Shown here: in pieces, positions 1 through 64,000 of the stretch
How positions within the stretch are numbered: the stretch's first letter is position 1
Layout: the number at the start of each line of letters is the position of its first letter
IMG/VR virus record: IMGVR_UViG_3300050821_000359
Location: 1 to 64,000 of that record
DNA length: 64,000 bases
Origin: a virus
Strand: one strand, 5' to 3'
Made by a program: the position numbers and the translations under genes
Notes under the pieces: model-generated
What the model saw: only the letters and a program-made list of their open reading frames with translations
Database searches by the model: none
Told to the model about the DNA's origin: nothing

Positions 1-2
1 CT

Positions 3-512
3 ACATCTATTGTGCACGGCAATGCTCAGGTGTCCGGCGATGTTTGGGTGTCCGGCAATGCTCGGGTGTCCGGCAATGCTCAGGTGTCCGGCGATGCTTG
101 GGTGTCCGGCAATGCTCAGGTGTTCGGCAATGCTCGGGTGTCCGGCGATGCTCGGGTGTCCGGCAATGCTCAGGTGTCCGGCAATGCTCAGGTGTCCGGC
201 GATGCTTGGGTGTCCGGCAATGCTCAGGTGTTCGGCAATGCTCGGGTGTCCAGCAATGCTCGGGTGTCCGGCGATGCTTGGAACTTTTCTCCACCTTACA
301 TACAAGGTTCTAAACATTCTCTAACCCTTTGCTCGTTAACCCAAATAGCAATAGGTTGCCATGTTCATGACATAGCAGAATGGATTGAAAAATATAAAGC
401 CATCGGAAGACTAGAACATTATTCCAAAGAACAAATCGCGGAGTACGGTAGACATATCAAATACCTAGCAGCAATCGCAAAAAGGTTGCAGAAAGAGACA
501 AAAAGTGTATAG
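3..512 (+). CDS. Hexapeptide-repeat phage protein, 5' partial
   Basis: The frame is open to the left edge, so the true start probably lies outside the window; GTG at 12 is the first start codon seen. About 15 hexapeptides of the form V-[SF]-G-[ND]-A-[QRW] are followed by a globular C-terminus of about 75 residues rich in charged helices (W-N-F-S-P-P-Y, IGCHVHDIAEW, EYGRHIKYLAAIAKR). Hexapeptide repeats of this kind usually fold as a left-handed beta helix. The same repeat plus C-terminal cap occurs in many phage proteins of unknown role. It overlaps the next gene by 8 bases. I infer a repeat-built scaffold or binding protein, not an acyltransferase, because no catalytic His region is visible. 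Confidence 0.7.
   Translation, partial: TSIVHGNAQVSGDVWVSGNARVSGNAQVSGDAWVSGNAQVFGNARVSGDARVSGNAQVSGNAQVSGDAWVSGNAQVFGNARVSSNARVSGDAWNFSPPYIQGSKHSLTLCSLTQIAIGCHVHDIAEWIEKYKAIGRLEHYSKEQIAEYGRHIKYLAAIAKRLQKETKSV
12..281 (+). repeat. 18-bp tandem repeat array (about 15 copies)
   Basis: Near-identical 18-base units (core GGTGTCCGGCAATGCTC) run head to tail and encode the hexapeptides of the overlapping gene. Variation is mostly limited to codons giving N or D, S or F, and Q, R or W. The other frames are also open across the array (both strands carry spurious repeat ORFs), which is a by-product of an 18-base period. Confidence 0.9.
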
Positions 513-798
513 AATCTACTGTGAGAACATTTATCAGGAAATGGTTAGGTCTGCTCTTAATTCACGAGTAGACGGATATACTCTTTACGAAGCACAAGGA
601 TGCTACAAAGGTTGTACTGAGAATAGTCTAGTAATAGAGCTGTTCGGGGTTACTCACGAAAAGGCTATCGAAGTTGCTAGGGCAATTGGTGAAGTAACTT
701 TCCAGAAAGAAGTTTATATCATTGAGTGCCCCTATATCCTGACAGCGGTACAAATCCCTGCTTACGATGTTACTAACCTTTTGACAGTAGGAGCATGA
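505..798 (+). CDS. Hypothetical phage protein (97 aa)
   Basis: GTG start at 505, overlapping the preceding gene by 8 bases. The protein has a short hydrophilic N-terminus, a C-x-x-x-C pair (GCYKGC), then alternating strand/helix segments (ENSLVIELFGV, EKAIEVARAIGEV, EVYIIECPYIL), consistent with a small alpha/beta fold. No family recognised. It is followed by a separate Zn-ribbon-like gene one base after its stop, so it is probably translationally coupled. Confidence 0.6.
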   Translation: MYRIYCENIYQEMVRSALNSRVDGYTLYEAQGCYKGCTENSLVIELFGVTHEKAIEVARAIGEVTFQKEVYIIECPYILTAVQIPAYDVTNLLTVGA

Positions 799-799
799 C

Positions 800-955
800 A
801 TGCAGGTAAACATTAAAGGACAGACGCATTTCGAGGTTATGACGGCTGCCAAAAAGACGTGCAACTCCTACCATCTAACGTTTGGCGGAAGATGTTTAAA
901 CTGTGGATGGGAACCTAAACCTATTAACCATGCAATAGTAATCGAGGTAAGATAA
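800..955 (+). CDS. Small Cys-containing protein (51 aa)
   Basis: ATG at 800 to TAA ending at 955; the stop overlaps the next ATG by one base (TAATG). Three Cys (C21, C32, C35, with a C-x-x-C pair in RCLNCGW) and a nearby His suggest a small zinc-binding domain. Too short for automatic ORF callers but well placed in the operon. Function unknown. Confidence 0.55.
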   Translation: MQVNIKGQTHFEVMTAAKKTCNSYHLTFGGRCLNCGWEPKPINHAIVIEVR

Positions 956-1224
956 TGGACCGTGCATTGCAAATGTCGCATAACTCCGGATTGTCCTATA
1001 TTGCCTGTCAGCAAATCCTATCAGCCTATCGAACTGATGGTACTAAACGACTGGCAATAGTCGCTGAAAAGTACCTGATAACCTCTGACCAGAACGAAGA
1101 AATGAAAGAGCGCGGACTAACAGTCTTTGATTGTATCGAAAACAAATTTACAATCGTTGACAAGAATTTTGTTGACAACGTGCGTGAAGAATGGAACAAT
1201 AGGGTAGGTCAAAAAATCTTCTAA
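955..1224 (+). CDS. Hypothetical phage protein (89 aa)
   Basis: ATG start overlaps the preceding stop. Mostly helical N-terminus, then strand-like segments (LTVFDCIENKFTIVDKNFVDNV). No membrane segment, no motif and no family recognised. Followed by a 69-base gap before the next chosen start. Confidence 0.6.
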   Translation: MDRALQMSHNSGLSYIACQQILSAYRTDGTKRLAIVAEKYLITSDQNEEMKERGLTVFDCIENKFTIVDKNFVDNVREEWNNRVGQKIF

Positions 1225-1293
1225 GAGGTTAGACATGGCTGCCAAATAACCTTTTAACCGTTGGTGTCAACACTAGCAGAAGGAAATTCCGTG

Positions 1294-1731
1294 ATGAATA
1301 AGGTGACTGTCGAACACTATGCAGGATGGTTTGGTACTACCGAAGCTGAATTAACCATTGATGATAAAGGTTTAGGAGTAATTGACGAAGAGGCTGAATT
1401 AGTGTTTACTCGCGGTCAATGTCACAGTCTAGCAGTCGCTATCCATGAGGAAACAGGATGGCCTATCTACGGACTTTACACGAAGTTTGACAGTGGTGAT
1501 AATTCCCCTAGTCATTGCCTTGTGTATAGCCCTACTCTTAATAATTTTATAGATATTAAGGGACCAGATGCTATTAATCGTCTTAATGTGTTTGAACCAT
1601 ATAAGACAGCTACTAGAAAAGAGGTTACTGTAGAAGATGTTAATAACTTCTCAGGATACTTGCCGTTGAATGTAACCGCTGCTAGACCATTTGCTAAAAC
1701 TATTTTGCAAGAACTAAATATAAAATGTTGA
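1294..1731 (+). CDS. Cys/His/Asp protein, possible papain/transglutaminase-like fold (145 aa)
   Basis: The start at 1294 is preferred over an in-frame start at 1261 because AAGGAAATT lies just upstream of GTGATG; GTG 1291 is an alternative. The protein shows G-Q-C-H-S-L-A followed by a helix (CHSLAVAIHEETGWPIYGL), then S-H-C-L-V-Y and F-I-D-I-K-G. A Cys at a helix start, then a His in a strand and an Asp in the next strand, is the order of catalytic residues in papain-like and transglutaminase-like enzymes. Similar bacterial and phage proteins of unknown role share the C-H...H...D pattern. Function is therefore inference; the residues are directly visible. Confidence 0.55.
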   Translation: MNKVTVEHYAGWFGTTEAELTIDDKGLGVIDEEAELVFTRGQCHSLAVAIHEETGWPIYGLYTKFDSGDNSPSHCLVYSPTLNNFIDIKGPDAINRLNVFEPYKTATRKEVTVEDVNNFSGYLPLNVTAARPFAKTILQELNIKC

Positions 1732-1739
1732 AATAAGGC

Positions 1740-1768
1740 TTGACAAAGTTTAAGACATAAGCTAATCT
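1740..1768 (+). promoter_or_regulatory. Sigma70-type promoter
   Basis: TTGACA at 1740-1745, 17-base spacer, TAATCT at 1763-1768 (T, A and final T of the -10 match). It sits in the gap before the gene at 1810, which has its own AAAGGAGAAATT ribosome site. Confidence 0.6.
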
Positions 1769-1809
1769 AACACTAGAGCGTATTCAGTACGCAAAACAAA
1801 GGAGAAATT

Positions 1810-2181
1810 ATGGGTCGTAATAAGACAAATCAGACTGAACCCGTTGTGACTGCTACGGAATCCGCCGAAGTCGCCGCAACCGTTACCGATGGTACCGAAA
1901 TTACTGAAACCCTTACTGACAATGCAACGAAGACATTTGCAATTGAGACTGTCTCTGTTCCTAAGCGTAGCGGACGCAAGGCGAGTCTTGAATTCCCATT
2001 GGCGCAGTTGACTCCCGGTAGTGACCAGTCTTTTAAGGTTCCTGCTACTGACGATAAGGTTAAGGCGGTTACGGCATCTGTCCGTGCCTACGCCTATCGG
2101 AATGGGTTTAACGTTACACTGCGTCCCGAAGCTGGCGGAATTCGTGTGTGGCGTTCTGTCGGAAAGGTTAAGGGCAACTAA
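1810..2181 (+). CDS. Hypothetical protein with acidic N-terminus and basic C-terminal domain (123 aa)
   Basis: Strong ribosome site (AAAGGAG) and a dedicated promoter at 1740 suggest high expression. The N-terminal 55 residues are Thr/Glu-rich and probably disordered. After the basic linker SVPKRSGRKA comes a compact domain with a helix (VKAVTASVRAYAYRNGF) and paired strands (NVTLRPEAGGIRVWRSVGK), a layout like small nucleic-acid-binding domains. No family name recognised. Role in DNA binding is an inference from charge only. Confidence 0.6.
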   Translation: MGRNKTNQTEPVVTATESAEVAATVTDGTEITETLTDNATKTFAIETVSVPKRSGRKASLEFPLAQLTPGSDQSFKVPATDDKVKAVTASVRAYAYRNGFNVTLRPEAGGIRVWRSVGKVKGN

Positions 2182-2199
2182 ATTATTAGAAACTTTACC

Positions 2200-2276
2200 G
2201 TGCCCTATGATCCGATTGGCAAAAACGATACCTGAAAGATTAGCTGGTATCCTGAGCGTAGGTAGGAATAGGGCAC
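2200..2276 (+). ncRNA. Putative structured RNA element, cloverleaf-like
   Basis: A perfect 9-bp closing stem joins GTGCCCTAT (2200-2208) to ATAGGGCAC (2268-2276). Nested inside are GATACC (2227-2232) with GGTATC (2246-2251), a short CC/GG hairpin at 2212-2219 and CCT/AGG at 2251-2262. The whole is 77 bases long and sits between two genes, 21 bases before the next ATG. It is not a canonical tRNA: no 7-base anticodon loop and no T-loop are present. It could be a cis-regulator of the gene at 2298, a degenerate tRNA or a small RNA. Confidence 0.4.
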
Positions 2277-2297
2277 AAACTTTTAGGAGAATAAAAA

Positions 2298-2750
2298 ATG
2301 TCTGATACTTACGGATTTACAACTACTCCCGACGATGTGTACATTGAGCGAGTAGCAGAAGAGGCAAAACCAGAAACTAACGTTATCTCAATTTTTGATA
2401 GAGATACTCTTACGAATGAGTATAGCGTTATCCTTTTGTTCCGACGCAAAACTTTGCGATTGGTGGCAAACTATTACCCTGATTTGACAATCGGACCCTA
2501 TACACTTGGCGACATTCTGTTAGCTGATAAGGATTTGGCAGAGCAAGGTGCAACTGATGAACTTTGGGCTGCTGTTGCTATTCCTGTCAGAGACGGATTT
2601 GAAAACAAAGCTAGACAAGGTGTCGATCAGCAATTGAGCCATTACGCCAATGCTGTTAATAAGTCTATTAATAAGCTGGCAGATCATGCGTTACGTTTTA
2701 TTAATCTTTTGGAAGACAAGACTATCAGGGTTACTGTTAACAGTTACTAG
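2298..2750 (+). CDS. Hypothetical phage protein (150 aa)
   Basis: ATG preceded by TTTAGGAG. The centre alternates strand-like segments (NEYSVILLFRRKTLRLVANYYPDLTIG) with helices, and the C-terminal half is helical (NAVNKSINKLADHALRFINLL). No motif or family recognised. A structured element lies immediately upstream and a tRNA gene begins 6 bases after its stop. Confidence 0.6.
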   Translation: MSDTYGFTTTPDDVYIERVAEEAKPETNVISIFDRDTLTNEYSVILLFRRKTLRLVANYYPDLTIGPYTLGDILLADKDLAEQGATDELWAAVAIPVRDGFENKARQGVDQQLSHYANAVNKSINKLADHALRFINLLEDKTIRVTVNSY

Positions 2751-2755
2751 GAGAT

Positions 2756-2829
2756 GTGGCTGTAGCTCAATTGGTTAGAGCAACGTGCTCATAACGCGGA
2801 GGTTCTAGGTTCAATCCCTAGCAGCCGCA
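2756..2829 (+). tRNA. tRNA-Met (CAT)
   Basis: Acceptor GTGGCTG pairs with CAGCCGC, D-stem GCTC/GAGC, anticodon loop CTCATAA (anticodon CAT), T-arm CTAGG-TTCAATC-CCTAG. The G1-C72 pair argues against initiator tRNA. It is either elongator Met or an Ile tRNA that needs lysidine at C34. CCA is not encoded. Confidence 0.9.
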
Positions 2830-2855
2830 CTAAAATCTTTAGAGAGGATAAAAAT

Positions 2856-2966
2856 ATGCTATTAGCTTTATTTATTCTGTGGATTATCGGATATGGCGCG
2901 GCAATTGCAGCAGCCTATGCAGCACATCCTATCCTGTTTATCCTTGCATTAATCTTTTTGGCATAA
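2856..2966 (+). CDS. Tiny membrane protein (36 aa)
   Basis: Encoded between two tRNA genes, with an AGAGAGGAT ribosome site. Almost entirely hydrophobic (LLALFILWIIGYGAAIAAA, then HPILFILALIFLA), enough for one or two membrane passes. No family recognised; it could be a small holin-like or toxin-like peptide, but nothing proves this. Confidence 0.5.
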   Translation: MLLALFILWIIGYGAAIAAAYAAHPILFILALIFLA

Positions 2967-2972
2967 ACCTGT

Positions 2973-3058
2973 GGCCGGATGGTGAAATGGCAGACACAGC
3001 GGATTTAAGCTCCGCTGTCCTTCGGGACGTGAGAGTTCAAGTCTCTCTCTGGCTACCA
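2973..3058 (+). tRNA. tRNA-Leu (TAA)
   Basis: Class II tRNA of 86 bases with a long variable arm (TGTCC-TTCG-GGACG). Acceptor GGCCGGA pairs with TCTGGCT using two G-T wobbles. Anticodon loop TTTAAGC inside stem GCGGA/TCCGC gives anticodon TAA (reads UUA). T-arm GAGAG-TTCAAGT-CTCTC; CCA is encoded. Confidence 0.9.
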
Positions 3059-3091
3059 ACCTTTTAACCCGTTATCTGAAAGGATTTAATA

Positions 3092-3637
3092 GTGTCTGTC
3101 AATAACATACTAAAATGTTATTCACAAGCTGATAGTCAGACTATCCAAGCAGGATTAGACTGGTATCCAAATGCTGCTAGTTTTGCTAAAAGTTTGTGCC
3201 AAGACTTTGAGAGAGCAGCAGGAGTAATCGCGGCGCTCAGTCCTAGACAAAGCTGGAATGTCAACAAACGAGCGGCAGCGAAGCTATTCACAGCTATTGA
3301 CAGGGGTGACGACTTCCCTTTAATTCCCGGTATTTGGGCGAACGTCTACAAAGCTTGGGACATTGCTAACGGCGCAAATCCTATAAGTATTTTAGGACAA
3401 AGCCGACGCAACTTCAAAGTTTACCGATTCTTCAAGAACATTTTAGGAGACACAGACGGTGTAACGGTTGATAGTTGGGCGGCTAAGGTGGCTATTCCTA
3501 ACTTGACGACACCTTACATCCGTGGTACTCTGTATTTGGGAATTGAGAAAGACTATCAGAAGGCTGCTAAAAAGCTTGGTCTAGCTCCGAGAGACTTACA
3601 AGCTATTTGCTGGATACAGATTAGAGGGAGAGCGTAA
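3092..3637 (+). CDS. HhH-GPD-glycosylase-like phage protein (181 aa)
   Basis: GTG start after GAAAGGATTTAATA. A widespread phage family with AALSPRQSWNVN near residue 47, RNFKVYRFFKNI near 105 and GVTVDSWAAKVA near 122, then a Gly-rich turn and QAICWIQIRGRA at the end. The segment V-D-S-W-A-x-K-V-A resembles the V-D-T-H-V-x-R-V stretch that carries the catalytic Asp in HhH-GPD base-excision glycosylases. The helix-hairpin-helix itself is not evident. DNA base excision or DNA binding is inferred; activity is unproven. Confidence 0.5.
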   Translation: MSVNNILKCYSQADSQTIQAGLDWYPNAASFAKSLCQDFERAAGVIAALSPRQSWNVNKRAAAKLFTAIDRGDDFPLIPGIWANVYKAWDIANGANPISILGQSRRNFKVYRFFKNILGDTDGVTVDSWAAKVAIPNLTTPYIRGTLYLGIEKDYQKAAKKLGLAPRDLQAICWIQIRGRA

Positions 3638-3639
3638 AA

Positions 3640-3975
3640 ATGAAACAGTGGAATAGCGACAATGTGGAATCTGCCATTATAAGTGTTCCAGAGTGTCAGG
3701 TTATAGCACAAGCACAACCAGAAGATTACACTACTGAAACTTTTTACGTAAATGTTTGCGGATCAGAGCATAGTCTTTGGATAAGAGGTTTTAGAACTGA
3801 TAGCGTACAGCCCTTATCGGATGATAATCAGATAGAAATGGTAGAGGTTACTACAGGGTATTCGGACGGTGACATGCCGAACGATCCAGTTTTATGTATA
3901 GTCCATGCCAAAGTAAAGGCTGCGCTAATGACTGAAGGGTATCAAGTCGTTAACAGCATGGACCCATATTTCTGA
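3640..3975 (+). CDS. Hypothetical phage protein (111 aa)
   Basis: ATG start 2 bases after the previous stop. Mainly strand-like segments with acidic loops (ESAIISVPECQVIAQAQ, ETFYVNVCGSEHSLWIRGF, PVLCIVHAKVKAALM). No motif recognised. The stop lies 10 bases before tRNA-Arg. Confidence 0.55.
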   Translation: MKQWNSDNVESAIISVPECQVIAQAQPEDYTTETFYVNVCGSEHSLWIRGFRTDSVQPLSDDNQIEMVEVTTGYSDGDMPNDPVLCIVHAKVKAALMTEGYQVVNSMDPYF

Positions 3976-3984
3976 AAACGGTTT

Positions 3985-4062
3985 GGACACGTAGCTCAGG
4001 CGGATTAGAGCCAACGATTTCTAATCGTTAGGTCGCAAGTTCGAGTCTTGCCGTGTCCACCA
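3985..4062 (+). tRNA. tRNA-Arg (TCT)
   Basis: Acceptor GGACACG/CGTGTCC, D-stem GCTC/GAGC, anticodon stem AACGA/TCGTT with loop TTTCTAA (anticodon TCT, reads AGA), T-arm GCAAG-TTCGAGT-CTTGC, CCA encoded. AGA is frequent in this genome and often rare in hosts. Confidence 0.95.
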
Positions 4063-4084
4063 CTATAATCCTGAAAGGATGTTT

Positions 4085-4219
4085 ATGGTTAATCTATTAA
4101 AAGAATTGCACATACTGCATAGTTGGTCTAAATGGGTTATTAGACCATCCCTAATAGCCCTTATACAAAGCAGAGTTTGTAGTAAATGTGGAAAAATTGC
4201 TATTAGGGAGATTTATTAA
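4085..4219 (+). CDS. Small protein with C-terminal CxxC (44 aa)
   Basis: ATG follows GAAAGGATGTTT. Amphipathic helix (LLKELHILHSWSKWVIRPSLIALI), then VCSKCGKIAI with one C-x-x-C. Its TAA overlaps the next ATG by one base. No family recognised. Confidence 0.45.
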   Translation: MVNLLKELHILHSWSKWVIRPSLIALIQSRVCSKCGKIAIREIY

Positions 4220-4408
4220 TGTGGAACCTAACCCTTAAAGGAATCCCGCCCGAAAGGCGTTTTGTGTATAGGATACGCATACCATGATCCCAAAGGGACC
4301 GAACATGTTGGTACTATTGAAGAGTTAATGAAAATCATTCCTTCTCACGAATTAGTATGGAAACTATCAGGTATTGGAAAGGTGCAACTAGACAATGAAT
4401 ACGTTTAA
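4219..4408 (+). pseudogene. Small gene split by a +1 frameshift
   Basis: ATG at 4219 reads MWNLTLKGIPPERRF and then soon stops (TGA within 70 bases). Skipping one base near 4264 (TTTTGTGTATAGG) continues as CIGYAYHDPKGTEHV and runs to a TAA at 4406-4408, giving a plausible 63-residue protein whose end overlaps the next gene start, as is normal here. Possibilities are a one-base insertion (mutation or sequencing error), a separate TTG-started gene at 4262-4408 (48 aa), or programmed frameshifting. Confidence 0.4.
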
Positions 4409-4553
4409 ACCAATCTCAGAATTCGCAACCAACCGCAAGTGTGTCGAGTGCTTGCAACCGGCTATTCAATGGCGCTACAAACCCGATCAGCGCGGAGGAA
4501 TTGACAAATCATCCAAGCAACCTGTATGCTCTGTACATGGCTCAAACGCCTAG
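4395..4553 (+). CDS. Small Zn-finger-like protein (52 aa)
   Basis: ATG at 4395 overlaps the end of the previous frame. It contains KCVECLQPA (C-x-x-C) and later PVCSVHG (C and H), a possible C-C-C-H zinc site. Ends 11 bases before the recombinase start. Function unknown. Confidence 0.5.
   Translation: MNTFKPISEFATNRKCVECLQPAIQWRYKPDQRGGIDKSSKQPVCSVHGSNA
4501..4530 (+). promoter_or_regulatory. Possible promoter for the recombinase gene
   Basis: TTGACA at 4501-4506, 18-base spacer, TATGCT at 4525-4530 (four of six). It lies inside the preceding small gene and about 35 bases before the recombinase ATG. Confidence 0.35.
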
Positions 4554-4564
4554 AAAGGGCTGTC

Positions 4565-5083
4565 ATGCAGCATTTTACACAGGACGAACTGAAAAGACTT
4601 ATTAAGGAGATTCCTAAAGACCGTCAGAAGCTAATGATAGCTGTAGGATTCTCGCATGGTTTGAGGGTATCAGAATTAACAACACTTACTAAAGAAAATA
4701 TCAGGGATGGTCACGTTGTCTGTCAAAGGTTAAAAGGATCGTTAAAGACCGTGCAGCCGTTTGTCGAGCATCCGGACCCAGAGCTAAATGAAGCTGGACG
4801 TTTAAGGGTACTGTATGGTACTCTAAAGCCTAACGAGCGACTGTTCCCTATGACCAGATCAGGGGTTTGGAGACTAATCCAGAGAGCAGGGGAACGGGCA
4901 GGATTGCCGAAGCATAAGTTACATCCTCATGCTCTCAAACATAGCTGTGCAATGGTTGCTATTAAGACAGCCGGAATTCAAAATATAAGACAGTACCTAG
5001 GTCACAAGAGTATTGCTTCAACCGGAGAGTATCTGAAAGTTTCAGACTCCGAAGCTAGCAAAGCATTTATAGGATCACTATAA
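4565..5083 (+). CDS. Short tyrosine recombinase/integrase (catalytic domain only)
   Basis: ATG 4565 is chosen because GAAAGGG precedes it; an upstream in-frame start at 4526 has no such site. The 172 residues form a minimal tyrosine-recombinase catalytic domain: R34 (GLRVSEL), K57 (RLKGS), H122 with K125 (HPHALKHSC), H147 (LGHKSI), and Y156 as nucleophile (GEYLKV). The second catalytic Arg of the H-x-x-R motif is Lys here. There is no N-terminal arm-binding or core-binding domain, so it may work as a XerCD-like resolvase or need partners, rather than being a full phage integrase. A tRNA-Arg gene lies 500 bases upstream, but no duplicated att segment was found. Confidence 0.8.
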   Translation: MQHFTQDELKRLIKEIPKDRQKLMIAVGFSHGLRVSELTTLTKENIRDGHVVCQRLKGSLKTVQPFVEHPDPELNEAGRLRVLYGTLKPNERLFPMTRSGVWRLIQRAGERAGLPKHKLHPHALKHSCAMVAIKTAGIQNIRQYLGHKSIASTGEYLKVSDSEASKAFIGSL

Positions 5084-5229
5084 TGGAACAGCCAAGAAAA
5101 TTACCTTGTACTGGATGTGGAAGGATAAGACCTAAAAAGTTTTTAAAACCAATTAAGAACAGGGTTGGACTTTTTTGTGGTATTTGTCAAATACCTTATG
5201 GACGTAAGAAAGAGTTTTTCCATGACTAA
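5083..5229 (+). CDS. Small zinc-ribbon protein (48 aa)
   Basis: ATG overlaps the recombinase stop (TAATG). Two C-x-x-C knuckles (PCTGCGR and FCGICQ) separated by a basic stretch define a zinc ribbon. Very basic overall, so nucleic-acid binding is possible. Confidence 0.55.
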   Translation: MEQPRKLPCTGCGRIRPKKFLKPIKNRVGLFCGICQIPYGRKKEFFHD

Positions 5230-5662
5230 AGCCGATTATCTAAAAGAAAACCGATACACATCTGGCTACATGGGTAAAGACAACATGTTACCTAAAAAGT
5301 TTCAGAAGAATGTCGCCCGTTGTGTCAAATTTCTGAAAACAATTAATAAGAGGTATGATAGCATTGCGTTCACAGGAATGTCAGGAGCATTAGTAGCTCC
5401 TATTCTTGCTTACAAACTTAATAAGCATTTATTATTAGTTCGCAAAGAAAATGAGGAACGGCACTCTTGGCAAGATGTAGAAGGTTTTACCAAATGCTCT
5501 AAATACATTATAGTAGATGATTTTATAGTTTCTGGAAAGACTGTAGAAAGAATACAAGAAAAGGTTTTTGAAGACTATCCAGCAGCGAGATGTATTGGTA
5601 CTTTACAATATACCAGAAATATGAGTCTTAGTAAAATAAGTTTAATAGAAAGGGACAAATAA
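5222..5662 (+). CDS. Phosphoribosyltransferase-family protein (146 aa)
   Basis: ATG 5222 is chosen over an in-frame upstream start because it overlaps the previous stop by 8 bases in the usual way. The type I PRTase PRPP-binding motif is clear at residues 96-107 (IIVDDFIVSGKT), and a pyrophosphate-loop-like TGMSG sits at 51-55. The family transfers ribose-5-phosphate from PRPP to a base (orotate, purine, uracil). The acceptor base cannot be assigned. It is short for a housekeeping PRTase. With the Prs-like and NAMPT-like genes at 28.7-31.2 kb it is one of three PRTase-fold proteins in the window. Confidence 0.75.
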   Translation: MTKADYLKENRYTSGYMGKDNMLPKKFQKNVARCVKFLKTINKRYDSIAFTGMSGALVAPILAYKLNKHLLLVRKENEERHSWQDVEGFTKCSKYIIVDDFIVSGKTVERIQEKVFEDYPAARCIGTLQYTRNMSLSKISLIERDK

Positions 5663-5880
5663 TGTTCGACCAATATAAGCAAGTTAACAATGCGTTCATC
5701 GGAGCAGGAGAAAAGGCTTTTTCTGCACGTATTCCTATTTATAACAATCCTTACAGCAAGGCTCCCTTTCGGTCCCTTTGGATTCGTGGCTGGAAACGTG
5801 CTGAAAAGGCGTTTAACGAAATGGTACGTAAGAGCAAGGCTTTTCAGGAGACTTTGCCTTTGGAGGAAGTGAATGATTAA
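5662..5880 (+). CDS. Ribosome modulation factor-like protein (72 aa)
   Basis: ATG overlaps the previous TAA. The core GEKAF...NPYSKAPFRSLWIRGWKRAEK resembles Rmf: an N-P-Y-x(n)-R-x-x-W-x-x-G-W-x-x-A signature seen in phage Rmf-like proteins. Bacterial Rmf is about 55 residues and makes inactive 100S ribosome dimers. Here it could slow host translation or bind another RNA. Assignment rests on the short signature only. Confidence 0.5.
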   Translation: MFDQYKQVNNAFIGAGEKAFSARIPIYNNPYSKAPFRSLWIRGWKRAEKAFNEMVRKSKAFQETLPLEEVND

Positions 5881-6418
5881 ATCTTTTTCTGAGAAAGCAT
5901 TGACCCGAAAGAGTAATTTCCATTGGACAGAAGTATTTATACCTATTGGGATAGTATTAATATTTATAATATCAATGTTCACAACACATTGGTACACTAA
6001 GCCTAAACCTATTCCTAGTCCTGAACACATAACGTGGAACATACTGGCAGGGCCACCCGCGAATCTCACTATCAATGGACAACGTTGGTTACTTTTACAG
6101 TATGACTATCATGATGATGTAAATTTTAATGTATATGATGACAAAGGAAACGTTGTTGGTCACACTGGAGCAATGACTGCTTGTGACTCTAATACAATTT
6201 GGTATGATCCTTTTGTGTCACAGGCTTTGCTGAGAGACGATGTGTGGCATGAGATTAACCACGCCGAACTGTGCGGTGAAGATGATACCAAGATACAGAG
6301 AATAGCTCGCATCAAGCTAACTCACGACCATTGTCTAGTATATCAATTAGGAATGTCTGGATCAAGTTTTATACACGATAATCCAGAGTTTATGAAGTGG
6401 ATGGAGGATTGGAAATAA
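5873..6418 (+). CDS. Membrane-anchored protein with HExxH motif (181 aa)
   Basis: One transmembrane helix at about residues 21-38, then a soluble domain with a strand-rich part (RWLLLQYDYHDDVNFNVYDD) and H126-E127-I-N-H130 within VWHEINHAEL, the zinc-binding motif of gluzincin-type metalloproteases. A downstream acidic stretch (CGEDD) could supply the third ligand. Phages commonly carry small HExxH proteins annotated as metallopeptidases. The N-terminal anchor would put the domain in the periplasm if type II. Protease activity is inferred. Confidence 0.5.
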   Translation: MIKSFSEKALTRKSNFHWTEVFIPIGIVLIFIISMFTTHWYTKPKPIPSPEHITWNILAGPPANLTINGQRWLLLQYDYHDDVNFNVYDDKGNVVGHTGAMTACDSNTIWYDPFVSQALLRDDVWHEINHAELCGEDDTKIQRIARIKLTHDHCLVYQLGMSGSSFIHDNPEFMKWMEDWK

Positions 6419-6778
6419 ATGTTAACAGAACTTGATAGTTACGATTGGGCGGAAGTATTCGGTGAAGGTGGTGGCGGCAACTGCGAACCTATTATCCCTA
6501 ACCGTTTAATTAATGGTGTACTAACCCCTGAACCTACTTTCTCTCGTGAAGATGTAGTAACCATTAAGGGACAAGTAGAAGGCGAGAGAGACGAACAGAG
6601 TTGGGTTGTCTGGGGCCAATTAAAAGACGGCAGATTCTTTGTCGCTAGAGGTTGGTGCGATTACACAGGATGGGACTGTCGAGCAGGTAATTCTGGTGAC
6701 ACGTTTCCTACTGAAGATGAACTAATCCGATATGGTATGGATACCAATGAACGGTTACGGTTCGGCTTAGAGTTATGA
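6419..6778 (+). CDS. Conserved phage protein with CDYTGWDC motif (119 aa)
   Basis: ATG directly follows the previous stop. YDWAEVFGEGGG near residue 8, SREDVVTIKGQVEGERDEQSW in the middle, then LKDGRFFVARGWCDYTGWDCRAG. The CDYTGWDC block marks a widespread phage/bacterial family of unknown function. The C-terminal helix (EDELIRYGMDTNERLRFGLEL) matches the family layout. Confidence 0.6.
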   Translation: MLTELDSYDWAEVFGEGGGGNCEPIIPNRLINGVLTPEPTFSREDVVTIKGQVEGERDEQSWVVWGQLKDGRFFVARGWCDYTGWDCRAGNSGDTFPTEDELIRYGMDTNERLRFGLEL

Positions 6779-7041
6779 AAAAACTTATAGAGAACGTACC
6801 ACCGAGCGCACCTAAGAAGCGGGGTAGACCAGCTAAGGTTAAGGACGAGCTAATCCCTGATAGTCTACCTAATAATCTGGTACTCGGTTGTCTGGTACGT
6901 TACTATGAGGGTGGCTGGCGGTTTGGTTACCTAGAGTCGATAAAGATGACTACGGCGCATGTAACTCCTGTAGCAGCGTACAAGGCTAACCCCGGACGGT
7001 CAGTATCAATCGATGTTAATAGTTTGCAAAGAGGAAATTAA
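6775..7041 (+). CDS. AT-hook-like protein (88 aa)
   Basis: ATG overlaps the previous stop by 4 bases. Residues 12-23 (SAPKKRGRPAKV) contain K-R-G-R-P, the AT-hook core that binds the minor groove of A+T-rich DNA. A strand-rich C-terminus (LVLGCLVRYYEGGWRFGYLESI) may be an SH3-like barrel. The last codons overlap the first copy of a 20-bp direct repeat. Confidence 0.5.
   Translation: MKKLIENVPPSAPKKRGRPAKVKDELIPDSLPNNLVLGCLVRYYEGGWRFGYLESIKMTTAHVTPVAAYKANPGRSVSIDVNSLQRGN
7014..7033 (+). repeat. 20-bp direct repeat, copy 1
   Basis: TGTTAATAGTTTGCAAAGAG, identical to 7348-7367. The two copies flank the small gene at 7042-7353 and each leads into a ribosome site. This copy forms the last codons of the upstream gene. 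Confidence 0.85.
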
Positions 7042-7353
7042 ATGAATAAAATTATAACAATAATGGTGGCAATTTCTTTATATACTCAAACTGCCAAATA
7101 TCCTACACGTTTAACTTATCCCCTTTGTGGATCGGGTTTTGAAAATTCTTTATGTAGAGGAATTGGTCCCTTTCTTCGGAGTGATTATCAAATATGGATA
7201 GATAGGCGGCTAAATTTTCATCTATGGCTAGACTACTCAAAATGGTCCCACAATGTTGAACGTGACGACGAGGGAGCATGGAACGGTGATTTTAACAGTC
7301 GTCCGAGTGTTTGTGAAGACTTGGCATGGAAGTATGTTCCTATGGACTGTTAA
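7042..7353 (+). CDS. Possible exported Cys-containing protein (103 aa)
   Basis: The N-terminus MNKIITIMVAISLYTQTA has a short charged start and hydrophobic run like a signal peptide, though without a perfect cleavage site. The mature part has four Cys (two near the middle, two at the C-terminus), suiting periplasmic disulphides, and many Trp/Tyr. No family recognised. It lies precisely between two 20-bp direct repeats, suggesting acquisition or duplication as a unit. Confidence 0.5.
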   Translation: MNKIITIMVAISLYTQTAKYPTRLTYPLCGSGFENSLCRGIGPFLRSDYQIWIDRRLNFHLWLDYSKWSHNVERDDEGAWNGDFNSRPSVCEDLAWKYVPMDC

Positions 7354-7367
7354 TAGTTTGCAAAGAG
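7348..7367 (+). repeat. 20-bp direct repeat, copy 2
   Basis: Identical to 7014-7033. Here the repeat contains the TAA stop of the gene at 7042 and leads into AGAGAGGATAAATA before the next ATG. Confidence 0.85.
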
Positions 7368-7377
7368 AGGATAAATA

Positions 7378-7737
7378 ATGAGCGATTTCTGTGGAAGTGT
7401 AGAGTTTATGGACGATGAACTACTTAGAACCAAACTGGCGCAAGCCATGAAAGATGTTCAAGAACTGTCTTCGGAGCAAGAAAGGCGCAGTCACTTTACC
7501 TCTACTGAAATATTAGCTGATAGGCTTCATAGGCTTTTGCATCCGGTTCATGACTGCGACTATAGCTATTCAAAATGGCCGATGCCTTTTGGGTGTCGTT
7601 TAGAATTTTGGAACTTAGCCTACTCATGCGAAAAATGGTTTAAAGTGTACTCAGAGAAAGTTCCGAAAGGTGTATCGGATGACTATCCTTTGGGACAATT
7701 AATAAAGTTTTTAGAAATTGCTAGATTTGGTAGCTAA
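7378..7737 (+). CDS. Hypothetical helical protein (119 aa)
   Basis: ATG after AGAGAGGATAAATA. N-terminal two-thirds helical (LLRTKLAQAMKDVQELSSEQERRS, ADRLHRLLHPV), then a Trp/Phe-rich segment (SKWPMPFGCRLEFWNLAYSCEKWF). No membrane segment or known motif. Stop lies 9 bases before the nuclease gene. Confidence 0.55.
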   Translation: MSDFCGSVEFMDDELLRTKLAQAMKDVQELSSEQERRSHFTSTEILADRLHRLLHPVHDCDYSYSKWPMPFGCRLEFWNLAYSCEKWFKVYSEKVPKGVSDDYPLGQLIKFLEIARFGS

Positions 7738-7746
7738 GAGAGGGTA

Positions 7747-8820
7747 ATGTTAGATGATTTAGATAAACTTGCAAAGCAATTCGGTGGACTTACTGAAGAA
7801 TATTCGTTCTATGGCGGGCAAGTAACGCTTAGATATGACGTTAAAAACCATGTCTACTATTTAATAACTGGTGATGAATTAGTTGCACTAGATGGGGTTA
7901 CTAATATTTGTCACATTTTAGATAAATCATCCGTTCTCGTTCCTTGGGGATGCAAGATGATGGGCAACAAACTGCTAAGTCTTATTAAAACTGAGTACCA
8001 ATATGATCAATATGAAAATTTTCTAACTAACGAAAAAGAGTTAATAGAACTTATCAGGCAGTCTAAAAGTGCTCATAAAGATATTTTAGAAGATGCTGGC
8101 AACGTAGGTCATGTAGCTCATGCTTGGATTGAGAAGTATATAAATGCTTCAATAGCTAGTACGGCTCCTATCCCTGTAACGATTAACGAGCCTAGAGCGT
8201 TAAGCTGCGTACAGGCCGCTCTAACGTGGATGAATAAGCACAACGTCAGATGGCTTGGTACTGAGCGTAAAGTATACTCAAGGCGCTATCAGTATGCTGG
8301 TACTATGGATGGTTGGGCATTAGTCGATTCGTGCAAGGAACCCACTTGTTGTAAAACAGTTTTCAAAGATAGACTGTCCCTAGTGGACTGGAAGTCGGGC
8401 AACGGATTGTGGCCGGAATTTCTTTTGCAAACTGCTGCTTACCAACAAGCTTTTGAAGAGGAAACAGGACAGATTATTGATGATCGTTGGATAGTCCGAC
8501 TAGGAAAAGAGGATGGGAAGTTTTTTGTATGGCATGTAGAAGGCAGAGAAAATTACGAAGAGGATTTATCAGCGTTCTTATCAGCTTTAGACTTATCAAG
8601 GGATTTTGCAACTGTTAAAGAACGAGTAAACGAGGAGAATAGTGCTATTAGTCTAGCTAAAAAGATTGCTAAGAAAGCTGCTCAAGAGGAAGCTAATAAG
8701 ATTCAGTGTAAGAAGTATCCGACTTATAAAGGTGTTCGCTATCCTACTTGCAATGGCGGAAATCCTTGTCAGGCTTGCCTAAAAAAGTATGAAGAAAAGC
8801 ATTTGGTACTTGACAAGTAG
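7747..8820 (+). CDS. PD-(D/E)XK nuclease, RecB-family exonuclease-like (357 aa)
   Basis: The RecB/Cas4-type nuclease motifs occur in order: a helix with G-H-V-A-H-A-W-I-E-K (about residue 120), G-T-M-D-G-W-A (about 183), L-V-D-W-K-S-G (about 213, the D-W-K carrying the second metal-binding Asp and the Lys), and Q-T-A-A-Y (about 228, motif V). The C-terminus has a Cys cluster (C-x(n)-PTCNGGNPCQACLKKY) that might bind a metal or Fe-S cluster. Phage members degrade or resect dsDNA ends for recombination or host-DNA turnover. A promoter for the next gene overlaps its last codons. Confidence 0.75.
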   Translation: MLDDLDKLAKQFGGLTEEYSFYGGQVTLRYDVKNHVYYLITGDELVALDGVTNICHILDKSSVLVPWGCKMMGNKLLSLIKTEYQYDQYENFLTNEKELIELIRQSKSAHKDILEDAGNVGHVAHAWIEKYINASIASTAPIPVTINEPRALSCVQAALTWMNKHNVRWLGTERKVYSRRYQYAGTMDGWALVDSCKEPTCCKTVFKDRLSLVDWKSGNGLWPEFLLQTAAYQQAFEEETGQIIDDRWIVRLGKEDGKFFVWHVEGRENYEEDLSAFLSALDLSRDFATVKERVNEENSAISLAKKIAKKAAQEEANKIQCKKYPTYKGVRYPTCNGGNPCQACLKKYEEKHLVLDK

Positions 8821-8838
8821 GGACGGATAATGTATACT
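8810..8838 (+). promoter_or_regulatory. Consensus sigma70 promoter
   Basis: TTGACA (8810-8815), exactly 17 bases, then TATACT (8833-8838). Spacing is ideal and five of six -10 positions match. It overlaps the end of the nuclease gene and drives the ssDNA-binding-protein leader. Confidence 0.8.
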
Positions 8839-8844
8839 ATACGT

Positions 8845-8973
8845 ATTGGTGGTAGTTTAATGGAAAACTTAAAAGGTCCGTGGAAACGGCAAAGGCTATT
8901 CGGCTTTCCGGTGATGACTCCGGTGTTAAACGCAAGCTGACCTTGCTCACCAATGTAAGACCAAAAGGAACTA
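8845..8973 (+). promoter_or_regulatory. Structured 5' leader of the SSB-like gene
   Basis: Between the promoter and the GTG at 8974 lies about 130 bases with no convincing gene. ATTGGTG (8845-8851) pairs with CACCAAT (8948-8954). Inside are hairpins CCG/CGG (8878-8880 with 8887-8889), AAAG/CTTT (8891-8894 with 8904-8907), CCGG/CCGG (8908-8911 with 8920-8923) and GCAAG/CTTGC (8932-8936 with 8942-8946). A 36-codon frame at 8830-8940 overlaps the -10 box, so it would not be fully transcribed. Autogenous control by the SSB, as in T4 gp32, is a reasonable guess. Confidence 0.5.
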
Positions 8974-9813
8974 GTGGGAAACGAATTAACTATTTTAAAC
9001 AATCAGGGAATTGGTGTAGATTTTACCAATCCTTTGTTCAAACTGAAGCCATCAACTCTTAACATTGTTCAGCCGAATACACAACTAGATGCCAAGAAGG
9101 GCGCACTTCGTATCAACGAGACTGGCGACCAATACGATCAAATGGTCGTTACACTATTAAAGATGCCAACAGCATCAAGACGCTGGTACACCGGACAAGC
9201 AGGACAGCTTAATAGGATACCTGAAAACCTCATGTGCTATTCATACGATTTGATTGCACCTGATAAGAATTCGAAGATTCCTCAAGCAATGAACTGTGCA
9301 TCTTGTTCTAAGAACATGGACGTACACAAGAATTGGGAGAAGTGGAGTCAGACTAAGAATAGTCTCGATAGACCACAATGCGAGACAGAGTTTTTAGCAT
9401 ACTTTATTGACACGGTTTTTAAGTTTCCTTTTAGAATGTTTATTCGTTCTAAGGCGAAAGACCCGTTTGAAATAGCCATGAGCAATCTTACTAATAAGTT
9501 GTTCATGCGTAAGGCTCAAGGACTTAGCTATAATATCTTCGACGTTAAGTTTACAATGGGAACTAAGGAAATTACTACTGGTAAGTTTAAGTCATATGTT
9601 CCAACATTCAGTAAGTTTGAGTATGTTACTGACGAAGATAGAGTAGCTTTTGGAGATATTTATCAGCAATTTGTTGCATCTGAAACTGCTGCTAAAGAGA
9701 CTAAACAGCTAGCTGCGGCTTCGGAAGCTACCATAGAAGCTAATAGCCAAGTTGATAATGCTGTTACAGAAGGAGAATATGTTACCGATCAAGACGGCGA
9801 TATTATTATTTAG
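8974..9813 (+). CDS. Probable phage single-stranded DNA-binding protein (279 aa)
   Basis: GTG start after AAAAGGAACTA. The N-terminal half is strand-rich. Four Cys (C88, C108, C111, C136) can bind zinc, as in the Zn-containing phage SSB family. The last 30 residues are acidic and flexible (TEGEYVTDQDGDIII), the typical tail with which SSBs recruit partners. Own strong promoter and long structured leader fit a highly expressed replication protein. It sits between the RecB-like nuclease and the RNA-repair genes. Assignment is by architecture, not by an invariant motif. Confidence 0.55.
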   Translation: MGNELTILNNQGIGVDFTNPLFKLKPSTLNIVQPNTQLDAKKGALRINETGDQYDQMVVTLLKMPTASRRWYTGQAGQLNRIPENLMCYSYDLIAPDKNSKIPQAMNCASCSKNMDVHKNWEKWSQTKNSLDRPQCETEFLAYFIDTVFKFPFRMFIRSKAKDPFEIAMSNLTNKLFMRKAQGLSYNIFDVKFTMGTKEITTGKFKSYVPTFSKFEYVTDEDRVAFGDIYQQFVASETAAKETKQLAAASEATIEANSQVDNAVTEGEYVTDQDGDIII

Positions 9814-10090
9814 TGTCACTGCAAGTGGCCATTGTACTAAAGTCTGCACGGATGTTATTCCAGAAAATGCCGTGGAACCAATTATGGTGCATGAGGAACC
9901 TATTTGTCCTAGAGAAGACTATAAGCTAAAGTGGTTTGTAGTCTACTCGGCAACTCTCCAAGGATGGTCGGATTCTGGGAATGGAGTGCGTGCTGTCTAC
10001 GGTGACGATAAGCGATTGAAGTTTCAGCCGATGTGTGTTATAAAAGGGGAGGACGATGCTGCACCTAGCTCTGTACCTGTTTCTAAGTAA
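9779..10090 (+). CDS. Small exported protein (103 aa)
   Basis: ATG 9779 is chosen because AAGGAGAAT precedes it; an in-frame ATG at 9752 lacks a site. It overlaps the SSB gene end by 35 bases. N-terminus MLPIKTAILLFSVTASGHC looks like a signal peptide, possibly a lipoprotein with Cys near residue 19, though the lipobox is imperfect. A hydrophobic aromatic stretch (KLKWFVVYSATLQGW) follows. Unknown function. Confidence 0.5.
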   Translation: MLPIKTAILLFSVTASGHCTKVCTDVIPENAVEPIMVHEEPICPREDYKLKWFVVYSATLQGWSDSGNGVRAVYGDDKRLKFQPMCVIKGEDDAAPSSVPVSK

Positions 10091-10373
10091 TCCGCCTCAT
10101 ACGTTAGAGAATGAAATAAAGACTGCCAATTCTGTTCTTATGGAGTTAAAAACTATTGATTGCGGTGATCCAAGATTCTTTGGGGAAGTGCTTCTTTTCA
10201 AATCAGAACTAGAACTATTATCAAATGTTATTAGTGTATCTTCTGACAAAGAAGTTAAGAAAAATGAAAAAGAATTGCGGGAATTCAAACAAGCAGCAGA
10301 ACAAGTTATTAGGGATAAAGAGGATTGCGTAAATTCGTTAGAAATTGCGCCAACCCCGCATAGTAAGATATAG
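10056..10373 (+). CDS. Small membrane/coiled-coil protein (105 aa)
   Basis: ATG start inside the preceding gene (35-base overlap in another frame). A short hydrophobic N-terminus (LHLALYLFLS) precedes a long helical region with heptad-like pattern (SDKEVKKNEKELREFKQAAEQVIRDKEDCV). The pair 9779/10056, overlapping and both with N-terminal export signals, resembles i-spanin/o-spanin layouts, but order and Cys positions are not decisive. Confidence 0.45.
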   Translation: MLHLALYLFLSNPPHTLENEIKTANSVLMELKTIDCGDPRFFGEVLLFKSELELLSNVISVSSDKEVKKNEKELREFKQAAEQVIRDKEDCVNSLEIAPTPHSKI

Positions 10374-10380
10374 GAGGAAA

Positions 10381-10698
10381 ATGAAGTATACAATTCTAGC
10401 TCTGGCACTTTTTAGTGCCACGGCTTTCGCACAAACAACACCCGTAACCCCAGACACCGAGAAGCTTACTTCTTCTGAAGAACTTGCTCTCAAGTATGTA
10501 GGTCAAGAGTTTAACCAAGCACAGCAAGACCTTGCGCGTCTGGGTAGCGATGTAGCTAAGGCCCATCCCGGTTACACACTTAACCCTAACACCGGAACAC
10601 TGGTTAAGGAAGCAGCAAAGGCCGCACCTGTTGCGATACCGGAAGCTGCGCCTAAGCCCGAAGTTAAGTCTGACGCAAAGCCTGAAAAGAAGAAGTAG
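10381..10698 (+). CDS. Exported Ala/Pro/Lys-rich protein (105 aa)
   Basis: ATG 10381 follows AGGAGGAAA, a perfect ribosome site. MKYTILALALFSATAFAQ is a clear Sec signal peptide with an A-F-A cleavage site. The mature protein has a helix (SEELALKYVGQEFNQAQQDLARLGSDV) and a disordered A/P/K-rich tail (APKPEVKSDAKPEKKK), often seen in periplasmic or peptidoglycan-binding proteins. Function unknown. Confidence 0.6.
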   Translation: MKYTILALALFSATAFAQTTPVTPDTEKLTSSEELALKYVGQEFNQAQQDLARLGSDVAKAHPGYTLNPNTGTLVKEAAKAAPVAIPEAAPKPEVKSDAKPEKKK

Positions 10699-10706
10699 GA
10701 GATACG

Positions 10707-11834
10707 GTGCTTTTATACGATTACGTAAATGAAGAATTGCTAAAACAAAATATAGCCTCTGAGTTGATAAACGTGCAAAGGCACCCGAACCTGCCCCTTG
10801 ATATTTATACTTATAGTCGTAAGTGTGTTTTAGAACAAGAGTGGAACGACGCCACAATTAAGTGCAGAGGGTTAATTGTTAATAGAGAGACTAAAGAAAT
10901 AGTGGCTAGACCGTTTCAGAAGTTTTTCAACCTTAACGATTCGACTCGTCCTGAAACGTTATTGGAAAACTTGCCAAAAGACGAACCAGTCATAACAGAA
11001 AAGATTGATGGAAATTTAATTACTTTCTGGAGATACGGCATACACTGGGGAGCGGCTAGCAAAGGTTCATTTACTTCGGATCATGCTAAGTGGGCTACTA
11101 AGTGGTTAGAAGATCATATCGAAGAACATGGTCCGCTAGTCTTCCCGGAAGGTTTTACTCCTGTATTTGAGGCTGTGTGCGAATCGGTACAGCATCATGT
11201 GGTTCATTACGGTAAAGATAGATTAGTGTTACTGGCTCTTATTAATATTGAAACCGGTTTTGAGAGTGCTTTAGATCGTCCGTATGCTTTACGGAATCAC
11301 TTGGAATACGTGGACGAGCCACCAATCGGACTAGATGCAGCAATAAACGCAGACGGACCTAACATAGAAGGTTTTGTCGCAACATGGCACAGACCCGGAC
11401 AGCCACCGCTGAAGGTAAAAATTAAGCATCCAACGTTTCTAAAGTACCAGAAGATTTTGCACAAAGCCTCACCAAAAACTGTTTTAGAGTTGCTAAAAAT
11501 GGGCGATCAGGGTACAATTGATAATTGGGTGACAAGTGCTCCTAAACATATTGCCGTAGTTATCGATCAATGGCAAGGAATGTTTAAAAATACTTATGAG
11601 CATCTTAGAAGCATGTCGGCAAGCATTCTGACAGAAGCGTTAAAGACTTGTACGACCCGTAAAGAGTTTGCTTTCTTCTTTTTAGAAGAACAGAATAAGT
11701 TTTTTGCTCCGGTCTGTTTCGCTATGTTAGACGAGCATAAACACCAAGAAGTTATATGGAAGATCATCGGACATAGTTTAGACAATGATCAAATGTTTGC
11801 CAGTGCTTTTAGATCACTAGAGATAGGAGATTAA
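10707..11834 (+). CDS. T4 Rnl1-type RNA ligase (375 aa)
   Basis: GTG start after TAGGAGATAC. Nucleotidyltransferase motif I is E-K99-I-D-G-N, with the lysine at the same position as in T4 Rnl1. Upstream KCRGLIVN is the typical RNA-ligase N-terminal signature. Motif III-like FTPVFEAV, motif IV NIEGFVATW and motif V PLKVKIKHPTFLKY follow in order. The family seals 5'-phosphate and 3'-OH RNA ends with ATP and repairs tRNAs cut by anticodon nucleases such as PrrC. No Pnkp-type kinase-phosphatase is adjacent. A second, different RNA ligase lies at 17.6 kb and a nucleotidyltransferase at 12.8 kb. Confidence 0.9.
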   Translation: MLLYDYVNEELLKQNIASELINVQRHPNLPLDIYTYSRKCVLEQEWNDATIKCRGLIVNRETKEIVARPFQKFFNLNDSTRPETLLENLPKDEPVITEKIDGNLITFWRYGIHWGAASKGSFTSDHAKWATKWLEDHIEEHGPLVFPEGFTPVFEAVCESVQHHVVHYGKDRLVLLALINIETGFESALDRPYALRNHLEYVDEPPIGLDAAINADGPNIEGFVATWHRPGQPPLKVKIKHPTFLKYQKILHKASPKTVLELLKMGDQGTIDNWVTSAPKHIAVVIDQWQGMFKNTYEHLRSMSASILTEALKTCTTRKEFAFFFLEEQNKFFAPVCFAMLDEHKHQEVIWKIIGHSLDNDQMFASAFRSLEIGD

Positions 11835-11835
11835 C

Positions 11836-12264
11836 ATGTTAAAAGTCTATTTAGCAGCACAATACGCTAGACGAGATGAAATGTGTATCGTTGCTAAGCA
11901 TTTGCAAGAAGTTGGTGTAGAGGTTACTTCTCGGTGGCTAGCAGAACAGGAAAGTCTTTCTAGCGACATGGGCGATCATTCTGATGATTTTTATAAAACT
12001 ACTGCGGCAATTGACCTAGAAGATATTGATAGAGCAGATGTACTTGTGTTTATGGCCGAAAGTCCTTTAGTGGGAATTAAACGCGGGGGGCGGCATGTGG
12101 AATTTGGGTACGCTTTGGCAAAAGGTAAGAGAATATTTGTCATAGGGTTTAAGGAAAATGTGTTCCACTATATTCCTGGTGTAGAGCATTTTATTGGTAT
12201 CGAGGATGTTGTACATTATATTGATTTAATTAGCCATGTGGAAGAAAATTGTATAAAAAATTAG
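11836..12264 (+). CDS. Nucleoside 2-deoxyribosyltransferase-like protein (142 aa)
   Basis: ATG one base after the RNA-ligase stop. The fold signature is LKVYLAAQYARRDEM at the start, D65-R-A-D68-V-L-V-F, and G-G-R-H-V-E89-F-G-Y-A-L-A-K-G-K, where E89 corresponds to the catalytic Glu of nucleoside deoxyribosyltransferases. The family exchanges or hydrolyses the N-glycosidic bond of (deoxy)nucleosides or nucleotides. Close relatives include nucleotide 5'-monophosphate glycosidases, so the substrate is open. Nucleotide salvage is the simplest role. Confidence 0.65.
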   Translation: MLKVYLAAQYARRDEMCIVAKHLQEVGVEVTSRWLAEQESLSSDMGDHSDDFYKTTAAIDLEDIDRADVLVFMAESPLVGIKRGGRHVEFGYALAKGKRIFVIGFKENVFHYIPGVEHFIGIEDVVHYIDLISHVEENCIKN

Positions 12265-12797
12265 ACATTACTGGTCAAAAATTTGGCAGACTTGTTGTAA
12301 TTGGTCGTTCTTTCAAAAAGTATAAAAACGAACAACCTCATTGGGAGTGCCGATGCGATTGTGGAACAATGCGAAGAGTCTACCAAGGTAGTTTGACAAG
12401 AGGCATAACCGTATCTTGCGGTTGCTATCGAAATGAGCGAACAGGTAATGTTAAAAGATTAAGACCATTTGAAGGTTTATATAACATTTTAGCAAGTAAC
12501 ACTCGTGACGGCAAGGTAAGTTGTGAATTGACTTACGAAGAGTTTTTAGAGTTTACTAAAATAACAAAATGTCATTATTGCGGTGATGACATAACATGGT
12601 ACGAATTTAATACAGCTAAAAACGGAAGCGGTTATAATATAGATAGAAAAGATAATGCAATTGGCTATAATAAAGGCAATTGCGTTGTAAGTTGCGGGAT
12701 ATGTAACTGGCTAAAGTCTAAATTTAATTATGAAGAATTTCTACAGCAAGTTCAAAAGATAGCGAGATACCAGAATGAACGAAATTGTAAGAATTAA
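12249..12797 (+). CDS. HNH endonuclease with N-terminal FGRL domain (182 aa)
   Basis: TTG start, overlapping the previous gene by 16 bases. N-terminal DNA-binding module D-I-T-G-Q-K-F-G-R-L-V-V with Zn Cys (CRCDCG, SCGC), then an HNH nuclease domain (KCHYCGDD, YNIDRKDNAIGYNKGNCV, SCGICNWLKS). This is a homing-endonuclease layout. The same two-part family recurs on the - strand at 38353-38877. It interrupts the RNA-repair gene row. Confidence 0.8.
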   Translation: MYKKLDITGQKFGRLVVIGRSFKKYKNEQPHWECRCDCGTMRRVYQGSLTRGITVSCGCYRNERTGNVKRLRPFEGLYNILASNTRDGKVSCELTYEEFLEFTKITKCHYCGDDITWYEFNTAKNGSGYNIDRKDNAIGYNKGNCVVSCGICNWLKSKFNYEEFLQQVQKIARYQNERNCKN

Positions 12798-13761
12798 ATT
12801 CGGAAGCCACTTGTACGGGACTAACACTCCTAGCAGCGATGTTGATTACAAAGCTGTCCACATCCCACCAGCTTCCGATATTCTGCTACAGAGGGTCCGT
12901 GAATCTATTAAGACCGGACCCTCTAAAGGCGAAGGGGAAAAGAATAATCCGGGAGACATTGACTGCGAATCATACTCTTTACAGAGATTCTTACAGTTAT
13001 TGGCAAAGGGAGAGACTGGACCCATCGACATGCTGTTCGCACCAAATCCAGAAAAGAAAACCCATATCTGGAAAGAAATTATTAGTAATAGACACAGACT
13101 TCTTACTAAGAAGAGTGCAGCTTTTGTAGGGTATTGTCGTACACAAGCTAACAAGTATGGGATAAAAGGGTCTAGAGTAGCTGCTGCTAAAGCTGCTATG
13201 GAGGCTTTTACATCTATTAGTAAGTGGGGTTTCGCATTACACAAGGTAGGGGAATTTACCGAGCATCTACCGACCGGGGAGCACTCACAAACAGTAGTAA
13301 AAGAGACTACTCCCGGTAAATTTGAAACCTATTACGAATGTTGCAACCGGATGGTAGGTTTTAAGAATACTATCAAAGAGGCTGCTAAGATTTTTACAAC
13401 CATCTATGAAGAGTACGGACACAGGGCTAGACTAGCTGAAAGCAACGAAGGAATCGACTGGAAGGCTCTTAGTCATGCTGTCCGAGTTGGTGACGAAGCT
13501 ATTGAATTGTTAATGACCCATAAAGTCACCTTCCCGTTAGTTCGTGCGGAACATATTAAGCAGATCAAACTAGGACAAATTCCTTACAAGCAGGTAGCAG
13601 AAGAAATTGAAGAGTTTCTATTAAAGGTAGAGAAGGCTTCTGAACTGTCTGACATGCGCGAAGAACCTGACTATCAATGGATTGACGAATTTGTAGAAAA
13701 GATTTATGCAAAAGTAGTTTACGATAAGTATGTAGGTTTCGAGGAATATGGAAATAATTAA
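12775..13761 (+). CDS. COG3541-type predicted nucleotidyltransferase (328 aa)
   Basis: ATG overlaps the HNH gene by 23 bases. The Pol-beta-superfamily signature is at the N-terminus: F-G10-S11-H-L-Y-G-T, then S-D22-V-D24-Y, with the two metal-binding Asp present. A third acidic candidate lies in the D-C-E-S-Y region near 61. The large helical C-terminal domain fits the uncharacterised phage/bacterial nucleotidyltransferase family related to YcgL. Placement between two RNA ligases suggests a role in RNA end repair, such as 3'-end addition, but the substrate is unknown. Confidence 0.7.
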   Translation: MNEIVRIKFGSHLYGTNTPSSDVDYKAVHIPPASDILLQRVRESIKTGPSKGEGEKNNPGDIDCESYSLQRFLQLLAKGETGPIDMLFAPNPEKKTHIWKEIISNRHRLLTKKSAAFVGYCRTQANKYGIKGSRVAAAKAAMEAFTSISKWGFALHKVGEFTEHLPTGEHSQTVVKETTPGKFETYYECCNRMVGFKNTIKEAAKIFTTIYEEYGHRARLAESNEGIDWKALSHAVRVGDEAIELLMTHKVTFPLVRAEHIKQIKLGQIPYKQVAEEIEEFLLKVEKASELSDMREEPDYQWIDEFVEKIYAKVVYDKYVGFEEYGNN

Positions 13762-14440
13762 TAAAATTCCTGCTATTGTTGGAGAAATACAAGCAGGAGA
13801 AGCTAAGAAAATAAGAAAGCAACTAGAGCAGTTGATTGCAAAGGTTAACAATTCAGCTTTTGATATTGCTATTTTGTTGCATGAAATTAGAAAAAACGGA
13901 TATTATCAGGAATTCGGCACATTTACTGAATATATTAAGACTTTATCTCTAAAACCTCGTAAATGCCAATATTTAGAAAAGATAGCATCGACTATGGAAG
14001 AACTGTCTATTCCTAGAGAGAAGTATGAAGGGCTAGGTATAGCGAAACTAAGGGAAATTACTAGTCTTGATCTTAGTCAGACATGGACTAACCCTGAGAC
14101 TAACGAACAGACTCCTGTCAAACTCTTTGTAGAAGGCTTTATCGACAAGGGTCAAGATATGACTCTTGATGAGATTAAGCAACATGTAAAAACTTTAAAG
14201 GGACTAACCGGGGAGGATTCGCTCATTTGGCTAAATTTCTCAATCAAGCAATCAGTGCTTGACAATACGGTTCGTCCTGCCCTAGAATTAGGGAAGTTAA
14301 ACATTGGTTCTACGGGGAAAGACGACGACGGAAATAGTTTTGATCCGTCAGATGGACGAGCGTTAGAGGCAATAGCTGCTGAATATATTACTAATCCGGC
14401 TAATAACCCGTATCAGGAGTTAGAGAATAGTGACGTTTAA
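13748..14440 (+). CDS. Hypothetical helical phage protein (230 aa)
   Basis: ATG overlaps the previous gene by 14 bases. N-terminal helices (GEAKKIRKQLEQLIAKVNNSAFDIAILLHEIRKNGYYQEFG) followed by a KPRKCQYLEKI helix resemble DUF3102-like or ParB-associated helical domains. The C-terminal half is acidic (GKDDDGNSFDPSDG). Probable DNA-associated protein, with low certainty. Confidence 0.5.
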   Translation: MEIINKIPAIVGEIQAGEAKKIRKQLEQLIAKVNNSAFDIAILLHEIRKNGYYQEFGTFTEYIKTLSLKPRKCQYLEKIASTMEELSIPREKYEGLGIAKLREITSLDLSQTWTNPETNEQTPVKLFVEGFIDKGQDMTLDEIKQHVKTLKGLTGEDSLIWLNFSIKQSVLDNTVRPALELGKLNIGSTGKDDDGNSFDPSDGRALEAIAAEYITNPANNPYQELENSDV

Positions 14441-14624
14441 ATCAGTAACCATAGCAGCCGGTGCTTGGCTTATGCCTATCCTGTTTCTAGTAGGACTAGG
14501 GGTAATGCTAGTAGTCGGACATTTAGTTGGCTGGTCGTTAGTAACAGTATTTTTTACGTATTCGATAGGATGGTTAATAGGTTATGTTACTGATTCGTTT
14601 ACAGAATACTATCTTGAACCTTAA
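14430..14624 (+). CDS. Two-pass membrane protein (64 aa)
   Basis: GTG start overlapping the previous stop region. Two hydrophobic helices, about residues 7-29 and 35-54 (WLMPILFLVGLGVMLVVGHL, LVTVFFTYSIGWLIGYV), with a short polar C-terminus. Holin-like size, but it sits in the replication region, so a membrane or superinfection role is equally possible. Confidence 0.55.
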   Translation: MTFKSVTIAAGAWLMPILFLVGLGVMLVVGHLVGWSLVTVFFTYSIGWLIGYVTDSFTEYYLEP

Positions 14625-14663
14625 ATGGTTTGTTGTTAATTATGGATCGTTTATTCCGGTGCT

Positions 14664-14921
14664 ATGGAACTTTATAAAGTTAAATGCTTTTTACGTGATA
14701 AGTTTAGGTGTCGTAGTTGCAATAACATGAACAACATAACTTGTCATCATCTTATTTATAGATCACAAGGTGGGACAAACGATCTAAACAATGTTATAAC
14801 ACTTTGTAATAGCTGTCATGACGGCCATCACCGTAAGAAGTTACTGATAACAGTTATCAGGATTATGGAAGAAGATTGCATAGTAAGATTTGAAAGGAAA
14901 TCTGGATGGAAACCGACTTAG
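14664..14921 (+). CDS. Minimal HNH endonuclease (85 aa)
   Basis: Compact HNH domain: CRSCNN, N-I-T-C-H-H-L-I-Y-R-S-Q-G-G, D-L-N-N-V-I-T-L-C, then C-H-D-G-H-H. All metal-binding Cys and the catalytic His pair are present. No DNA-binding extension. Sits in a row of three HNH/endonuclease-like genes before the helicase. Confidence 0.75.
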   Translation: MELYKVKCFLRDKFRCRSCNNMNNITCHHLIYRSQGGTNDLNNVITLCNSCHDGHHRKKLLITVIRIMEEDCIVRFERKSGWKPT

Positions 14922-14930
14922 AGAGGAGTA

Positions 14931-15515
14931 ATGAAATGCTGTACTAAGTGCAATCTATTTAAAGACGATTCTGAGTTCTATATAAGAAAAACAGGAAAAC
15001 TGTATTCGTGGTGCAAGGATTGTACTAAACAGTATGCAGAAGAAAACCCATCAAATACCGCCAAAAACCCGGAATGGATCGCGGCTTACAGATTAAAAAA
15101 CAGAGATAGGTTGATAGCTAATCATAGAAAATCTAGGGCCAATAACTTACCCAAACGAAGAAACATTGAGAAGAAATGGGCAGCAAAAGACAGACAAGAA
15201 AACCCCGGCAAATACTTAGTACATCAGGCAAGAGCAAGAGCTAGAAAGAAAGGTCTGCCATTTAATTTAGAAGGCACTGTCGATATTCCAGATTTTTGCC
15301 CAATTCTTAACATACCTCTGTTCAAAGGTATTAAGAAACATGGACCAAATTCACCTAGTTTAGATCAAATAGTTGCTGGAAACGGTTATACAAAAGACAA
15401 TTCTCAAGTTATTTCATATAAAGCTAACACAATGAAGACCGATGCTTCGCCCGAAGAACTAATTCGTTTTGCTAATTGGGTGCTAAAAACTTATGTTAAG
15501 ACCTTACCAGACTAA
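14931..15515 (+). CDS. HNH-like homing endonuclease with N-terminal zinc ribbon (194 aa)
   Basis: Ribosome site AGAGAGGAGTA. Zn ribbon CTKCNLFK...WCKDC at the N-terminus, a basic helical middle, then a nuclease-type C-terminus with CPILNIPL, P-S-L-D-Q-I-V-A-G-N-G-Y and NSQVISYKANTMK, a pattern shared with phage HNH proteins. It overlaps the helicase by 23 bases, so it may have inserted at the helicase start. Confidence 0.65.
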   Translation: MKCCTKCNLFKDDSEFYIRKTGKLYSWCKDCTKQYAEENPSNTAKNPEWIAAYRLKNRDRLIANHRKSRANNLPKRRNIEKKWAAKDRQENPGKYLVHQARARARKKGLPFNLEGTVDIPDFCPILNIPLFKGIKKHGPNSPSLDQIVAGNGYTKDNSQVISYKANTMKTDASPEELIRFANWVLKTYVKTLPD

Positions 15516-17130
15516 AGCTATACAATTAATTCGTAACAAACACATTGCCGGGGTTTCTCGGCAATTGTTGTGTATGGCTACTGGAACCGGTAAATCGGTA
15601 GTTTTTGCTAATCTTCCCAAAGAAATGCAAGATATTTTGCCCGGCCAGACCATGCTGTTAGTGCATCGAGACGAATTGGCGAAACAAGCTGTTGAACACT
15701 TTAGAAGCATAAATCCAACTTTAACTGTTCAACAAGAAGCAGGAGCACTAATTTGTGACGCATCCATAGCCGACATAGTAGTAGCCAGTGTTCAAACTTT
15801 GGGAAGACAAGGGACCATTCGCACCAACAAATTTAACTGGAATAACATATCCAGACTAATTGTTGACGAAGCTCATCGTAGTATCACTAATAGCTATAAA
15901 CAAGTTTTTGATGTGGGTGGCTATCTAAAAGATAACAAACGTTTGCTATTAGGTTGTACAGCAACCCCCGTTAGGGGCGACGGACAAGGACTTAACGAGA
16001 TATACCAAGCTATCCCTTTTACGTATTCTCTTAGACAAGCAATAGATGATGGTTGGCTGGTAGATGTTAAGGGTATACGAGTAAATACTAAAGTCAGTTT
16101 AGATCAGGTTAGTACGAAGGGCGGCGAATACGACGAAAAAGAGTTAGCAGAAGCTATCGATACACCTTGGAGGAATGCTCTTGTTGCAAAAAGTTATCTG
16201 GAACATTGTGAGGGAAGACAGGCTATTGGGTTTTCCGTTAATATCCTTCATGCGCAGAATCTTGCTGAAACATTTAAGAAGAAAGGTATTAACGCGGAGT
16301 GGGTATCCGGCGTGGACCCGGAGAAAGACGACAAGATCAGCCGCTTTAGAAAGGGTCAAATAGATGTTCTGTTTAACGCTCAGTTACTTGTCGAAGGGTT
16401 TGACTGTCCACCTATCTGCTGTGTTATAATGGCAGCACCAACTAAAAGCGGCGTTGTTTTCAGCCAAAGGGTAGGAAGAGGAACGAGGTTATTTGATGGT
16501 AAGACTGATGTTATTGTCCTTGATATGGTTGATACTTCTGTCCGTCATAGCTTAATTACTTTACCAACTCTATTAGGATTACCTTCTAAACTAGACCTAA
16601 AAGGAACTTCGCTAACAAAAGCTATTGAGAAGATCGAAGAGATTCAAAAGAAGTACCCACATCTAGATTTTACAACGTTAGACGATATTACTAAAGTTGA
16701 TAGTTGGGTTACTAACGTTAATCTTTTCGAGGTTAAGATACCGGCTGAAATAGATGCTAATAGCGAATTTATATGGCACCCTACAGCAATCGGCGGGTAT
16801 GTATTAATGCTTCCTGACAAAGATGAAATCAGGATCAGTCAGAATCTTCTTGATATTTGGGAATTACGTGGTAAGATAAAGGGGAAGTCTTATAAAGGTG
16901 AGAGGAATACGCTGGAAGAAGCTTTAGCAGCAGCCGATAAATTGGTTATGGACGTGGCTCCGGATGTACTAAAAATTGTCCAGAAAGAAGCTAAATGGCA
17001 CAAAGACCCGCCTACACCCGGTCAGTTAAAGTTGTTAAAGAAATTGTATAAGAATAAGCAAATACCGGATAACCTAACAAAAGGTTCGGTCAGTAAATTA
17101 ATAGGATCAGCGTTAGCTGGAAAGGAATGA
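15493..17130 (+). CDS. SF2 DEAH-box helicase (UvsW/type III Res-like, 545 aa)
   Basis: ATG 15493. Motifs in order: L-R-P-Y-Q (Q-motif-like), Walker A M-A-T-G-T-G-K-S (about 28-35), LLVHRDELA (Ia), VASVQTL, D-E-A-H-R (II), GCTATP (III), and C-terminal domain motifs QAIGFSV, NAQLLVEGFD and QRVGRGTR (VI). It hydrolyses ATP to unwind or remodel nucleic acid; phage members of this group (UvsW-like) reverse forks, clear R-loops and switch replication modes. About 200 extra C-terminal residues include PTPGQLKLLKKLY, a segment also seen in ssDNA/ATPase tails. Confidence 0.9.
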   Translation: MLRPYQTKAIQLIRNKHIAGVSRQLLCMATGTGKSVVFANLPKEMQDILPGQTMLLVHRDELAKQAVEHFRSINPTLTVQQEAGALICDASIADIVVASVQTLGRQGTIRTNKFNWNNISRLIVDEAHRSITNSYKQVFDVGGYLKDNKRLLLGCTATPVRGDGQGLNEIYQAIPFTYSLRQAIDDGWLVDVKGIRVNTKVSLDQVSTKGGEYDEKELAEAIDTPWRNALVAKSYLEHCEGRQAIGFSVNILHAQNLAETFKKKGINAEWVSGVDPEKDDKISRFRKGQIDVLFNAQLLVEGFDCPPICCVIMAAPTKSGVVFSQRVGRGTRLFDGKTDVIVLDMVDTSVRHSLITLPTLLGLPSKLDLKGTSLTKAIEKIEEIQKKYPHLDFTTLDDITKVDSWVTNVNLFEVKIPAEIDANSEFIWHPTAIGGYVLMLPDKDEIRISQNLLDIWELRGKIKGKSYKGERNTLEEALAAADKLVMDVAPDVLKIVQKEAKWHKDPPTPGQLKLLKKLYKNKQIPDNLTKGSVSKLIGSALAGKE

Positions 17131-17438
17131 TGGCTCACGATTTTGAGATTAGTCAGTTTCAATTCGATGTGTTAAAGAAGTTATACGATTCTAAGACGCC
17201 GGTCATTGTTGCGATGGAGCCAAAGGACAGTGACCCTGAGAAAGATCGTCATGCTATTATTTTCCACCAAGTACAGTATGACGATCTTGTTAAACACAAT
17301 CTTTTCAAAGATGTAACAGAAATGTTTAAAGGAAAACTTGATAGTAAAGTGCTAGAAGGTAGAGGGTACAAAGTTTATTCTGTTACTAACCAAGCTATCG
17401 AGATTATGTCCTTATATGCGAAGGGAGTTGTTCAATGA
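17127..17438 (+). CDS. Hypothetical phage protein (103 aa)
   Basis: Overlaps the helicase by 4 bases (ATGA). Pattern: helix, VIVAMEPKD strand, HAIIFHQVQYDDLVKHNLF, then GRGYKVYSVTNQAIEIMSLY. A winged-helix-like layout is possible, not proven. Its stop overlaps the next ATG. Confidence 0.55.
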   Translation: MMAHDFEISQFQFDVLKKLYDSKTPVIVAMEPKDSDPEKDRHAIIFHQVQYDDLVKHNLFKDVTEMFKGKLDSKVLEGRGYKVYSVTNQAIEIMSLYAKGVVQ

Positions 17439-17614
17439 ATAGAAACTCTGAGGTACTAGCAGATTTTGTGAAATACTGTCAGGAACACCCTGACGAACGA
17501 TTTTGGCAGGCTATTAGAAATTGGAGCGGTTACTTCAAAGTTGTTGTGGGACCGACCACTATGGACGAAGGTTTAGATACTTTTTATTGGGAAGGAAAAC
17601 GGCATGAAAGCTAA
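17435..17614 (+). CDS. Small phage protein with FWQAIRNW motif (59 aa)
   Basis: ATG overlaps the preceding TGA (ATGA). RFWQAIRNWSGY in the centre is a recurring motif of small phage proteins of unknown role. Ends inside the start of the next RNA-ligase gene (11-base overlap). Confidence 0.55.
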   Translation: MNRNSEVLADFVKYCQEHPDERFWQAIRNWSGYFKVVVGPTTMDEGLDTFYWEGKRHES

Positions 17615-18752
17615 TCACCAAGTAAACATTGTCAAAATTGATACTATCCTGCCACACACCAACGCGGATAATCTTGAGATTATCAAGGTAGGAGAATATC
17701 AGGTAGTTTCTAGGAAGGGTCAGTTTGTTATTGGATCACTAGGAGTTTACCTACAACCGGATTCGGTCGTTCCGCAAACCGAGGCGTTTCGTTTTATCTG
17801 GGGAGACTATTATGCTGAACCGCCAATGCACGGTGCTGTGACTGTTCCTGAGAAGAAACGGCGAATTACTGTTAGAAGGTTTAGAGGAGAATGGTCAGAG
17901 GGACTGTTACTACCTGTTAGTGATTTTGATGAACTTGTTGATAGTACATTGACTAGACATTTTGTAGAATCGGATCATCCGGTTGGAAAAGATGTTAGCG
18001 AACTTTTAGGAATTATTCACTATGATCCTGATAAAGAACTTAGAGGCGACGATCAGGCTGCTCCTAAACGGAAGAGACGTTATCCGAAGACTCTCAGGGG
18101 ATGGATTAATTTCCTATTAGCTAAGTTGAGTTTTAGGAATCGGGAGAAGTTCTTAGCTGGAACTGACAGTCTAGGTATTCCATCCTATGATGTTAATGCT
18201 TTAAAGAATTATCCTAATACCTTTCAGGATGGAGAACTAGTTTCCGTTACTGAGAAGATACATGGAAGTAACGCACGATACGTTTTTATTGATGGAGTAA
18301 TGTATGCGGGGTCGAAAAACTACTGGAAGGCGCAAGACTCTAGCTGTATATGGCGCAAGGCAATCGTTGCGAACCCTTGGATTCGTCAATGGTGCGAGTC
18401 ACACCCTGAGTATGTGCTTTACGGCGAAGTCGGAGCAAGTCAGAAGGGTTTCGATTACGGACACAAAGCCGATGACCCATTCTTCTTCGTCTTCGACGTA
18501 AGGCTTCCTAACGGCAAATGGGCTGACGAGAATACGCCAGAAGGCTTGCAGGCTCTTATGTCTTTGCAGCCTTATTGGGTGCCAGAACTGTACAAGGGAC
18601 CGTTTGACAAGGAAACTGTTAAAGCTTTGTCAACAGGACCGTCAACAGTCATGAAAGCAAAGCATATTAGAGAAGGTGTAGTAGTTTCTGCTGTTGCTCG
18701 AAGGGCTAAGTTAAAGGTGGTATCGAATACGTTTCTAGAAAAGGATAAGTAA
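17604..18752 (+). CDS. Rnl5/DRB0094-type RNA ligase (382 aa)
   Basis: An N-terminal OB-type domain (VNIVKIDTILPHTNADNLEIIKV) precedes the adenylyltransferase domain, the order found in Deinococcus DRB0094. Motif I is T-E-K218-I-H-G-S-N; motif III is near VLYGEVGA; motif IV is H-I-R-E-G-V-V-V; motif V is KLKVVS. The family seals nicked RNA, especially 3'-OH/5'-PO4 in RNA:DNA or RNA duplexes. Between the two domains is a basic segment (about residues 153-185, KRKRRYPKTLRGW) that could bind RNA. Unlike the Rnl1-type enzyme at 10.7 kb, so the phage carries two distinct ligase classes. Confidence 0.85.
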   Translation: MKANHQVNIVKIDTILPHTNADNLEIIKVGEYQVVSRKGQFVIGSLGVYLQPDSVVPQTEAFRFIWGDYYAEPPMHGAVTVPEKKRRITVRRFRGEWSEGLLLPVSDFDELVDSTLTRHFVESDHPVGKDVSELLGIIHYDPDKELRGDDQAAPKRKRRYPKTLRGWINFLLAKLSFRNREKFLAGTDSLGIPSYDVNALKNYPNTFQDGELVSVTEKIHGSNARYVFIDGVMYAGSKNYWKAQDSSCIWRKAIVANPWIRQWCESHPEYVLYGEVGASQKGFDYGHKADDPFFFVFDVRLPNGKWADENTPEGLQALMSLQPYWVPELYKGPFDKETVKALSTGPSTVMKAKHIREGVVVSAVARRAKLKVVSNTFLEKDK

Positions 18753-19003
18753 TGGAATCTAAATTGGTTACAGGAAAAGACTTACGGGTAGAAATTCGTC
18801 ATACAACTTCCGGCAAAAGTAAAAAGCACAAATGGAACGATCACGCACAATTTCTTTTGATCGTGTACCCAGATGGACAAATGCGCTTCTCAGCCAATGG
18901 GACCGTTGTGTTTAGCCGAGAGCTATTGGAAAAGATTGACGACGAAATAGAAGAGGCACAGGCAGCATTGTTTAAAGAATTAAAGGGATTAAATGGAATC
19001 TGA
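18752..19003 (+). CDS. Hypothetical phage protein (83 aa)
   Basis: TAATG overlap with the RNA-ligase stop. Basic strand-rich N-terminus (KDLRVEIRHTTSGKSKKHKW), strands around QFLLIVYPDGQMRFSANGTVVFS and a C-terminal helix. Unknown. Confidence 0.55.
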   Translation: MESKLVTGKDLRVEIRHTTSGKSKKHKWNDHAQFLLIVYPDGQMRFSANGTVVFSRELLEKIDDEIEEAQAALFKELKGLNGI

Positions 19004-19151
19004 AAAAGAAGCGCATCTATGTGAGAAATGCGGTGCAATTGTTTGGAACAAAACACTGCACGAAGAGTATCATGAAGAAATAGGAAAATATCAACGTTAC
19101 GTAAACTTATTTAGACCAAAGCCGCGCCCTCACCGTAACGCAGGAGGATAG
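18993..19151 (+). CDS. Small C2H2-type zinc-finger protein (52 aa)
   Basis: ATG inside the previous gene end. C10-x2-C13-x9-H23-x3-H27 (CEKCG...HEEYH) matches a classical C2H2 finger spacing closely, followed by a basic P/R tail. Such tiny fingers occur in phage genomes but their targets are unknown. Confidence 0.6.
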   Translation: MESEKEAHLCEKCGAIVWNKTLHEEYHEEIGKYQRYVNLFRPKPRPHRNAGG

Positions 19152-19694
19152 GTGATACCTGATCAATTAGAAATTTTGGAAGGCTACTGTCAATGTGGTT
19201 GTGGCAACAAGACCACCATTAGCAAAAGAACTGATCCCAAACGAGGAAATGTTGAAGGACAACCGGTCAAATGGGTTACCGGACATAGCAGAAATAGAGC
19301 CAAAGGACCAGAATATATCGTTAATCCAGATACCGGCTGTTGGGAATGGCAATTGTCTTTAAATAATAACGGATACGGTAGAAAAGTCTGTGGACAAAGT
19401 ATTTACGCACATATCTATTATTATCAACAAAAATACGGAGACATTCCTAAAGGACTAGAACTAGATCATAAATGTAAGGTTAGACACTGTTGTAATCCCG
19501 ATCATCTAGAACCCGTTACACATACTATAAACATGAGACGTAGCGCAAGAACCAAATATACAGAAGAAACTGTCAAATACATCCGACAATTAAAATCAGA
19601 AGGATTAGGTTCTAGAAAAGTCTCTAAACTTCTAGGAATTCCTAGAAACACTGTCGCTTTTATCATGTCTGGGAGACTTTGGAAAAATGTCTAA
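19152..19694 (+). CDS. HNH homing endonuclease with C-terminal HTH (180 aa)
   Basis: GTG start directly after the previous stop, with AGGAGG upstream. Cys-rich start (CQCGCGN), an HNH_3-type nuclease core (G-C-W-E-W, A-H-I-Y, L-E-L-D-H-K-C, R-H-C-C-N-P-D-H-L-E-P-V) and a C-terminal helix-turn-helix (EGLGSRKVSKLLGIPRNTV). This is the I-HmuI-like layout. It abuts the primase-helicase gene, overlapping by 8 bases. Confidence 0.85.
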   Translation: MIPDQLEILEGYCQCGCGNKTTISKRTDPKRGNVEGQPVKWVTGHSRNRAKGPEYIVNPDTGCWEWQLSLNNNGYGRKVCGQSIYAHIYYYQQKYGDIPKGLELDHKCKVRHCCNPDHLEPVTHTINMRRSARTKYTEETVKYIRQLKSEGLGSRKVSKLLGIPRNTVAFIMSGRLWKNV

Positions 19695-21687
19695 TATTGA
19701 TGAAAAGTATTCTGGAAGCATTGCCTTACAATTTGTTATTAGCCAAGGATGGAATTGGAAACCTGCAACATACCCAAACATTGAAATTGAGTGTTGCCCG
19801 AAGTGTGCGAAAAATTCCTACGGCCATTTCTACATGGAATGTCGAGGACCGCAAGACCCGCAAAAACAACGCGACTCACTCTTCCTTTGTCAGAAATGCG
19901 GTTTCTCTGGTAACTTACTCACTTTAAAGCAATTTTTAAATATAGGTATTTCTGAAGTATCTTCTCAGAAGGATTGGGCAGCTAGTCAAAAGAAGATCGA
20001 CATTCTGCCGAATGTTGACAAGTGTCACGAAGCCTTGTTAGCAGACGGGGATGCTCTCGATTATTTAATGAATATTAGAGGATTCTCTAAAGACATTATC
20101 AAACAACAGAAACTAGGGCTGACAAAGCATTACTTCAAGAGCACTGGAGAAGTAAGAGCGTTAGTTTATCCTTACCTATTAAACGGTAATCAGATTTGGG
20201 CGCACTACCGAACCTTGCCCGATCCTAACAATCTTTCTAAGGTTCCTAAAGACTTTGCTAGTCCTGCTGGATGGGACGCTACTTTGTATAATATCGGAGT
20301 GCTTTCACCCGAAGTCAAAGAATTGGTCATGGTTGAGGGCGAGGCAAATTGTATTGCAGCTTTGGATAAAGGTATTCTGGACATATGTGGGGTTCCGGGG
20401 GCTAACGTTCGCAAAGCAGAATGGATTGACAAGTTAGACACAGTTGAAAAGGTTTACATCTGCTATGATACAGATAAAGTTGGACAACGAGCAGCACAGG
20501 CTATCGCTAGTAAAGTTGGTATTGAAAAATGCTATAAGATTGTACTTCCATCCTTTGATGTGGTTACTGAATCTGGTGAGACAAAAAAGGGTAAAGACCT
20601 TAATGAGTGGTTTTTAAATGGAGGAACAAAAGAAACTTTCGAGCAATTAAAGTTAGAAGCAAAACTTTTTGACGTGGATGGTGTCACTAATTCTAGCGAT
20701 GCATTAGAAGAATTTGAAGAAGAACTGGACGGTAAAGGTGCCGGTCAGAAGTATGTTTGGCCGATGGTTGGAGATATTATCCAGTTTGATGAAGGCGACT
20801 GCATACACATTTTGGCCGAAGAAAAAGTAGGAAAGACGAAGTTCGCTATGAACCTATTAGAGTACATGGTAGGAGCATACGACGAAAACGGTGTTAACAT
20901 TTGTCTAGAAATGACTCGTCCCAAGCAAGCTAGAATGTGGGTCAGTCATAAGAGTGGGGTAGCTGATAACATCCCTAAGACACCAGAAGAGGCACAGTAT
21001 CTTACAGATCAATTCAAGTCAGTTATCCCTGTTGTTAAAGATATGGTAGCAAATAGAAAAGGAGAGCTATTCTTTTGCTCCCCTAAGTACCATTCGGCTG
21101 ACGACATTTACAAGTTGATTATTGATTGTATCCGTAGATATGGCGTCAAGTGGATTGTGCTTGACAATTTGCAGAGATTGTGCGATACTACTATTGGTGG
21201 TAAAAACAGGACACAATACCTTTCTGAGATTAGCAAGCGGCTGTCACAGATTTGTAAAGAATACCTAGTACAGATTATCCTGATTTTACAACCTAACAGA
21301 GTTAGTGAAAACAAATTAACAGCCGTTTCTAACGTGGACGGTGCTTCACAAGTCGCCAAGGACTGCGACGGGCTACTTATTCTCAACTGTAACAAAATAG
21401 GGGAAATAAGTAAAGATATGCTGGCTCAGGGCGGATTTATTCAGACTGAAGGCACGTTCAGTCCCGAAGTCTTAGTAACCGCCGCGCTTAGTCGCTATTC
21501 CGCTGGTGGGTCAACGATGTTGTACTTTGATAGAGCTACAAGTACAGTCTACAAGTTAACTGAAGGAAAAATTGCTGCTATGACGGCAAAAGCTAACGCC
21601 GGTATCGGATACGCCGAACAAGCTAAAGCTATGAACATGCCGTTAGACGCTTTAAAGGATGTAATAAACACTGATATAATTGTATGA
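19687..21687 (+). CDS. Primase-helicase, T7 gp4-like (666 aa)
   Basis: Zinc-binding start with C37/C40 and C68/C71, then a TOPRIM core (LVMVE218GEANCIAAL; CYD261TD263KVGQ), and a DnaB-like RecA-fold helicase with Walker A at 377-384 (A-E-E-K-V-G-K-T), LEMTRP, WIVLDNLQRL (Walker B) and IILILQPNR. This combines primer synthesis and 5'-3' unwinding in one protein. The Walker A lacks the usual first Gly, which is unusual but the G-K-T is kept. Immediately follows an HNH gene and overlaps the next gene by 4 bases. Confidence 0.9.
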   Translation: MSNIDEKYSGSIALQFVISQGWNWKPATYPNIEIECCPKCAKNSYGHFYMECRGPQDPQKQRDSLFLCQKCGFSGNLLTLKQFLNIGISEVSSQKDWAASQKKIDILPNVDKCHEALLADGDALDYLMNIRGFSKDIIKQQKLGLTKHYFKSTGEVRALVYPYLLNGNQIWAHYRTLPDPNNLSKVPKDFASPAGWDATLYNIGVLSPEVKELVMVEGEANCIAALDKGILDICGVPGANVRKAEWIDKLDTVEKVYICYDTDKVGQRAAQAIASKVGIEKCYKIVLPSFDVVTESGETKKGKDLNEWFLNGGTKETFEQLKLEAKLFDVDGVTNSSDALEEFEEELDGKGAGQKYVWPMVGDIIQFDEGDCIHILAEEKVGKTKFAMNLLEYMVGAYDENGVNICLEMTRPKQARMWVSHKSGVADNIPKTPEEAQYLTDQFKSVIPVVKDMVANRKGELFFCSPKYHSADDIYKLIIDCIRRYGVKWIVLDNLQRLCDTTIGGKNRTQYLSEISKRLSQICKEYLVQIILILQPNRVSENKLTAVSNVDGASQVAKDCDGLLILNCNKIGEISKDMLAQGGFIQTEGTFSPEVLVTAALSRYSAGGSTMLYFDRATSTVYKLTEGKIAAMTAKANAGIGYAEQAKAMNMPLDALKDVINTDIIV

Positions 21688-22190
21688 CAGAACGACAGAA
21701 GATTAACCAAGTAATTAGTAAATTGCGAAACGATTGGCCTACTACTCCAGAAGAGTGTAAGACATATGGAATACGTCTTTGCAAATATAGCCGATCTGGT
21801 GCGTATAGATATGTCTATAAGGTGTGGGGTTTGCCACTTGTTATCAAATTTCCACAAAACGATGACGACAAGATACATGCTATTCAGGAATGGATAGTTT
21901 ATAATAAACTGAAATTCTGTGATAGGTATAGGAAATTAAAGAAGTACATGCCTACCATTTACTACTTTAACATGAAGACCGGGGTAAGTGCTATGCGGTA
22001 TTATAAGGTGCTTGGCGAGTCAAATTGGCGTAACTCTAATAAATACGATAAATCTAGAAGCCTTTTAGAGAAACGAGTTAAAAAGATTTATAAACACGCA
22101 AACGATGTTGACAATTCGGGCAACGTAGCAAGGGATAAAAACGGACAGCTAAAGATAATAGATTTAGGCTGCTTCGATGAGGTTTGGTGA
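21684..22190 (+). CDS. Minimal protein kinase-like fold protein (168 aa)
   Basis: ATG overlaps the primase-helicase stop. N-lobe-like GAYRYVYKVWGLPLVIKFP (glycine-loop substitute and V-I-K lysine), hinge region, then H-A-N-D-V-D-N-S-G-N-V (catalytic-loop-like D and N) and I-I-D-L-G (DFG-like). That is the order of kinase-fold active-site motifs in a very small protein. Substrate unknown; it may be a pseudokinase or small-molecule kinase. Confidence 0.5.
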   Translation: MTERQKINQVISKLRNDWPTTPEECKTYGIRLCKYSRSGAYRYVYKVWGLPLVIKFPQNDDDKIHAIQEWIVYNKLKFCDRYRKLKKYMPTIYYFNMKTGVSAMRYYKVLGESNWRNSNKYDKSRSLLEKRVKKIYKHANDVDNSGNVARDKNGQLKIIDLGCFDEVW

Positions 22191-22576
22191 CAGCAAAAGA
22201 ACGAGCAAAGGATGCTAGATTAAAAAGAGAATACCATATAACCCTTGCAGAATTTAATAAGGTTCTAGCATATCAGAATAACTGTTGTGCAATTTGTAAG
22301 AAAAGATTTGGTAAGAAGGGTCAGAAATTAATACTATCAGTTGATCACTGTCACACAACGGGGTTATGTCGTGGCCTGCTCTGTTGGCCTTGCAATAAAG
22401 CTATAGCAATTTTTCAAGATGATGCGAAGAGAATGGCGGCAGCTTCGCAGTACATACTTAATCCGCCGTTTACTGTCGTTCTGGGTGCTCCTAGAGTCAC
22501 CGCGCCGGGGAAGGTAGGAACCAAAATAAGAGCCAAAAGGTTACTAAAAATGGCTAGGGAAAAGAATGGGGCTTAG
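22187..22576 (+). CDS. Endonuclease VII-like HNH protein (129-130 aa)
   Basis: GTG at 22187 overlaps the previous TGA; TTG at 22184 is an alternative. Core C-C-A-I-C, L-S-V-D-H-C-H, G-L-C-R-G-L-L-C-W-P-C-N-K-A: the zinc-and-catalytic pattern of recombination endonuclease VII (T4 gp49). It may resolve branched DNA, or be a homing copy, since the same core recurs in three other genes here. Confidence 0.8.
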   Translation: MTAKERAKDARLKREYHITLAEFNKVLAYQNNCCAICKKRFGKKGQKLILSVDHCHTTGLCRGLLCWPCNKAIAIFQDDAKRMAAASQYILNPPFTVVLGAPRVTAPGKVGTKIRAKRLLKMAREKNGA

Positions 22577-22970
22577 AAAGGAAGAGAGAGTACACCGCAA
22601 TAAGAAAAGTTTTGATGAAATCCTTGGTGATCCTTATGCCTTGGAACTGTTGCAAGGACAATTTGAACTATTAAAGAATAGTACAGATGCAAAGAACGGT
22701 CAATTGCAAAAAGGAAAAGGTGCTCGACCCAACATCGTAGATTTTTTTATAGATGTTGAACATGCAGTAATAGATGGGTTGAAAAAGTATACAGGACAGG
22801 AAGAAATTCCTAAAGACATTGAGCAATTGTTTTACAACACATATGTACTAGAGACTGAGCCAATATTTACTCAACAAGAACGAGCGAAAGTTGAGCAAGC
22901 AATTGGCAGTATTTTTAGAAAGCGCAGTATCAGTCCGATAGGGCGCTACTTCACAGTCATAAAACAGTAG
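22566..22970 (+). CDS. Hypothetical helical protein (134 aa)
   Basis: Overlaps the EndoVII-like gene by 11 bases. Predominantly helical and charged (IVDFFIDVEHAVIDGLKKYTG, TQQERAKVEQAIGSIFRKRSIS). A basic C-terminal end could bind nucleic acid. No recognised family. Confidence 0.5.
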   Translation: MGLRKEERVHRNKKSFDEILGDPYALELLQGQFELLKNSTDAKNGQLQKGKGARPNIVDFFIDVEHAVIDGLKKYTGQEEIPKDIEQLFYNTYVLETEPIFTQQERAKVEQAIGSIFRKRSISPIGRYFTVIKQ

Positions 22971-22976
22971 GTAATT

Positions 22977-23093
22977 ATGAGCATTAAATTCGCATGGTAT
23001 GATGTGTGGGTAGGGGCTTACTGGGATAGGAAAAACCGAACATTGTACATTTGCCCTATCCCTATGGTATTAATAGCTGTAAAAATTAAATAG
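22977..23093 (+). CDS. Small conserved phage protein, FAWYDVWVGAYWDR family (38 aa)
   Basis: ATG 6 bases after the previous stop. FAWYDVWVGAYWDRKNRTLYICPIP matches a small aromatic-rich protein found in many tailed phages. Function unknown; the pattern itself is distinctive. Confidence 0.65.
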   Translation: MSIKFAWYDVWVGAYWDRKNRTLYICPIPMVLIAVKIK

Positions 23094-23103
23094 AAAGAAA
23101 ACA

Positions 23104-23262
23104 ATGAACATAGAAGAGTTACAAAAGAAAGTATACACGCAGATAGACATTTTCCAAGATATTTGGAGTTGGCAACCGGGCGAGTCTCGTAATGCTCTAG
23201 TTTGTGATATTCGGGATAAAGTCGATAAAATATTTGAAAAGGCTAAGAAAGAACAATCATGA
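23104..23262 (+). CDS. Small helical protein (52 aa)
   Basis: ATG after AAAGAAAACA. Two amphipathic helices (EELQKKVYTQIDIFQDIW, LVCDIRDKVDKIFEKAKKEQ). TGA overlaps the next ATG. Unknown. Confidence 0.45.
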   Translation: MNIEELQKKVYTQIDIFQDIWSWQPGESRNALVCDIRDKVDKIFEKAKKEQS

Positions 23263-23399
23263 AAACTGAAAACGAAGAGTATCTAGAAGAAATTAAGAAC
23301 GAGAAGCATCAACCTAGAAAGTTACAGTTGCTCCAAAAGTACGGGCTCATGGCACCACAACTAACAAAAGAGGAACAAGAACTATGCAACCAGAAGTAA
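23259..23399 (+). CDS. Small charged protein (46 aa)
   Basis: ATGA overlap with the preceding stop. Acidic/basic helical peptide (NEEYLEEIKNEKHQPRKLQLL). Ends 16 bases inside the next gene. Unknown. Confidence 0.4.
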   Translation: MKTENEEYLEEIKNEKHQPRKLQLLQKYGLMAPQLTKEEQELCNQK

Positions 23400-23704
23400 T
23401 TGATATTAAGAGTCCTGCTGGCAATGGCGTATACATTACGTATCAGACTGTTAAGCACATGCGTCCGACTTGCGGACACCGGTTAGACTTACATCGGCTA
23501 CCTAAACATAGGAATTGCAATTTTTGTTGGGTAGCATTTTGGCAGAATAACGGCGAGGCTGTAAAAACTGCTGATGAAATGTTTAACTCCGATCATCCCG
23601 AGGCATTAGAACAAATTATAGGAACTAAAGGCGTCAGGAAGTTCTTAGGATTCATGTCCGTCATCGCTAATGCAAAAACACAAGGAATCAACAATGGCGA
23701 CTAA
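23384..23704 (+). CDS. Phage Zn-binding protein, CNFCW motif (106 aa)
   Basis: RPTCGHRLDLHRLPKHRNCNFCWVAFW holds Cys and His residues in zinc-site spacing; the N-C-x-F-C-W block marks a common phage family of unknown role. The C-terminal helix (VRKFLGFMSVIANAKTQ) is conserved in type. Overlaps the next gene by 11 bases. Confidence 0.55.
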   Translation: MQPEVIDIKSPAGNGVYITYQTVKHMRPTCGHRLDLHRLPKHRNCNFCWVAFWQNNGEAVKTADEMFNSDHPEALEQIIGTKGVRKFLGFMSVIANAKTQGINNGD

Positions 23705-24152
23705 GCACGGCATGAGCTACACTCCAGAATACAATGCATATAAAGGTGCTAAAAACAGATGTAACAATCCTAAAAATGGTCGGTATCAATATTACGGCGA
23801 AAGAGGTATAAGGTTCTTATTCAATTCGTTTGAAGAATTTTATCAAGAATTGGGACCAAGACCGGACAATTTAACACTAGACAGAATTGATACTAATGGA
23901 AATTATTGTGTCGGAAATGTGCAATGGTCGTCACAGCTAGACCAATTGCAAAATAGAAGAAAGTACTTTATTGGAAAAAGAAAAGGTAAAGGCTACTATT
24001 GGAACAAAGCCGCAAAGAAATGGGCGGCACAACTATGGTTTAAAGGTACGTATTACTATCTAGGATTGTTCCCAACCGAAAATCAAGCTAGAGAAGCTTA
24101 TGAAAATAAATTAAATGAACTAATAGCTAATAGCAAACTAGAGGGACAGTGA
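23694..24152 (+). CDS. HNH-AP2 homing endonuclease (152 aa)
   Basis: ATG 23694 follows AAGGAATCAACA; the in-frame upstream start at 23670 lies inside the previous gene. HNH part: Y-K-G-A-K-N-R-C, YYGERGI, L-T-L-D-R-I-D-T-N-G-N-Y, N-V-Q-W. C-terminal AP2 DNA-binding domain: GYYWNKAAKKWAAQLWF, YLGLFPTENQAREAYE. This fusion is typical of mobile homing endonucleases. It sits right before recA. Confidence 0.9.
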   Translation: MATKHGMSYTPEYNAYKGAKNRCNNPKNGRYQYYGERGIRFLFNSFEEFYQELGPRPDNLTLDRIDTNGNYCVGNVQWSSQLDQLQNRRKYFIGKRKGKGYYWNKAAKKWAAQLWFKGTYYYLGLFPTENQAREAYENKLNELIANSKLEGQ

Positions 24153-25297
24153 AAGGATTAGCAGATTTACAAGCATTATTAGGAGCTACGCAGGGGCAAA
24201 TTGTTAACGGTTTTCAAATTGTTGATATTCCTAATTCAGTTCCCTCGGAAACAATTGTTCAGGCTAAGAAAGAAAAGGAACCAAAGCTGGCAAGCAAGGA
24301 AGATAAGTTTGAAGTTCTAAAACAGCTTAATAAAAAACTTAACAAACAATTTGAAGTTAATGTCTCACTTACCAGAATGGGAGAAAAGGTAGGAATTCGT
24401 CTACCAAGTATCAGTACCAATCTTCCATCATTAGATGAAGGTGTGCTACAATGCGGCGGCATTCCAATTGGCCGAATTGTTGAAATCTTCGGACCTGAAT
24501 CCGCTGGTAAAACTACCCTTGCTTTACACATAATTGCACAGGAGCAAAAGAACACTAGCAATCTGTGTGCTTTCATAGATGCAGAACATTCACTAGACCC
24601 AACTTATGCAGCATCTCTGGGTGTTAACATGGATGAGTTAGTTATTAGTCAACCTGATAGCGGCGAGCAAGCACTAGAAACTGTTGAGGAATTAATTGAT
24701 AGTCGTACTGTCAGTCTGATTATCATTGATTCTGTTGCTGCGTTAGTTCCACAAGCAGAGCTAGACGGAGAAATGGGCGATTCCAACATGGGCTTACAGG
24801 CAAGACTTCTCTCACAAGCAATGAGGAAGTTACGTGGAAAAGCTAATATGAATGGTGTCAGTTTGATATTCATTAATCAGATACGTGAGAAAATTGGTGT
24901 AATGTTTGGCAATCCTGAGACAACGACTGGAGGCAGAGCATTAAAATTTTACTCATCTGTACGTCTAGACGTTCGTCGTAAAGATGTTATCGGACCAAAA
25001 GAACAGCCTATAGGTCACACTCTCAAAGTAAAAGCAGTAAAGAATAAGTGTGGAGCGCCCATGCGTGAAACATTTATCAATTTGCTTTATGGAAAAGGAA
25101 TAGATACCTTCGCAGATACGGTTAGTTACGGCGTCACATGTGGCGCAATAGAACAATCGGGTGCATGGTATTCTTATCAAGGGGAACGTATAGCATACGG
25201 TTTAGAAAATACTATTGAAAAACTTAGAGGAGAGGCGCAACTTTTTGAGAAAATTCGTGTCAATATTATAGAAAGGACCAAAAACACGGAGAACTAA
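24149..25297 (+). CDS. recA: RecA/UvsX-type recombinase (382 aa)
   Basis: GTG start overlapping the previous TGA. Walker A G-P-E-S-A-G-K-T at about 115-122, Walker B LIIIDSVAAL, L1-type MGLQARLLSQAMRKL, SLIFINQIREKIGVMFGNPETT and GGRALKFYSSVRLD follow bacterial RecA closely. Slightly longer than bacterial RecA (about 350). It forms filaments on ssDNA for strand exchange in recombination-dependent replication, with the primase-helicase, SSB-like and RecB-like proteins. Confidence 0.95.
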   Translation: MKGLADLQALLGATQGQIVNGFQIVDIPNSVPSETIVQAKKEKEPKLASKEDKFEVLKQLNKKLNKQFEVNVSLTRMGEKVGIRLPSISTNLPSLDEGVLQCGGIPIGRIVEIFGPESAGKTTLALHIIAQEQKNTSNLCAFIDAEHSLDPTYAASLGVNMDELVISQPDSGEQALETVEELIDSRTVSLIIIDSVAALVPQAELDGEMGDSNMGLQARLLSQAMRKLRGKANMNGVSLIFINQIREKIGVMFGNPETTTGGRALKFYSSVRLDVRRKDVIGPKEQPIGHTLKVKAVKNKCGAPMRETFINLLYGKGIDTFADTVSYGVTCGAIEQSGAWYSYQGERIAYGLENTIEKLRGEAQLFEKIRVNIIERTKNTEN

Positions 25298-25917
25298 TGA
25301 AAGTATGTACCAAATGTAAAAAAGAAAAAGATAAAACTTTCTTTGGAAAAGACACTAGTCGTAAAGACCTGCTCAATCCTTGGTGCAAAGAGTGTAAACG
25401 GCAAGCGTCGTTAGTTTATAAAGCTGAAAACAAAGAAAAAATAGCTGCATATTATTTAAAAAACAAGGATAAAGTATCCGCACTAAATGCGGCGTGGCGT
25501 GCTAAGAATAAAGAAAAAATAATCGCCTATAGAATAGAAAATAAAAACTATTATCGTGACTACCAGCTTACACATAAAGAAGAACAGAAAGATTGGAGAA
25601 GAAGAAAGTTATACGGAATTTCAAATGACGATTTCAGAGAAATACTTGAAATACAAGAAAACAAATGCTTAATTTGTAAAGAATTGTTTTCGGATAACAA
25701 TTTGCCTCATGTAGACCACTGTCATTGTTCCGGAGAATTACGAGGCATTTTGTGTGGAACCTGTAATCGAGCACTAGGACTCTTTAAAGATCGACCGGAC
25801 CTCTGCCGAGCAGCCGCCGATTATTTGGAAATTTACAAAAACCTCTTGACAACCGACCAGACCCTTGATACTCTAGGTTCAGAGTTGTTCAAGGCAATCA
25901 AAGTAGCAGTAGATTAA
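25297..25917 (+). CDS. EndoVII-like HNH endonuclease with N-terminal zinc ribbon (206 aa)
   Basis: ATG overlaps the recA stop by one base. N-terminal ribbon CTKCKKEK...WCKECKR, a long Lys-rich helical region, then a nuclease core with CLICKELF, H-V-D-H-C-H and L-R-G-I-L-C-G-T-C-N-R-A-L-G. Same core as the genes at 22187, 46581 and 58136. Likely a homing gene placed behind recA; its end contains a promoter for the next cassette. Confidence 0.8.
   Translation: MKVCTKCKKEKDKTFFGKDTSRKDLLNPWCKECKRQASLVYKAENKEKIAAYYLKNKDKVSALNAAWRAKNKEKIIAYRIENKNYYRDYQLTHKEEQKDWRRRKLYGISNDDFREILEIQENKCLICKELFSDNNLPHVDHCHCSGELRGILCGTCNRALGLFKDRPDLCRAAADYLEIYKNLLTTDQTLDTLGSELFKAIKVAVD
25846..25874 (+). promoter_or_regulatory. 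Possible promoter for the secreted-protein cassette
   Basis: TTGACA (25846-25851), 17-base spacer, TACTCT (25869-25874). The -10 is weak but the -35 is perfect. It lies at the end of the HNH gene, about 55 bases before the gene at 25931. Confidence 0.4.
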
Positions 25918-25930
25918 GGAGAAAGAAAGA

Positions 25931-26428
25931 ATGAAGAAGATTTTGTGTACACTGATGCTTGCTATTGCTAGCATCCTGACAATTCCCTCTCACGCACAGA
26001 CTACAACTAAGTATCTTTTGGGAGCACATCCATGTGGCAGTTTTACCAATAATTATTACTGCGATGGGATTCCTTTCACTCGTTGGGACGGTTCGCAGCC
26101 TCAACCCTCTAATGGAGACGCTTTTACACCACCGATTCCTGCTTATGTGTTTTCTGACTTACTTTATAACGGTCGAGTAAATGGCTTTTTCTTCCTGACT
26201 AATGACGGGTTAGATATTAACGGACCTACAGGAAATGTGGTTTCAGTTATAGATGTTCCCGCGCCTAACGCGCCGGTTGGTGTTCAACAAGTTACCGCTA
26301 CCCTAAAGGGTGCTAACTATACAGGAACAGTGACGTTTCTTTATACTAAAGGAAAACGCTCATGTGGTGGTCGAACCTGCGTTACACCTTGGCAGATTCT
26401 TAGTGGCTATGTGGAGGTAACGAAGTGA
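25931..26428 (+). CDS. Secreted protein of unknown function (165 aa)
   Basis: Ribosome site AAGGAGAAAGA. MKKILCTLMLAIASILTIPSHAQ is a good Sec signal peptide (cleavage after S-H-A). The mature part is strand-rich with Gly/Asn turns and four Cys, fit for periplasmic disulphides (HPCGSF, YYCDG, RSCGGRTC). Not a known family. Together with the next gene it looks like a moron: own promoter, own terminator, no replication role. Confidence 0.65.
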   Translation: MKKILCTLMLAIASILTIPSHAQTTTKYLLGAHPCGSFTNNYYCDGIPFTRWDGSQPQPSNGDAFTPPIPAYVFSDLLYNGRVNGFFFLTNDGLDINGPTGNVVSVIDVPAPNAPVGVQQVTATLKGANYTGTVTFLYTKGKRSCGGRTCVTPWQILSGYVEVTK

Positions 26429-26670
26429 AGAAAATTCTATTAACACTTTCAATTTTCGCCGGTCTATCCTTTATCAGTCAACCAAAAGCGCACGCTGATT
26501 ACTGGTGTCCTAGTGGTTCCGGCGCAGCAGTAGGCATCTTCCCTGTCGGTCCTGCATGGGTTCCATATCGATACTGCGCAGGTTTCAATACTGGCGAGGA
26601 AGTCGATTTTGATTTCCAAGTGATCACATGGGGTGACTATTGGGACTTAAAGCGAGTCCTTGGAGACTAA
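26425..26670 (+). CDS. Small secreted protein (81 aa)
   Basis: GTG start overlapping the previous stop by 4 bases. MKKILLTLSIFAGLSF...KAHA is a signal peptide similar to that of the previous protein (MKKILxTL). Mature part is Gly/Trp/Tyr-rich with two Cys (YWCPSG, RYCAG), likely one disulphide. Ends 8 bases before a terminator hairpin. Confidence 0.6.
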   Translation: MKKILLTLSIFAGLSFISQPKAHADYWCPSGSGAAVGIFPVGPAWVPYRYCAGFNTGEEVDFDFQVITWGDYWDLKRVLGD

Positions 26671-26678
26671 CTAACCTA

Positions 26679-26713
26679 GGGCCACGATTGTTAAATAATT
26701 GTGGCCCATTTTA
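26679..26713 (+). terminator. Rho-independent terminator
   Basis: GGGCCAC...GTGGCCC stem extended by ATT/AAT across one wobble, loop of about 7 bases, followed by ATTTTA. It closes the secreted-protein cassette. Confidence 0.7.
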
Positions 26714-26723
26714 GAAAGGAAAA

Positions 26724-26876
26724 ATGAAAAACGTATTTGTATACACTAGTACTTGCTGCTCAAAACCTGCACGTAAACCTGCCCTAGTCCGCACAGAGGA
26801 AGCTAAAGGAACATTGGGACACTGGCGTTGTGTGGGATGCGGCAAGTCTGCCAAAGTGACTAGAACAAGGGTATAA
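26724..26876 (+). CDS. Small zinc-ribbon protein (50 aa)
   Basis: ATG after AGAAAGGAAAA. C11/C12 with S-x-A, and W-R-C-V-G-C-G-K at the C-terminus give a CC...CxxC zinc site. Basic tail. Stop abuts the next ATG. Confidence 0.5.
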   Translation: MKNVFVYTSTCCSKPARKPALVRTEEAKGTLGHWRCVGCGKSAKVTRTRV

Positions 26877-27179
26877 ATGACTCAACAGATGAATGATGTT
26901 GGCACCCGTTATGAGCATCTTAGAGAGTTTATTAGTGATCTAGAAGATGCCCTAGTAACAATGTCAGATCGAATTGAAAAAGCTAAATATGTACCGACAG
27001 ATGATACTAATAAGTTAAGAAATTTAACAATCACTTATCAGGTAATTTCTCGTTATTTTAATAGTCTCTCCGGAGTAAACGAGACAGAGCAAGACTATAA
27101 GTTGTCTTGTCTAGTTGACAAAATTCCTGATAATCCTGATGAAATTGAAGGCGGAAGGGGAACACCATTATGCAAGTAG
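26877..27179 (+). CDS. Hypothetical helical protein (100 aa)
   Basis: ATG follows the previous TAA directly. Long helices (YEHLREFISDLEDALVTMSDRIEKA, TITYQVISRYFNSLSGV) suggest a coiled coil; C-terminus acidic then GGRGTPLCK. Unknown. Confidence 0.5.
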   Translation: MTQQMNDVGTRYEHLREFISDLEDALVTMSDRIEKAKYVPTDDTNKLRNLTITYQVISRYFNSLSGVNETEQDYKLSCLVDKIPDNPDEIEGGRGTPLCK

Positions 27180-27349
27180 CAAATATCGTAATAGACTTCA
27201 ATGAGAATAAAAAGACATACACAGCTACTCTTAAAACAGATGCAAAGAAATTAGATGGGTTTAGTCTAGACGGCACCGAGGGCACTAGTAATCTAGGCCC
27301 AATAACAGCATTAGAAGATTTGATTGAGAATGTATGGGCATTAGTATAG
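27170..27349 (+). CDS. Small hypothetical protein (59 aa)
   Basis: ATG within the previous gene end (10-base overlap). Two strands (VANIVIDFNENKKTYTATLKT) and a C-terminal helix. Ends 16 bases inside the next gene. Unknown. Confidence 0.45.
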   Translation: MQVANIVIDFNENKKTYTATLKTDAKKLDGFSLDGTEGTSNLGPITALEDLIENVWALV

Positions 27350-27531
27350 ATGCACTAGGAATTCTTACCATCATTGGTTTAACTTTAGCTATTACAACAT
27401 TTCTAGGCCCGTTCGTAGTTTTTACTATAGCTGCTGTTTATTACTTTGGCTTAGTACTTTTAATAACTGTTGCAGAAATGTTAAAGTATCTTGTGAAAGG
27501 GGTTTGTGGGATTTTCAAATCTTCTAAATAA
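27334..27531 (+). CDS. Two-pass membrane protein (65 aa)
   Basis: Two long hydrophobic helices (LGILTIIGLTLAITTFLGPFV and AAVYYFGLVLLITVAEML) and a short basic end (KGVCGIFKSSK). Holin-like topology, but it lies among metabolic genes. Unknown function. Confidence 0.5.
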   Translation: MGISIDALGILTIIGLTLAITTFLGPFVVFTIAAVYYFGLVLLITVAEMLKYLVKGVCGIFKSSK

Positions 27532-27871
27532 ACTACCTTATAAGGAAATTGGCTGGAAGGAACTAGGAGAAGTCTTTTATAGATACACGCTACTAAAAAC
27601 TCCTTGGTTCAATGTTTATTTACACAAACTAGACGCTCCTAATTGGCATCCTGTTTGTCACGATCATCCTTGGTCCTTTGTGACTATTTTGCTAAAAGGC
27701 GGATACCTAGAAAAGTGCGACGAAGGAACGTTTCATAGGAAACCGGGAGCTATGCTTTATAGACCGGCAGAATTTAAACATAATATTATTACCCCATACG
27801 GAACATCTTGGTCACTAGTCATAACAACTAAGAAAAAACGGCAATGGGGCTTTTTAACCTGTGAGGATTAG
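27506..27871 (+). CDS. Cupin-like protein (121 aa)
   Basis: GTG start, 26-base overlap. H-D-H-P-W-S-F followed by LLKGGYLEKCDEGTFHRKPGAMLYRPAEFKH matches the two cupin motifs (H-x-H...E...H) that bind a metal. This small phage cupin family is widespread; activity is unknown (sugar isomerase or epimerase-like, or dioxygenase-like). Confidence 0.6.
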   Translation: MGFSNLLNKLPYKEIGWKELGEVFYRYTLLKTPWFNVYLHKLDAPNWHPVCHDHPWSFVTILLKGGYLEKCDEGTFHRKPGAMLYRPAEFKHNIITPYGTSWSLVITTKKKRQWGFLTCED

Positions 27872-28228
27872 ATGGGATTCATTATCGAAGGTTTGAATGA
27901 GTATCAAGACGCAGCAGTCGCTACAGCACAATATCCTAATCTTGGTGAGAATATTTTATACCCAATGATGGGTCTAGCTGGCGAATCGGGCGAAGCAGTT
28001 GACAAAGTTAAGAAATTGTGGCGTAATAGAAATATCACCAGCGGAAAGGAATACACCTTTACCGAGAAACTGGAACTGGCAAAGGAACTTGGCGACACTA
28101 TGTGGTACATAGCAGCCGCCCTAAAAGAAATTGGCTATACCATGTCAGAGTGTGCTACACTAAATATTGAAAAGCTGCTTGACAGACAAGCTAGAAATGT
28201 CATTAGGAGTTCTGGAGATAACCGTTAA
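27872..28228 (+). CDS. MazG-like NTP pyrophosphohydrolase (118 aa)
   Basis: ATG right after the previous stop. Metal-binding E38-x-x-E41 (GLAGESGEAVDKVKK) and E72-x-x-D75 (AKELGDTMWYIA) are the MazG signature; the N-terminal E-Y-Q-D helix is also typical. The family splits (d)NTPs to NMPs and PPi; phage copies may lower non-canonical nucleotides or (p)ppGpp signalling. It is in the same run as the NAD module. Confidence 0.85.
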   Translation: MGFIIEGLNEYQDAAVATAQYPNLGENILYPMMGLAGESGEAVDKVKKLWRNRNITSGKEYTFTEKLELAKELGDTMWYIAAALKEIGYTMSECATLNIEKLLDRQARNVIRSSGDNR

Positions 28229-28323
28229 TGGCTTTGGCGTGGGGTATTCTTGGGGCGGTTCTCGGGTACATGGCCGGAAGGCTATTCCGTATAGCATACG
28301 ACTATTGGAGGCAAAATGATTAG
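28228..28323 (+). CDS. Tiny membrane peptide (31 aa)
   Basis: TAATG overlap with the MazG stop. One hydrophobic helix (MALAWGILGAVLGYMAGRLF) and a polar basic end. Unknown. Confidence 0.4.
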   Translation: MALAWGILGAVLGYMAGRLFRIAYDYWRQND

Positions 28324-28417
28324 CATAGCGATTATCGTTTTCTTAGCTATCTACGGATTACTGAGTCTAGTGATCGATGTAAACAATAAGGTGAATAAAT
28401 GGTTGAAAAAGAATTAA
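28316..28417 (+). CDS. Tiny membrane peptide (33 aa)
   Basis: ATG inside the previous gene end, preceded by GGAGGCAAA. Helix IIVFLAIYGLLSLVIDV with a basic C-terminus. Unknown; likely the partner of the preceding peptide. Confidence 0.4.
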   Translation: MISIAIIVFLAIYGLLSLVIDVNNKVNKWLKKN

Positions 28418-28686
28418 CAATAATTGAAAGCTACGATCTACTTGTTGCTAAAAGAAACCCAGAGTCTAGACGGTCTATTAAGATATTTCTGGAGATTATT
28501 AGCAATCTGACAGACAGGTTAGCAGAAGCTAGCAAAGTACTAGAAGAAATTGCTAACAGTTCGCACCAAGCGTATGATGGGAATGCCTCATTTATCAGTG
28601 AGCACTCAAGTGGGTACGCACTAGGTGTAGCTGATGGTCATAGATGCGCGGCAGCAACGGCTAAATTATACCTAGAAAGGATTTAA
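28399..28686 (+). CDS. Hypothetical helical protein (95 aa)
   Basis: ATG overlapping by 19 bases. Helical (RRSIKIFLEIISNLTDRLAEASKVLEEIANS) with a Gly/Ala-rich C-terminus (GYALGVADGHRCAAATAKLYLERI). Precedes the NAD gene pair by 1 base, so it is probably co-translated with it; a role in that module is unknown. Confidence 0.5.
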   Translation: MVEKELTIIESYDLLVAKRNPESRRSIKIFLEIISNLTDRLAEASKVLEEIANSSHQAYDGNASFISEHSSGYALGVADGHRCAAATAKLYLERI

Positions 28687-28687
28687 A

Positions 28688-29512
28688 ATGTTTATAGTAA
28701 CGAGCGGCAATCGTTGGCTCCAATACAAAGCGTTCGTGTTTAGCGGCGGCGAAGTGAGCGTAAAGCTTACGCCCGAATTGACAAGTTTCACGTTTCCTAG
28801 TGACGTAGTTCACATTACTGCTCACATCACTTCGTCAAATAAGGTGATGGAATTAGTCATGCTGACAGACGCTATTCGCAGAGAATGGGGCGATGTAGCA
28901 ATTGTTCTGAAATGTCCGTACCTTCCTTACGCAAGACAAGATAGGGTATGCGCCCCCGGAGAATCGCTATCATTAAAGGTTTTCTGTGATATTATTAACT
29001 CGTTGAAGTTTAGATACGTATATGTAGCAGACGTTCATAGCGAAGTCGCTTTAGCACTTCTCGACAATGTTGTTAACATCCAGCAAGAAAACTTTGTCAG
29101 TAAAATTGACAGCAAGTATCTGGTTAACACTTGCCTAGTCTCACCAGATGCAGGAGCTACTAAAAAGATTAATAACGTTGCTAGGGCTTTGAAACTTCCG
29201 GTTATCCGCGCTGACAAGGTACGTGATCCGAATACCGGAGAGATTACAGGAACCGATATTCAGAAAAATCCTGCTTTTTGGGATAGCAATTTACTAGTTG
29301 TTGACGATATTTGTGACGGTGGTAGAACATTTATTGAGTTAGCTAAGAAAGCGAAAGAACGTTATGAAATTGGAAAGTACTATCTATACGTCACACACGG
29401 AATTTTTAGCAAAGGGTTAGAGCCGCTGTTAGAATACTATGACCATATATTCACAGCTTACCCCTTTCCGGGAATAGCTCATGAGAAACTGACTGTATTA
29501 GGAGGAATTTAG
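28688..29512 (+). CDS. PRPP-synthetase-like enzyme, probable ADP-ribose pyrophosphokinase (Adps) of an NAD+ reconstitution pathway (274 aa)
   Basis: Keeps the Prs layout: C-P-Y-L-P-Y-A-R-Q-D-R near 77-86 with PGESLS (ATP site), VADVHSEVA near 113-121, SPDAGATKK near 152-160, and the pyrophosphate/ribose loop V-V-D-D-I-C-D-G-G-R-T at 204-214. At 274 residues it is shorter than housekeeping Prs (about 315). In known phages a Prs-like gene next to a NAMPT-like gene makes ADP-ribose pyrophosphate from ADP-ribose (NARP1, Adps plus Namat). True PRPP synthetase activity cannot be excluded from sequence alone. One-base overlap with the next gene (stop and start share a base) argues for coupled expression. 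Confidence 0.75.
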   Translation: MFIVTSGNRWLQYKAFVFSGGEVSVKLTPELTSFTFPSDVVHITAHITSSNKVMELVMLTDAIRREWGDVAIVLKCPYLPYARQDRVCAPGESLSLKVFCDIINSLKFRYVYVADVHSEVALALLDNVVNIQQENFVSKIDSKYLVNTCLVSPDAGATKKINNVARALKLPVIRADKVRDPNTGEITGTDIQKNPAFWDSNLLVVDDICDGGRTFIELAKKAKERYEIGKYYLYVTHGIFSKGLEPLLEYYDHIFTAYPFPGIAHEKLTVLGGI

Positions 29513-31224
29513 TGCATAACATGTTTCCACTTCACGCTACAGACTTTTATAAGACCGGTCACTATGCGCAATATCCTGCCGGTACAGAATACGTATATTC
29601 TAACTTTACCTGCCGATCTGATAAATTCTTTAAGGGTCTTCCAGATTTTGATCACAAAGTTGTCTTCTTTGGCTTACAGGCTGTTTGTAAATGGCTCCTT
29701 ATCGAACAATGGAATAAAGAGTTTTTTAACAAGCCAAAAGACGAAGTTGTCAGTCGGTACAAGCGTAGAATGGATAAGGCTCTTGGTCCCGGTCTAGTAG
29801 ACACTAAGCACATCGAAGACCTGCACGATCTGGGCTATCTGCCAGTAGAAATTAAAGCACTTGCAGAAGGCGCACGAGTTAACATTAGAGTACCACTTTA
29901 TACTATCAGGAATACTGATCCTAATTTTGGATGGGTTACTAATTACCTCGAAACGCAGCTATCCGCCGAAACTTGGAAACCAATTACTACCGCAACTATG
30001 GCCTACGAATATAGAAGGTTATTAGACCGTTATGCAGAACTGACAGGTAGTTCTAAGGATTTTGTCCCTTGGCAGGGTCACGACTTCTCTGACAGAGGCA
30101 TGTCGGGCATTTATGACGGGGCTATCAACGGTGCTGCTCACCTTCTGTCCTTTACCGGGACAGACACAGTACAGGCTTTAGACTTCTTAGAAGACTATTA
30201 CGGAGCTAGTGATACATTCATTGGCGGAAGTGTGCCAGCTACCGAGCATTCTGTAATGTGTATGGGAGGAAAAGAAGACGAAGTAGAAACGTTCCGTAGA
30301 TTGATTACTAAAACCTATCCTAAAGGAATTGTTAGTATCGTATCAGATACGTGGGACTTCTGGAAGGTAGTAACGGATTACGTACAGCAATTAAAGTATG
30401 TTATTTTGAGCAGGGATGGTAAGGTTGTTATTAGACCAGACAGCGGCGATCCTGTAGATATTTTGTGCGGGACAGCTTATATTAGCGATCTAGATAAGGA
30501 ACCTTCGGTAAAATCTTTAGAAGATGCTAAATCATACGCGGAAGAATGGTTGGTAGAAGACGAGCGGGATGCTACTCCGCATGGAGAATGTGGAAATTGG
30601 GAAATATCGGGTTATTTTAAATTTAATAACAAGATTTATAAAATAGTTGTTCAAATTGACTGGAACCGTCACGATAAACAATACTATTATATCGATGGCA
30701 GTTCTATTAAGAGTTGTGTAGAAACTGTTCTGACTCCTTCCGAGAAAGGCGCAGTCGAATGTCTTTGGGAAGTATTTGGTGGAACTATTACGGACAAAGG
30801 CTACAAGCTTTTGGACAGCCACATAGGTCTAATCTATGGCGACTCGATTACCCTTGACAGAGCACAGGCTATTCTGGCAAGATTAAAGCAGAAAGGGTTT
30901 GCGTCTGGCAATATAATCCTAGGAATTGGCTCCTACACATTTAACTACGTTACTCGTGATACACTAGGGTCTGCTATTAAGGCTACATGGGGAGTTGTCA
31001 ACGGGGAAGAGCGTAATCTATTCAAAGACCCGGTGACTGATAGCGGTGTTAAGAAGTCTGCTAAAGGTCTATTAATGGTTACTAAAGAAGGTAACGAGTA
31101 TGTGCTCCACGACGAGCAGACTAAAAGCATGGAAGCAACAGGGCAATTAAAAACCGTCTTCTGGAATAGTCAGATGATGCGGGAACAATCATTAGAAGAA
31201 ATTAGAAAGGAATTACATGGGTAG
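29512..31224 (+). CDS. NAMPT-like phosphoribosyltransferase, probable nicotinamide-ADPR transferase (Namat) (570 aa)
   Basis: GTG start sharing a base with the previous stop. NAMPT-family residues are present: G-H-D-F-S-D-R195-G-M-S (Arg of the RG motif), G-T-D218-T, T-E-H246-S-V (catalytic His), S-D-T-W-D-F-W, and R308-P-D310-S-G-D-P. Human NAMPT is 491 residues; the extra length is mainly a block at about residues 321-410, between R-P-D-S-G-D-P and KGAVECLWEVFGG, that I cannot match to known NAMPT. With the Prs-like partner this would join nicotinamide to ADPR-PP and regenerate NAD+. Canonical NMN synthesis is the alternative; no NMNAT gene is visible nearby. Confidence 0.85.
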   Translation: MHNMFPLHATDFYKTGHYAQYPAGTEYVYSNFTCRSDKFFKGLPDFDHKVVFFGLQAVCKWLLIEQWNKEFFNKPKDEVVSRYKRRMDKALGPGLVDTKHIEDLHDLGYLPVEIKALAEGARVNIRVPLYTIRNTDPNFGWVTNYLETQLSAETWKPITTATMAYEYRRLLDRYAELTGSSKDFVPWQGHDFSDRGMSGIYDGAINGAAHLLSFTGTDTVQALDFLEDYYGASDTFIGGSVPATEHSVMCMGGKEDEVETFRRLITKTYPKGIVSIVSDTWDFWKVVTDYVQQLKYVILSRDGKVVIRPDSGDPVDILCGTAYISDLDKEPSVKSLEDAKSYAEEWLVEDERDATPHGECGNWEISGYFKFNNKIYKIVVQIDWNRHDKQYYYIDGSSIKSCVETVLTPSEKGAVECLWEVFGGTITDKGYKLLDSHIGLIYGDSITLDRAQAILARLKQKGFASGNIILGIGSYTFNYVTRDTLGSAIKATWGVVNGEERNLFKDPVTDSGVKKSAKGLLMVTKEGNEYVLHDEQTKSMEATGQLKTVFWNSQMMREQSLEEIRKELHG

Positions 31225-32278
31225 CTGTTTTCTTAAACGGGGAACTACATATCGGGTAGCTTCACAGGAAGCCTTGGACATGCATGATAAACTTCCTGCT
31301 GGAACCTACGCTGTTAAGTTTAGCATGGAGACTGGTTTCTATCTAGAGGTTATCGACTCTTTTCCGATTCCTAGTAGGATTTATGGCAGTTATTCTCAGG
31401 ATGCTGATAGAATCTGGAATACATTTTCTAAGCGTACTGGAACTACGGGCGTATTACTTACGGGTGAGAAAGGAAGCGGTAAAACTCTTCTGTCAAAGCT
31501 TGTAAGCCATAACGCTCTAGCTCAGAATGTGCCGACTCTTGTTGTTAATCAGCCTTTTTCTGGCGAAGGATTTAACACTTTCCTTCAAGACATTGAGCAA
31601 CGATGCATAGTTATCTTTGACGAATTTGAAAAGACTTACGACAAAGATGATCAGGAAAAAATTCTCACGTTGTTGGACGGTGTTTTTAACAGTACTAAAC
31701 TATTTATCCTTACGTCTAACGACAAATGGAAGATCGATGTTAACATGCGCAATCGTCCGGGACGTATCTTCTACTTGCTAGAATTTAGGGGGGTTGATGA
31801 AGCTTTTGTCCGAGATTACTGCCATGAAAAACTTAATAACAAATCTTATATTCAGTCTATCTGCAATCTGCTAACGATGTTTGATGCATTTAATTTCGAC
31901 ATGCTTCAATCATTAGTAGAAGAGATGAATCGTTATGAGGAGTCTCCACAAGACGCTTTGAAGTTTTTGAACATCAAGCCGTTAATGATTGAAAGACAAA
32001 CTTATAAAATTAAATTTTTCATAGAAAATTCTGAAATTGATGAAGCCAAACTAGAAGATACAACCGTCACAATATCTCCAATGGTATCGCCAGTTCAGGT
32101 TAGCTGGCTAACTGACAAATTAGATAGTGATAACGAGCCGGAATGGGAGAATGTAATATTTACACCTGAAGATATTAAGCACATTTCTCAGGGTAAATAT
32201 CTTTATGTACAAGGTAACTACAAGCTATCTATCAGTCGTATTGAAACGGATAACTTTGATTATAGGAAATATCTATGA
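31217..32278 (+). CDS. AAA+ ATPase (353 aa)
   Basis: Overlaps the NAMPT-like gene by 8 bases. Walker A at 83-90 (G-E-K-G-S-G-K-T), Walker B IVIFDE (131-136), sensor-1 LFILTSN, and N-R-P-G-R that can act as the Arg finger or sensor-2. An N-terminal strand-rich domain (residues 1-60) and a C-terminal beta-rich part (from about 255) flank the ATPase. The family is common in large phages without clear function, proposed as a remodeller. Its tight linkage to the NAD pair may be meaningful. Confidence 0.75.
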   Translation: MGSCFLKRGTTYRVASQEALDMHDKLPAGTYAVKFSMETGFYLEVIDSFPIPSRIYGSYSQDADRIWNTFSKRTGTTGVLLTGEKGSGKTLLSKLVSHNALAQNVPTLVVNQPFSGEGFNTFLQDIEQRCIVIFDEFEKTYDKDDQEKILTLLDGVFNSTKLFILTSNDKWKIDVNMRNRPGRIFYLLEFRGVDEAFVRDYCHEKLNNKSYIQSICNLLTMFDAFNFDMLQSLVEEMNRYEESPQDALKFLNIKPLMIERQTYKIKFFIENSEIDEAKLEDTTVTISPMVSPVQVSWLTDKLDSDNEPEWENVIFTPEDIKHISQGKYLYVQGNYKLSISRIETDNFDYRKYL

Positions 32279-32475
32279 AAGTAAAGGAATTTGTCATTGA
32301 ACTTAACAAGTTGGTTGACGAGGGACATGGAGACAAAGAAATGTTTTCATGCCACGGAGCTAGCGGAGCAATTGATCCAATTGGCTACCCATATTTCAGG
32401 AAAGGACTAGACGCCACGTTTGGTCCTTTCGATCTAGACGGTGACGAATTTGTGGAGGTTTATATTGGAAACTGA
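32275..32475 (+). CDS. Small conserved phage protein (66 aa)
   Basis: ATGA overlap. KVKEFVIELNKLVDEGHGDKEMFSCHGASGAIDPIG, then an acidic end; the pattern V-x-E-F-x-x-x-L-x-x-L-V-x-x-G-x-G-D is seen in small phage proteins of unknown role. Last gene before the convergence terminator. Confidence 0.5.
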   Translation: MKVKEFVIELNKLVDEGHGDKEMFSCHGASGAIDPIGYPYFRKGLDATFGPFDLDGDEFVEVYIGN

Positions 32476-32491
32476 GTATCTAAAAAGATTA

Positions 32492-32520
32492 AGGCCGGGG
32501 TTTGATCCCCGGCTTTTCCT
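32492..32520. terminator. Convergent rho-independent terminator
   Basis: GCCGGGG (32494-32500), 6-base loop, CCCCGGC (32507-32513), then TTTTCCTTTT on the + strand; on the - strand a T-rich tract follows a few bases later. It ends the left block and may also stop the right block, whose last gene ends at 32526. Confidence 0.9.
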
Positions 32521-32525
32521 TTTGC

Positions 32526-34187
32526 TTAACTTCCGCATGTCCCGCCTTTCGTCCAATCGCATACATCGCCCTGTTCATAAAATATCTGCCCTTCATGCTT
32601 TAAGGCAGTCTTATAGCTCACGGTAGTAAGTGGTTGTCCACTCCTTGCCCCATCCGGGTAACAAGTAATCCCTCTTAAATCTGGCAAATATTTTAGCAGC
32701 ATTGTACCGAACTCTTCTATCTTGTCCTCATTGTTTTGTGGACTTCCCCAAGCAGGAAGGTTAAGAGTACTGCTGATCCCATGATCGACAAACTTCTGCA
32801 TCCATGCTTGAAAGGCTATCCGTTTCTCAGGAGTCTCGGCCAATGAGTAAGCGTCTTCAATACTATCAACGTCTATGCCCTGATCTACTAATCTCTTGAT
32901 AACTGGGTCTACTACGTACTGATACTGCCAATTCGTACCATTAAGGTATCTCCGTTTGTAAGCTGTGCAGAAGAACGGCTCAATGCCGCTGCTCGTTTCT
33001 GCTACGATCCCGATAGTTCCCGTAGGAGCAATCGCCCTAGTCTTGACAGACGGCGACAGGTTCCATTTTAGTTCCCAATTAAGGGCGTATGAAGTACTTT
33101 CTTCATAAATCTTTAAGTAGTTCGCCAAGGACACATCGGGACCATATGGCTTGTCATGAGTTATCAGCCATTCGTGCAGACCCATCAGCCCTAAACCTAG
33201 GCGACGGTTAAGTGTTCTAATCTCGTCTACCTTCGGATATGGGACATGAGAATAGACCGTTCCGGCTACTAATAGAGCAGTTCCAACTTCTACACATGCT
33301 CTCATGTCTTCTACTGTATGTATCCTAGCCATATTGATACTAAGTAAATTGCAAATATCCGAGTCATCGTAACTAGTAACTTCTGTACAGGCATTTCTTA
33401 ATGTCTCTCCTGCGTTGCTGCCAGTATCTATTGAAAACCCCGGCTCTCCTGTCTTCAGCATCTTCCTTACAGTTGTCCAATAGACTTTATGAGAATGGTC
33501 GTGCTTGGGATGGTCCTTATCGTAATAGGCTTTGAAGAACTCATCATCAAGCCGTACACTGACATTCGTGCCGTCCATAGGTGCAGGGAAGTTGTAGTCC
33601 TTAGCCTTCAGCGCCCGTACCTCTGGCGACCAATCTTTAATAGAAATGAATAGGAATATATCAGGATGGTCCCAACCTAATCCAGCCCAGATAGCAGATC
33701 GTCTCGATCCACCTTGCATGATTTGCCGTCCCGCATCATTTACGATTTCCATCAAAGCAGTCGGTCCCGTAGCTTCCCCGCCAGTGCGCCGGATTAAGGC
33801 TCCCTTCTCTCTAACACGCGAGTACTCGATCCCTATACCTGCTCCACTCATTAGCGCCATCCCAGAGTTGTGCATAATCTCTGACCAGCCTTCTCTACTG
33901 TCTTCTGCTCTTAATAGCAAGCAATTTTGAACTTGGTGGTAATCTCTGCCAGCAGCATATAAATATCTACCACCGGGAATAATTTGCCTGATAGCAATTC
34001 GATAAGTTAATTCGTCCTTTAGAGACTTAGGGGCATTAACTGCTGATAGTACATTATACGCTACTCTTTTTGAAATCTCTACCCATGATTGTTGATCTTG
34101 TTTGGTCGGGAACTTCCCGTATTTTAAATTTATCACGTCCTGCGCAAACGCGCCGAACTCTAATAGCTGTGGCTCTACTGGCCTCAT
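32526..34187 (-). CDS. nrdJ: Class II (B12-dependent) ribonucleotide reductase (553 aa)
   Basis: ATG with GGAGAAAGA upstream. N-terminal PGGRYLYAAGRDYHQVQNC carries the first active-site Cys, then NSGMALMSGAGIGIEYS, N-A-C-T-E-V (the catalytic N-x-C-x-E), CNLLSINMARI, IAPTGTIG and a C-terminal C-D-W-T-K-G-G-T-C-G-S redox Cys pair. No small subunit or NrdG activase gene is visible, consistent with adenosylcobalamin-dependent class II. It makes dNTP precursors from NTPs or NDPs using host B12. Confidence 0.9.
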   Translation of the reverse strand: MRPVEPQLLEFGAFAQDVINLKYGKFPTKQDQQSWVEISKRVAYNVLSAVNAPKSLKDELTYRIAIRQIIPGGRYLYAAGRDYHQVQNCLLLRAEDSREGWSEIMHNSGMALMSGAGIGIEYSRVREKGALIRRTGGEATGPTALMEIVNDAGRQIMQGGSRRSAIWAGLGWDHPDIFLFISIKDWSPEVRALKAKDYNFPAPMDGTNVSVRLDDEFFKAYYDKDHPKHDHSHKVYWTTVRKMLKTGEPGFSIDTGSNAGETLRNACTEVTSYDDSDICNLLSINMARIHTVEDMRACVEVGTALLVAGTVYSHVPYPKVDEIRTLNRRLGLGLMGLHEWLITHDKPYGPDVSLANYLKIYEESTSYALNWELKWNLSPSVKTRAIAPTGTIGIVAETSSGIEPFFCTAYKRRYLNGTNWQYQYVVDPVIKRLVDQGIDVDSIEDAYSLAETPEKRIAFQAWMQKFVDHGISSTLNLPAWGSPQNNEDKIEEFGTMLLKYLPDLRGITCYPDGARSGQPLTTVSYKTALKHEGQIFYEQGDVCDWTKGGTCGS

Positions 34188-34209
34188 TCTTTCTCCGTAA
34201 TGTTTACAA

Positions 34210-34225
34210 CGTGTCCAAAGACACG
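34210..34225. other. Perfect hairpin in the RNR leader
   Basis: CGTGTC/GACACG with a 4-base loop (CAAA on + strand) lies between the preceding terminator and the reductase start on the - strand. Could affect reductase mRNA stability or initiation; no known riboswitch fold seen. Confidence 0.35.
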
Positions 34226-34230
34226 AAAAG

Positions 34231-34254
34231 CCGGGTAACCAAAAGGCTACCCGG
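34231..34254 (-). terminator. Terminator-like hairpin between tRNA-Thr and RNR
   Basis: CCGGGTA (34231-34237) pairs with TACCCGG (34248-34254), followed on the - strand by CTTTTCG. The T tract is short, so read-through into the reductase is likely. Confidence 0.5.
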
Positions 34255-34280
34255 ATAAAACTTTTTATTATATTTATTTG

Positions 34281-34354
34281 TGGAGCCGAAGTCAGGAGTC
34301 AGACCTGAGATTACTGTTTACAAGACAGGGGTTTTATCGTTAAACTAATTCGGC
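34281..34354 (-). tRNA. tRNA-Thr (TGT)
   Basis: On the - strand: acceptor GCCGAAT/CTTCGGC (position 7 unpaired), D-arm with AACGATA, anticodon loop CTTGTAA (TGT, reads ACA), T-arm TCAGG-TCTGACT-CCTGA, discriminator T, CCA encoded. The T-loop is atypical (TCTGACT instead of TTCRANT). Its first 15 bases are also the last codons and stop of the HAD gene. Confidence 0.8.
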
Positions 34355-34849
34355 TTTAATTTCTTCTAATAGACTATTAAGATACTTTCCAGCGTGTGAT
34401 CCATCCCCATAAATCTCTTCTCCGGGGTTAACAAAATCGCTGTCAAAGTGACTATGAATTCTTTTCAACAAGTCTTTTAATCTTTCGTTTTCTTCTTCTA
34501 CAACAATACCAGTGTTAGGAATAACCTGAACAGCCCGGTCATCCCAAATTTCCAAGATGCCTATGTCTTTCTCACAGGTAACTTCCAATCGCTGACCAAA
34601 ATACTTCTCACACCAGTCTTCAATAGCTACTCGGCTTGCTAATGCTTCTCCTAACCTTCTTGGTGTGTCATCATGCCAAACTCTAGCAGTAAAAATCTTA
34701 ACAATCTTTCCTTCTGCTAACCATTGTTTAACACGATTGACCATAGGCATAATAGGTTCCCCTAATACACCTGCCCCTTTCCATTCAGTGTAAACTGCTA
34801 AAGTTTTATCAAAATCTACTGCTATAGATTGCGGGATTCTGTCAGTCAT
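34340..34849 (-). CDS. HAD-superfamily phosphatase-like protein (169 aa)
   Basis: V-D12-F-D14-K-T-L (motif I, nucleophile and acid/base Asp), I-F-T-A-R-V near residue 50 (motif II T) and I-W-D-D-R-A-V (motif IV acidic pair) define an HAD hydrolase without a large cap. Phage members are often annotated as nucleotidase or polynucleotide phosphatase-like. A DNA/RNA 3'-phosphatase or dNMP phosphatase role is possible. The stop codon lies inside tRNA-Thr. Confidence 0.75.
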   Translation of the reverse strand: MTDRIPQSIAVDFDKTLAVYTEWKGAGVLGEPIMPMVNRVKQWLAEGKIVKIFTARVWHDDTPRRLGEALASRVAIEDWCEKYFGQRLEVTCEKDIGILEIWDDRAVQVIPNTGIVVEEENERLKDLLKRIHSHFDSDFVNPGEEIYGDGSHAGKYLNSLLEEIKAELV

Positions 34850-34858
34850 TTATTCCTT

Positions 34859-34932
34859 TGGCACCGGGGCAAGGTAACGATCCTCAGTTTGAAGGGTCAA
34901 AGCCTTCCGTTTTACCATTAAACTAACCCGGT
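34859..34932 (-). tRNA. tRNA-Gln (TTG)
   Basis: Acceptor ACCGGGT/CCCCGGT (position 7 unpaired), D-arm GTTT-AATGGTA-AAAC, anticodon stem GAAGG/CCTTC with loop CTTTGAC (TTG, reads CAA), T-arm with an unusual ATCGTTA loop, discriminator G, CCA encoded. Confidence 0.85.
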
Positions 34933-34935
34933 ATT

Positions 34936-35010
34936 TGGTGGAGAATGAGAGAATCGAACTCTCAACTTCGGCTTGCAAAGCCACTATTTTCCCGTTAGAA
35001 CTAATCCCCC
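34936..35010 (-). tRNA. tRNA-Ala (TGC)
   Basis: Acceptor GGGGGAT/ATTCTCC with two G-T wobbles, anticodon stem GTGGC/GCCGA with loop TTTGCAA (TGC, reads GCA), T-arm GAGAG-TTCGATT-CTCTC, discriminator A, CCA encoded. Only 3 bases separate it from tRNA-Gln. Confidence 0.8.
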
Positions 35011-35012
35011 CA

Positions 35013-35192
35013 CTATCTATCGACTTCAAACCCCGGAGGGCATCTTTCATAAACAGCGTGTTCCATTTGTCTAGAAACATCAGATATAAAATAAGGTAAA
35101 TGGTCATCATCCATTTTCATAAACTTTAACCAACGAGCATTACTAACTTTCTTTAAAGTAAGTAAAGCACTCATAATTTCATTATTTTCCAA
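35013..35192 (-). CDS. Small hypothetical protein (59 aa)
   Basis: TTG start with AGAAAGGAATAGC upstream. Helical (EIMSALLTLKKVSNARWLKFMKMDDD...SDVSRQMEHAVYERC). A larger ORF in another frame (34850-35110) runs across two tRNA genes and was rejected. Unknown function. Confidence 0.5.
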   Translation of the reverse strand: MENNEIMSALLTLKKVSNARWLKFMKMDDDHLPYFISDVSRQMEHAVYERCPPGFEVDR

Positions 35193-35204
35193 TGCTATTC
35201 CTTT

Positions 35205-35960
35205 CTAGTGAAATATTGCTACTAATGTTCCGATAACACCCGTTACTACACCCGCTCCGAACCATTTAAGGCGACTTGCCCTTGCTTTGGCATTTACGGC
35301 GGCAACTTCATTCTTACATGTCTTGTCGGCTTCTGTCAAGGTTAAATTTAGACCAGCAATCTGTTTAGTTTGGTCGGCAATAACCACATTACCCTTGGAC
35401 AATTCGTCTGTCAGATTGTTATTCTTAGTCTGCTCGTCTGCGTAGTTCTGCGTTAGTACAGGAACTTCTTCTAATGTCTGTACAGTCTTAATAGATGCAT
35501 TTTGGGTCAAAGTACTACCAGCAGAAGTAGCAGCTATTTCGGCTATTTGAAACCCTGCTAGATTGGCCCAACGTGCTTGTAAATCAGTTATTGGCAATGT
35601 AGCATCAGTTTGCTGCTGAGTTGATAGTCCAGTTGTCCGATTAGACTGACTTGTGCTCAACACTTGATTCTGCTTTGTAAGCGTATCGATTACGTCTTTG
35701 TATTGTGCTAGAGCAGTCGCTACTTGTGCCGATAACTGACTATTAGCTTCCTTCTGAGTGTTTAATTGCTGCTGCATTAGAAGGAATTTCTGATTATCAG
35801 AGTCGGCTACGTGGTTTAAGAACTTTGTTAAAAACCATCCGGCAAACACTAATAGAACTATTACAAATATTAATCCTTCGTGCGCTTTAATCCAACTCGG
35901 CGGATTTGTCAGTCCCGTTTGCGCTGGCGTAGGATTTGGATTTACTGTTTGATCCGACAT
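35205..35960 (-). CDS. Membrane protein with long coiled coil (251 aa)
   Basis: ATG after GAGGAAGTATTAA. Transmembrane helix at about 29-46 (LIFVIVLLVFAGWFLTKFL), long Gln/Asn-rich helical region with heptads (QQQLNTQKEANSQLSAQVATALAQYKDVIDTL), and a second hydrophobic C-terminal helix (WFGAGVVTGVIGTLVAIFH). Tethered coiled coil suits a spanin-like or membrane scaffold role. No lysozyme gene is adjacent. Confidence 0.55.
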   Translation of the reverse strand: MSDQTVNPNPTPAQTGLTNPPSWIKAHEGLIFVIVLLVFAGWFLTKFLNHVADSDNQKFLLMQQQLNTQKEANSQLSAQVATALAQYKDVIDTLTKQNQVLSTSQSNRTTGLSTQQQTDATLPITDLQARWANLAGFQIAEIAATSAGSTLTQNASIKTVQTLEEVPVLTQNYADEQTKNNNLTDELSKGNVVIADQTKQIAGLNLTLTEADKTCKNEVAAVNAKARASRLKWFGAGVVTGVIGTLVAIFH

Positions 35961-36069
35961 TTAATACTTCCTCTGTTGTACAGGGGAACCAAGATTTAGT
36001 ACCCCAAGCCTCAAACGATGACCATTCGCTCTGAGGCGAAGGTCTAGATTCTTTACTTACCTTTTCCAT
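35887..36069 (-). CDS. Small hypothetical protein (60 aa), overlapping
   Basis: ATG 36069 with AAGGGTAAAAAGA upstream overlaps both neighbours (74 bases with the coiled-coil gene). Ser-rich, low complexity. May be real because starts and sites fit, but the long overlap lowers certainty. Confidence 0.35.
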   Translation of the reverse strand: MEKVSKESRPSPQSEWSSFEAWGTKSWFPCTTEEVLNVGSNSKSKSYASANGTDKSAELD

Positions 36070-36190
36070 TCTTTTTACCCTTCTTAGCAACATTTATCGC
36101 AATTGCGACGGCTTGGCGTTGTGGCTTACCAGCAGCCATTTCAGTCTTAATATTAGTTCCTACATTCTTCTTACCCTTTAGCAGTGGCAT
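36053..36190 (-). CDS. DUF6496-like small basic protein (45 aa)
   Basis: MPLLKGKKNVGTNIKTEM, then AAGKPQRQAVAIAINVAKK: the pattern N-I-K-T-E-M-x-A-G-K-P-x-x-Q-A-V-A-I-A is a well-known short phage protein family of unknown function. ATG has GGAGAGGA upstream. Overlaps both neighbours slightly. Confidence 0.75.
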   Translation of the reverse strand: MPLLKGKKNVGTNIKTEMAAGKPQRQAVAIAINVAKKGKKNGKGK

Positions 36191-36677
36191 TCCTCTCCTT
36201 TTCAATCTCTAATTGCAAAATTGCTAACGCTCTCCAAGCTAACTTGGCAGCGTGTCTATGTCCATCAATATCGACAGTGCCAACTTCTAATAGATGACGC
36301 ATAAGTGTGTCTTCATGATCTTTACTTTTTTCTCGACTCCAGTGTAAAGGCTGTCCGGGATTATGCTGGTCATTGCCAGCTTGCGACACTTTAGCAACCG
36401 CTACTAGAGCATCTGGAAAATACTTTAATACTCCAGAGTACAAAGGAATTTTCTTTCTGTCACTTGCATTCGTAGGTAAGTGTTTTCCTTCCTCTGGCTT
36501 TATATAAACATCCATACTTGGCACCGGAACGTTAGTAACGTTTATCTCTGAGCCGCATGTAAGGTAGTCTGAAATATTCTGATACATGCTAGAAGCTACT
36601 TCTATGGGTGTTCCGAGTGGATTAGCCTTTACATCATTTTTCAGTGTTTCTAAAATACGTTCTACGTCTGGATGCAC
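36171..36677 (-). CDS. dATP/dGTP diphosphohydrolase-like protein (168 aa)
   Basis: C-terminal part R-K-K-I-P-L...Y-F-P-D-A-L-V-A-V-A-K-V-S, G-N-D-Q-H-N-P-G-Q-P-L-H-W, R-E-K-S-K-D-H-E-D-T-L-M-R-H and K-L-A-W-R-A-L-A-I-L matches the DUF5664/dGTP_diPhyd_N family. Members include enzymes that remove dATP or dGTP in phages with modified adenine. No PurZ-like synthetase is in this window, so the role here is unknown: pool control or DNA base substitution. Confidence 0.7.
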   Translation of the reverse strand: MHPDVERILETLKNDVKANPLGTPIEVASSMYQNISDYLTCGSEINVTNVPVPSMDVYIKPEEGKHLPTNASDRKKIPLYSGVLKYFPDALVAVAKVSQAGNDQHNPGQPLHWSREKSKDHEDTLMRHLLEVGTVDIDGHRHAAKLAWRALAILQLEIEKERNATAKG

Positions 36678-36693
36678 CTTTCCTCCAAAAGAT

Positions 36694-37974
36694 TTAATCT
36701 AATTCTGTGTATATAAATTCCGCAATTCTTCCAACCTCTTTATTCCATACAATAGCTTCCGCCTGTTGTAAATTTCCTAGCAGCATATTGGAAGCGTGCC
36801 AAGCGTCCGGTGGACATAAGGCTGAAAAAGTTCTAACACGAACTCCAAACTTTTCATCTACTTTCAGACCGTGCGTGTGACCAATGTGAATCTCTCTGAA
36901 TAAAGAGTTACCAAATGACTGCGGCTGTTCTGTTGCCATCCATAGACCATAATCGGTCTTCTTTCCTTTATCTCCATGAGTAAATCCTAATAGTACTTTT
37001 CCCCATGTATAGAATTTATGAGGATTGGGCGAATTATCGATTTCCACATCCGGAAATGCGTGAAACCAGCACTCTAAAGAGTCTCCAAGAGTAAACGTAC
37101 TTTGGTTATCATGGTTGCCGGGGATTACTTTAACCTTTACCGGAGCTATTAATCTAAGTTTCTCAATAGTTCTTACAAGCATTTGACGGACAGCTTTATA
37201 AGTCTTAGGATAACGAGTGTCACTATTTACTAGTGTGCCTTTCGTTGTTTGAGAATTATAATCATCTGAGTTCAGCAAATCGTTGCCTACACCCAATAAT
37301 ATCTCATCAAACTTGTACCCTGCTGCTCTATCGAGAATAGCGTCTACTGCTTTTTCATAAGTAGCGATTGCTTTCGGAGTATCGTAATCTGCATGTCCTG
37401 TCTCTCGCGACCATGCAAATTTCCCTGCATGTAAATCTGGTATTAGTAGTTCTAAAGAATTGCCAGATTGTCTGTCAGACCTAACAATAGGTGAAGGAAT
37501 TCTTGCAAACTCTTTTGCTTCCCTCTTTAAATCTTCTATTTCAATCCGAGCGTCTTCTATAAATTGCCGCTTAACAAAAGTTGCTTTAACTTGATAAAGA
37601 GGAAACGCCTCGCCTTCGCCATCAGAATTTTTATATCCCATTTCCCAAGCATTCGCAATAAATCTATCAACCGTCCACAGTTGTGTATCTATCTTAAACT
37701 TTTCAATCAATTCGTCAAGACTGTGAATGCGCGTCTTAGGTAACGTGACGGTCCAAGTATTTCCTTGCCATTCTTGTGTTTCAGGTTCTACAGTATGAAT
37801 TTCCCCCGCAGATGCCACAAATTCTTTAAAACTTGTAAAATGTTTTGCAATAAACTTTTCTGAGAAAGAGCCGTGTTCTCTGTAATAATCTCTAGTAACT
37901 TTACCATTCTTTTCTATAAGCTTCTTTAAATCATCAATTAACGCCTGTCTAGATGTATCTACGTTTTCACTCAT
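36694..37974 (-). CDS. Calcineurin-like metallophosphoesterase (426 aa)
   Basis: After an N-terminal HTH-like region (GKVTRDYYREHGSFSEKFIAKHF) and a linker, motifs appear in order: I-P-D-L-H-A-G (about 183), V-G-N-D-L-L-N, I-P-G-N-H-D, F-T-H-G-D and I-G-H-T-H-G. These bind two metals. Phage members of this type are of unclear substrate (DNA nuclease-like or phosphodiesterase). Consensus promoter directly upstream. Confidence 0.8.
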   Translation of the reverse strand: MSENVDTSRQALIDDLKKLIEKNGKVTRDYYREHGSFSEKFIAKHFTSFKEFVASAGEIHTVEPETQEWQGNTWTVTLPKTRIHSLDELIEKFKIDTQLWTVDRFIANAWEMGYKNSDGEGEAFPLYQVKATFVKRQFIEDARIEIEDLKREAKEFARIPSPIVRSDRQSGNSLELLIPDLHAGKFAWSRETGHADYDTPKAIATYEKAVDAILDRAAGYKFDEILLGVGNDLLNSDDYNSQTTKGTLVNSDTRYPKTYKAVRQMLVRTIEKLRLIAPVKVKVIPGNHDNQSTFTLGDSLECWFHAFPDVEIDNSPNPHKFYTWGKVLLGFTHGDKGKKTDYGLWMATEQPQSFGNSLFREIHIGHTHGLKVDEKFGVRVRTFSALCPPDAWHASNMLLGNLQQAEAIVWNKEVGRIAEFIYTELD

Positions 37975-37994
37975 CTTCCTCCATAGTTATATAC

Positions 37995-38023
37995 AGGATA
38001 CCACAAGTCTATCGCTTTGTCAA
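37995..38023 (-). promoter_or_regulatory. Sigma70 promoter
   Basis: On the - strand TTGACA (38018-38023), 17-base spacer, TATCCT (37995-38000), preceded by TGTGG. It drives the phosphoesterase and downstream metabolic genes. Overlaps the end of the upstream gene. Confidence 0.7.
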
Positions 38024-38356
38024 ATTTTTCTTTGGCTTAGGTTTTGCCCTCGCCGTAATGGTCGCCTGTTGCAGAAGGGCCGGAAATAAAAACGTCTTCA
38101 TATCATTCCTAGTCTCTTTCTGTTCTGCTACTAGTTGTTCTGTCTGACTTTTTAGTTCGTGTCGTACTGTATCTAATTTGCTGCTAAGAGATGCATCTAA
38201 AGCTATAACATTGTTGCTAATAGTTGATAGTTTATCTTTAACCCAATAAACTAATTTAAAAACTCCCCATCCCAATCCCGCGATTGTGACAGCATCTTTT
38301 CCTATTGTAAACCAAGAAGCAACCGTTACTAAAGTGGTTGGATCGGCAAATATCAT
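38009..38356 (-). CDS. Membrane/coiled-coil protein (115 aa)
   Basis: One hydrophobic helix near residues 15-38 (WFTIGKDAVTIAGLGWGVFKLVYWV) followed by a helical region (VIALDASLSSKLDTVRHELKSQTEQLVAEQKETRNDM) and a basic tail (ARAKPKPKKNLTKR). Layout resembles i-spanin or holin-associated proteins. Adjacent to a SleB-like hydrolase, with an HNH gene between. Confidence 0.5.
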   Translation of the reverse strand: MIFADPTTLVTVASWFTIGKDAVTIAGLGWGVFKLVYWVKDKLSTISNNVIALDASLSSKLDTVRHELKSQTEQLVAEQKETRNDMKTFLFPALLQQATITARAKPKPKKNLTKR

Positions 38357-38877
38357 AATTGTCCTTTATTTCTGAAGTAAGCTGTCATTCCATACCATTC
38401 TTCAAATGTAAAGGTGTCTCGCTTACCCATGTTACAACGTTTGCAGCAAACGGCTAAATTATCCTTGTGATAGCCTTTGTCATTGTCTTTTCTATCTAAA
38501 TTATAGCCATAACCGTTCGTACTACACTCTTTCCATGTGACGGGCGCAGTACAGTACAAACAATTAGTAACTTTAGTAAATTCTACAAACTCTTCATAAG
38601 TTAAGGTAAAATCTAGTTGACGCAAAGTAGTGTTATCCCGCTGCATCCTACGATATAGCGCCTCATAGTCGCGCAAGCGATGGGGATGATTACACCCGCA
38701 TCCTTTACTTCCTCCACTCTTTAATGTAGCCGATCTAATTACTTTTTCAATATTACTTCCACACTGGCATTGACACAAAAACGCCGGTTGTCCTTCCCGT
38801 ATTGATCTTTCTGATACATCTCTACGCAACACTAGCCAATTGCCGAATTGTTGTCCAGTTAAGTCTATATATTTCAT
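38353..38877 (-). CDS. HNH endonuclease, FGxL family (174 aa)
   Basis: L-T-G-Q-Q-F-G-N-W-L-V-L, zinc pairs (LCQCQCG, GCGC), then HNH core C-L-Y-C-T-A-P, Y-G-Y-N-L-D-R-K-D-N-D-K-G-Y, N-L-A-V-C-C-K-R-C-N. Same architecture as 12249-12797 on the other strand, so the family has spread to both blocks. Confidence 0.8.
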   Translation of the reverse strand: MKYIDLTGQQFGNWLVLRRDVSERSIREGQPAFLCQCQCGSNIEKVIRSATLKSGGSKGCGCNHPHRLRDYEALYRRMQRDNTTLRQLDFTLTYEEFVEFTKVTNCLYCTAPVTWKECSTNGYGYNLDRKDNDKGYHKDNLAVCCKRCNMGKRDTFTFEEWYGMTAYFRNKGQL

Positions 38878-38882
38878 TTAAA

Positions 38883-39290
38883 TTATCTCAGCACAATTAA
38901 CGAATTCATATCACAACATTTCGCATGAATGTCTAAATTACTAAGTATTTTTTCTTTAAACCACAAATTGTCAACAGGTTTAGCACTATCTAGCCAATAC
39001 ATGCCGCCCTTTGCGTAGTCCATGCTACCGGCGTATATAGCTTCAACTTCGTGCAGAAGCCTAGTAAAGTCTGGTGCCCATATTTGAGGAATGTCGTTTG
39101 GCTGCTCGATAGTAGCAGAGTATTTGGGGATATTGTGGATAATTTCACTCCACGATCCCCAACCAACTCGTTGTCTATTAGCTAGAACACTCATGATAAG
39201 GCAACTACCTAAGTGCCCACCAAATACTTTTCCATGTCGCCAACCTGCTAATACTAATTGCGACTTGTTGTAATCGTCCGGTCTTAACAC
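38883..39290 (-). CDS. SleB-like cell-wall hydrolase-related protein (135 aa)
   Basis: IMSVLANRQRVGWGSWSEIIHNI and the later D-Y-A-K-G-G-M-Y-W-L-D...N-L-W-F-K-E-K-I follow the SleB/Hydrolase_2 layout (V-x-x-N-R-x-x...G-A-x-Y-F). The catalytic Glu expected near the N-terminus (usually in a G-E-A-x-G) is not visible; W-R-H-G-K-V occurs there. It is the best endolysin candidate in the window but may be inactive or structural. Confidence 0.4.
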   Translation of the reverse strand: MLRPDDYNKSQLVLAGWRHGKVFGGHLGSCLIMSVLANRQRVGWGSWSEIIHNIPKYSATIEQPNDIPQIWAPDFTRLLHEVEAIYAGSMDYAKGGMYWLDSAKPVDNLWFKEKILSNLDIHAKCCDMNSLIVLR

Positions 39291-42200
39291 TAGTTCCCCC
39301 TGTTGTGTAATTTACTGGCGTAGTCGTCGGCATTATCAGGGTTATCAAATTTTCCTAGATTTTCTCCAGTTTTAAGATAATGCCGCCAAGCCTCTTTGAA
39401 CATTGTTTTTTCTTCAGTACTTCCTTCTTCGGGCTTCTTCCCATCTGGAGTCAAAAACTTGCCGTTAACTACTGTAGGTACTAAAACTTCTCTACCTTTG
39501 TCGTCAGCAAACGAAGTTGAATATTCAGAGCTATGTGTACCGTCAGCATTTTGAACAGTAGGACGGTTCCAAATTGGCAAATTACCCTTCTCAACTAGTC
39601 CTTTAGGATTAGAAATTGCCATGAAAGGATCGGGATGAGAAGGTTTAGTAGGGAAAGTACTACTAGATTTACCTCCCAACGAGTTATTAACACCCTGATA
39701 AACGCTAGTAGTAAAGTTATTAGCTCCTACTTGTGCTACTCTACCAGCCGCCTTAGCAACAGGACTTTGTACAACGTTATTAAGGTTGCTAACCATTTTC
39801 CATGTGTTAGGATGATTAGCTATTCCTTCTATAATATTCTTGGCATACTGTGTGTTCTCTGCGCCGCCTGCTGCTAGAAGTCCAAGCATAATAGCCAACG
39901 GACTGTGAGCAGCACCGCCAACAGCAGCACCGGCAGCTAATCCCGGAGCAATTACACCGGCTTTAATAACATTCTTAACAGACTGTACCTTAGATACAGT
40001 TTTTAATAAATTATCATAAGCTTGTGAGGCTTCTGGAGTAGGTCTAAACAAACTATCTACTACTTCAGGAGAATTTCTTAAAGTGCCTACCCAATCTAGG
40101 AATTTTCCAGTATTTACCATACTAGGTTTACCCAAAGGACTGACAGCGGCTTCTCTAAGTTTGTTATCAAGAATAGCTTTACCCAACGAAGACATACCGT
40201 CAGGTCCAAGTGCTTGCGACAATTGCTGAACACGCTGCGGGTCTTTCATCAAAGTTCCCACATCGCCATTACCTAGAAGGTTAGACACAGTAGCCGCCAC
40301 ATCCTTTACTCGTTGCTGTGCTTCTGGTAAAAGTGTATTAGCTTCTTGCGCTTGCCTGACAGCGTTTTCTAATCCGCCAGCTTTCATTGTATTGCCGAAC
40401 ATGGCTTGGCGGACTTCAGGTTTAATCCCTATCCACTTGTTAATAAAGTTTTTGAAATTAAACTCACCAGTCTGCTTATCAATCGAATCGGCAGCTAATC
40501 TCTGTAACGACTGATCACTAATGCTGTCAAATGCTTTATCACCAATAGTTTGTCTTAGTGTGTTAATGTCGCCAACACTTGTACCGCCGCCCATCATTCT
40601 TTTAGCAACATCGTTCTGAGTGCCTGATAGAATAGCTTGTACGTCTTTATTCTTAAATCGGGCAATGCCTTGTTTGTAGGCAGAATTCATATTGTTAAGA
40701 GTATCTATGGCATCCGGGTTTCCAGTTTTCTTTACAAGTTGTTCTACAGAATCATCGACACCCTGAATAAGTTTGTGATAAATATCTCTATCAGCCCTCT
40801 CTTCAGAACTTGCCCATCCTGTATTTCTAAGCCGCTCTCCTAGCTTGCGCCGAATTTCAAGCAACTTGTCCATATCCATTGTAACAGGTTCTTTCTCTTC
40901 GGCAGGAACTTCTTCAGTATGTTCGACACCAGATGCATCAACCCATTTATCAACTTTGGGCGCTTCCTCTTCGGTAGCTTTTGCTAACTGATTGACCATT
41001 TGGTTAGCTTTCGCTGAACCGGGACGCGAAATAGATAGGGCCTTGTCTAATGGATGTGCAGCTTCTTCTGCATTTTCTGCTAAACTTTGAGCAGCTTTTT
41101 GTAAAGGACTTCCTTCAAATTCCACATTAGCGTTTTTAGTAAGATTCTTTAAAGAATTGGCACCGTTTACGTAGTTGCTCTGAAGCGTATCATGTGCGCC
41201 CTTAACAGCGGCTTGTGCCTGCGATGTAATAGCTGCATTATCAGGAGCATTGGCAGCTAGTGTTTGAGGAACCTGAGAAGCATTTTCTACCTGACCTTGC
41301 AGTTCGTTGGCAGTATTCGTAGCAGTCTTAGTAGGTTCTTGGAAAGCACTTTCGATAGAACTTCCTAATTGATTGTTAACTTCTTCTCCAGTCGGAGCAT
41401 TGGCCGCAGTTTGTGCTAAACTGTTAGCAGCTTCCGCACCTTCAGCGCCTTTAGCCGCGAGTTGTCCGATCCCTTCCCCGGCTGCACCAAGCACACCACC
41501 AGTCGCAGCAGCAACACCAGCTTCGCCCGGATTTCCAGTATGGACTAGCGTCTGCCCACCCCCCATCATAGCATCTTTAGCAGCCTTTAGTCCAAGCGTT
41601 AATAGACCGGCTAGTTTAGGATTGCTACCAACGGTTTTGGCAATTTGGGAAACTTGATTAGCATGTCCTGCTACGTCAGCAACAGTTTCACCAGCTTTCA
41701 TAGGAGCAGTGGCCATTTTTAAAAAGCCATCTGTTCCTATCCACTCTAATGCTTGTTCGCCAATCGCACCAACGTTCTGCCAAAAACCTTTAGCGTCTCC
41801 TGAAGACTTTAACCACTGAGATGCATCATGGACAATTTGATAACCAGACGATTGCTTCATAGCTTTAGCTTGTTCTTGCCACGCTTGTTCTTGTTCGTCA
41901 TCTGTTGCTTGTGGATGTGTAACTTGGTATTGCATTTTAAAATTCTGTCTATCAGAATCAGAAGGTTCCGATAGATAGTTTAAAATATTACCAGCAGCAC
42001 CGGCAGCAGATTTAACCGCACCCGATACTGCATTACCAACAATGCTGTTTGATTGATTAGCAAAGTAATCTAATCCCTGACTCTTAGTAGCATCAGGAGC
42101 AGACTCTAAACCACTAGTAAGTTGCTGCATTCCAGTCTGTCCTACATTTGCTCCTTCTGGAATAGGTGTGCTATAATCATCGTTGCTAGTAACTTGTCCC

Positions 42201-42334
42201 TCATTAGGCAAGTTAACCTGACCTTGTTGTCCTAGCGTTGCCCCTTGGGGTATAGGTGTGCTGTAATCATCTGATCCGGCACTTGACCCTGTTTGAATTT
42301 GAGGATTCGGTTGATTCTGATCTAGCATGTTCAC
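39290..42334 (-). CDS. Large internal virion/ejection protein (1014 aa)
   Basis: Gln/Asn/Ala-rich, with two N-terminal copies of the S-T-P-I-P-x-G-A element, glycine-rich hydrophobic patches (GGVLGAAGEGIGQLAAKGAEGAEAANS, AGVIAPGLAAGAAVGGAA) and long helices. The C-terminal 95 residues (WNRPTVQNADGT...SFADDKGREVLVPTV...DNPDNADDYASKLH) form a separate domain also found at the ends of phage internal proteins. Likely ejected into the cell envelope with DNA, as T7 gp15/gp16 are. Confidence 0.65.
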   Translation of the reverse strand: MNMLDQNQPNPQIQTGSSAGSDDYSTPIPQGATLGQQGQVNLPNEGQVTSNDDYSTPIPEGANVGQTGMQQLTSGLESAPDATKSQGLDYFANQSNSIVGNAVSGAVKSAAGAAGNILNYLSEPSDSDRQNFKMQYQVTHPQATDDEQEQAWQEQAKAMKQSSGYQIVHDASQWLKSSGDAKGFWQNVGAIGEQALEWIGTDGFLKMATAPMKAGETVADVAGHANQVSQIAKTVGSNPKLAGLLTLGLKAAKDAMMGGGQTLVHTGNPGEAGVAAATGGVLGAAGEGIGQLAAKGAEGAEAANSLAQTAANAPTGEEVNNQLGSSIESAFQEPTKTATNTANELQGQVENASQVPQTLAANAPDNAAITSQAQAAVKGAHDTLQSNYVNGANSLKNLTKNANVEFEGSPLQKAAQSLAENAEEAAHPLDKALSISRPGSAKANQMVNQLAKATEEEAPKVDKWVDASGVEHTEEVPAEEKEPVTMDMDKLLEIRRKLGERLRNTGWASSEERADRDIYHKLIQGVDDSVEQLVKKTGNPDAIDTLNNMNSAYKQGIARFKNKDVQAILSGTQNDVAKRMMGGGTSVGDINTLRQTIGDKAFDSISDQSLQRLAADSIDKQTGEFNFKNFINKWIGIKPEVRQAMFGNTMKAGGLENAVRQAQEANTLLPEAQQRVKDVAATVSNLLGNGDVGTLMKDPQRVQQLSQALGPDGMSSLGKAILDNKLREAAVSPLGKPSMVNTGKFLDWVGTLRNSPEVVDSLFRPTPEASQAYDNLLKTVSKVQSVKNVIKAGVIAPGLAAGAAVGGAAHSPLAIMLGLLAAGGAENTQYAKNIIEGIANHPNTWKMVSNLNNVVQSPVAKAAGRVAQVGANNFTTSVYQGVNNSLGGKSSSTFPTKPSHPDPFMAISNPKGLVEKGNLPIWNRPTVQNADGTHSSEYSTSFADDKGREVLVPTVVNGKFLTPDGKKPEEGSTEEKTMFKEAWRHYLKTGENLGKFDNPDNADDYASKLHNRGN

Positions 42335-42335
42335 C

Positions 42336-45152
42336 TTATTGTGCTACTGGCCGCATTCCCTGTTTACCGGGCATAGAGTAGCCGATTATTTTACCTTTAA
42401 CATAAACAGGAATCTCATTCGGACGAGCATTTGGATCAGACTTGGTATTGGCAGAATTAGGCTGCGTACCTTGTCCTTGCTTTTGTCCTTGGCCGGGTTC
42501 CCACGGTGTATCTTTTCCGTACTTCTGAGCTAGATTGGTAAAAGATGCAGGAATATTATCCATGTGCATCCCACCTGATTGTTTTTCAAATGCTTCGTCA
42601 AATGGCTTGATCTTCCCATACATAATGTCAGTATATAATGAACCTAGCGCATTAATTTGATTTAACGAATTCTCAGGAGTCATGTTTTTCATTAAGGCTT
42701 CTACTTGCGGTTTATCAGGAGCGAAACCACCGGCTAGAACTTTACCCATTTCGCCGTTAATGGCGTTAGTAAGTCCTGATAGTCTAGAGAAGGCAGTACC
42801 GCCAGTATGATAGTTAAACTCATTCTCTAACTTGTTAAGTATCGGATACTGACCAGCACCTTCGCCTTTACCTGCAACTTCTTTAGCAGCATCTAACAAT
42901 AGATTTAGGTGGTTAGCAACGCCCGACGCCGCGAATACTGTCTTTCCAACCTGACTATTAGGGTTGCCGTAAGCTGCAAGATTCTTGTAATTAGCTTCTT
43001 TGTAGTTAGGATTAAGCTGAGTAACAATATCTAGCAACCCTTGCTGATCCATTCTAGCTGATTTAAACCACAACTTATTAGAGGCAACATTCAAAGGTGC
43101 TTTGTATTTAGCAATTTGCAATGCGTCTCTGATAGCTTCTGGATCAAGAGTTACACCTTGACCTTGTAGATTCGTAACAACGTCTTTAGGGTCCATACGA
43201 AGAACATTGTCCGGAACCTGAGCCTTATCAAGAGTATCTACCATTTCTTGTTTCTTTTGTTCGGCTGCTGAGTCTAAAGCAGTTTTATTCTTGGCTCTTT
43301 GCTCAAGGGCATTTGTCTGAATGTCAGTTTTAGTTTGTTCGCTATGCGCTTGAATTTGGGCAGCCCGATAACTGTCTACCTTTTCAATATTATCAAAACC
43401 ACCTAGTAACGCCGTCATAGCAGAACCAGCAGCCTGTGTTTCAGGTTTACTCATAAGATGTGCGATAGCTTGCCGGTAGCTTCCACTTTCCGCTAATGCA
43501 GGCATGAACTGAGCAATTGCTGATGACAGGGCCGGATTTTCTTTAGCTGCTTCGGCTAGATTGGGAACCTTAAAGTTATCAGAATTATTCACATTTTCTG
43601 AGGGTAACTGAGAGTTATTTAAACCGCCCACCATCGTACTAATGGAATCTACATATTTTTGACCATTAGGCGTTATTTTGCCATCAACCAATCCCCCGCC
43701 GTATGCCGCCAAAGCCATTCTAGGGTCTTTATATTGCTGCAAAAGTTGGGACAGATATTTAGCAGTCCCTTCTACGTTTTGTGTTGGATTATGGGGATCG
43801 GTGACTCCTAGCATTTTAGCCGTACTCGGAAGTAACTGCCCAAGTCCCATTGCGCCAGATGTAGGATTATTTTGAACATTAGGGTTACCACCTGACTCTT
43901 GCTGAATAACACCTTTTACCAAAGCGTTGAAACTGTCTGCTGGCATAATGTCTTTGACCTGATCGGCATACTTTTGAGCCACTTGATCGGCTAAACTAGA
44001 TACAGCTTCATTTTTAAGGTTAGGTTGTGTCAACATTCCGAGATTTTGCGGAACAGTTCCGGCATTATTGTTGTTTGCTTTTTCTAAAGTGTCTTGAAAA
44101 TTTTGAAAGTTCTGTTTAGCGATGCCCCATTGCGCCGCTTGTGTATAAAAACTCATAGCCATTCTAAGACCCATAGGCGAACTGTCTAATAATGGATTGT
44201 CTGCCCAATTCTTACCAGTCTCTTTTGCCCACTGGCGTACGTTTGGTCCTAAAAGTTTGCTGGCCTTTAGACTTGGATCGACAATAAGGTAATCCATGTC
44301 CCACTGAGGGACACCTTTAGCATCAGTTACTTGATTGCCATTGGAGTCTCGGCGGGGCACTCTCATATAAGGAATAGCGTTATCTTCTGTTATATTATAT
44401 TTTTTAAGATCGTCATATGTCGCAACACCTTTAACATATGTTGGGAACTCGCCTTGTACACGATCAGCTAGGTCTTTAAATTGTTCAATATATTTGTCGT
44501 TTTGCTCGGCATCTTCTTTGCCCATTTGACGAGCCATGCTGTACATACGCATGTTAGTCTCGGTCACCTGTGCGCGCCTTGCAAAATCTTGCTGAGCCTG
44601 TTCCTTTGGTTTCTCCTGTTGCTGTTCGTTAGTCTGAAAACCTTGTTGAAAACCTTGCTGTGCGGCTTGACCGGCAGCGTTGGGACCATGTTGTCCTAAT
44701 CCTGTAAAAGCACCTGATAACGCTTCTAGTGCGATTGCCATTCCTATATGAGCATTACTAATAGGAAGGGGAACCTTTTGCATATTTCCTTCAGCATCCA
44801 CAGTGTACTTATATCTAGGACCACCAGCTAAGGCTAGCGCCACATCGTGAAACATACTGGCTTTTTGGACAGCAGGGGGCACAGTTGGTTTAGTAGGAGC
44901 GGGAGCAGTGGTTTGTGGACCTTGCCCTTGTGGTGCTTGAGGCGGTTGTCCTTGAGGAGCAGTGTTGCCCAACGGAGGATTAAGTGCTGGCACATTCCCC
45001 TGAAAACCGTTACTAGGTTGTGGGGGAGTCTGTGTGGGTTGCTGTGACTCTGAGGCATCCGGAGTATCTGTACTTAGTATCTGACCGTCATTTGGTAGGC
45101 TGACTTGCCCTTGCGCAAAAGGTGCAGATGTTGTTGTTTGTGTATCGTCCAT
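42336..45152 (-). CDS. Internal virion protein with lytic transglycosylase domain (938 aa)
   Basis: SLT-type domain at about residues 403-500: FNALVKGVIQQESGGNP, S-G-A-M-G-L-G-Q-L-L-P-S-T-A, P-x-Q-N-V-E-G-T-A-K-Y-L and A-L-A-A-Y-G-G-G. The catalytic Glu (Q-Q-E-S-G-G) and GLGQL motif are intact. The N-terminal 100 residues are P/Q-rich; the rest is helical. Same role as the muralytic domain of T7 gp16: local opening of peptidoglycan at DNA entry. Confidence 0.85.
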   Translation of the reverse strand: MDDTQTTTSAPFAQGQVSLPNDGQILSTDTPDASESQQPTQTPPQPSNGFQGNVPALNPPLGNTAPQGQPPQAPQGQGPQTTAPAPTKPTVPPAVQKASMFHDVALALAGGPRYKYTVDAEGNMQKVPLPISNAHIGMAIALEALSGAFTGLGQHGPNAAGQAAQQGFQQGFQTNEQQQEKPKEQAQQDFARRAQVTETNMRMYSMARQMGKEDAEQNDKYIEQFKDLADRVQGEFPTYVKGVATYDDLKKYNITEDNAIPYMRVPRRDSNGNQVTDAKGVPQWDMDYLIVDPSLKASKLLGPNVRQWAKETGKNWADNPLLDSSPMGLRMAMSFYTQAAQWGIAKQNFQNFQDTLEKANNNNAGTVPQNLGMLTQPNLKNEAVSSLADQVAQKYADQVKDIMPADSFNALVKGVIQQESGGNPNVQNNPTSGAMGLGQLLPSTAKMLGVTDPHNPTQNVEGTAKYLSQLLQQYKDPRMALAAYGGGLVDGKITPNGQKYVDSISTMVGGLNNSQLPSENVNNSDNFKVPNLAEAAKENPALSSAIAQFMPALAESGSYRQAIAHLMSKPETQAAGSAMTALLGGFDNIEKVDSYRAAQIQAHSEQTKTDIQTNALEQRAKNKTALDSAAEQKKQEMVDTLDKAQVPDNVLRMDPKDVVTNLQGQGVTLDPEAIRDALQIAKYKAPLNVASNKLWFKSARMDQQGLLDIVTQLNPNYKEANYKNLAAYGNPNSQVGKTVFAASGVANHLNLLLDAAKEVAGKGEGAGQYPILNKLENEFNYHTGGTAFSRLSGLTNAINGEMGKVLAGGFAPDKPQVEALMKNMTPENSLNQINALGSLYTDIMYGKIKPFDEAFEKQSGGMHMDNIPASFTNLAQKYGKDTPWEPGQGQKQGQGTQPNSANTKSDPNARPNEIPVYVKGKIIGYSMPGKQGMRPVAQ

Positions 45153-45161
45153 TATTTCCTC

Positions 45162-45959
45162 TTAATCACTATTAGGTCCATATGGTGCGTTGGGATTGGG
45201 TGCTTGTGGCGCAGGTTGTGTTGCACTGGTTGCTCCATTTAACAGTGTGCTCAACCCACCAGAAGCAAATGCTCCGCCAACCTGACCTAATGCGCCTGTA
45301 ACAGCACTTACCCATGAATTGTTTTCTTGTGCAATTTGGTTAGCCGTATTTGCTGCTGCTGTTCCTGCACCTGTAGCTGCATTAGCAGTAGAAGTAGCAG
45401 GATTAAATACATTAGGAGCGCCAGCTAACCCGCTTACCGCATTTTCATAATTCTGTCTGCCTACTGCGTAGTTTTGTTCAGTAATTTGTCCTAATTCTGT
45501 AGAAGTTTGGTTAGCAGCGTTTTCTGCTAACGATGCTTCTATTCCAGTTTGTGTTCCACTAGGGAGTGAGACATTGCCCCCACCTTCTGCTGATAGCGCA
45601 TTTCCGACAGCTTCTTTGGCATTTCTATAACCTACTCCAGCTTGTGTAATAGCCTGCGAATTAAGATTAGAAAGTTCTTGAGCAGAAAACCCTTGCTGAT
45701 TAGGTCCAGCATTAACAGTCGGTGTAAAAGTATTTAATAGGTCTTGAAATACTGTAGAAGAATTTCCGAAAACCGTTCCAGCTTGTTGCTGTACTTGGTT
45801 CATAAAATTTTGCTGACTAGCGCCGATTTGTTGTTGCTGCTGCGTAGCGCCGCAGGTTAGCTCAACAGGACCGGCATATTCAAACCATTCATCTAAGACT
45901 TTTACGTACTGTTTACGCGATTCGCACCATTCAAATCGTGTCAATGTGTGTACTTTCAT
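45162..45959 (-). CDS. Internal virion protein, Gln/Asn/Ala-rich (265 aa)
   Basis: N-terminal 40 residues are globular (RFEWCESRKQYVKVLDEWFEYAGP), then QQQQQIGASQQNFMNQVQQQAG and helical NAANQTSTELGQITEQNYAVGRQNYENAVSG; Gly/Ser-rich end. Fits the smaller core protein that sits before the two giant ejection proteins in podoviruses. Assignment by position and composition. Confidence 0.6.
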   Translation of the reverse strand: MKVHTLTRFEWCESRKQYVKVLDEWFEYAGPVELTCGATQQQQQIGASQQNFMNQVQQQAGTVFGNSSTVFQDLLNTFTPTVNAGPNQQGFSAQELSNLNSQAITQAGVGYRNAKEAVGNALSAEGGGNVSLPSGTQTGIEASLAENAANQTSTELGQITEQNYAVGRQNYENAVSGLAGAPNVFNPATSTANAATGAGTAAANTANQIAQENNSWVSAVTGALGQVGGAFASGGLSTLLNGATSATQPAPQAPNPNAPYGPNSD

Positions 45960-46363
45960 TATACCGCCTTATAAAGCAAATCGCAAGGGCCGTCTTGAAA
46001 CCCTAACCTTTTGATACAAAACTTTCTTAACAATGGAGACGTACTGTGGAAAACAAATCCTGAAAACCCATTTTGTCGAGCGTTTTCTTCTAATTTAGGA
46101 AACTCTTCTAACATTGTTTTCATATTTCTTCTAAAGTCGTTATTGTTTAAATACTGTATATCCAATCTAATAATTTTTTTATCTGATCCCAGACTGACAG
46201 CCTGCCCTCTTAGAAAGAGAACAAGTCCGTCATCATCTTCGTAAACATTACAAATTGCATCCGGATCATAAAAAAACTCAGGCGGCGTTTCCGAATGATA
46301 TTCGTCTGTTAGTAGACTAGTTGCTAACAATTCATAATCGTTTTGTTCTAATCGTCTTATCAT
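45959..46363 (-). CDS. GNAT-like acetyltransferase-fold protein (134 aa)
   Basis: RRLEQNDYELLATSLLTDEYH at the start, a beta pair (NVYEDDDGLVLFLRGQAV), IIRLDIQYL and C-terminal GFSGFVFHSTSPLLRKFCIKRLGFQ fit a GNAT fold, where the last strand-helix holds the acetyl donor. Similar GNAT-like proteins lie in podovirus head/tail clusters; no clear CoA P-loop (Q/R-x-x-G-x-G/A) is seen, so a purely structural role is possible. Confidence 0.5.
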   Translation of the reverse strand: MIRRLEQNDYELLATSLLTDEYHSETPPEFFYDPDAICNVYEDDDGLVLFLRGQAVSLGSDKKIIRLDIQYLNNNDFRRNMKTMLEEFPKLEENARQNGFSGFVFHSTSPLLRKFCIKRLGFQDGPCDLLYKAV

Positions 46364-46593
46364 TTTGGTATATATAGCCGCCTTTGTGGAACCATTGTCG
46401 TAAATGTTTGTCGCAATGAATCGGTATTAGTCTGCCATACTTGCGGCAACGCACACCTTAGAAAAGGATTTCTAACCGGTTGTGTCGGTGCCGCTGCAAA
46501 AGGAATACTAGGATCACGATTCGGTTGCTTAATAGGTTCAGAAGAACTATAGTTTTGTGAATAATTAGTTAATGCATCGCTTAAACTTGGCAT
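46360..46593 (-). CDS. Small structural-cluster protein (77 aa)
   Basis: Pro/Ser/Gln-rich disordered protein with ATG overlapping the upstream HNH stop by 13 bases. Located between the stabilisation protein region and GNAT-like gene. Unknown role. Confidence 0.45.
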   Translation of the reverse strand: MPSLSDALTNYSQNYSSSEPIKQPNRDPSIPFAAAPTQPVRNPFLRCALPQVWQTNTDSLRQTFTTMVPQRRLYIPK

Positions 46594-47060
46594 AGTTTCT
46601 TATCCTCATAGGTATCAAGATAATTAATGGCCGATTTTAACATCTCTTTACTATCTTTAAACCTTCCTAGAGCCGTGTTACATCCGTCACATAGAAGTCC
46701 ACGAATGCATTTGCCACAAGTTTTTCTTTCCGGACAACATGCGTGATCGTGATCTACATTAACTTTTGCCATAACACATTTACAGATAGCACATGTGTTG
46801 CCTTGGGAATCTAGTAAACTATTAAATTGGTCCAGAGTCATTCCATATAAACGCTTTAAATCATTCTTTTTAAAATAATCTGGATTATTTAAATTCCACC
46901 TATCATTGTACAGTTTTTTCCTTTCAGGACTTAGCTTAGGAGGATATTTCTTTGATCGTTCGGCGCGACAAGTTCGACAGTGCCTATGCTTGTTTTTGTG
47001 CATATAAATATTTTCTTCAGTAAAAGGATGCCCTCGCTTACAGTGTGATCGTAATGTCAT
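46581..47060 (-). CDS. EndoVII-like HNH endonuclease (159 aa)
   Basis: Zinc pair CRTCRAE after an N-terminal HCKRGHPF, then CAICKCVM, V-D-H-D-H, CIRGLLCDGCNTALGRF. Same core as the genes at 22187, 25297 and 58136. It separates two virion genes, so it is probably a mobile insertion. Confidence 0.8.
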   Translation of the reverse strand: MTLRSHCKRGHPFTEENIYMHKNKHRHCRTCRAERSKKYPPKLSPERKKLYNDRWNLNNPDYFKKNDLKRLYGMTLDQFNSLLDSQGNTCAICKCVMAKVNVDHDHACCPERKTCGKCIRGLLCDGCNTALGRFKDSKEMLKSAINYLDTYEDKKLCQV

Positions 47061-47083
47061 TTTATCCTTATAAGTTGTTGATT

Positions 47084-49837
47084 CTAAATCTCTTGGTAAA
47101 ACGAACCAAATATTGTCATAGAAAGCAACTCGTTCTGAACCGTGTCAGTTGGCGACCAGACTATCTGAATTTGACAATGACGCATTGTTGCTGCTTCATC
47201 AGGTAAGTCAGATAGATAGAATCTTTGACTATACAAGGATTGGGATTCACGAAGACCCGGAGGGTCATACTCCCATCTTTTGATATAGTCAATTGGTCCC
47301 GTATAGTAAGGCAATGCTTCATCTACAAGAATTCCTATGAATAATGGAGAACCTGTTTTAACCGAATCAGTAGTTACAAATGCTACTGCCGCTACTTGAC
47401 CGGGTTGTGCCAGTACACACGAACCAATGGTAGCATTGGCGATATAAGGGATTAAATTGTCAGTAAACACTGTCGTATCTCTATAAAGAATTTGGGTTGT
47501 CGCATTCGTTGGTCCGATCATCAATCGATGCACACCGGGAGATGTTTCAATACTTTGGATAGCTTTTATACCACCGTTAATTCTTGCGTATGGCGACCAT
47601 GTTAGTCCTGTCTCTGGTGCAGGAGTTGTCATTAGTCTGTACCAGCCAAATTGTCCATCTCCCACATACCATGCTTGATCTTCACCTTCTGTGTGCCAAG
47701 TTACGTAAACTAAACTAGGAACCCAAGCAGTACCGGGGAGTCCGTTGCTAGTTGCCAACAAATCTCCTATAGGAAACCCAACGTATGATACCGAATCAGA
47801 AGGATCAATTGTTACAAATTCACTATCAGTTGTAAACAGACCAATTACCGATCCGTTTGTTCCCAGAGCATTGTAACTTGGAAGTCCGATTCCCGGAAGA
47901 ATCGGTACAGCAGCTTGCAGTGGATTGTTAGTAGTCCCGTTTCCTTGTATTAAATAAACATCTGATACCGTAAACACAAACAATCCAACGGGTGTTGGAA
48001 CAAGCCTAGTCACTAATGAAGATACAGCCGAAAAATTAGTCGCCGGTATGTATCCATTGATTCCATTTCCTACCGGAGTATCTGGTCCTGCCGTCCAATA
48101 AACAACATTTCCAACACTATAAAATATTCTATCGAGATGGTATGTAAGGTTCTTTGCGCCATATTGCGGAATAGTGTTCTCTAGACCTAATGGTGCGCTG
48201 ATGAGATTGTTTAATCCGGTATCAGGAGTTGTGTCTACGTACCCATTTAGCATATAGTCTTCCAGAGAAAGGGTGTAGCCACCTTCCGGACCCGGTATTA
48301 GAAATGGAACTGATTGCCCGTCAGTAGTTCTAAAAATCGCCACATAGTCAGTCTGTGTGTCAATAGACAGGTTAGGAGAAACGGAAAATTGTTTAGTACT
48401 AAGCCCTGATCCGGCTGTTAAATAAACACCTTGTGATCCGTTTATGTTGCCGGTAGCTGGCGATAAGGTTGAAACATTTGATACAGTATTGTCCAAAGTA
48501 TTAACTAAAGCAACACAATATTTCCACCCTCCGTTAGATGCACTAATGGCCCCTGTGTAGACTACCGTCCAAGTAATTGTGTTATCTGCTGTTGTCTGTC
48601 CAAGAATTGTTGCCCACGATGGAGCAGTTGTTCCGGACATTCCGCCACTCGTAGAATGCTGTATATTGCCGTTGGAATCTAATATAAAAATTCCCGCTCC
48701 GTACCCGGAACTCGCAGTCCAATTTACTAAGCCATCTTGAGGATTAGGTATGAAATTTGGATTATATGCCGATAAACTAGGGTTAATAGGAATAGTTTTA
48801 GAGTTATCTAATCCCCATGTTTCAACTGGAATGCCTTTATTTAACCAAACCGCAGTATTGTCTATTATAAAATTTGGAGCAAACGCCATCGCAGGAGCAC
48901 TAAATGTTCCATTAGGTTGCTGCACTTGGTCGGTAATACTAGAGGGCGCAGGACCGACAGGTTGCGTGTTTCCTGTAACCGGGTTTCCTCCATTAATCGC
49001 TACTACGCTAATATGTTCTACAGTGCTTCCCGGACTGACTAAATAATTGACAGGATACTGCAATGTTATTGTTGTACCACTAATACCAGTGACCGTCGCT
49101 TTTTGGTATTCTAACCATGTAGCTGCCATTGTTCCGGGAAATGTTATTACATCTCCTGTATTTAGTACTCCAGTAACACTGATACTAGAAGTCAATGTTA
49201 ATTGCGGTCCTATCCCCGGAGTAGGCGCAGTCAGGTGAGTAGCAACAATTGGGACAGCAGTCCCTAACAGTTGCATCATATTTCCGTTAGAGTCTATAAA
49301 AAACGTAGTCAAAAACGGATTAACCTGCAAATTAATAACAGTATTGGCAGTCCATCCAAACAGAGTTTGTAGCCACTTCCTATTATCTACACCATCAGCA
49401 AAGTAAAGTGTATTTCCAACACTTTGCATATATGATTGACCTGCTCCTGTGCTTTTTGTAAATACTAGGTTCTTGGTGTTTCCGTTTGTTGAATAGAGAG
49501 CATTCGCTTGGTCCACCATTACATCAATTTGTTCAGTAGTAGTATTTGATAATCTAAAGGAATAAAATCTATCAACATTAGAGTAACTGTTATTATCATA
49601 AATACTAGTACCGGGACGACGCGCTAATGTCAATTTATTAGTAACTTCTACGTTTAGTCCTGCTATAAGGGCATCCCCTGACGGTCCATAAAACTTTTCA
49701 GTCAACCTAGTAGTGTTTGCGTCTCTTAGGGGAGAACGATTAGTCCAGATGCCGGAACTCCAGCGCCCGGTCGCAATCGCGGCCCATCTGGTTTGTTTCT
49801 GTGCCGTTGCACCATTTAAAGCTAAGTTGTTAGACAT
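47084..49837 (-). CDS. Large tail/stabilisation-type virion protein (917 aa)
   Basis: Begins SNNLALNGATAQKQTRWAAI and soon RRPGTSIYDNN, a pattern of phage stabilisation/tail-hub proteins. Strand-rich throughout with many Thr/Gly/Asn. Contains a module of the type N-G-N-I-Q...G-T-T-A-P-S-W-A...W-T-V-V shared with the proteins at 56996 and 58663. C-terminus (CQIQIVWSPTDTV...FGSFYQEI) is beta. Likely part of the tail tube/adaptor. Confidence 0.65.
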   Translation of the reverse strand: MSNNLALNGATAQKQTRWAAIATGRWSSGIWTNRSPLRDANTTRLTEKFYGPSGDALIAGLNVEVTNKLTLARRPGTSIYDNNSYSNVDRFYSFRLSNTTTEQIDVMVDQANALYSTNGNTKNLVFTKSTGAGQSYMQSVGNTLYFADGVDNRKWLQTLFGWTANTVINLQVNPFLTTFFIDSNGNMMQLLGTAVPIVATHLTAPTPGIGPQLTLTSSISVTGVLNTGDVITFPGTMAATWLEYQKATVTGISGTTITLQYPVNYLVSPGSTVEHISVVAINGGNPVTGNTQPVGPAPSSITDQVQQPNGTFSAPAMAFAPNFIIDNTAVWLNKGIPVETWGLDNSKTIPINPSLSAYNPNFIPNPQDGLVNWTASSGYGAGIFILDSNGNIQHSTSGGMSGTTAPSWATILGQTTADNTITWTVVYTGAISASNGGWKYCVALVNTLDNTVSNVSTLSPATGNINGSQGVYLTAGSGLSTKQFSVSPNLSIDTQTDYVAIFRTTDGQSVPFLIPGPEGGYTLSLEDYMLNGYVDTTPDTGLNNLISAPLGLENTIPQYGAKNLTYHLDRIFYSVGNVVYWTAGPDTPVGNGINGYIPATNFSAVSSLVTRLVPTPVGLFVFTVSDVYLIQGNGTTNNPLQAAVPILPGIGLPSYNALGTNGSVIGLFTTDSEFVTIDPSDSVSYVGFPIGDLLATSNGLPGTAWVPSLVYVTWHTEGEDQAWYVGDGQFGWYRLMTTPAPETGLTWSPYARINGGIKAIQSIETSPGVHRLMIGPTNATTQILYRDTTVFTDNLIPYIANATIGSCVLAQPGQVAAVAFVTTDSVKTGSPLFIGILVDEALPYYTGPIDYIKRWEYDPPGLRESQSLYSQRFYLSDLPDEAATMRHCQIQIVWSPTDTVQNELLSMTIFGSFYQEI

Positions 49838-49855
49838 AAGATTCCTTCCGTTCCT

Positions 49856-50203
49856 CTAACTAGGTATCCACGCATCTGTATTAAACGGAGAAGGTGAACT
49901 AAGAACTTGTACTAAATTTGGACCCCAAACTAATTGACCATTTGGAGTGTATGCGGAAACGTGATAACCTGTTGCGTTAGGAGTCATAGCATCATTCGGC
50001 CATATATTTTGCGCAGGAGATAATAATATATTACCAGTCGGACCTAGATTAATTTGTATTTCGTATCCTGCACAAACCAGTGTGGATGAATTGACAACAC
50101 AATCTTGAGATAGTCTAAATTTTAAATAACCGTTAGCAACGGCTGGTATAGGTCCGAAGTGCGGCTCTGCAAATGTTCCAGTTAGCTGATTGACAACTGA
50201 CAT
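49856..50203 (-). CDS. Fibre-associated small protein, paralog of 56700-56996 (115 aa)
   Basis: G-Y-L-K-F-R-L-S-Q-D and PNGQLVWGPNLVQV correspond to G-T-L-R-I-R-L-S-Q-D and SGLKVAGPNIAQV in the protein at 56700. Beta-rich, likely a small receptor-adaptor or fibre-connecting domain. Lies right before the holin-like gene in transcription order. Confidence 0.5.
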   Translation of the reverse strand: MSVVNQLTGTFAEPHFGPIPAVANGYLKFRLSQDCVVNSSTLVCAGYEIQINLGPTGNILLSPAQNIWPNDAMTPNATGYHVSAYTPNGQLVWGPNLVQVLSSPSPFNTDAWIPS

Positions 50204-50493
50204 TAAGTACTCCCATTACCGTTACTTGAACCGGTGGTTTTTGTATTTAGTATATTTCTAATTTGATTAGCACCGTACAAGGGTCCAGAAACAGTCAAGA
50301 TAAACTCTCCACCAGTAGTTAAAAAATTATCAAATTGTTCAATAGTAATTGTTTTTCTCCAGACTAATACACCGAACGTAACACCAATTCCTAGTATAAA
50401 TGCTACAACCAATCCCATAACCACGCGAACAGAGGAACCAGAACCATCTGGTTCGCTGAATACTGATTTTATAAAGTCTTTCATAAACCTCAA
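50203..50493 (-). CDS. Holin-like two-pass membrane protein (96 aa)
   Basis: F-S-E-P-D-G-S-G-S-S-V-R-V start, hydrophobic helices at about 24-45 (VVMGLVVAFILGIGVTFGVLVW) and 58-76 (TTGGEFILTVSGPLYGANQI), and a short polar C-terminus. This pattern is seen in phage holin-like proteins placed inside fibre clusters. Pore formation is inferred. Confidence 0.55.
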   Translation of the reverse strand: MRFMKDFIKSVFSEPDGSGSSVRVVMGLVVAFILGIGVTFGVLVWRKTITIEQFDNFLTTGGEFILTVSGPLYGANQIRNILNTKTTGSSNGNGST

Positions 50494-51677
50494 TGATAAA
50501 ACATCGTTATTCTTGAATCAATATGCGCTGTGGCGGTTCCGGTTACTGACTGGTCGAACTGAACTTGTGTGTCTGCTCCGTGGTCCCATGTTGGGTTGTT
50601 TACTGGGATGCCGCATACTGGATTGTTGGATGTATCCGTAACTGTATATGTGATTGGAGAAGCACTCGCACTCACATCGTAAACAGTAATAGCAGTGTAA
50701 CAGTATGAGTTGTAAGAAACTCCTATTCCTCGTGTGCCATACACAACTGTATGATAAACATCACCTATCGTAATAGGGAGAGTAGTTATACAACCACCGC
50801 TAGGAACTGGACAGAATTTTAAATTAATCCATGCAGAGCATCCTTGCGGACAGGCCCGGTACATATTGACAGTAAACGAATAGTCTAATCCCCATCCATA
50901 ATAGCCACCCTGATTTTTCGCATAGGCTGTAGCACTAGAATTTAAATTAGTATCTGTTTCAAAGTTTCTAGGAACTGCCCCTGTGTCAATTTTCCAATAA
51001 AATGAATCAATGTAGCCGGTAGACAAATCGACAACCAAACTATTAGTTTTCCATGAAGACGGCCATAACATACTTACGTTCGGTGCTGCTGAATTTGCCA
51101 CGGAAGAGAATGTGGCACCACTACTTACGGAACAACCCGGAAGATTTATTCCCGAAATGTAAGAAGGGTCTGTCGAATGCGAGTCAGACGTACAATATGA
51201 TGCATAAGTGGTTGCACCGTAAGTATCAACAATTACTGTTGCGGAGTCTGTTCCTCCCGCCCCTAGGCCGTTGTCCACCGGAAGTATCCCGGTTCCAGAG
51301 GCGGTTACTGTAGGAATTCCCTCAAAAGCACAGCCAGCAGCTACCGCAGCAGTTCTGATAACAGAAGTCGCATAAAGTTGACCATTATACACAGGAGGAG
51401 AGTTTAGCGGGGTGATAGCTGGTGTGCTATTGCAACCCGTTCCAAAGTTTCCTAACTGCTTTCTAATAGGGGTTACGGAAATTTGGGGAGCAGCAGATGT
51501 ATAAGTCGCATTGCTATTGGAAGTCATTATTCCAATAAAATCTATAATTTTAGTACCAGTCGCTAACCCCGGATATAATGTACTAGGGGGCGATAACGTC
51601 TGGGGCGCTTGCAAATCTTGACCCAATGCAGGTAAGGTGATAAGGCATAATAAAATTTTAATTATGGAAGAATACAT
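50490..51677 (-). CDS. Fibre-like protein with signal peptide (395 aa)
   Basis: ATG 51677 is chosen over ATG 51689 because GGGGAT lies 7 bases upstream of it. MYSSIIKILLCLITLPALGQ is a Sec signal peptide. Mature part is Thr/Ser/Gly/Asn-rich beta with Cys pairs (GCNSTP, GCAFEG, SYCTS, GCSV, CPQGCS, CPVPSGGC), unusual for cytoplasmically assembled virion proteins. Could be exported or a receptor/decoy protein acquired from the host. Confidence 0.55.
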   Translation of the reverse strand: MYSSIIKILLCLITLPALGQDLQAPQTLSPPSTLYPGLATGTKIIDFIGIMTSNSNATYTSAAPQISVTPIRKQLGNFGTGCNSTPAITPLNSPPVYNGQLYATSVIRTAAVAAGCAFEGIPTVTASGTGILPVDNGLGAGGTDSATVIVDTYGATTYASYCTSDSHSTDPSYISGINLPGCSVSSGATFSSVANSAAPNVSMLWPSSWKTNSLVVDLSTGYIDSFYWKIDTGAVPRNFETDTNLNSSATAYAKNQGGYYGWGLDYSFTVNMYRACPQGCSAWINLKFCPVPSGGCITTLPITIGDVYHTVVYGTRGIGVSYNSYCYTAITVYDVSASASPITYTVTDTSNNPVCGIPVNNPTWDHGADTQVQFDQSVTGTATAHIDSRITMFYH

Positions 51678-53179
51678 GAATATCCCCATTTATAGGCGGT
51701 AGCTCCTGCTAGAGCCGAGGAGCCTACGCTGGCAACAAAAAGCGTAGAAGAACTAGAACTTTGGGATACATATACTTGTCCTGTTCCTGACAATGCGGCG
51801 GTAGTAGCACTCGCTGGATATATATTACAAACCGGTTGAGACGCATAATTTGTATTTCCGAATGTAATAGTAACCACGCCTGCACTAGCAACTGGTGACG
51901 AACCTGTTGTAACATTTATCCATCCAGCTTGGTCAGAAGACCCGGCAATAAGACTTACCGTAGGACTAGTTCCTGCACCTGAGTCTGCTCCTATGGTCGG
52001 ACTTCCGCTCATAGAAGGATTTAGTGTAATCCAATTATTAGTAGAATAACACTCATAGATAACGTTATTCGATCCTGTAGGACTTGGGTTAGTCCAGAGT
52101 GCTCCGGGCGAACAAGTTGCTGGCAAACTAATAGAGGTAGTTACAGGCAATGTTGTAGGAATATATTGAGTACCATTAAATTCAATGACTTGGTTAAGGG
52201 TAGGGGATACTGTGTTTACTGCCACACCTTGAATGGAAGTAGCGTTTCCAGTCAATGTACATCCAGTGGTAGTTGCTCCTCCATTACTATCTAAACATAA
52301 CCCGGTTCCGGCTGCTCCGGAAATTGTACCAGAACTTATTAGATTAGAATCCGTTCCTTGGATGCCAGTTATGAACGCAGAACTTCCGGTAATACTCACA
52401 TTAGCAAGGGTCAGCGTGCCCGTTAGTGTGCAGCCCACCAGCGTGCAATATGTTGACGCTAAATTAGTTGGTTGCCATTGGGTAGCACCCGCATTATAAA
52501 CTAAGGCATAATTATTTGTTGGAGACGTACTTGACACCGCAAAACCCTGTAAGGATGTTGCGTTCCCCGTCATAGTGCAGCCAGAAGTAGTCAATCCGTG
52601 CCCTGCATCGAGACATACGCTTGTTCCTGCTGCGCCCGAAATTGTGCCAGAAGTTATTAAATTACTATCAGTTCCTTGTGTTCCAGTAATAAACGCAGAA
52701 CTTCCGGTGAATGACATACTAGGTAGTGTCAATGTTCCGGTCAACGTGCAACCGCCTAACGAGCAATAGCTTCCGCTAACTGAATTTGAATTAAATGGTG
52801 TCCTAACGTCCGTAATTCCGGTAATTAACCCGTTGGAAACTACGACAATTGCTATCGGAATCTGGGTAGATGTGAACACAGATGTACTAACGGTTACTGC
52901 GCATGAAGCGGTAGTATCTAAATATATATAACTTGTCGCATTAGTATTAAGTTGAAAAACTGACGCTACGGCAGTACGAACTGTACTTCCACAAAAAGCG
53001 GTGCCCGGACCTATGTCTAAAAATGGACCACCCCCGGCGTCAATAGTCGGTGCATAACCGGGGGCCACTCCATTAGTATATTTAGCGTTAACATCGTATA
53101 GAGGAGCAGTAGAAGTTTGTGGACTTTGTGCAAACATACAAGTCGCAAACATTAACAAAATGGGTAATAGAAATTTCAT
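51662..53179 (-). CDS. Fibre-like repeat protein with signal peptide (505 aa)
   Basis: MKFLLPILLMFATCMFAQSPQ is a signal peptide. Then a module shared with the next gene (NAKYTNGVAPGYAPT...TNATSYIYLDTTASC...TQIPIAIVVVS...ITDVRTPF), two copies of a roughly 105-residue repeat (residues about 136-241 and 242-345), and a C-terminal domain with VTTGSSPVASAGVVTITFGNTNYASQPVCNIYPA, reminiscent of fibre tips. Trimeric fibre or adhesin role inferred. Confidence 0.6.
   Translation of the reverse strand: MKFLLPILLMFATCMFAQSPQTSTAPLYDVNAKYTNGVAPGYAPTIDAGGGPFLDIGPGTAFCGSTVRTAVASVFQLNTNATSYIYLDTTASCAVTVSTSVFTSTQIPIAIVVVSNGLITGITDVRTPFNSNSVSGSYCSLGGCTLTGTLTLPSMSFTGSSAFITGTQGTDSNLITSGTISGAAGTSVCLDAGHGLTTSGCTMTGNATSLQGFAVSSTSPTNNYALVYNAGATQWQPTNLASTYCTLVGCTLTGTLTLANVSITGSSAFITGIQGTDSNLISSGTISGAAGTGLCLDSNGGATTTGCTLTGNATSIQGVAVNTVSPTLNQVIEFNGTQYIPTTLPVTTSISLPATCSPGALWTNPSPTGSNNVIYECYSTNNWITLNPSMSGSPTIGADSGAGTSPTVSLIAGSSDQAGWINVTTGSSPVASAGVVTITFGNTNYASQPVCNIYPASATTAALSGTGQVYVSQSSSSSTLFVASVGSSALAGATAYKWGYSCILP
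52145..52774 (-). repeat. Two-copy internal repeat in the fibre gene
   Basis: Two adjacent segments of about 315 bases encode G-C-T-L-T-G-T-L-T-L...ITGSSAFITG...QGTDSNLI-SSGTISGAAGT-CLD...TGNATS-QG-AV. They are clearly duplicated with divergence. Confidence 0.8.
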
Positions 53180-56100
53180 TAAGGTAATACCCTCACATTA
53201 TAAGCAAGACTTGCAGGTGTTCCTGTACCGCAAACATAAACCGTTACCGTGTTTGTTGAAGTAACTGATGCTCTTAAATCAAAAGCACCACCTACATCTG
53301 CGCCAGTAGTACTAGAAACTGTTACAGGAGAACCGACTGCTGCACCTGTCACGGTTGCTGTTCCAGAATCGCAAGTAGCGGTTAATGAGGTTCCTGTAAT
53401 TGTTCCTGTTGTTCCTGTTAGATAAGCCGTCGCACACGCACCACCGTCCTTGATTCGTCCGGTTGTGTTAGCAAAAGTGGCGCAGTCATTAACTACAGTT
53501 GTAGTAGAATTAGCAATATCTATTAATTGTCCTGCCGTACCTGTTGCTGGACCTAGTTCAATATAGTTTCCTGATACTCCAGTAGGTGCTGTTAGGCTCA
53601 TTTCAAATAATGTAGTAGGTGAATTCAAACCTATTTTAGCAGCCTGATCTACGAATCCGCGAGTCAAATCTGTGGTAGGAATTGCACCAGAAGGCGTGAT
53701 CGATCCGTTGTCAATAAGTACGAGATTGCCACCGACATTTCCCATTCCCAATTCTGCGCCTATAGTACGCCCATAGGGGTAATAAATTGTCGTACCGGGT
53801 GCACGAGTCCATGTCACCTTAACCGAATTAGCCCCACCGTTTGCGACTGCACCACTGCATTCAGTACCCGGAATACCGGGAGCGCCAGATGCATCGTTTC
53901 TTGACGCAATTCTGTAGTAGTAGGTGCCATCTGGTAGGGTGCCAGCGCCCGGTCCTTGAGTGACGGTGCAGGTCGGAGGAGTGATGGGTGAAAATAGGAT
54001 ACGGTCATTGAATGTTATGGCGTCCGAGTTGCTATTGAAATGGATATTCCCACCAGTGCCGCCAAGTCCAAGCTGCCCACTAGCAGTCAAATTCATATCC
54101 CCGAGAAACGGCAGGAACGCAATAGTACTGAAACTGCCAGAGTTGTTAAGTGAGTTGATCAAGTTATAGAAATAGTTTGGATTCGTCTTCTGATTTGTGG
54201 TGACAGTACTTAGATTGAAAAGCGACCTTCCATTACTGGGAGCTTCTTGCAGGATCGCCCAATCGTAATATGCGCCAAATTGCTGAATAGTGTTTAACGG
54301 TGTGACAGAACCGCCATTGTCGGTATAAAGATTGTCTCCTCCTCCAGCGCCTATAGTGATGTACGGATTGCCAGTCAAACCTCCACTGCCGCCCTGTGCG
54401 CCATTCCCTCCCACGCCGAGGAACAGCGAATGAAAAATGGAGTACGGATTCTGCGCCGTCAGGTTGGATTTAAATCCGGTGTACTGCCCTGCTTCGTCGT
54501 TGAGTTCCGTGATGGTATCGCTGGTGGCGAACGCAATGTTGTTCGGCTCCAAGGCAAGGTCACCCCTGACGCATACCGGAGCCAGATTAAGAGCCGTGCA
54601 GGTTGTGGAATTATAAGTCTGCACGTCCAGAACTTCGGCCATAGGCCAAATATTGATTACGTTCAGCGCGGCGGTTGTAGTTGCGAGTACATAGGTTGCG
54701 GTAGTCGCGGTGTGCTGTCCGGTGAGTACGGCAAGGGTGCAACTGAAGTTGTTCTGACTGTTGCTGATGAACGTGACGGCGGTGCATACCGTGCCATTGA
54801 GAGCACTGTCAGACGCGCCTGAGAAGATCACGTTCGTCTTGTTATAGCCTACAGGGAAACCAGTGACTCCGGTTGCGTAGACGGTCGTCCCATTGCTCGT
54901 GAGTCCGGTCACTGCTCCAGAAAGATAAATAGTGGAATTGAAATTCCCGCCGCCTGTAACGAACGGCCCCGGTGATCCGCTGCCCTGCCGAAAGAATGTA
55001 ACCTCGCAGACGGTAGTAGATATGCATCCGATCACATCCACCAGATAGCGATTAGGGTTGGCTCCGGCTGGTGTGTTGGCAACGATCTCCATGCCCGACC
55101 CGCAAAGGCTACCCTGCATAATAACGCTGCCGGAAGCGTGCGGTTTGCGTACTAGAGCCGTGACGGCATATGGCCCCGATCCGGTTACTGAGGTAGGAGT
55201 GATCACATCGTGAAATTGAGAGGCAAAACACATCAACGTGGTGATAGTAGGCGCTGTTCCACCCACCAGATTTACATTGAATGTAAGTACCGTTCCATAG
55301 GGAGAGTGCCCCACATCTGCCCCGTTTGGCTGCACAGGAGCGGCAAGTGTTCCCCAGAAGTTTGAAGCCGTAACAGCAGTTCCGAATGTAACGGCCTCAA
55401 GAGTAGCCGAGAGTCCCGCTGCGAGATTGGTAATGGTGTTTGCTGTTGCTCCCTGCGTTATGTCGATGATGCAGCATCGCACACCTTGTGAACCGCTGAA
55501 GCTGGTAGGCGTGCCGCTTATAGCTTGCGAGCCGTTCGTACATCCACCTACACAACTTTCGCGGAACTGCGATACATCTTCTGTAACTGCCGTAGCAAAT
55601 TCAGTTCCTTCATCGGATGTTGCTCTGGAGCCGCCGTGTGAATTGATGTAGGCATACCAAGCGGTGTCGCCTATGCCATTGTGCTGCATGACGGTGTTTA
55701 GTGCTTCTCTGATTCCAGCGCCCAACGAAGTGTAGGTAACATTTAGGCCAGCGCCGACTTGCCATGCAGTGTTTCCGATCAGAGGAACAGGCGGATTGCC
55801 GACACTAAGGCCGGGTTCGGAGTCATTGAACATAACCTGAGAACAATCGTAGAGACTGGTCGCTGATAAGGTGTAGGGAGCATCCATCAGGCAGTTAGTC
55901 ACATTCGCAGCCGGAACTCCAGAGAACGTAGCTAAACGAGGATACGGCCAGTTATGGTAAAAGTTCTGCGTCATCCCCTCGCGCTCATCCTCAAAATGAA
56001 ACATACTCGGAACACTGGGTATCATGTTGGTGTAAGTATATTGCTCTGTCGTAGCGTATGTTGGATCAGCTATGCACAAAGGTTGACCGGCTGCTGCACA

Positions 56101-56700
56101 AGCCGAAATGCCTGTCAAAACATTGTACTGTTTCGCGTATGCCGAACCTCCTATTACGGGGGCTACGAATGCGCGTGTAGATGTAATTGTGTTCGCTGTA
56201 GTTATTCCATCGTCTAAATGAGACTGTGCTGCGATAGCCGTTGGGGATGTTCCTAAAGGAATTACCCCATTTGCTTGATTAGCAACTGTTCCTGAACCTG
56301 AACCTCCCAGTCCTGTTCCAAATTGTGTTCTGGTGTCATTAATGTTGGTAATAACTGAGGTAGTGGTGACAATGGCTAATGGAATTTGTGTAGTTAATAC
56401 AAACACAGATGTACTGGCAGTTGGTGCGCAACTATTCGTTGTGTCCAAATATACATAATTGGTGGCGTTTGCGGACAAAACCACCACTCCTCCGGTATAT
56501 TGCTGAAGTGTGGTCGAACATATTACAGTTCCACTAGAAAGATTCAAGTTTAGTGCTCTACCTGCTGTTGGTGCATAGCCGGGAGCAATGCCGTTAACGT
56601 ATTTAGCATTAACAGCATATATAGGATCAGTCTGAGATTGCGGACTTTGCGCATTCGCCAAACTTGCTATGAAAATTAATAGAAATGCTAAATATTTCAT
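53179..56700 (-). CDS. Large fibre/spike-like protein with signal peptide (1173 aa)
   Basis: MKYLAFLLIFIASLANAQSPQ is a signal peptide; the next 125 residues parallel those of the gene at 51662 (NAKYVNGIAPGYAPT, NATNYVYLDTTNSC, TQIPLAIV, INDTRTQF). The long centre (about residues 170-960) differs in base composition (58-60% G+C in two sampled 60-base stretches) and is rich in Gly/Ala/Thr strands; several segments (GPFVTGGGNFNSTIYLSG, TNQKTNPNYFYNL) suggest a beta-helix. It ends in a Thr/Ser-rich fibre tail. It may bind or cut host surface polysaccharide; no catalytic residues could be assigned. Confidence 0.6.
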   Translation of the reverse strand: MKYLAFLLIFIASLANAQSPQSQTDPIYAVNAKYVNGIAPGYAPTAGRALNLNLSSGTVICSTTLQQYTGGVVVLSANATNYVYLDTTNSCAPTASTSVFVLTTQIPLAIVTTTSVITNINDTRTQFGTGLGGSGSGTVANQANGVIPLGTSPTAIAAQSHLDDGITTANTITSTRAFVAPVIGGSAYAKQYNVLTGISACAAAGQPLCIADPTYATTEQYTYTNMIPSVPSMFHFEDEREGMTQNFYHNWPYPRLATFSGVPAANVTNCLMDAPYTLSATSLYDCSQVMFNDSEPGLSVGNPPVPLIGNTAWQVGAGLNVTYTSLGAGIREALNTVMQHNGIGDTAWYAYINSHGGSRATSDEGTEFATAVTEDVSQFRESCVGGCTNGSQAISGTPTSFSGSQGVRCCIIDITQGATANTITNLAAGLSATLEAVTFGTAVTASNFWGTLAAPVQPNGADVGHSPYGTVLTFNVNLVGGTAPTITTLMCFASQFHDVITPTSVTGSGPYAVTALVRKPHASGSVIMQGSLCGSGMEIVANTPAGANPNRYLVDVIGCISTTVCEVTFFRQGSGSPGPFVTGGGNFNSTIYLSGAVTGLTSNGTTVYATGVTGFPVGYNKTNVIFSGASDSALNGTVCTAVTFISNSQNNFSCTLAVLTGQHTATTATYVLATTTAALNVINIWPMAEVLDVQTYNSTTCTALNLAPVCVRGDLALEPNNIAFATSDTITELNDEAGQYTGFKSNLTAQNPYSIFHSLFLGVGGNGAQGGSGGLTGNPYITIGAGGGDNLYTDNGGSVTPLNTIQQFGAYYDWAILQEAPSNGRSLFNLSTVTTNQKTNPNYFYNLINSLNNSGSFSTIAFLPFLGDMNLTASGQLGLGGTGGNIHFNSNSDAITFNDRILFSPITPPTCTVTQGPGAGTLPDGTYYYRIASRNDASGAPGIPGTECSGAVANGGANSVKVTWTRAPGTTIYYPYGRTIGAELGMGNVGGNLVLIDNGSITPSGAIPTTDLTRGFVDQAAKIGLNSPTTLFEMSLTAPTGVSGNYIELGPATGTAGQLIDIANSTTTVVNDCATFANTTGRIKDGGACATAYLTGTTGTITGTSLTATCDSGTATVTGAAVGSPVTVSSTTGADVGGAFDLRASVTSTNTVTVYVCGTGTPASLAYNVRVLP

Positions 56701-56996
56701 TAAGCCACCTGTGCAATATTAGGACCAGCTACTTTTAATCCGCTGGAATTATAAACTTCATAAATATAATAAGAATGAATCGGAAGAAGTGTAGACCCAG
56801 AATTACTTTGTAACGTTATAGTTCCAGAATTACCGTTACTATCAAGGGAAAAATCCTTAAAATTATAGGTCAACTGAGAAGGGACCACAGTATCTTGTTC
56901 ATCTTGACTTAGACGAATTCGTAATGTTCCGTTAGCGACAGGAGTTCCATCTGCATTCTGGAAATTACTTATAGGAAATGGACCTGAAGTTGGCAT
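56700..56996 (-). CDS. Fibre-associated small protein, paralog of 49856-50203 (98 aa)
   Basis: ISNFQNADGTPVANGTLRIRLSQDEQDT, then IHSYYIYEVYNSSGLKVAGPNIAQVA. Beta-sandwich type found as the N-terminal adaptor of phage tail appendages. One-base junction to the upstream gene. Confidence 0.55.
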   Translation of the reverse strand: MPTSGPFPISNFQNADGTPVANGTLRIRLSQDEQDTVVPSQLTYNFKDFSLDSNGNSGTITLQSNSGSTLLPIHSYYIYEVYNSSGLKVAGPNIAQVA

Positions 56997-57913
56997 TATA
57001 TGGCCGTCCTAGTTTGAAATCCTTGCTGCAATTTGTCTTGATTGGCAATCGGTGTTCCAGTAATCGCTTGCCAGTTATTAAGAATAATGTTAACTTCAGT
57101 CTGCGTTAGACCGCTGCTAGAACTTATCAAATTAGCTATAAATTTTGAATTAGCCATTTGAAAGCGAGGATCGTCGGCAAACATGTACATCAACGCTAGT
57201 AATCCCCAATTATAAATATGTGAGTATTCGTCAGGAATTGGTGCCCAAGTTGTGTTAGTTCCTGTAATAATAGGGGGTTTCTGTTGAAGTGTAATTGCTA
57301 CAGGGTAAGGTTGATCAGGGCAAGGAATTAATCTAAAAGTAATATTCCCGTCTCCCGCGTCTCCTTGCGCTGATATATCGTGAGGGCGATCTTGGTTCGA
57401 GTCTAAATGCAGAGCAATCTTAGAATTAATAGGTTTCCATTTAGGGAAATTGGCCCCATCCTTTACCTGCAAGGAAACTGTTTCTATCCATGCAAAATTA
57501 TAAGTTTGAGATACAGTCGTTCCTATAGAACCGTTATTAATCCACTGAACGGTGTTATCAGTCGTTACTTGCCCTGTTATCGTACTCCAAGTGGGAGCAG
57601 TAGAATTTGTTATCCCTGCTGTGTAGACCATTTGAGAGTTTCCGTTATTGTCAACAAGTACCCATCCAACTTGGACCGGTGTACCCGCAGTCCAATTAAA
57701 AATGTAATAATCTTGCTGACCCGGTTTACAAACAAATCCCGTTACCACTCTATTCCATCTCCATGAAAAAGGAGCACCTAGAATAGTCTGCATAACAGTA
57801 TTTATGCTTGAAATGGCAGGTTCCATCATATTTCCGATAACCGGATTGCGACCCCATATGAACCGTTTGCACCACTCTAGGGTTTGAGAAATTTTAATAG
57901 TCGAACTTGCCAA
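56996..57913 (-). CDS. Tail-tube/head-completion-type virion protein (305 aa)
   Basis: TTG 57913 is chosen because GGAG sits 5 bases upstream; the in-frame TTG at 57928 is the alternative. Core I-L-G-A-P-F-S-W-R-W-N-R, Q-Q-D-Y-Y-I and N-F-A-W-I-E-T match the related gene at 58663. Contains one G-I-T-N-S-T-A-P-T-W module. C-terminus helical (YSHIYNWGLLALMYMFADDPRFQMANSKFI). Likely tail tubular or adaptor protein. Confidence 0.6.
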   Translation of the reverse strand: MASSTIKISQTLEWCKRFIWGRNPVIGNMMEPAISSINTVMQTILGAPFSWRWNRVVTGFVCKPGQQDYYIFNWTAGTPVQVGWVLVDNNGNSQMVYTAGITNSTAPTWSTITGQVTTDNTVQWINNGSIGTTVSQTYNFAWIETVSLQVKDGANFPKWKPINSKIALHLDSNQDRPHDISAQGDAGDGNITFRLIPCPDQPYPVAITLQQKPPIITGTNTTWAPIPDEYSHIYNWGLLALMYMFADDPRFQMANSKFIANLISSSSGLTQTEVNIILNNWQAITGTPIANQDKLQQGFQTRTAI

Positions 57914-57930
57914 TTTATCTCCATGCAATA

Positions 57931-57954
57931 AAAAAGGCAGACCGAAGTCTGCCC
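57931..57954 (-). terminator. Rho-independent terminator (TTCG loop)
   Basis: On the - strand GGCAGAC-TTCG-GTCTGCC followed by TTTTTT. Strong. Placed after the small gene at 57981, just before the tail-tube gene, so that gene probably needs another promoter or read-through. Confidence 0.9.
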
Positions 57955-57980
57955 GTTACCGATTAATGCTTAATATTTTA

Positions 57981-58139
57981 TTAATTTTTCTGAATAGTTG
58001 TCACATTGTTGCCCTGAACTGAATAAATTTTCTGTGTTCCTATGTAAAAATTTACGAAACCAGATTCAAAGTCATAACTGTCAGCTTTGACCACGATGAC
58101 AGGTTGTGTGACCCATCTTGTTACTATGTAGGTATTCAT
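57981..58139 (-). CDS. Small virion-cluster protein (52 aa)
   Basis: ATG 58139 follows CAGGAGTTATC. MNTYIVTRWVTQPVIVVKAD, then FESGFVNFYIGTQKIYSVQGNNV: a small strand-rich family (VTxPIVVxAD...GFVNFY) I have seen in phage tail clusters. An upstream in-frame extension lies inside the HNH gene and is rejected. Confidence 0.55.
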   Translation of the reverse strand: MNTYIVTRWVTQPVIVVKADSYDFESGFVNFYIGTQKIYSVQGNNVTTIQKN

Positions 58140-58624
58140 TGATAACTCCTGATATACGCTGCCATCTTTTCTAGCAGGTTTGGATCGTCGTAGGCCGCCC
58201 CAAGTGCGACATTGCATGTTGTACAGAGTAACTTTCGTATCCTCATAGTTTTATGACAATGGTCAACTTGAAAATAAAGGTTACCTCTTCCCGGTTCACT
58301 AGTTCCACAAAGAGCACATTTGTTGTCCTGAGATAGCAACATTTCTTTGTATTGTTCTAAGGTAATGCCAAACTTTCTTTTTAGAATAGTATTTTTTACG
58401 GTTTCCGGGTTGCTTTCTCTATATCTTTTAGCTCTAGCACATCGTTCTGGTATATCTTTTTGGTAATATCTACGATGATTTATTCGATTACATTCCATGC
58501 ACTTACGTCCGTTCTTAGTGCCGTTCTTGTGGAATAATTGTTTATAACTTCCTTCTACGAATTCGTGCCCATTTTTACAATGAGTTTTGAGTTTCGGGCC
58601 TCTTGTTTTTAGTATAATATCCAT
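58136..58624 (-). CDS. EndoVII-like HNH endonuclease (162 aa)
   Basis: K-T-H-C-K-N-G-H-E-F, RKCMECNRIN, then CALCGTSE, F-Q-V-D-H-C-H and L-L-C-T-T-C-N-V-A-L-G. Promoter with TATAAT directly upstream, which is unusual for a homing gene and suggests independent expression. Confidence 0.8.
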   Translation of the reverse strand: MDIILKTRGPKLKTHCKNGHEFVEGSYKQLFHKNGTKNGRKCMECNRINHRRYYQKDIPERCARAKRYRESNPETVKNTILKRKFGITLEQYKEMLLSQDNKCALCGTSEPGRGNLYFQVDHCHKTMRIRKLLCTTCNVALGAAYDDPNLLEKMAAYIRSYQ

Positions 58625-58630
58625 AATTCT

Positions 58631-58659
58631 ATTATACCATACTTGTCAAATTTAAACAA
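58631..58659 (-). promoter_or_regulatory. Extended -10 promoter for the HNH gene
   Basis: On the - strand TATAAT (58631-58636) preceded by TGG (extended -10) with TTGTTT (58654-58659) 17 bases upstream. Confidence 0.65.
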
Positions 58660-58662
58660 GGT

Positions 58663-60006
58663 TTAGCCACCAGTCCAAGGTCCAAATGGCAAAATAGGGG
58701 AAGTCGGGTTGTATCCCCAACCGGTGTCCATCACTGAGGCACTGGTAGGATAAAAACCAAAGTCATCCATCTCGCGGTCCGCTTGACGCACAGATTTATC
58801 AAGTGCTTCTAAAGCTAACTGCCTTTCTTGTGGATACTTAGCTCTAACTTTAGGATCAGGATTTCTTCTATAACACTCGGCAAAAAAGAGCATCTTAAAA
58901 GCCCATTCCCAATCGTCCGGGATCACACCTAAAGTCTCGTTAAGACTACTGAACCGTTTCGCTCTAAGTTGGGCTACTACCTGAATTAAGAACGGAACGC
59001 CGGTTTGTGGAGGAACAGGATTAACCCTTATCCCTTGACCGTTAGGGTCAATTGCTGTCCACACACAAGACCCATCTAACACAGTTGTTGCCAATAGATT
59101 AGGACTTTTAAAAGTAGGATAAGTAGGATTAGAAGGCCACTGAGGTTGTGTTATTCCGCATGTGCCAAATTTTGTTAGCGTCCATAAGTTTCCGTAATAA
59201 TCAGTAATCGCTGTACAAGCGTTTAGAGGCGTTGCGAGTGTTCCTAATGGGTTCGTATATATTACGCCGGGACCGGGATTCTGTTGACCAGATTGATTCG
59301 GTCCTACAACAGTCGTTTCTCCACTAAGATTGCCGGGAGTCGGTCCTAACGGATGTGCTCCCCATGTACCAGACATTAGAATCTTGTTAGGGAGCCAGCA
59401 GATTTTACCCGGATAAGTTTGTTGAGCGTAGGTTACTTCTAAATCCTTTCTAACTTCTAAAAATGTTTTTTGCTTAATAACAGAAGTCTGGTTAATATTT
59501 ACTGCCCACGCACTCTCAATCCATCCAATATTAGACACACCCGGAATATAATAATCTTGTTGCAAACTAATCGTAGGAAAAGGAGGAATGTTTATTCTAT
59601 TCCATTTCCAGTTATAAGGTTGTCCTATATTTCCACCATTGATAATCGCTTGCATAACATCATTAGCAATGGATAGCGCAGGAGCAGTAGATAGGCCCCC
59701 TGTTGCTAGTGCCGGTGCTACATCTCCTAGCGTAGATGCGTCTTCAACAACTTCCACTAATTTAATAGTAGAATTATTAACAGGACCGATGGCAGGAGAC
59801 AGGTTAGTTGAAATAATAATATAACCTGTCAAATTAGGATCGGATGCTTCTAGATAAAGATTAGAAGCATCATACAAAGTTGGTTGAAACCAAACTGACC
59901 CGCTGCTAGTCATGTTGACAATTGCTGACGCCGGTATTACTCCTAATGTGTGAGGTAATATAAAATTGCCCGGTGCAATCGTAGTAAATGGGACTTTAAT
60001 GGTCAT
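58663..60006 (-). CDS. Two-domain tail virion protein (447 aa)
   Basis: Residues 1-70 (VPFTTIAPGNFILPHTLGVIPASAI...SDPNLTGYIII) duplicate the 75-residue protein encoded next to it at 60007. From about 110 it matches the gene at 56996 (GQPYNWKWNR, LQQDYYIPG, GWIESAW). C-terminal half ends with helical WEWAFKMLFFAECYRRNPDPKVRAKYPQERQLALEALDKSVRQADREM. A fusion of two modules; tail tube or adaptor role inferred. Confidence 0.6.
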   Translation of the reverse strand: MTIKVPFTTIAPGNFILPHTLGVIPASAIVNMTSSGSVWFQPTLYDASNLYLEASDPNLTGYIIISTNLSPAIGPVNNSTIKLVEVVEDASTLGDVAPALATGGLSTAPALSIANDVMQAIINGGNIGQPYNWKWNRINIPPFPTISLQQDYYIPGVSNIGWIESAWAVNINQTSVIKQKTFLEVRKDLEVTYAQQTYPGKICWLPNKILMSGTWGAHPLGPTPGNLSGETTVVGPNQSGQQNPGPGVIYTNPLGTLATPLNACTAITDYYGNLWTLTKFGTCGITQPQWPSNPTYPTFKSPNLLATTVLDGSCVWTAIDPNGQGIRVNPVPPQTGVPFLIQVVAQLRAKRFSSLNETLGVIPDDWEWAFKMLFFAECYRRNPDPKVRAKYPQERQLALEALDKSVRQADREMDDFGFYPTSASVMDTGWGYNPTSPILPFGPWTGG

Positions 60007-60234
60007 TTATCCCTCATAATCAGCAGCAGCATAAACTAGAAAAAATCCCGTAACATTAATGTCCGATGCTACCACATAAAGATTAGTAGCATCGAATCGA
60101 TTAGTTTGAAACCAAACGTCTCCCCCACTTGTTAGAGTTTTGGTAACAGATATAGGTGTAGTTCCCAAACCATGCTGTAAAGTAAAGTTTCCGGGAGCAG
60201 TAGTTATAAATGGAACTTGAACGCCCTTTGCCAT
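60007..60234 (-). CDS. Small virion protein, duplicate of the N-domain of 58663 (75 aa)
   Basis: VQVPFITTAPGNFTLQHGLGTTPISV, FDATNLYVVASDINVTGFFLVY: same beta pattern as the N-terminus of the downstream 447-residue protein. One-base junction to it. Confidence 0.6.
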   Translation of the reverse strand: MAKGVQVPFITTAPGNFTLQHGLGTTPISVTKTLTSGGDVWFQTNRFDATNLYVVASDINVTGFFLVYAAADYEG

Positions 60235-60241
60235 GATACTC

Positions 60242-60832
60242 CTATCTTAATGTAGTATTCGCAGTCATTTCCCTGTAATACGCGCCATTGTCAGAAAATC
60301 CGAATACAACGGAACCAGATGGCACATTTCTAGTCTGAAAGTTACAAGCTGCTTGCCACTCTGCGAACTTCTGTATATACTCTTCTTCAGATTTGCAGCG
60401 ATTCTTAATAGGTGGTTTCCATGTATATCCACAACGAAGACAACGTACCCACATATCGCCATTACAAAAGGTATGCTTCAAAACAGCATATTGGGAATCA
60501 TCTCCTTGTCCACCAAGGACCGCTGCTACACCGTTACCGCCTTTACGGTGGTTACACCGTTTCTGTGCTCTGGCGTCAATGTCTGCATTTTGTTTTAGAG
60601 TTAATCCGTTCGTAACACTTGTTTGTCTGATATTCTGACGCCTGATGTTTCTTTCATCAAGTCGTTCTTGAATGTCTTGTAGATTTGCCTCTCGTTCCTG
60701 AATTTCTAATTGCTGCGCTCTGAGTTTTAATCTCTCTGTTTCTAGCTGTAGATTAACTATTTCCTCGTTCTTTTCTTTTGCTCTAGGCGTTCCTTCTGCC
60801 GTAGGCTTCACAATATCATTTAAGTTGCTCAA
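60242..60832 (-). CDS. Coiled-coil protein with C-terminal zinc site (196 aa)
   Basis: TTG 60832 is preferred since GGAGG lies just upstream; a longer ATG start at 60931 would overlap the neighbour by 86 bases. Coiled coil EEIVNLQLETERLKLRAQQLEIQEREANLQ, then CNHRKGG, FCNGD, WVRCLRCGYTW (Zn candidates) and WQAACNFQTR. Conserved module of unknown role in some virion clusters. Confidence 0.55.
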   Translation of the reverse strand: MSNLNDIVKPTAEGTPRAKEKNEEIVNLQLETERLKLRAQQLEIQEREANLQDIQERLDERNIRRQNIRQTSVTNGLTLKQNADIDARAQKRCNHRKGGNGVAAVLGGQGDDSQYAVLKHTFCNGDMWVRCLRCGYTWKPPIKNRCKSEEEYIQKFAEWQAACNFQTRNVPSGSVVFGFSDNGAYYREMTANTTLR

Positions 60833-60845
60833 GTTTCCTCCAAAC

Positions 60846-61493
60846 TTATTCCCAACCCTTGTCTCTCTTTCTCCACTCATAGAGTAGTCCGTTATAGCGG
60901 CTGAATGCTGCCGAGACACCCGGTTTTCCAAATACTTTATTAGCTTTCTCTTCTGTCAACAATCCTTTAAGGATAAGTTGTAAAGTGACAGTGCGCCAGC
61001 CCCGTCTTTTCTCTGCTAATGGAACACCGTGATCATCAAAGTTAAACATTGATAGCTCAGGCATCATGCCATACTGCGACCATGCGGCTACTTCTAAAGG
61101 ACCGCCGTTAACAGAGACTAACAGGGTTACCTTATCAGGATGTGGATGTTCTCGATAAAAACAATTTAATCCAGACTTCCTTAAAAGAGTTATTAGTTCG
61201 GAAGAGTGCATTACTCTTCCTACTCTTTCCTCTTGGTTAGCATATTCTTCTGGCGTAACCCATTGATACTGTCTTGCTAGTTCATCGTTTAGCTCTCTCT
61301 GCTCTGCTAGTAGCTCCTTAGTCTGAGAACTAACAGGACCGTCATGGTGATGTTTTTGGGCGTATTCCGCTACTTGTGCTGCTAGTTGCGGAGTCATTTT
61401 AGTTCCCATTTCATCATCATAGCTCTGCCACGGAGCAGTTTCGGATAGCCTAGTTCCTTGTGTCTTTTGTATCTCTTGTGCCGTTGGTTGCAT
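60846..61493 (-). CDS. Hypothetical phage protein (215 aa)
   Basis: GVPLAEKRRGWRTVTLQLILKGLLTEEKANKVFGKP in the C-terminal half and LLRKSGLNCFYREHPHPDKVTLLVS upstream are conserved-looking; the N-terminus has a His cluster (QKHHHDG) and helix (ELLAEQRELNDELARQYQW). No function recognised. Confidence 0.55.
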   Translation of the reverse strand: MQPTAQEIQKTQGTRLSETAPWQSYDDEMGTKMTPQLAAQVAEYAQKHHHDGPVSSQTKELLAEQRELNDELARQYQWVTPEEYANQEERVGRVMHSSELITLLRKSGLNCFYREHPHPDKVTLLVSVNGGPLEVAAWSQYGMMPELSMFNFDDHGVPLAEKRRGWRTVTLQLILKGLLTEEKANKVFGKPGVSAAFSRYNGLLYEWRKRDKGWE

Positions 61494-61604
61494 AGCCCTC
61501 CAGCTATTAATAACATGTCTGCACGATAGCGAAGTCCATGACTCTCATTAGGTGCAGTCTACGGATTCGGATGGCCGTCCTTGTCAGTAGAAATATCCAC
61601 ATAC

Positions 61605-61898
61605 TTAGTCCGCTTCCGATAATCCATCTTTGGCGTATTCTTTACGTGAAATCAAACTTAGTATACCTTCTACAATCGCATCATAGTCTGTTACATCACA
61701 AGTCAATCCTGCATCTGACCATAGTCTTTCTAAAGCCATTTCAGCCGACTTGTCTACACTGCAAAGTTCTAAGAACAATCTGTCAGACTGTAGTTGGTAA
61801 TTTTTTAGGGCACGGCGAAGATGCCTATTAACACTCCGCTGTGCCCTGTTGTTATGTCTTAGAACGAAAGTCTCCTCTACCTCTTCATCGTAAGCCAT
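61605..61898 (-). CDS. Small helical virion-cluster protein (97 aa)
   Basis: Arg/Asn-rich N-terminus (LRHNNRAQRSVNRHLRRALKNYQ) followed by helices (EMALERLWSDAGL, IVEGILSLISRKEY). ATG 8 bases before the next gene's end in transcription order. Unknown. Confidence 0.5.
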   Translation of the reverse strand: MAYDEEVEETFVLRHNNRAQRSVNRHLRRALKNYQLQSDRLFLELCSVDKSAEMALERLWSDAGLTCDVTDYDAIVEGILSLISRKEYAKDGLSEAD

Positions 61899-61906
61899 TT
61901 TGTCTC

Positions 61907-62854
61907 CTAGATTTTCACTTTCACCTTGACACTAGAGTAGATTTTATCCAAAGGAAGTCCGTGCATAGGATTGCCAGAAGGCGCACCAGTCGTTCCTTCA
62001 GAGTTATTAAAGGTTGGGAAAGAAACTTCCACTTCTGTTGCACCTAGAGCAAGTGCTGTTAGCAACCCGGTAGACGACACCGAAGCAACTGCTGTACTTG
62101 TCCCAGAAGGTTGATAGGTGTTACCAGTCAACGTCTTAGAAGGATAAACCACATAAGTAAGCTGATTAGTCCCGCTCTCTTCTGAAGTAGCAGTAGCAGC
62201 ATGAGTCTCTGCGATTGCATCTGGGTTTGCCAAAGTTAGCGTAGTTGTGCTAGAGGCAGTAGCAATAAACGTACCGTTATTAGTAGGATTAGTTACAAAT
62301 CCGGCAATCGTAAATCCTTGTCCTGCTAGCGCGTTCGATCCGCCACCTGTGATAGTACCAGTGTAAACAGCAGTACCTTCCTGAGCCGAGGCGGTGCCTG
62401 CATGTGTCTCAGCAACCGCATTAGCATTCACCAGAGTCAGTGTAGTCGTGCTAGACGCTGTAGCAGCAAATAATCCGTTATTAGCAGCGTTGGTAAATCC
62501 TGCAATAACAAACGTGTAGCCCTTGAAAGCATTACTTCCGCCACCAGTAATAGTACCGGTGTAAACAGAGTGAATGCCGTCAGTAGTAGCAGCAACCGAA
62601 GTAAGAGTTAAAACACCGACTGTCGATGCCGCAACGGATGTAAGCGTCAACGCAGACCCGGTGTCAACCTGTGCGTTAGAAACATCCACAATTTGTGGAT
62701 TTAATTGAAAAGTTGTAGGATAGTCAACACCAGACAACGAAAGGATGATCGTGTTCTTACCGGGAATAGTACTCCCGACAGGGTATTGTGGATCATTGCC
62801 AGTCGTTAAAATCTTAGCAGCTACGCCTAAACCTGTAGTAGCATTAAAAGCCAT
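61907..62854 (-). CDS. Beta-rich virion surface protein with internal repeats (315 aa)
   Basis: Two copies of a 66-67-residue unit (residues 97-162 and 163-229): V-Y-T-G-T-I-T-G-G-G-S-N-A, ...IAGF, NNG-F-ATASSTTTLTL-N, AETHA-TA. The C-terminus (SVSSTGLLTALALGATEVEVSFPTF) looks like a bacterial Ig-like (Big_2) strand set. Probable decoration or fibre protein on the capsid or tail. Confidence 0.6.
   Translation of the reverse strand: MAFNATTGLGVAAKILTTGNDPQYPVGSTIPGKNTIILSLSGVDYPTTFQLNPQIVDVSNAQVDTGSALTLTSVAASTVGVLTLTSVAATTDGIHSVYTGTITGGGSNAFKGYTFVIAGFTNAANNGLFAATASSTTTLTLVNANAVAETHAGTASAQEGTAVYTGTITGGGSNALAGQGFTIAGFVTNPTNNGTFIATASSTTTLTLANPDAIAETHAATATSEESGTNQLTYVVYPSKTLTGNTYQPSGTSTAVASVSSTGLLTALALGATEVEVSFPTFNNSEGTTGAPSGNPMHGLPLDKIYSSVKVKVKI
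62168..62566 (-). repeat. Tandem duplication in the virion surface gene
   Basis: Two consecutive units of about 200 bases encode near-identical 66-67-residue segments. Local sequence identity is high enough to suggest a recent or concerted duplication. Confidence 0.8.
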
Positions 62855-62867
62855 TTATAATCTCCTA

Positions 62868-63368
62868 TTAACCTAAGTAGCTAACACGCGCACTAACTGC
62901 ATAGGCCAGTGCCGTACCGCTTCCTGCGGCGTAGCTTGTTGTTGCAACCACGATTGTTCCGCCAGCAGCAACGCTTACTCTAAATGTACCTTGGTTGACC
63001 ACACCGGCAGCACTGACCGAAGTCACATCTGCAAGAGTGTCAGTAACCGAAGTGTTAGACGCTGCATCCGTGTACACAACTGTAATTGCGGGAAGTGTCG
63101 CACCCGTAGGTGTATTAGTAGAAACTTCATAAAGCGAAACTAAATACATACCTGCCGCTTGCGCGGTAAAAGTAAGCACGTTCGCGTTATTAGCAGTCTG
63201 CGCTGTTAAACTAGCTGCTCCTGCTGTACCTGTCGCCGGAACCCACCCATTGCCTGCGCTGATATAGAGAGTCGAATCGACTGTATCTACACCTAAAGCG
63301 GCATAAAGGGGCGTATTACCTGCGGCGATGGTAGAAGGTTGTCCTTGAAAAATTCTATCAAAAGCCAT
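62868..63368 (-). CDS. Beta-rich virion protein (166 aa)
   Basis: ATG after AAGGAGAATA. A/T/S-rich strands (LTFTAQAAGMYLVSLYEVST, TLPAITVVYTDAASNTS, GGTIVVATTSYAAGSG) resembling head-fibre or decoration proteins. First gene after the terminator; a major capsid gene, if present, must lie further right. Confidence 0.5.
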   Translation of the reverse strand: MAFDRIFQGQPSTIAAGNTPLYAALGVDTVDSTLYISAGNGWVPATGTAGAASLTAQTANNANVLTFTAQAAGMYLVSLYEVSTNTPTGATLPAITVVYTDAASNTSVTDTLADVTSVSAAGVVNQGTFRVSVAAGGTIVVATTSYAAGSGTALAYAVSARVSYLG

Positions 63369-63412
63369 TATTCTCCTTGAAATTGCGCTATTCGCGCTTC
63401 TAACTATAAACT

Positions 63413-63438
63413 AAAAAGGGAGCGGTTTAGGCTCCCTT
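63413..63438 (-). terminator. Rho-independent terminator containing the HNH stop
   Basis: On the - strand GGGAGC-CTAAACC-GCTCCC then TTTTTAG. The TAA stop of the upstream HNH gene lies in the loop region, so the hairpin also forms the gene's end. Confidence 0.85.
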
Positions 63439-64000
63439 AGTTTCTAGCATTTTAGCTAAATCTTTTATAACTTCCAGTCTTTTAAAAACGGATTCATCAG
63501 AAACCTGACAACCATTAGCTCTGGACATAGAAGCTCGCATCCAACCATCTAGTGTAAATTTTGACTTACTTGTTTGACAAGACATATAAGGACTTTCAGG
63601 ACTACTGGAACAGCACGGAACTAAATTTCCGGGAATATGCCCCTTGGAAGAATCTAGCCTATCTAATCCCCATACTTTTCCAGACAAGGGAAACAACCCG
63701 CAATACGCGCAAGGTCTTGGATTCCCACTATCATCCAAAAAATAATGAATAGCCTCAGTAGGATTGTTAAATCCAAACTCACGGCTTTCCTGCTTATCCG
63801 TCCATTTCATGCCTAAATATCTCTTTCTAAGTACAGGATAGTACCCATTAGACATATTTTTAGCTTTTTGCGAAAACCGCATACCTTCTTTAACATAGGA
63901 AGGTAGACTGCCGTCTTTTCTCCAATCAGTTGCCCAATCTTCGATTGTACCGGCTGAAATTCCCGTTCTCTGGACAATTTCTTTATATGATCTTTTCTTA
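63427..64000 (-). CDS. HNH endonuclease with N-terminal HTH, 5' partial
   Basis: The frame stays open to the right edge. The edge-proximal part encodes a helix-turn-helix (SYKEIVQRTGISAGTIEDWATDWR), and the C-terminal part an HNH core (PCAYCGLFP, W-G-L-D-R-L-D-S-S-K-G-H, G-N-L-V-P-C-C, S-K-S-K-F). An HTH plus HNH is a homing-endonuclease layout. Confidence 0.7.
   Translation of the reverse strand, partial: KKRSYKEIVQRTGISAGTIEDWATDWRKDGSLPSYVKEGMRFSQKAKNMSNGYYPVLRKRYLGMKWTDKQESREFGFNNPTEAIHYFLDDSGNPRPCAYCGLFPLSGKVWGLDRLDSSKGHIPGNLVPCCSSSPESPYMSCQTSKSKFTLDGWMRASMSRANGCQVSDESVFKRLEVIKDLAKMLETKGA

Follow-up and report, generated by a model that had tools for sequence, protein, structure and literature searches.

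A candidate NARP1 gene pair in an uncultivated phage, and a predicted folded segment at a hypervariable site of its Namat

Genes and features at the locus

The stretch of DNA analysed here (the window) comprises positions 1-64,000 of the virus record IMGVR_UViG_3300050821_000359, which is 67,264 bases long in full and is itself an incomplete fragment. Two + strand ORFs in the window (Table 1) have base 29512 in common, as this base belongs to both the stop codon of the first and the start codon of the second (TAG/GTG). This arrangement agrees with the first-pass annotation, which had described a shortened Prs-like gene and a NAMPT-like gene sharing one base, and the word 'shortened' is also apt, the first product being 274 aa long against 315 aa in Escherichia coli Prs. 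An in-frame ATG at 29521 is an alternative start of the second ORF, and its use would abolish the one-base overlap. The first ORF matched Pribosyltran_N and Pribosyltran, and the second matched NAPRTase and NAMPT_N, all above the Pfam cut-offs; the PHROG matches of the pair were phrog_619 (E 2e-83) and phrog_448 (E 2e-199). Judged from these sequence matches, both ORFs are real members of their superfamilies and not chance reading frames.

Table 1. Coordinates of the gene pair, its neighbours and the features discussed in the text (positions in the window)
Feature	Position	Strand	Basis and remarks
ORF of 95 aa, 1 nt upstream of the Adps start, without a family match	28399..28686	+	ORF list, Pfam, PHROGs
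Adps-like gene (ADP-ribose pyrophosphate synthetase; Prs fold), 274 aa	28688..29512	+	ATG start; ORF list, Pfam, PHROGs, tree, AF2 model
Adps phosphoribosyl-binding loop VVDDICDGGRTF (Prs: DDMIDTGGT)	29297..29332	+	Alignment of tree rows
Shine-Dalgarno AGGAGG, with a 6-nt spacer to the GTG of the Namat gene	29500..29505	+	Sequence
Putative Namat gene (nicotinamide ADP-ribose transferase), 570 aa	29512..31224	+	GTG start; structure matches, alignment, trees, model
Clamp-loop residues Lys38-Phe39, Bas63-type	29623..29628	+	Alignment vs published clamp loop
His246, catalytic histidine position	30247..30249	+	Alignment; 97/97 Namats, 5/5 Nampts
Catalytic-core Arg308 and Asp310 (SPbetaL1 Arg306 and Asp308)	30433..30441	+	Alignment
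Extra segment, aa 321-412, HGExG...WNRHDKQYYYID type; predicted helix 336-354 and three strands 364-404	30472..30747	+	Alignment, HMM, AF2 model
Clamp helix motif GSYTFNYVTRD, aa 473-483	30928..30960	+	Alignment vs published consensus
AAA ATPase gene (phrog_2376), 8-nt overlap with the Namat end	31217..32278	+	ORF list, Pfam, PHROGs
ORF of 66 aa, 4-nt overlap with the ATPase gene	32275..32475	+	ORF list
Terminator-like hairpin downstream of the packed genes, 10 pairs (7 G-C)	32491..32516	+	Hairpin scan

Three more + strand ORFs, which were absent from the first-pass annotation, are tightly packed around the pair. The ORF upstream of the Adps-like gene is probably carried on the same transcript as that gene, and we infer that the packed ORFs and the pair together form a single transcript. 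The hairpin that follows the gene run is weak evidence by itself, because three terminator-like sites were found where 3.9 would be expected by chance; the promoter scan, with 18 matches against 15 by chance, was uninformative. A homologue of the AAA ATPase was seen in only one other fetched locus, the syntenic relative L106, and the ATPase was therefore dropped as a candidate for a general partner of NARP1.

Some other parts of the window deserve a brief description. Genes for two RNA ligases and for a nucleotidyltransferase of the RlaP type were noticed at 10707-11834, 12775-13761 and 17604-18752; they make up an RNA-repair set, which could answer tRNA-cutting defences. The ORF at 11836-12264 bears a weak match, below the Pfam cut-off, to nucleoside 2-deoxyribosyltransferase, and that at 5165-5662 encodes a small phosphoribosyltransferase-like protein with weak matches to PRTase-CE and to PRTase_III-A of PADLOC. 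Small ORFs resembling HNH endonucleases were recognised by eye at 12249-12797, 14931-15515, 22184-22576, 25297-25917, 46581-47060 and 58136-58624, among others, and short-repeat ORFs occupy both strands at the start of the window (7-324).

The Adps-like protein

In the product of the first gene, the loop DDICDGGRTF stands in place of the Prs loop DDMIDTGGT. The same DDICDGGRTF loop was found in the homologues of Escherichia phage JohannJBalmer, which is 47% identical to the window protein, and of a Felixounavirus (L025). In a tree of 92 Adps-type rows, in which only four Prs, including that of E. coli, served for comparison, the window protein grouped with the 91 other Namat-associated Prs-like proteins and apart from Prs with 100% support. 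Its AlphaFold2 (AF2) model has a pLDDT of 93, and the Foldseek matches of the model are PRPP synthetases. The phylogeny and the partner gene support an assignment of the first enzyme to Adps, not to Prs; the name depends on clade and partner only, as neither an Adps structure nor substrate determinants have been published.

Wherever the fetched DNA extended far enough upstream of a Namat-type gene, the locus contained an Adps-like ORF as well, in most cases before the Namat-type gene and now and then after it. The loci without such an ORF are those in which the Namat ORF starts inside the first 760 bases of the fetched sequence.

Selectivity clamp and catalytic core of the second protein

Among solved structures, the second protein scored highest against the Namat of the Bacillus phage SPbetaL1 (9w5x; 533 bits), followed by Haemophilus ducreyi NadV (HdNadV; 410 bits) and human NAMPT (257 bits). 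The AlphaFold2 model has a mean pLDDT of 95, and its best Foldseek matches are the two Namat crystal structures (TM 0.94 by target). Namat has been defined as a NAMPT catalytic core equipped with an adenine 'selectivity clamp' that selects ADPR-PP (PMC12774641). The clamp consists of (i) a helix with the consensus GS-X-phi-X-phi-X-phi-TRD, in which positions 3 and 7 are aromatic, and (ii) a loop carrying either Arg or a Lys/Tyr followed by a stacking residue, the Lys-then-stacking form being that of the Bas63 Namat (PMC12774641). The motif GSYTFNYVTRD of the window protein fits the helix consensus with both aromatics present, and Lys38-Phe39 correspond to the Bas63 form of the loop, a position that we also read from the ungapped sequence, as the alignment is gapped there. 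This substrate signature of Namat had been beyond the reach of the first-pass annotation.

The catalytic core is also kept, with Phe192, Asp218, Arg308 and His246 in the places of the published Phe189, Asp215, Arg306 and catalytic His. The NAD+ contacts are those of the SPbetaL1 Namat except for Ala362, Phe392 and the clamp-loop Arg40, which are replaced by Ser445, Tyr475 and Lys38 (followed by Phe), respectively. Position 3 of the clamp helix is Tyr or Phe in 95 of the 97 Namat-type sequences and Gly or Lys in five phage Nampts; the latter carry GGGLLQ or GTKLVN at the place of the clamp motif, neither of which is found in the window protein. The case shows that the published clamp, and not the Pfam and PHROG names (Prs and nicotinamide phosphoribosyltransferase), can indicate the substrate specificity of such proteins.

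Phylogeny of the Namat core and the case of HdNadV

A tree was built on the Namat core, from which the extra segment described below had been removed. The 97 Namat-type rows were separated from the five phage Nampts with an SH-aLRT support of 99%, albeit with a long branch (K64-1) at the join. When K64-1 was left out and 35 rows were used for a more careful tree, the split between Namat and Nampt received 100/100. The pair thus groups neither with housekeeping Prs nor with the phage Nampts, the placement that the first-pass annotation had named as contradicting its reading. Within the Namat clade, the systems of SPbetaL1 and Vibrio phage ICP1, both experimentally supported (PMC12774641, PMC11559045), fall on either side of the window protein.

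The position in the clade alone does not prove the use of ADPR-PP, because HdNadV (PDB 9KE8, 9KEO), which was solved with NMN, nests in the same clade and is 58% identical to the SPbetaL1 Namat. HdNadV resembles the window protein in its Namat-clade core, its CG loop and its TRD. Nevertheless, its clamp helix reads GAQTYQRNTRD, in which Gln and Arg replace the two aromatics, and it has no Arg, Lys or Tyr at position 3 of the clamp loop. Since a member of the clade can be devoid of the clamp aromatics, it is the clamp residues that carry the argument, and the window protein agrees with Namat in both clade and clamp. As for HdNadV itself, its place in the Namat clade without the clamp aromatics raises the possibility of a return to NMN formation.

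HdNadV is also pertinent to a reading in which the first enzyme is a Prs producing PRPP and the second a Nampt producing NMN, which an adenylyltransferase of the host would convert to NAD+, so that the pair would serve nucleotide supply or a host-assisted route resembling NARP2. Such a reading gains from the presence of HdNadV in the clade, from the Pfam and PHROG names of the pair, and from the fact that Namat also forms NMN from PRPP in vitro at approximately half the rate of human Nampt (PMC12774641). However, the window protein has the clamp aromatics and the clamp-loop residue that HdNadV lacks, and the Prs-like protein both lacks the loop DDMIDTGGT and falls outside Prs. We therefore regard a Prs and Nampt pair as improbable.

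A putative NARP1 module

The first-pass annotation had reported that no NMN adenylyltransferase was visible, and this held for the whole record: CTP_transf_like (PF01467) gave no match in the 67,264-base fragment, while the same search was positive in 14 of 14 control genomes. The domain search likewise recovered no macro or Nudix domain in the record, a fragment, and the search for the RyR domain, which gave 0 matches in the record but also 0 in the control genomes, is uninformative.

An NMN adenylyltransferase gene might nevertheless lie outside the fragment, elsewhere in the phage genome, in which case the pair would belong to NARP2. The record is indeed a fragment, and the phages that possess a true Nampt (Moby, B23 and K64-1) encode an NMN adenylyltransferase beside or near it. 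It is this very proximity, not seen here, together with the negative PF01467 search of the record, that speaks against NARP2; moreover, the Nampts of those phages have GGGLLQ or GTKLVN, and no Adps-type gene accompanies them in the fetched stretch. We consider NARP2 highly improbable. A separate case is the locus L018, labelled as an Acinetobacter phage, in which genes for Adps, Namat and a bifunctional NMN adenylyltransferase/ADP-ribose pyrophosphatase stand in a row; this locus may be bacterial, because an equal identity of 63% was obtained with an A. baumannii record of 4.1 Mb from the plasmid collection.

The published Namat clamp, the positions in the Namat and Adps clades and the absence of a PF01467 match from the 67,264-base fragment all point to NARP1 in preference to NARP2, the choice already made in the first-pass annotation. 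We conclude that the gene pair is very probably a NARP1 module, which would rebuild NAD+ after the action of a host NADase defence. In the proposed mechanism, the defence NADase would cleave NAD+ into ADP-ribose and nicotinamide, Adps would transfer pyrophosphate from ATP onto ADP-ribose to yield ADPR-PP, and Namat would join ADPR-PP and nicotinamide into NAD+ in one step. From the genes we infer that the two enzymes would be active in this way, would be expressed while the phage infects its host and would act against the defence. NARP1 is already known from other phages (PMC12774641, PMC11559045); the window would extend its occurrence to an uncultivated phage, and as a NARP1 module the pair is ordinary.

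Comparison with known systems

The NARP1 of SPbetaL1 (Namat 9W5X/9W5W), which was tested biochemically (PMC12774641), resembles the window in the Adps-Namat order, the clamp motif, the contact residues and the fold, and its annotated genes also share one base. The SPbetaL1 Namat is ~54% identical to that of the window over the N-terminal 310 aa, and the SPbetaL1 Adps, with the loop DDLSSFGGTF, is 31% identical. NrsAB of ICP1 (PMC11559045) is the same gene pair, with the clamp motif GSYTYQYVTRD; its Namat is 51% identical over 324 aa and its Adps 38%. The Namats of JohannJBalmer and the Felixounavirus, the latter with a Lys-Trp clamp loop that is Lys-aromatic as in the window, are 38-43% identical to the window protein, and their segments at the variable site described below (57 and 88 residues) are unrelated to its own.

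An extra segment at a hypervariable site of Namat

In comparison with the SPbetaL1 Namat, the window protein is ~80 residues longer between ...RPDSGDPVDILCG and KGAVECLWEVFGG, a feature absent from the first-pass annotation. The extra segment begins about ten residues past the catalytic Asp310 and amounts to 92 residues, as opposed to 11 in SPbetaL1 and 12 in ICP1. This site holds 11-100 residues in the Namats and 0-3 in the Nampts, and the standard deviation of its length is 27.9 residues, compared with 6.1 at the next most variable interval. The segment of the window is of the HGExG...WNRHDKQYYYID (WNRHDKQ) type, which an HMM recognised in 36 of 97 Namats. These sequences were sampled for their similarity to the window, and the counts apply to that sample and not to Namats at large. 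HG, WNR and DK are strongly conserved in this type, and the segment is predicted to be an ordered alpha/beta unit (pLDDT >90) composed of a helix and a three-stranded sheet. Segments of the same type occupy the same site in the Namats of Certrevirus CR8, Pseudomonas phage NoPa and Kolpuevirus, which are 40-50% identical to the window protein. NARP1 is known; what appears to be new is a predicted folded segment (aa 321-412) at a hypervariable site of Namat, and the main paper on the Namat structure (PMC12774641) does not use the words 'insertion' and 'hypervariable'. The longest Namat ORF of all, 717 aa, was seen at L107:3671-5824, where it overlaps the Adps ORF.

Among 64 pairs of Namats with cores 80-95% identical, the segments had no detectable similarity in 50, whereas they were related in the six pairs with cores >95% identical. 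L092 and L098, whose cores are 92% identical, are an example of loci with unrelated segments. Five pairs were compared as DNA, one of which includes the isolate Salmonella phage SP-9-14, and their identity dropped from 75-92% in the bins flanking the site to 28-45% inside it. On the core tree, the WNRHDKQ type is scattered and requires 25 changes, at least 16 of which are forced by starred branches; this speaks against a single origin of the segment. The nearest core relatives of the window (L106, L078, L097, L102 and L108) have just 12-14 residues at the site. Segment and core identities are nevertheless correlated (Mantel r 0.68, and 0.42 for pairs with <80% core identity). Vertical descent of the segment, interrupted time and again by its loss or replacement, is therefore a likelier history than free shuffling, although gains and losses are indistinguishable in these comparisons.

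Neither the domain databases nor the genomic context gave a function for the segment. When searched alone, it had no significant match in Pfam; in PHROGs its best match was a Namat family, with weak matches to phrog_5875, phrog_9996 and phrog_33348. Namats account for 99 of the 101 ORFs that carry the segment motif, and as just one protein of another kind was found with it, the context gives no function. That protein, encoded from L156:2327 onwards, is small (up to 137 aa) and has the WNRHDK domain at its C-terminus.

Close relatives do without the segment, so that catalysis probably does not depend on it. The same relatives, as well as the scatter of the WNRHDKQ type over the core tree, would suit a neutral loop decoration that drifts freely and has no selected role. 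Nevertheless, one type recurs with conserved residues in more than a third of the sampled Namats and is predicted to be ordered, and the abrupt drop of DNA identity at the site resembles replacement or strong diversification more than slow drift. Neutral decoration is a possible explanation, albeit not one that we favour; our best guess is a surface domain that the enzyme can dispense with and on which diversifying selection acts. A regulatory role would be a guess as well. More specifically, we tentatively, and with some doubt, propose that Namat has a cassette site after the catalytic strand RPDSGDPV-x-I-x-CG, at which phages would exchange one small domain for unrelated ones while the core stays 80-95% identical. 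The cassette would be under arms-race selection, for instance for escape from an inhibitor of Namat made by the host or by a rival phage, or for the binding of a partner or ligand. This site is absent from Nampt, and the window has its commonest folded type. If the cassette site does serve as a surface in an arms race, inhibitors that act directly on NAD+ reconstitution may be produced by hosts.
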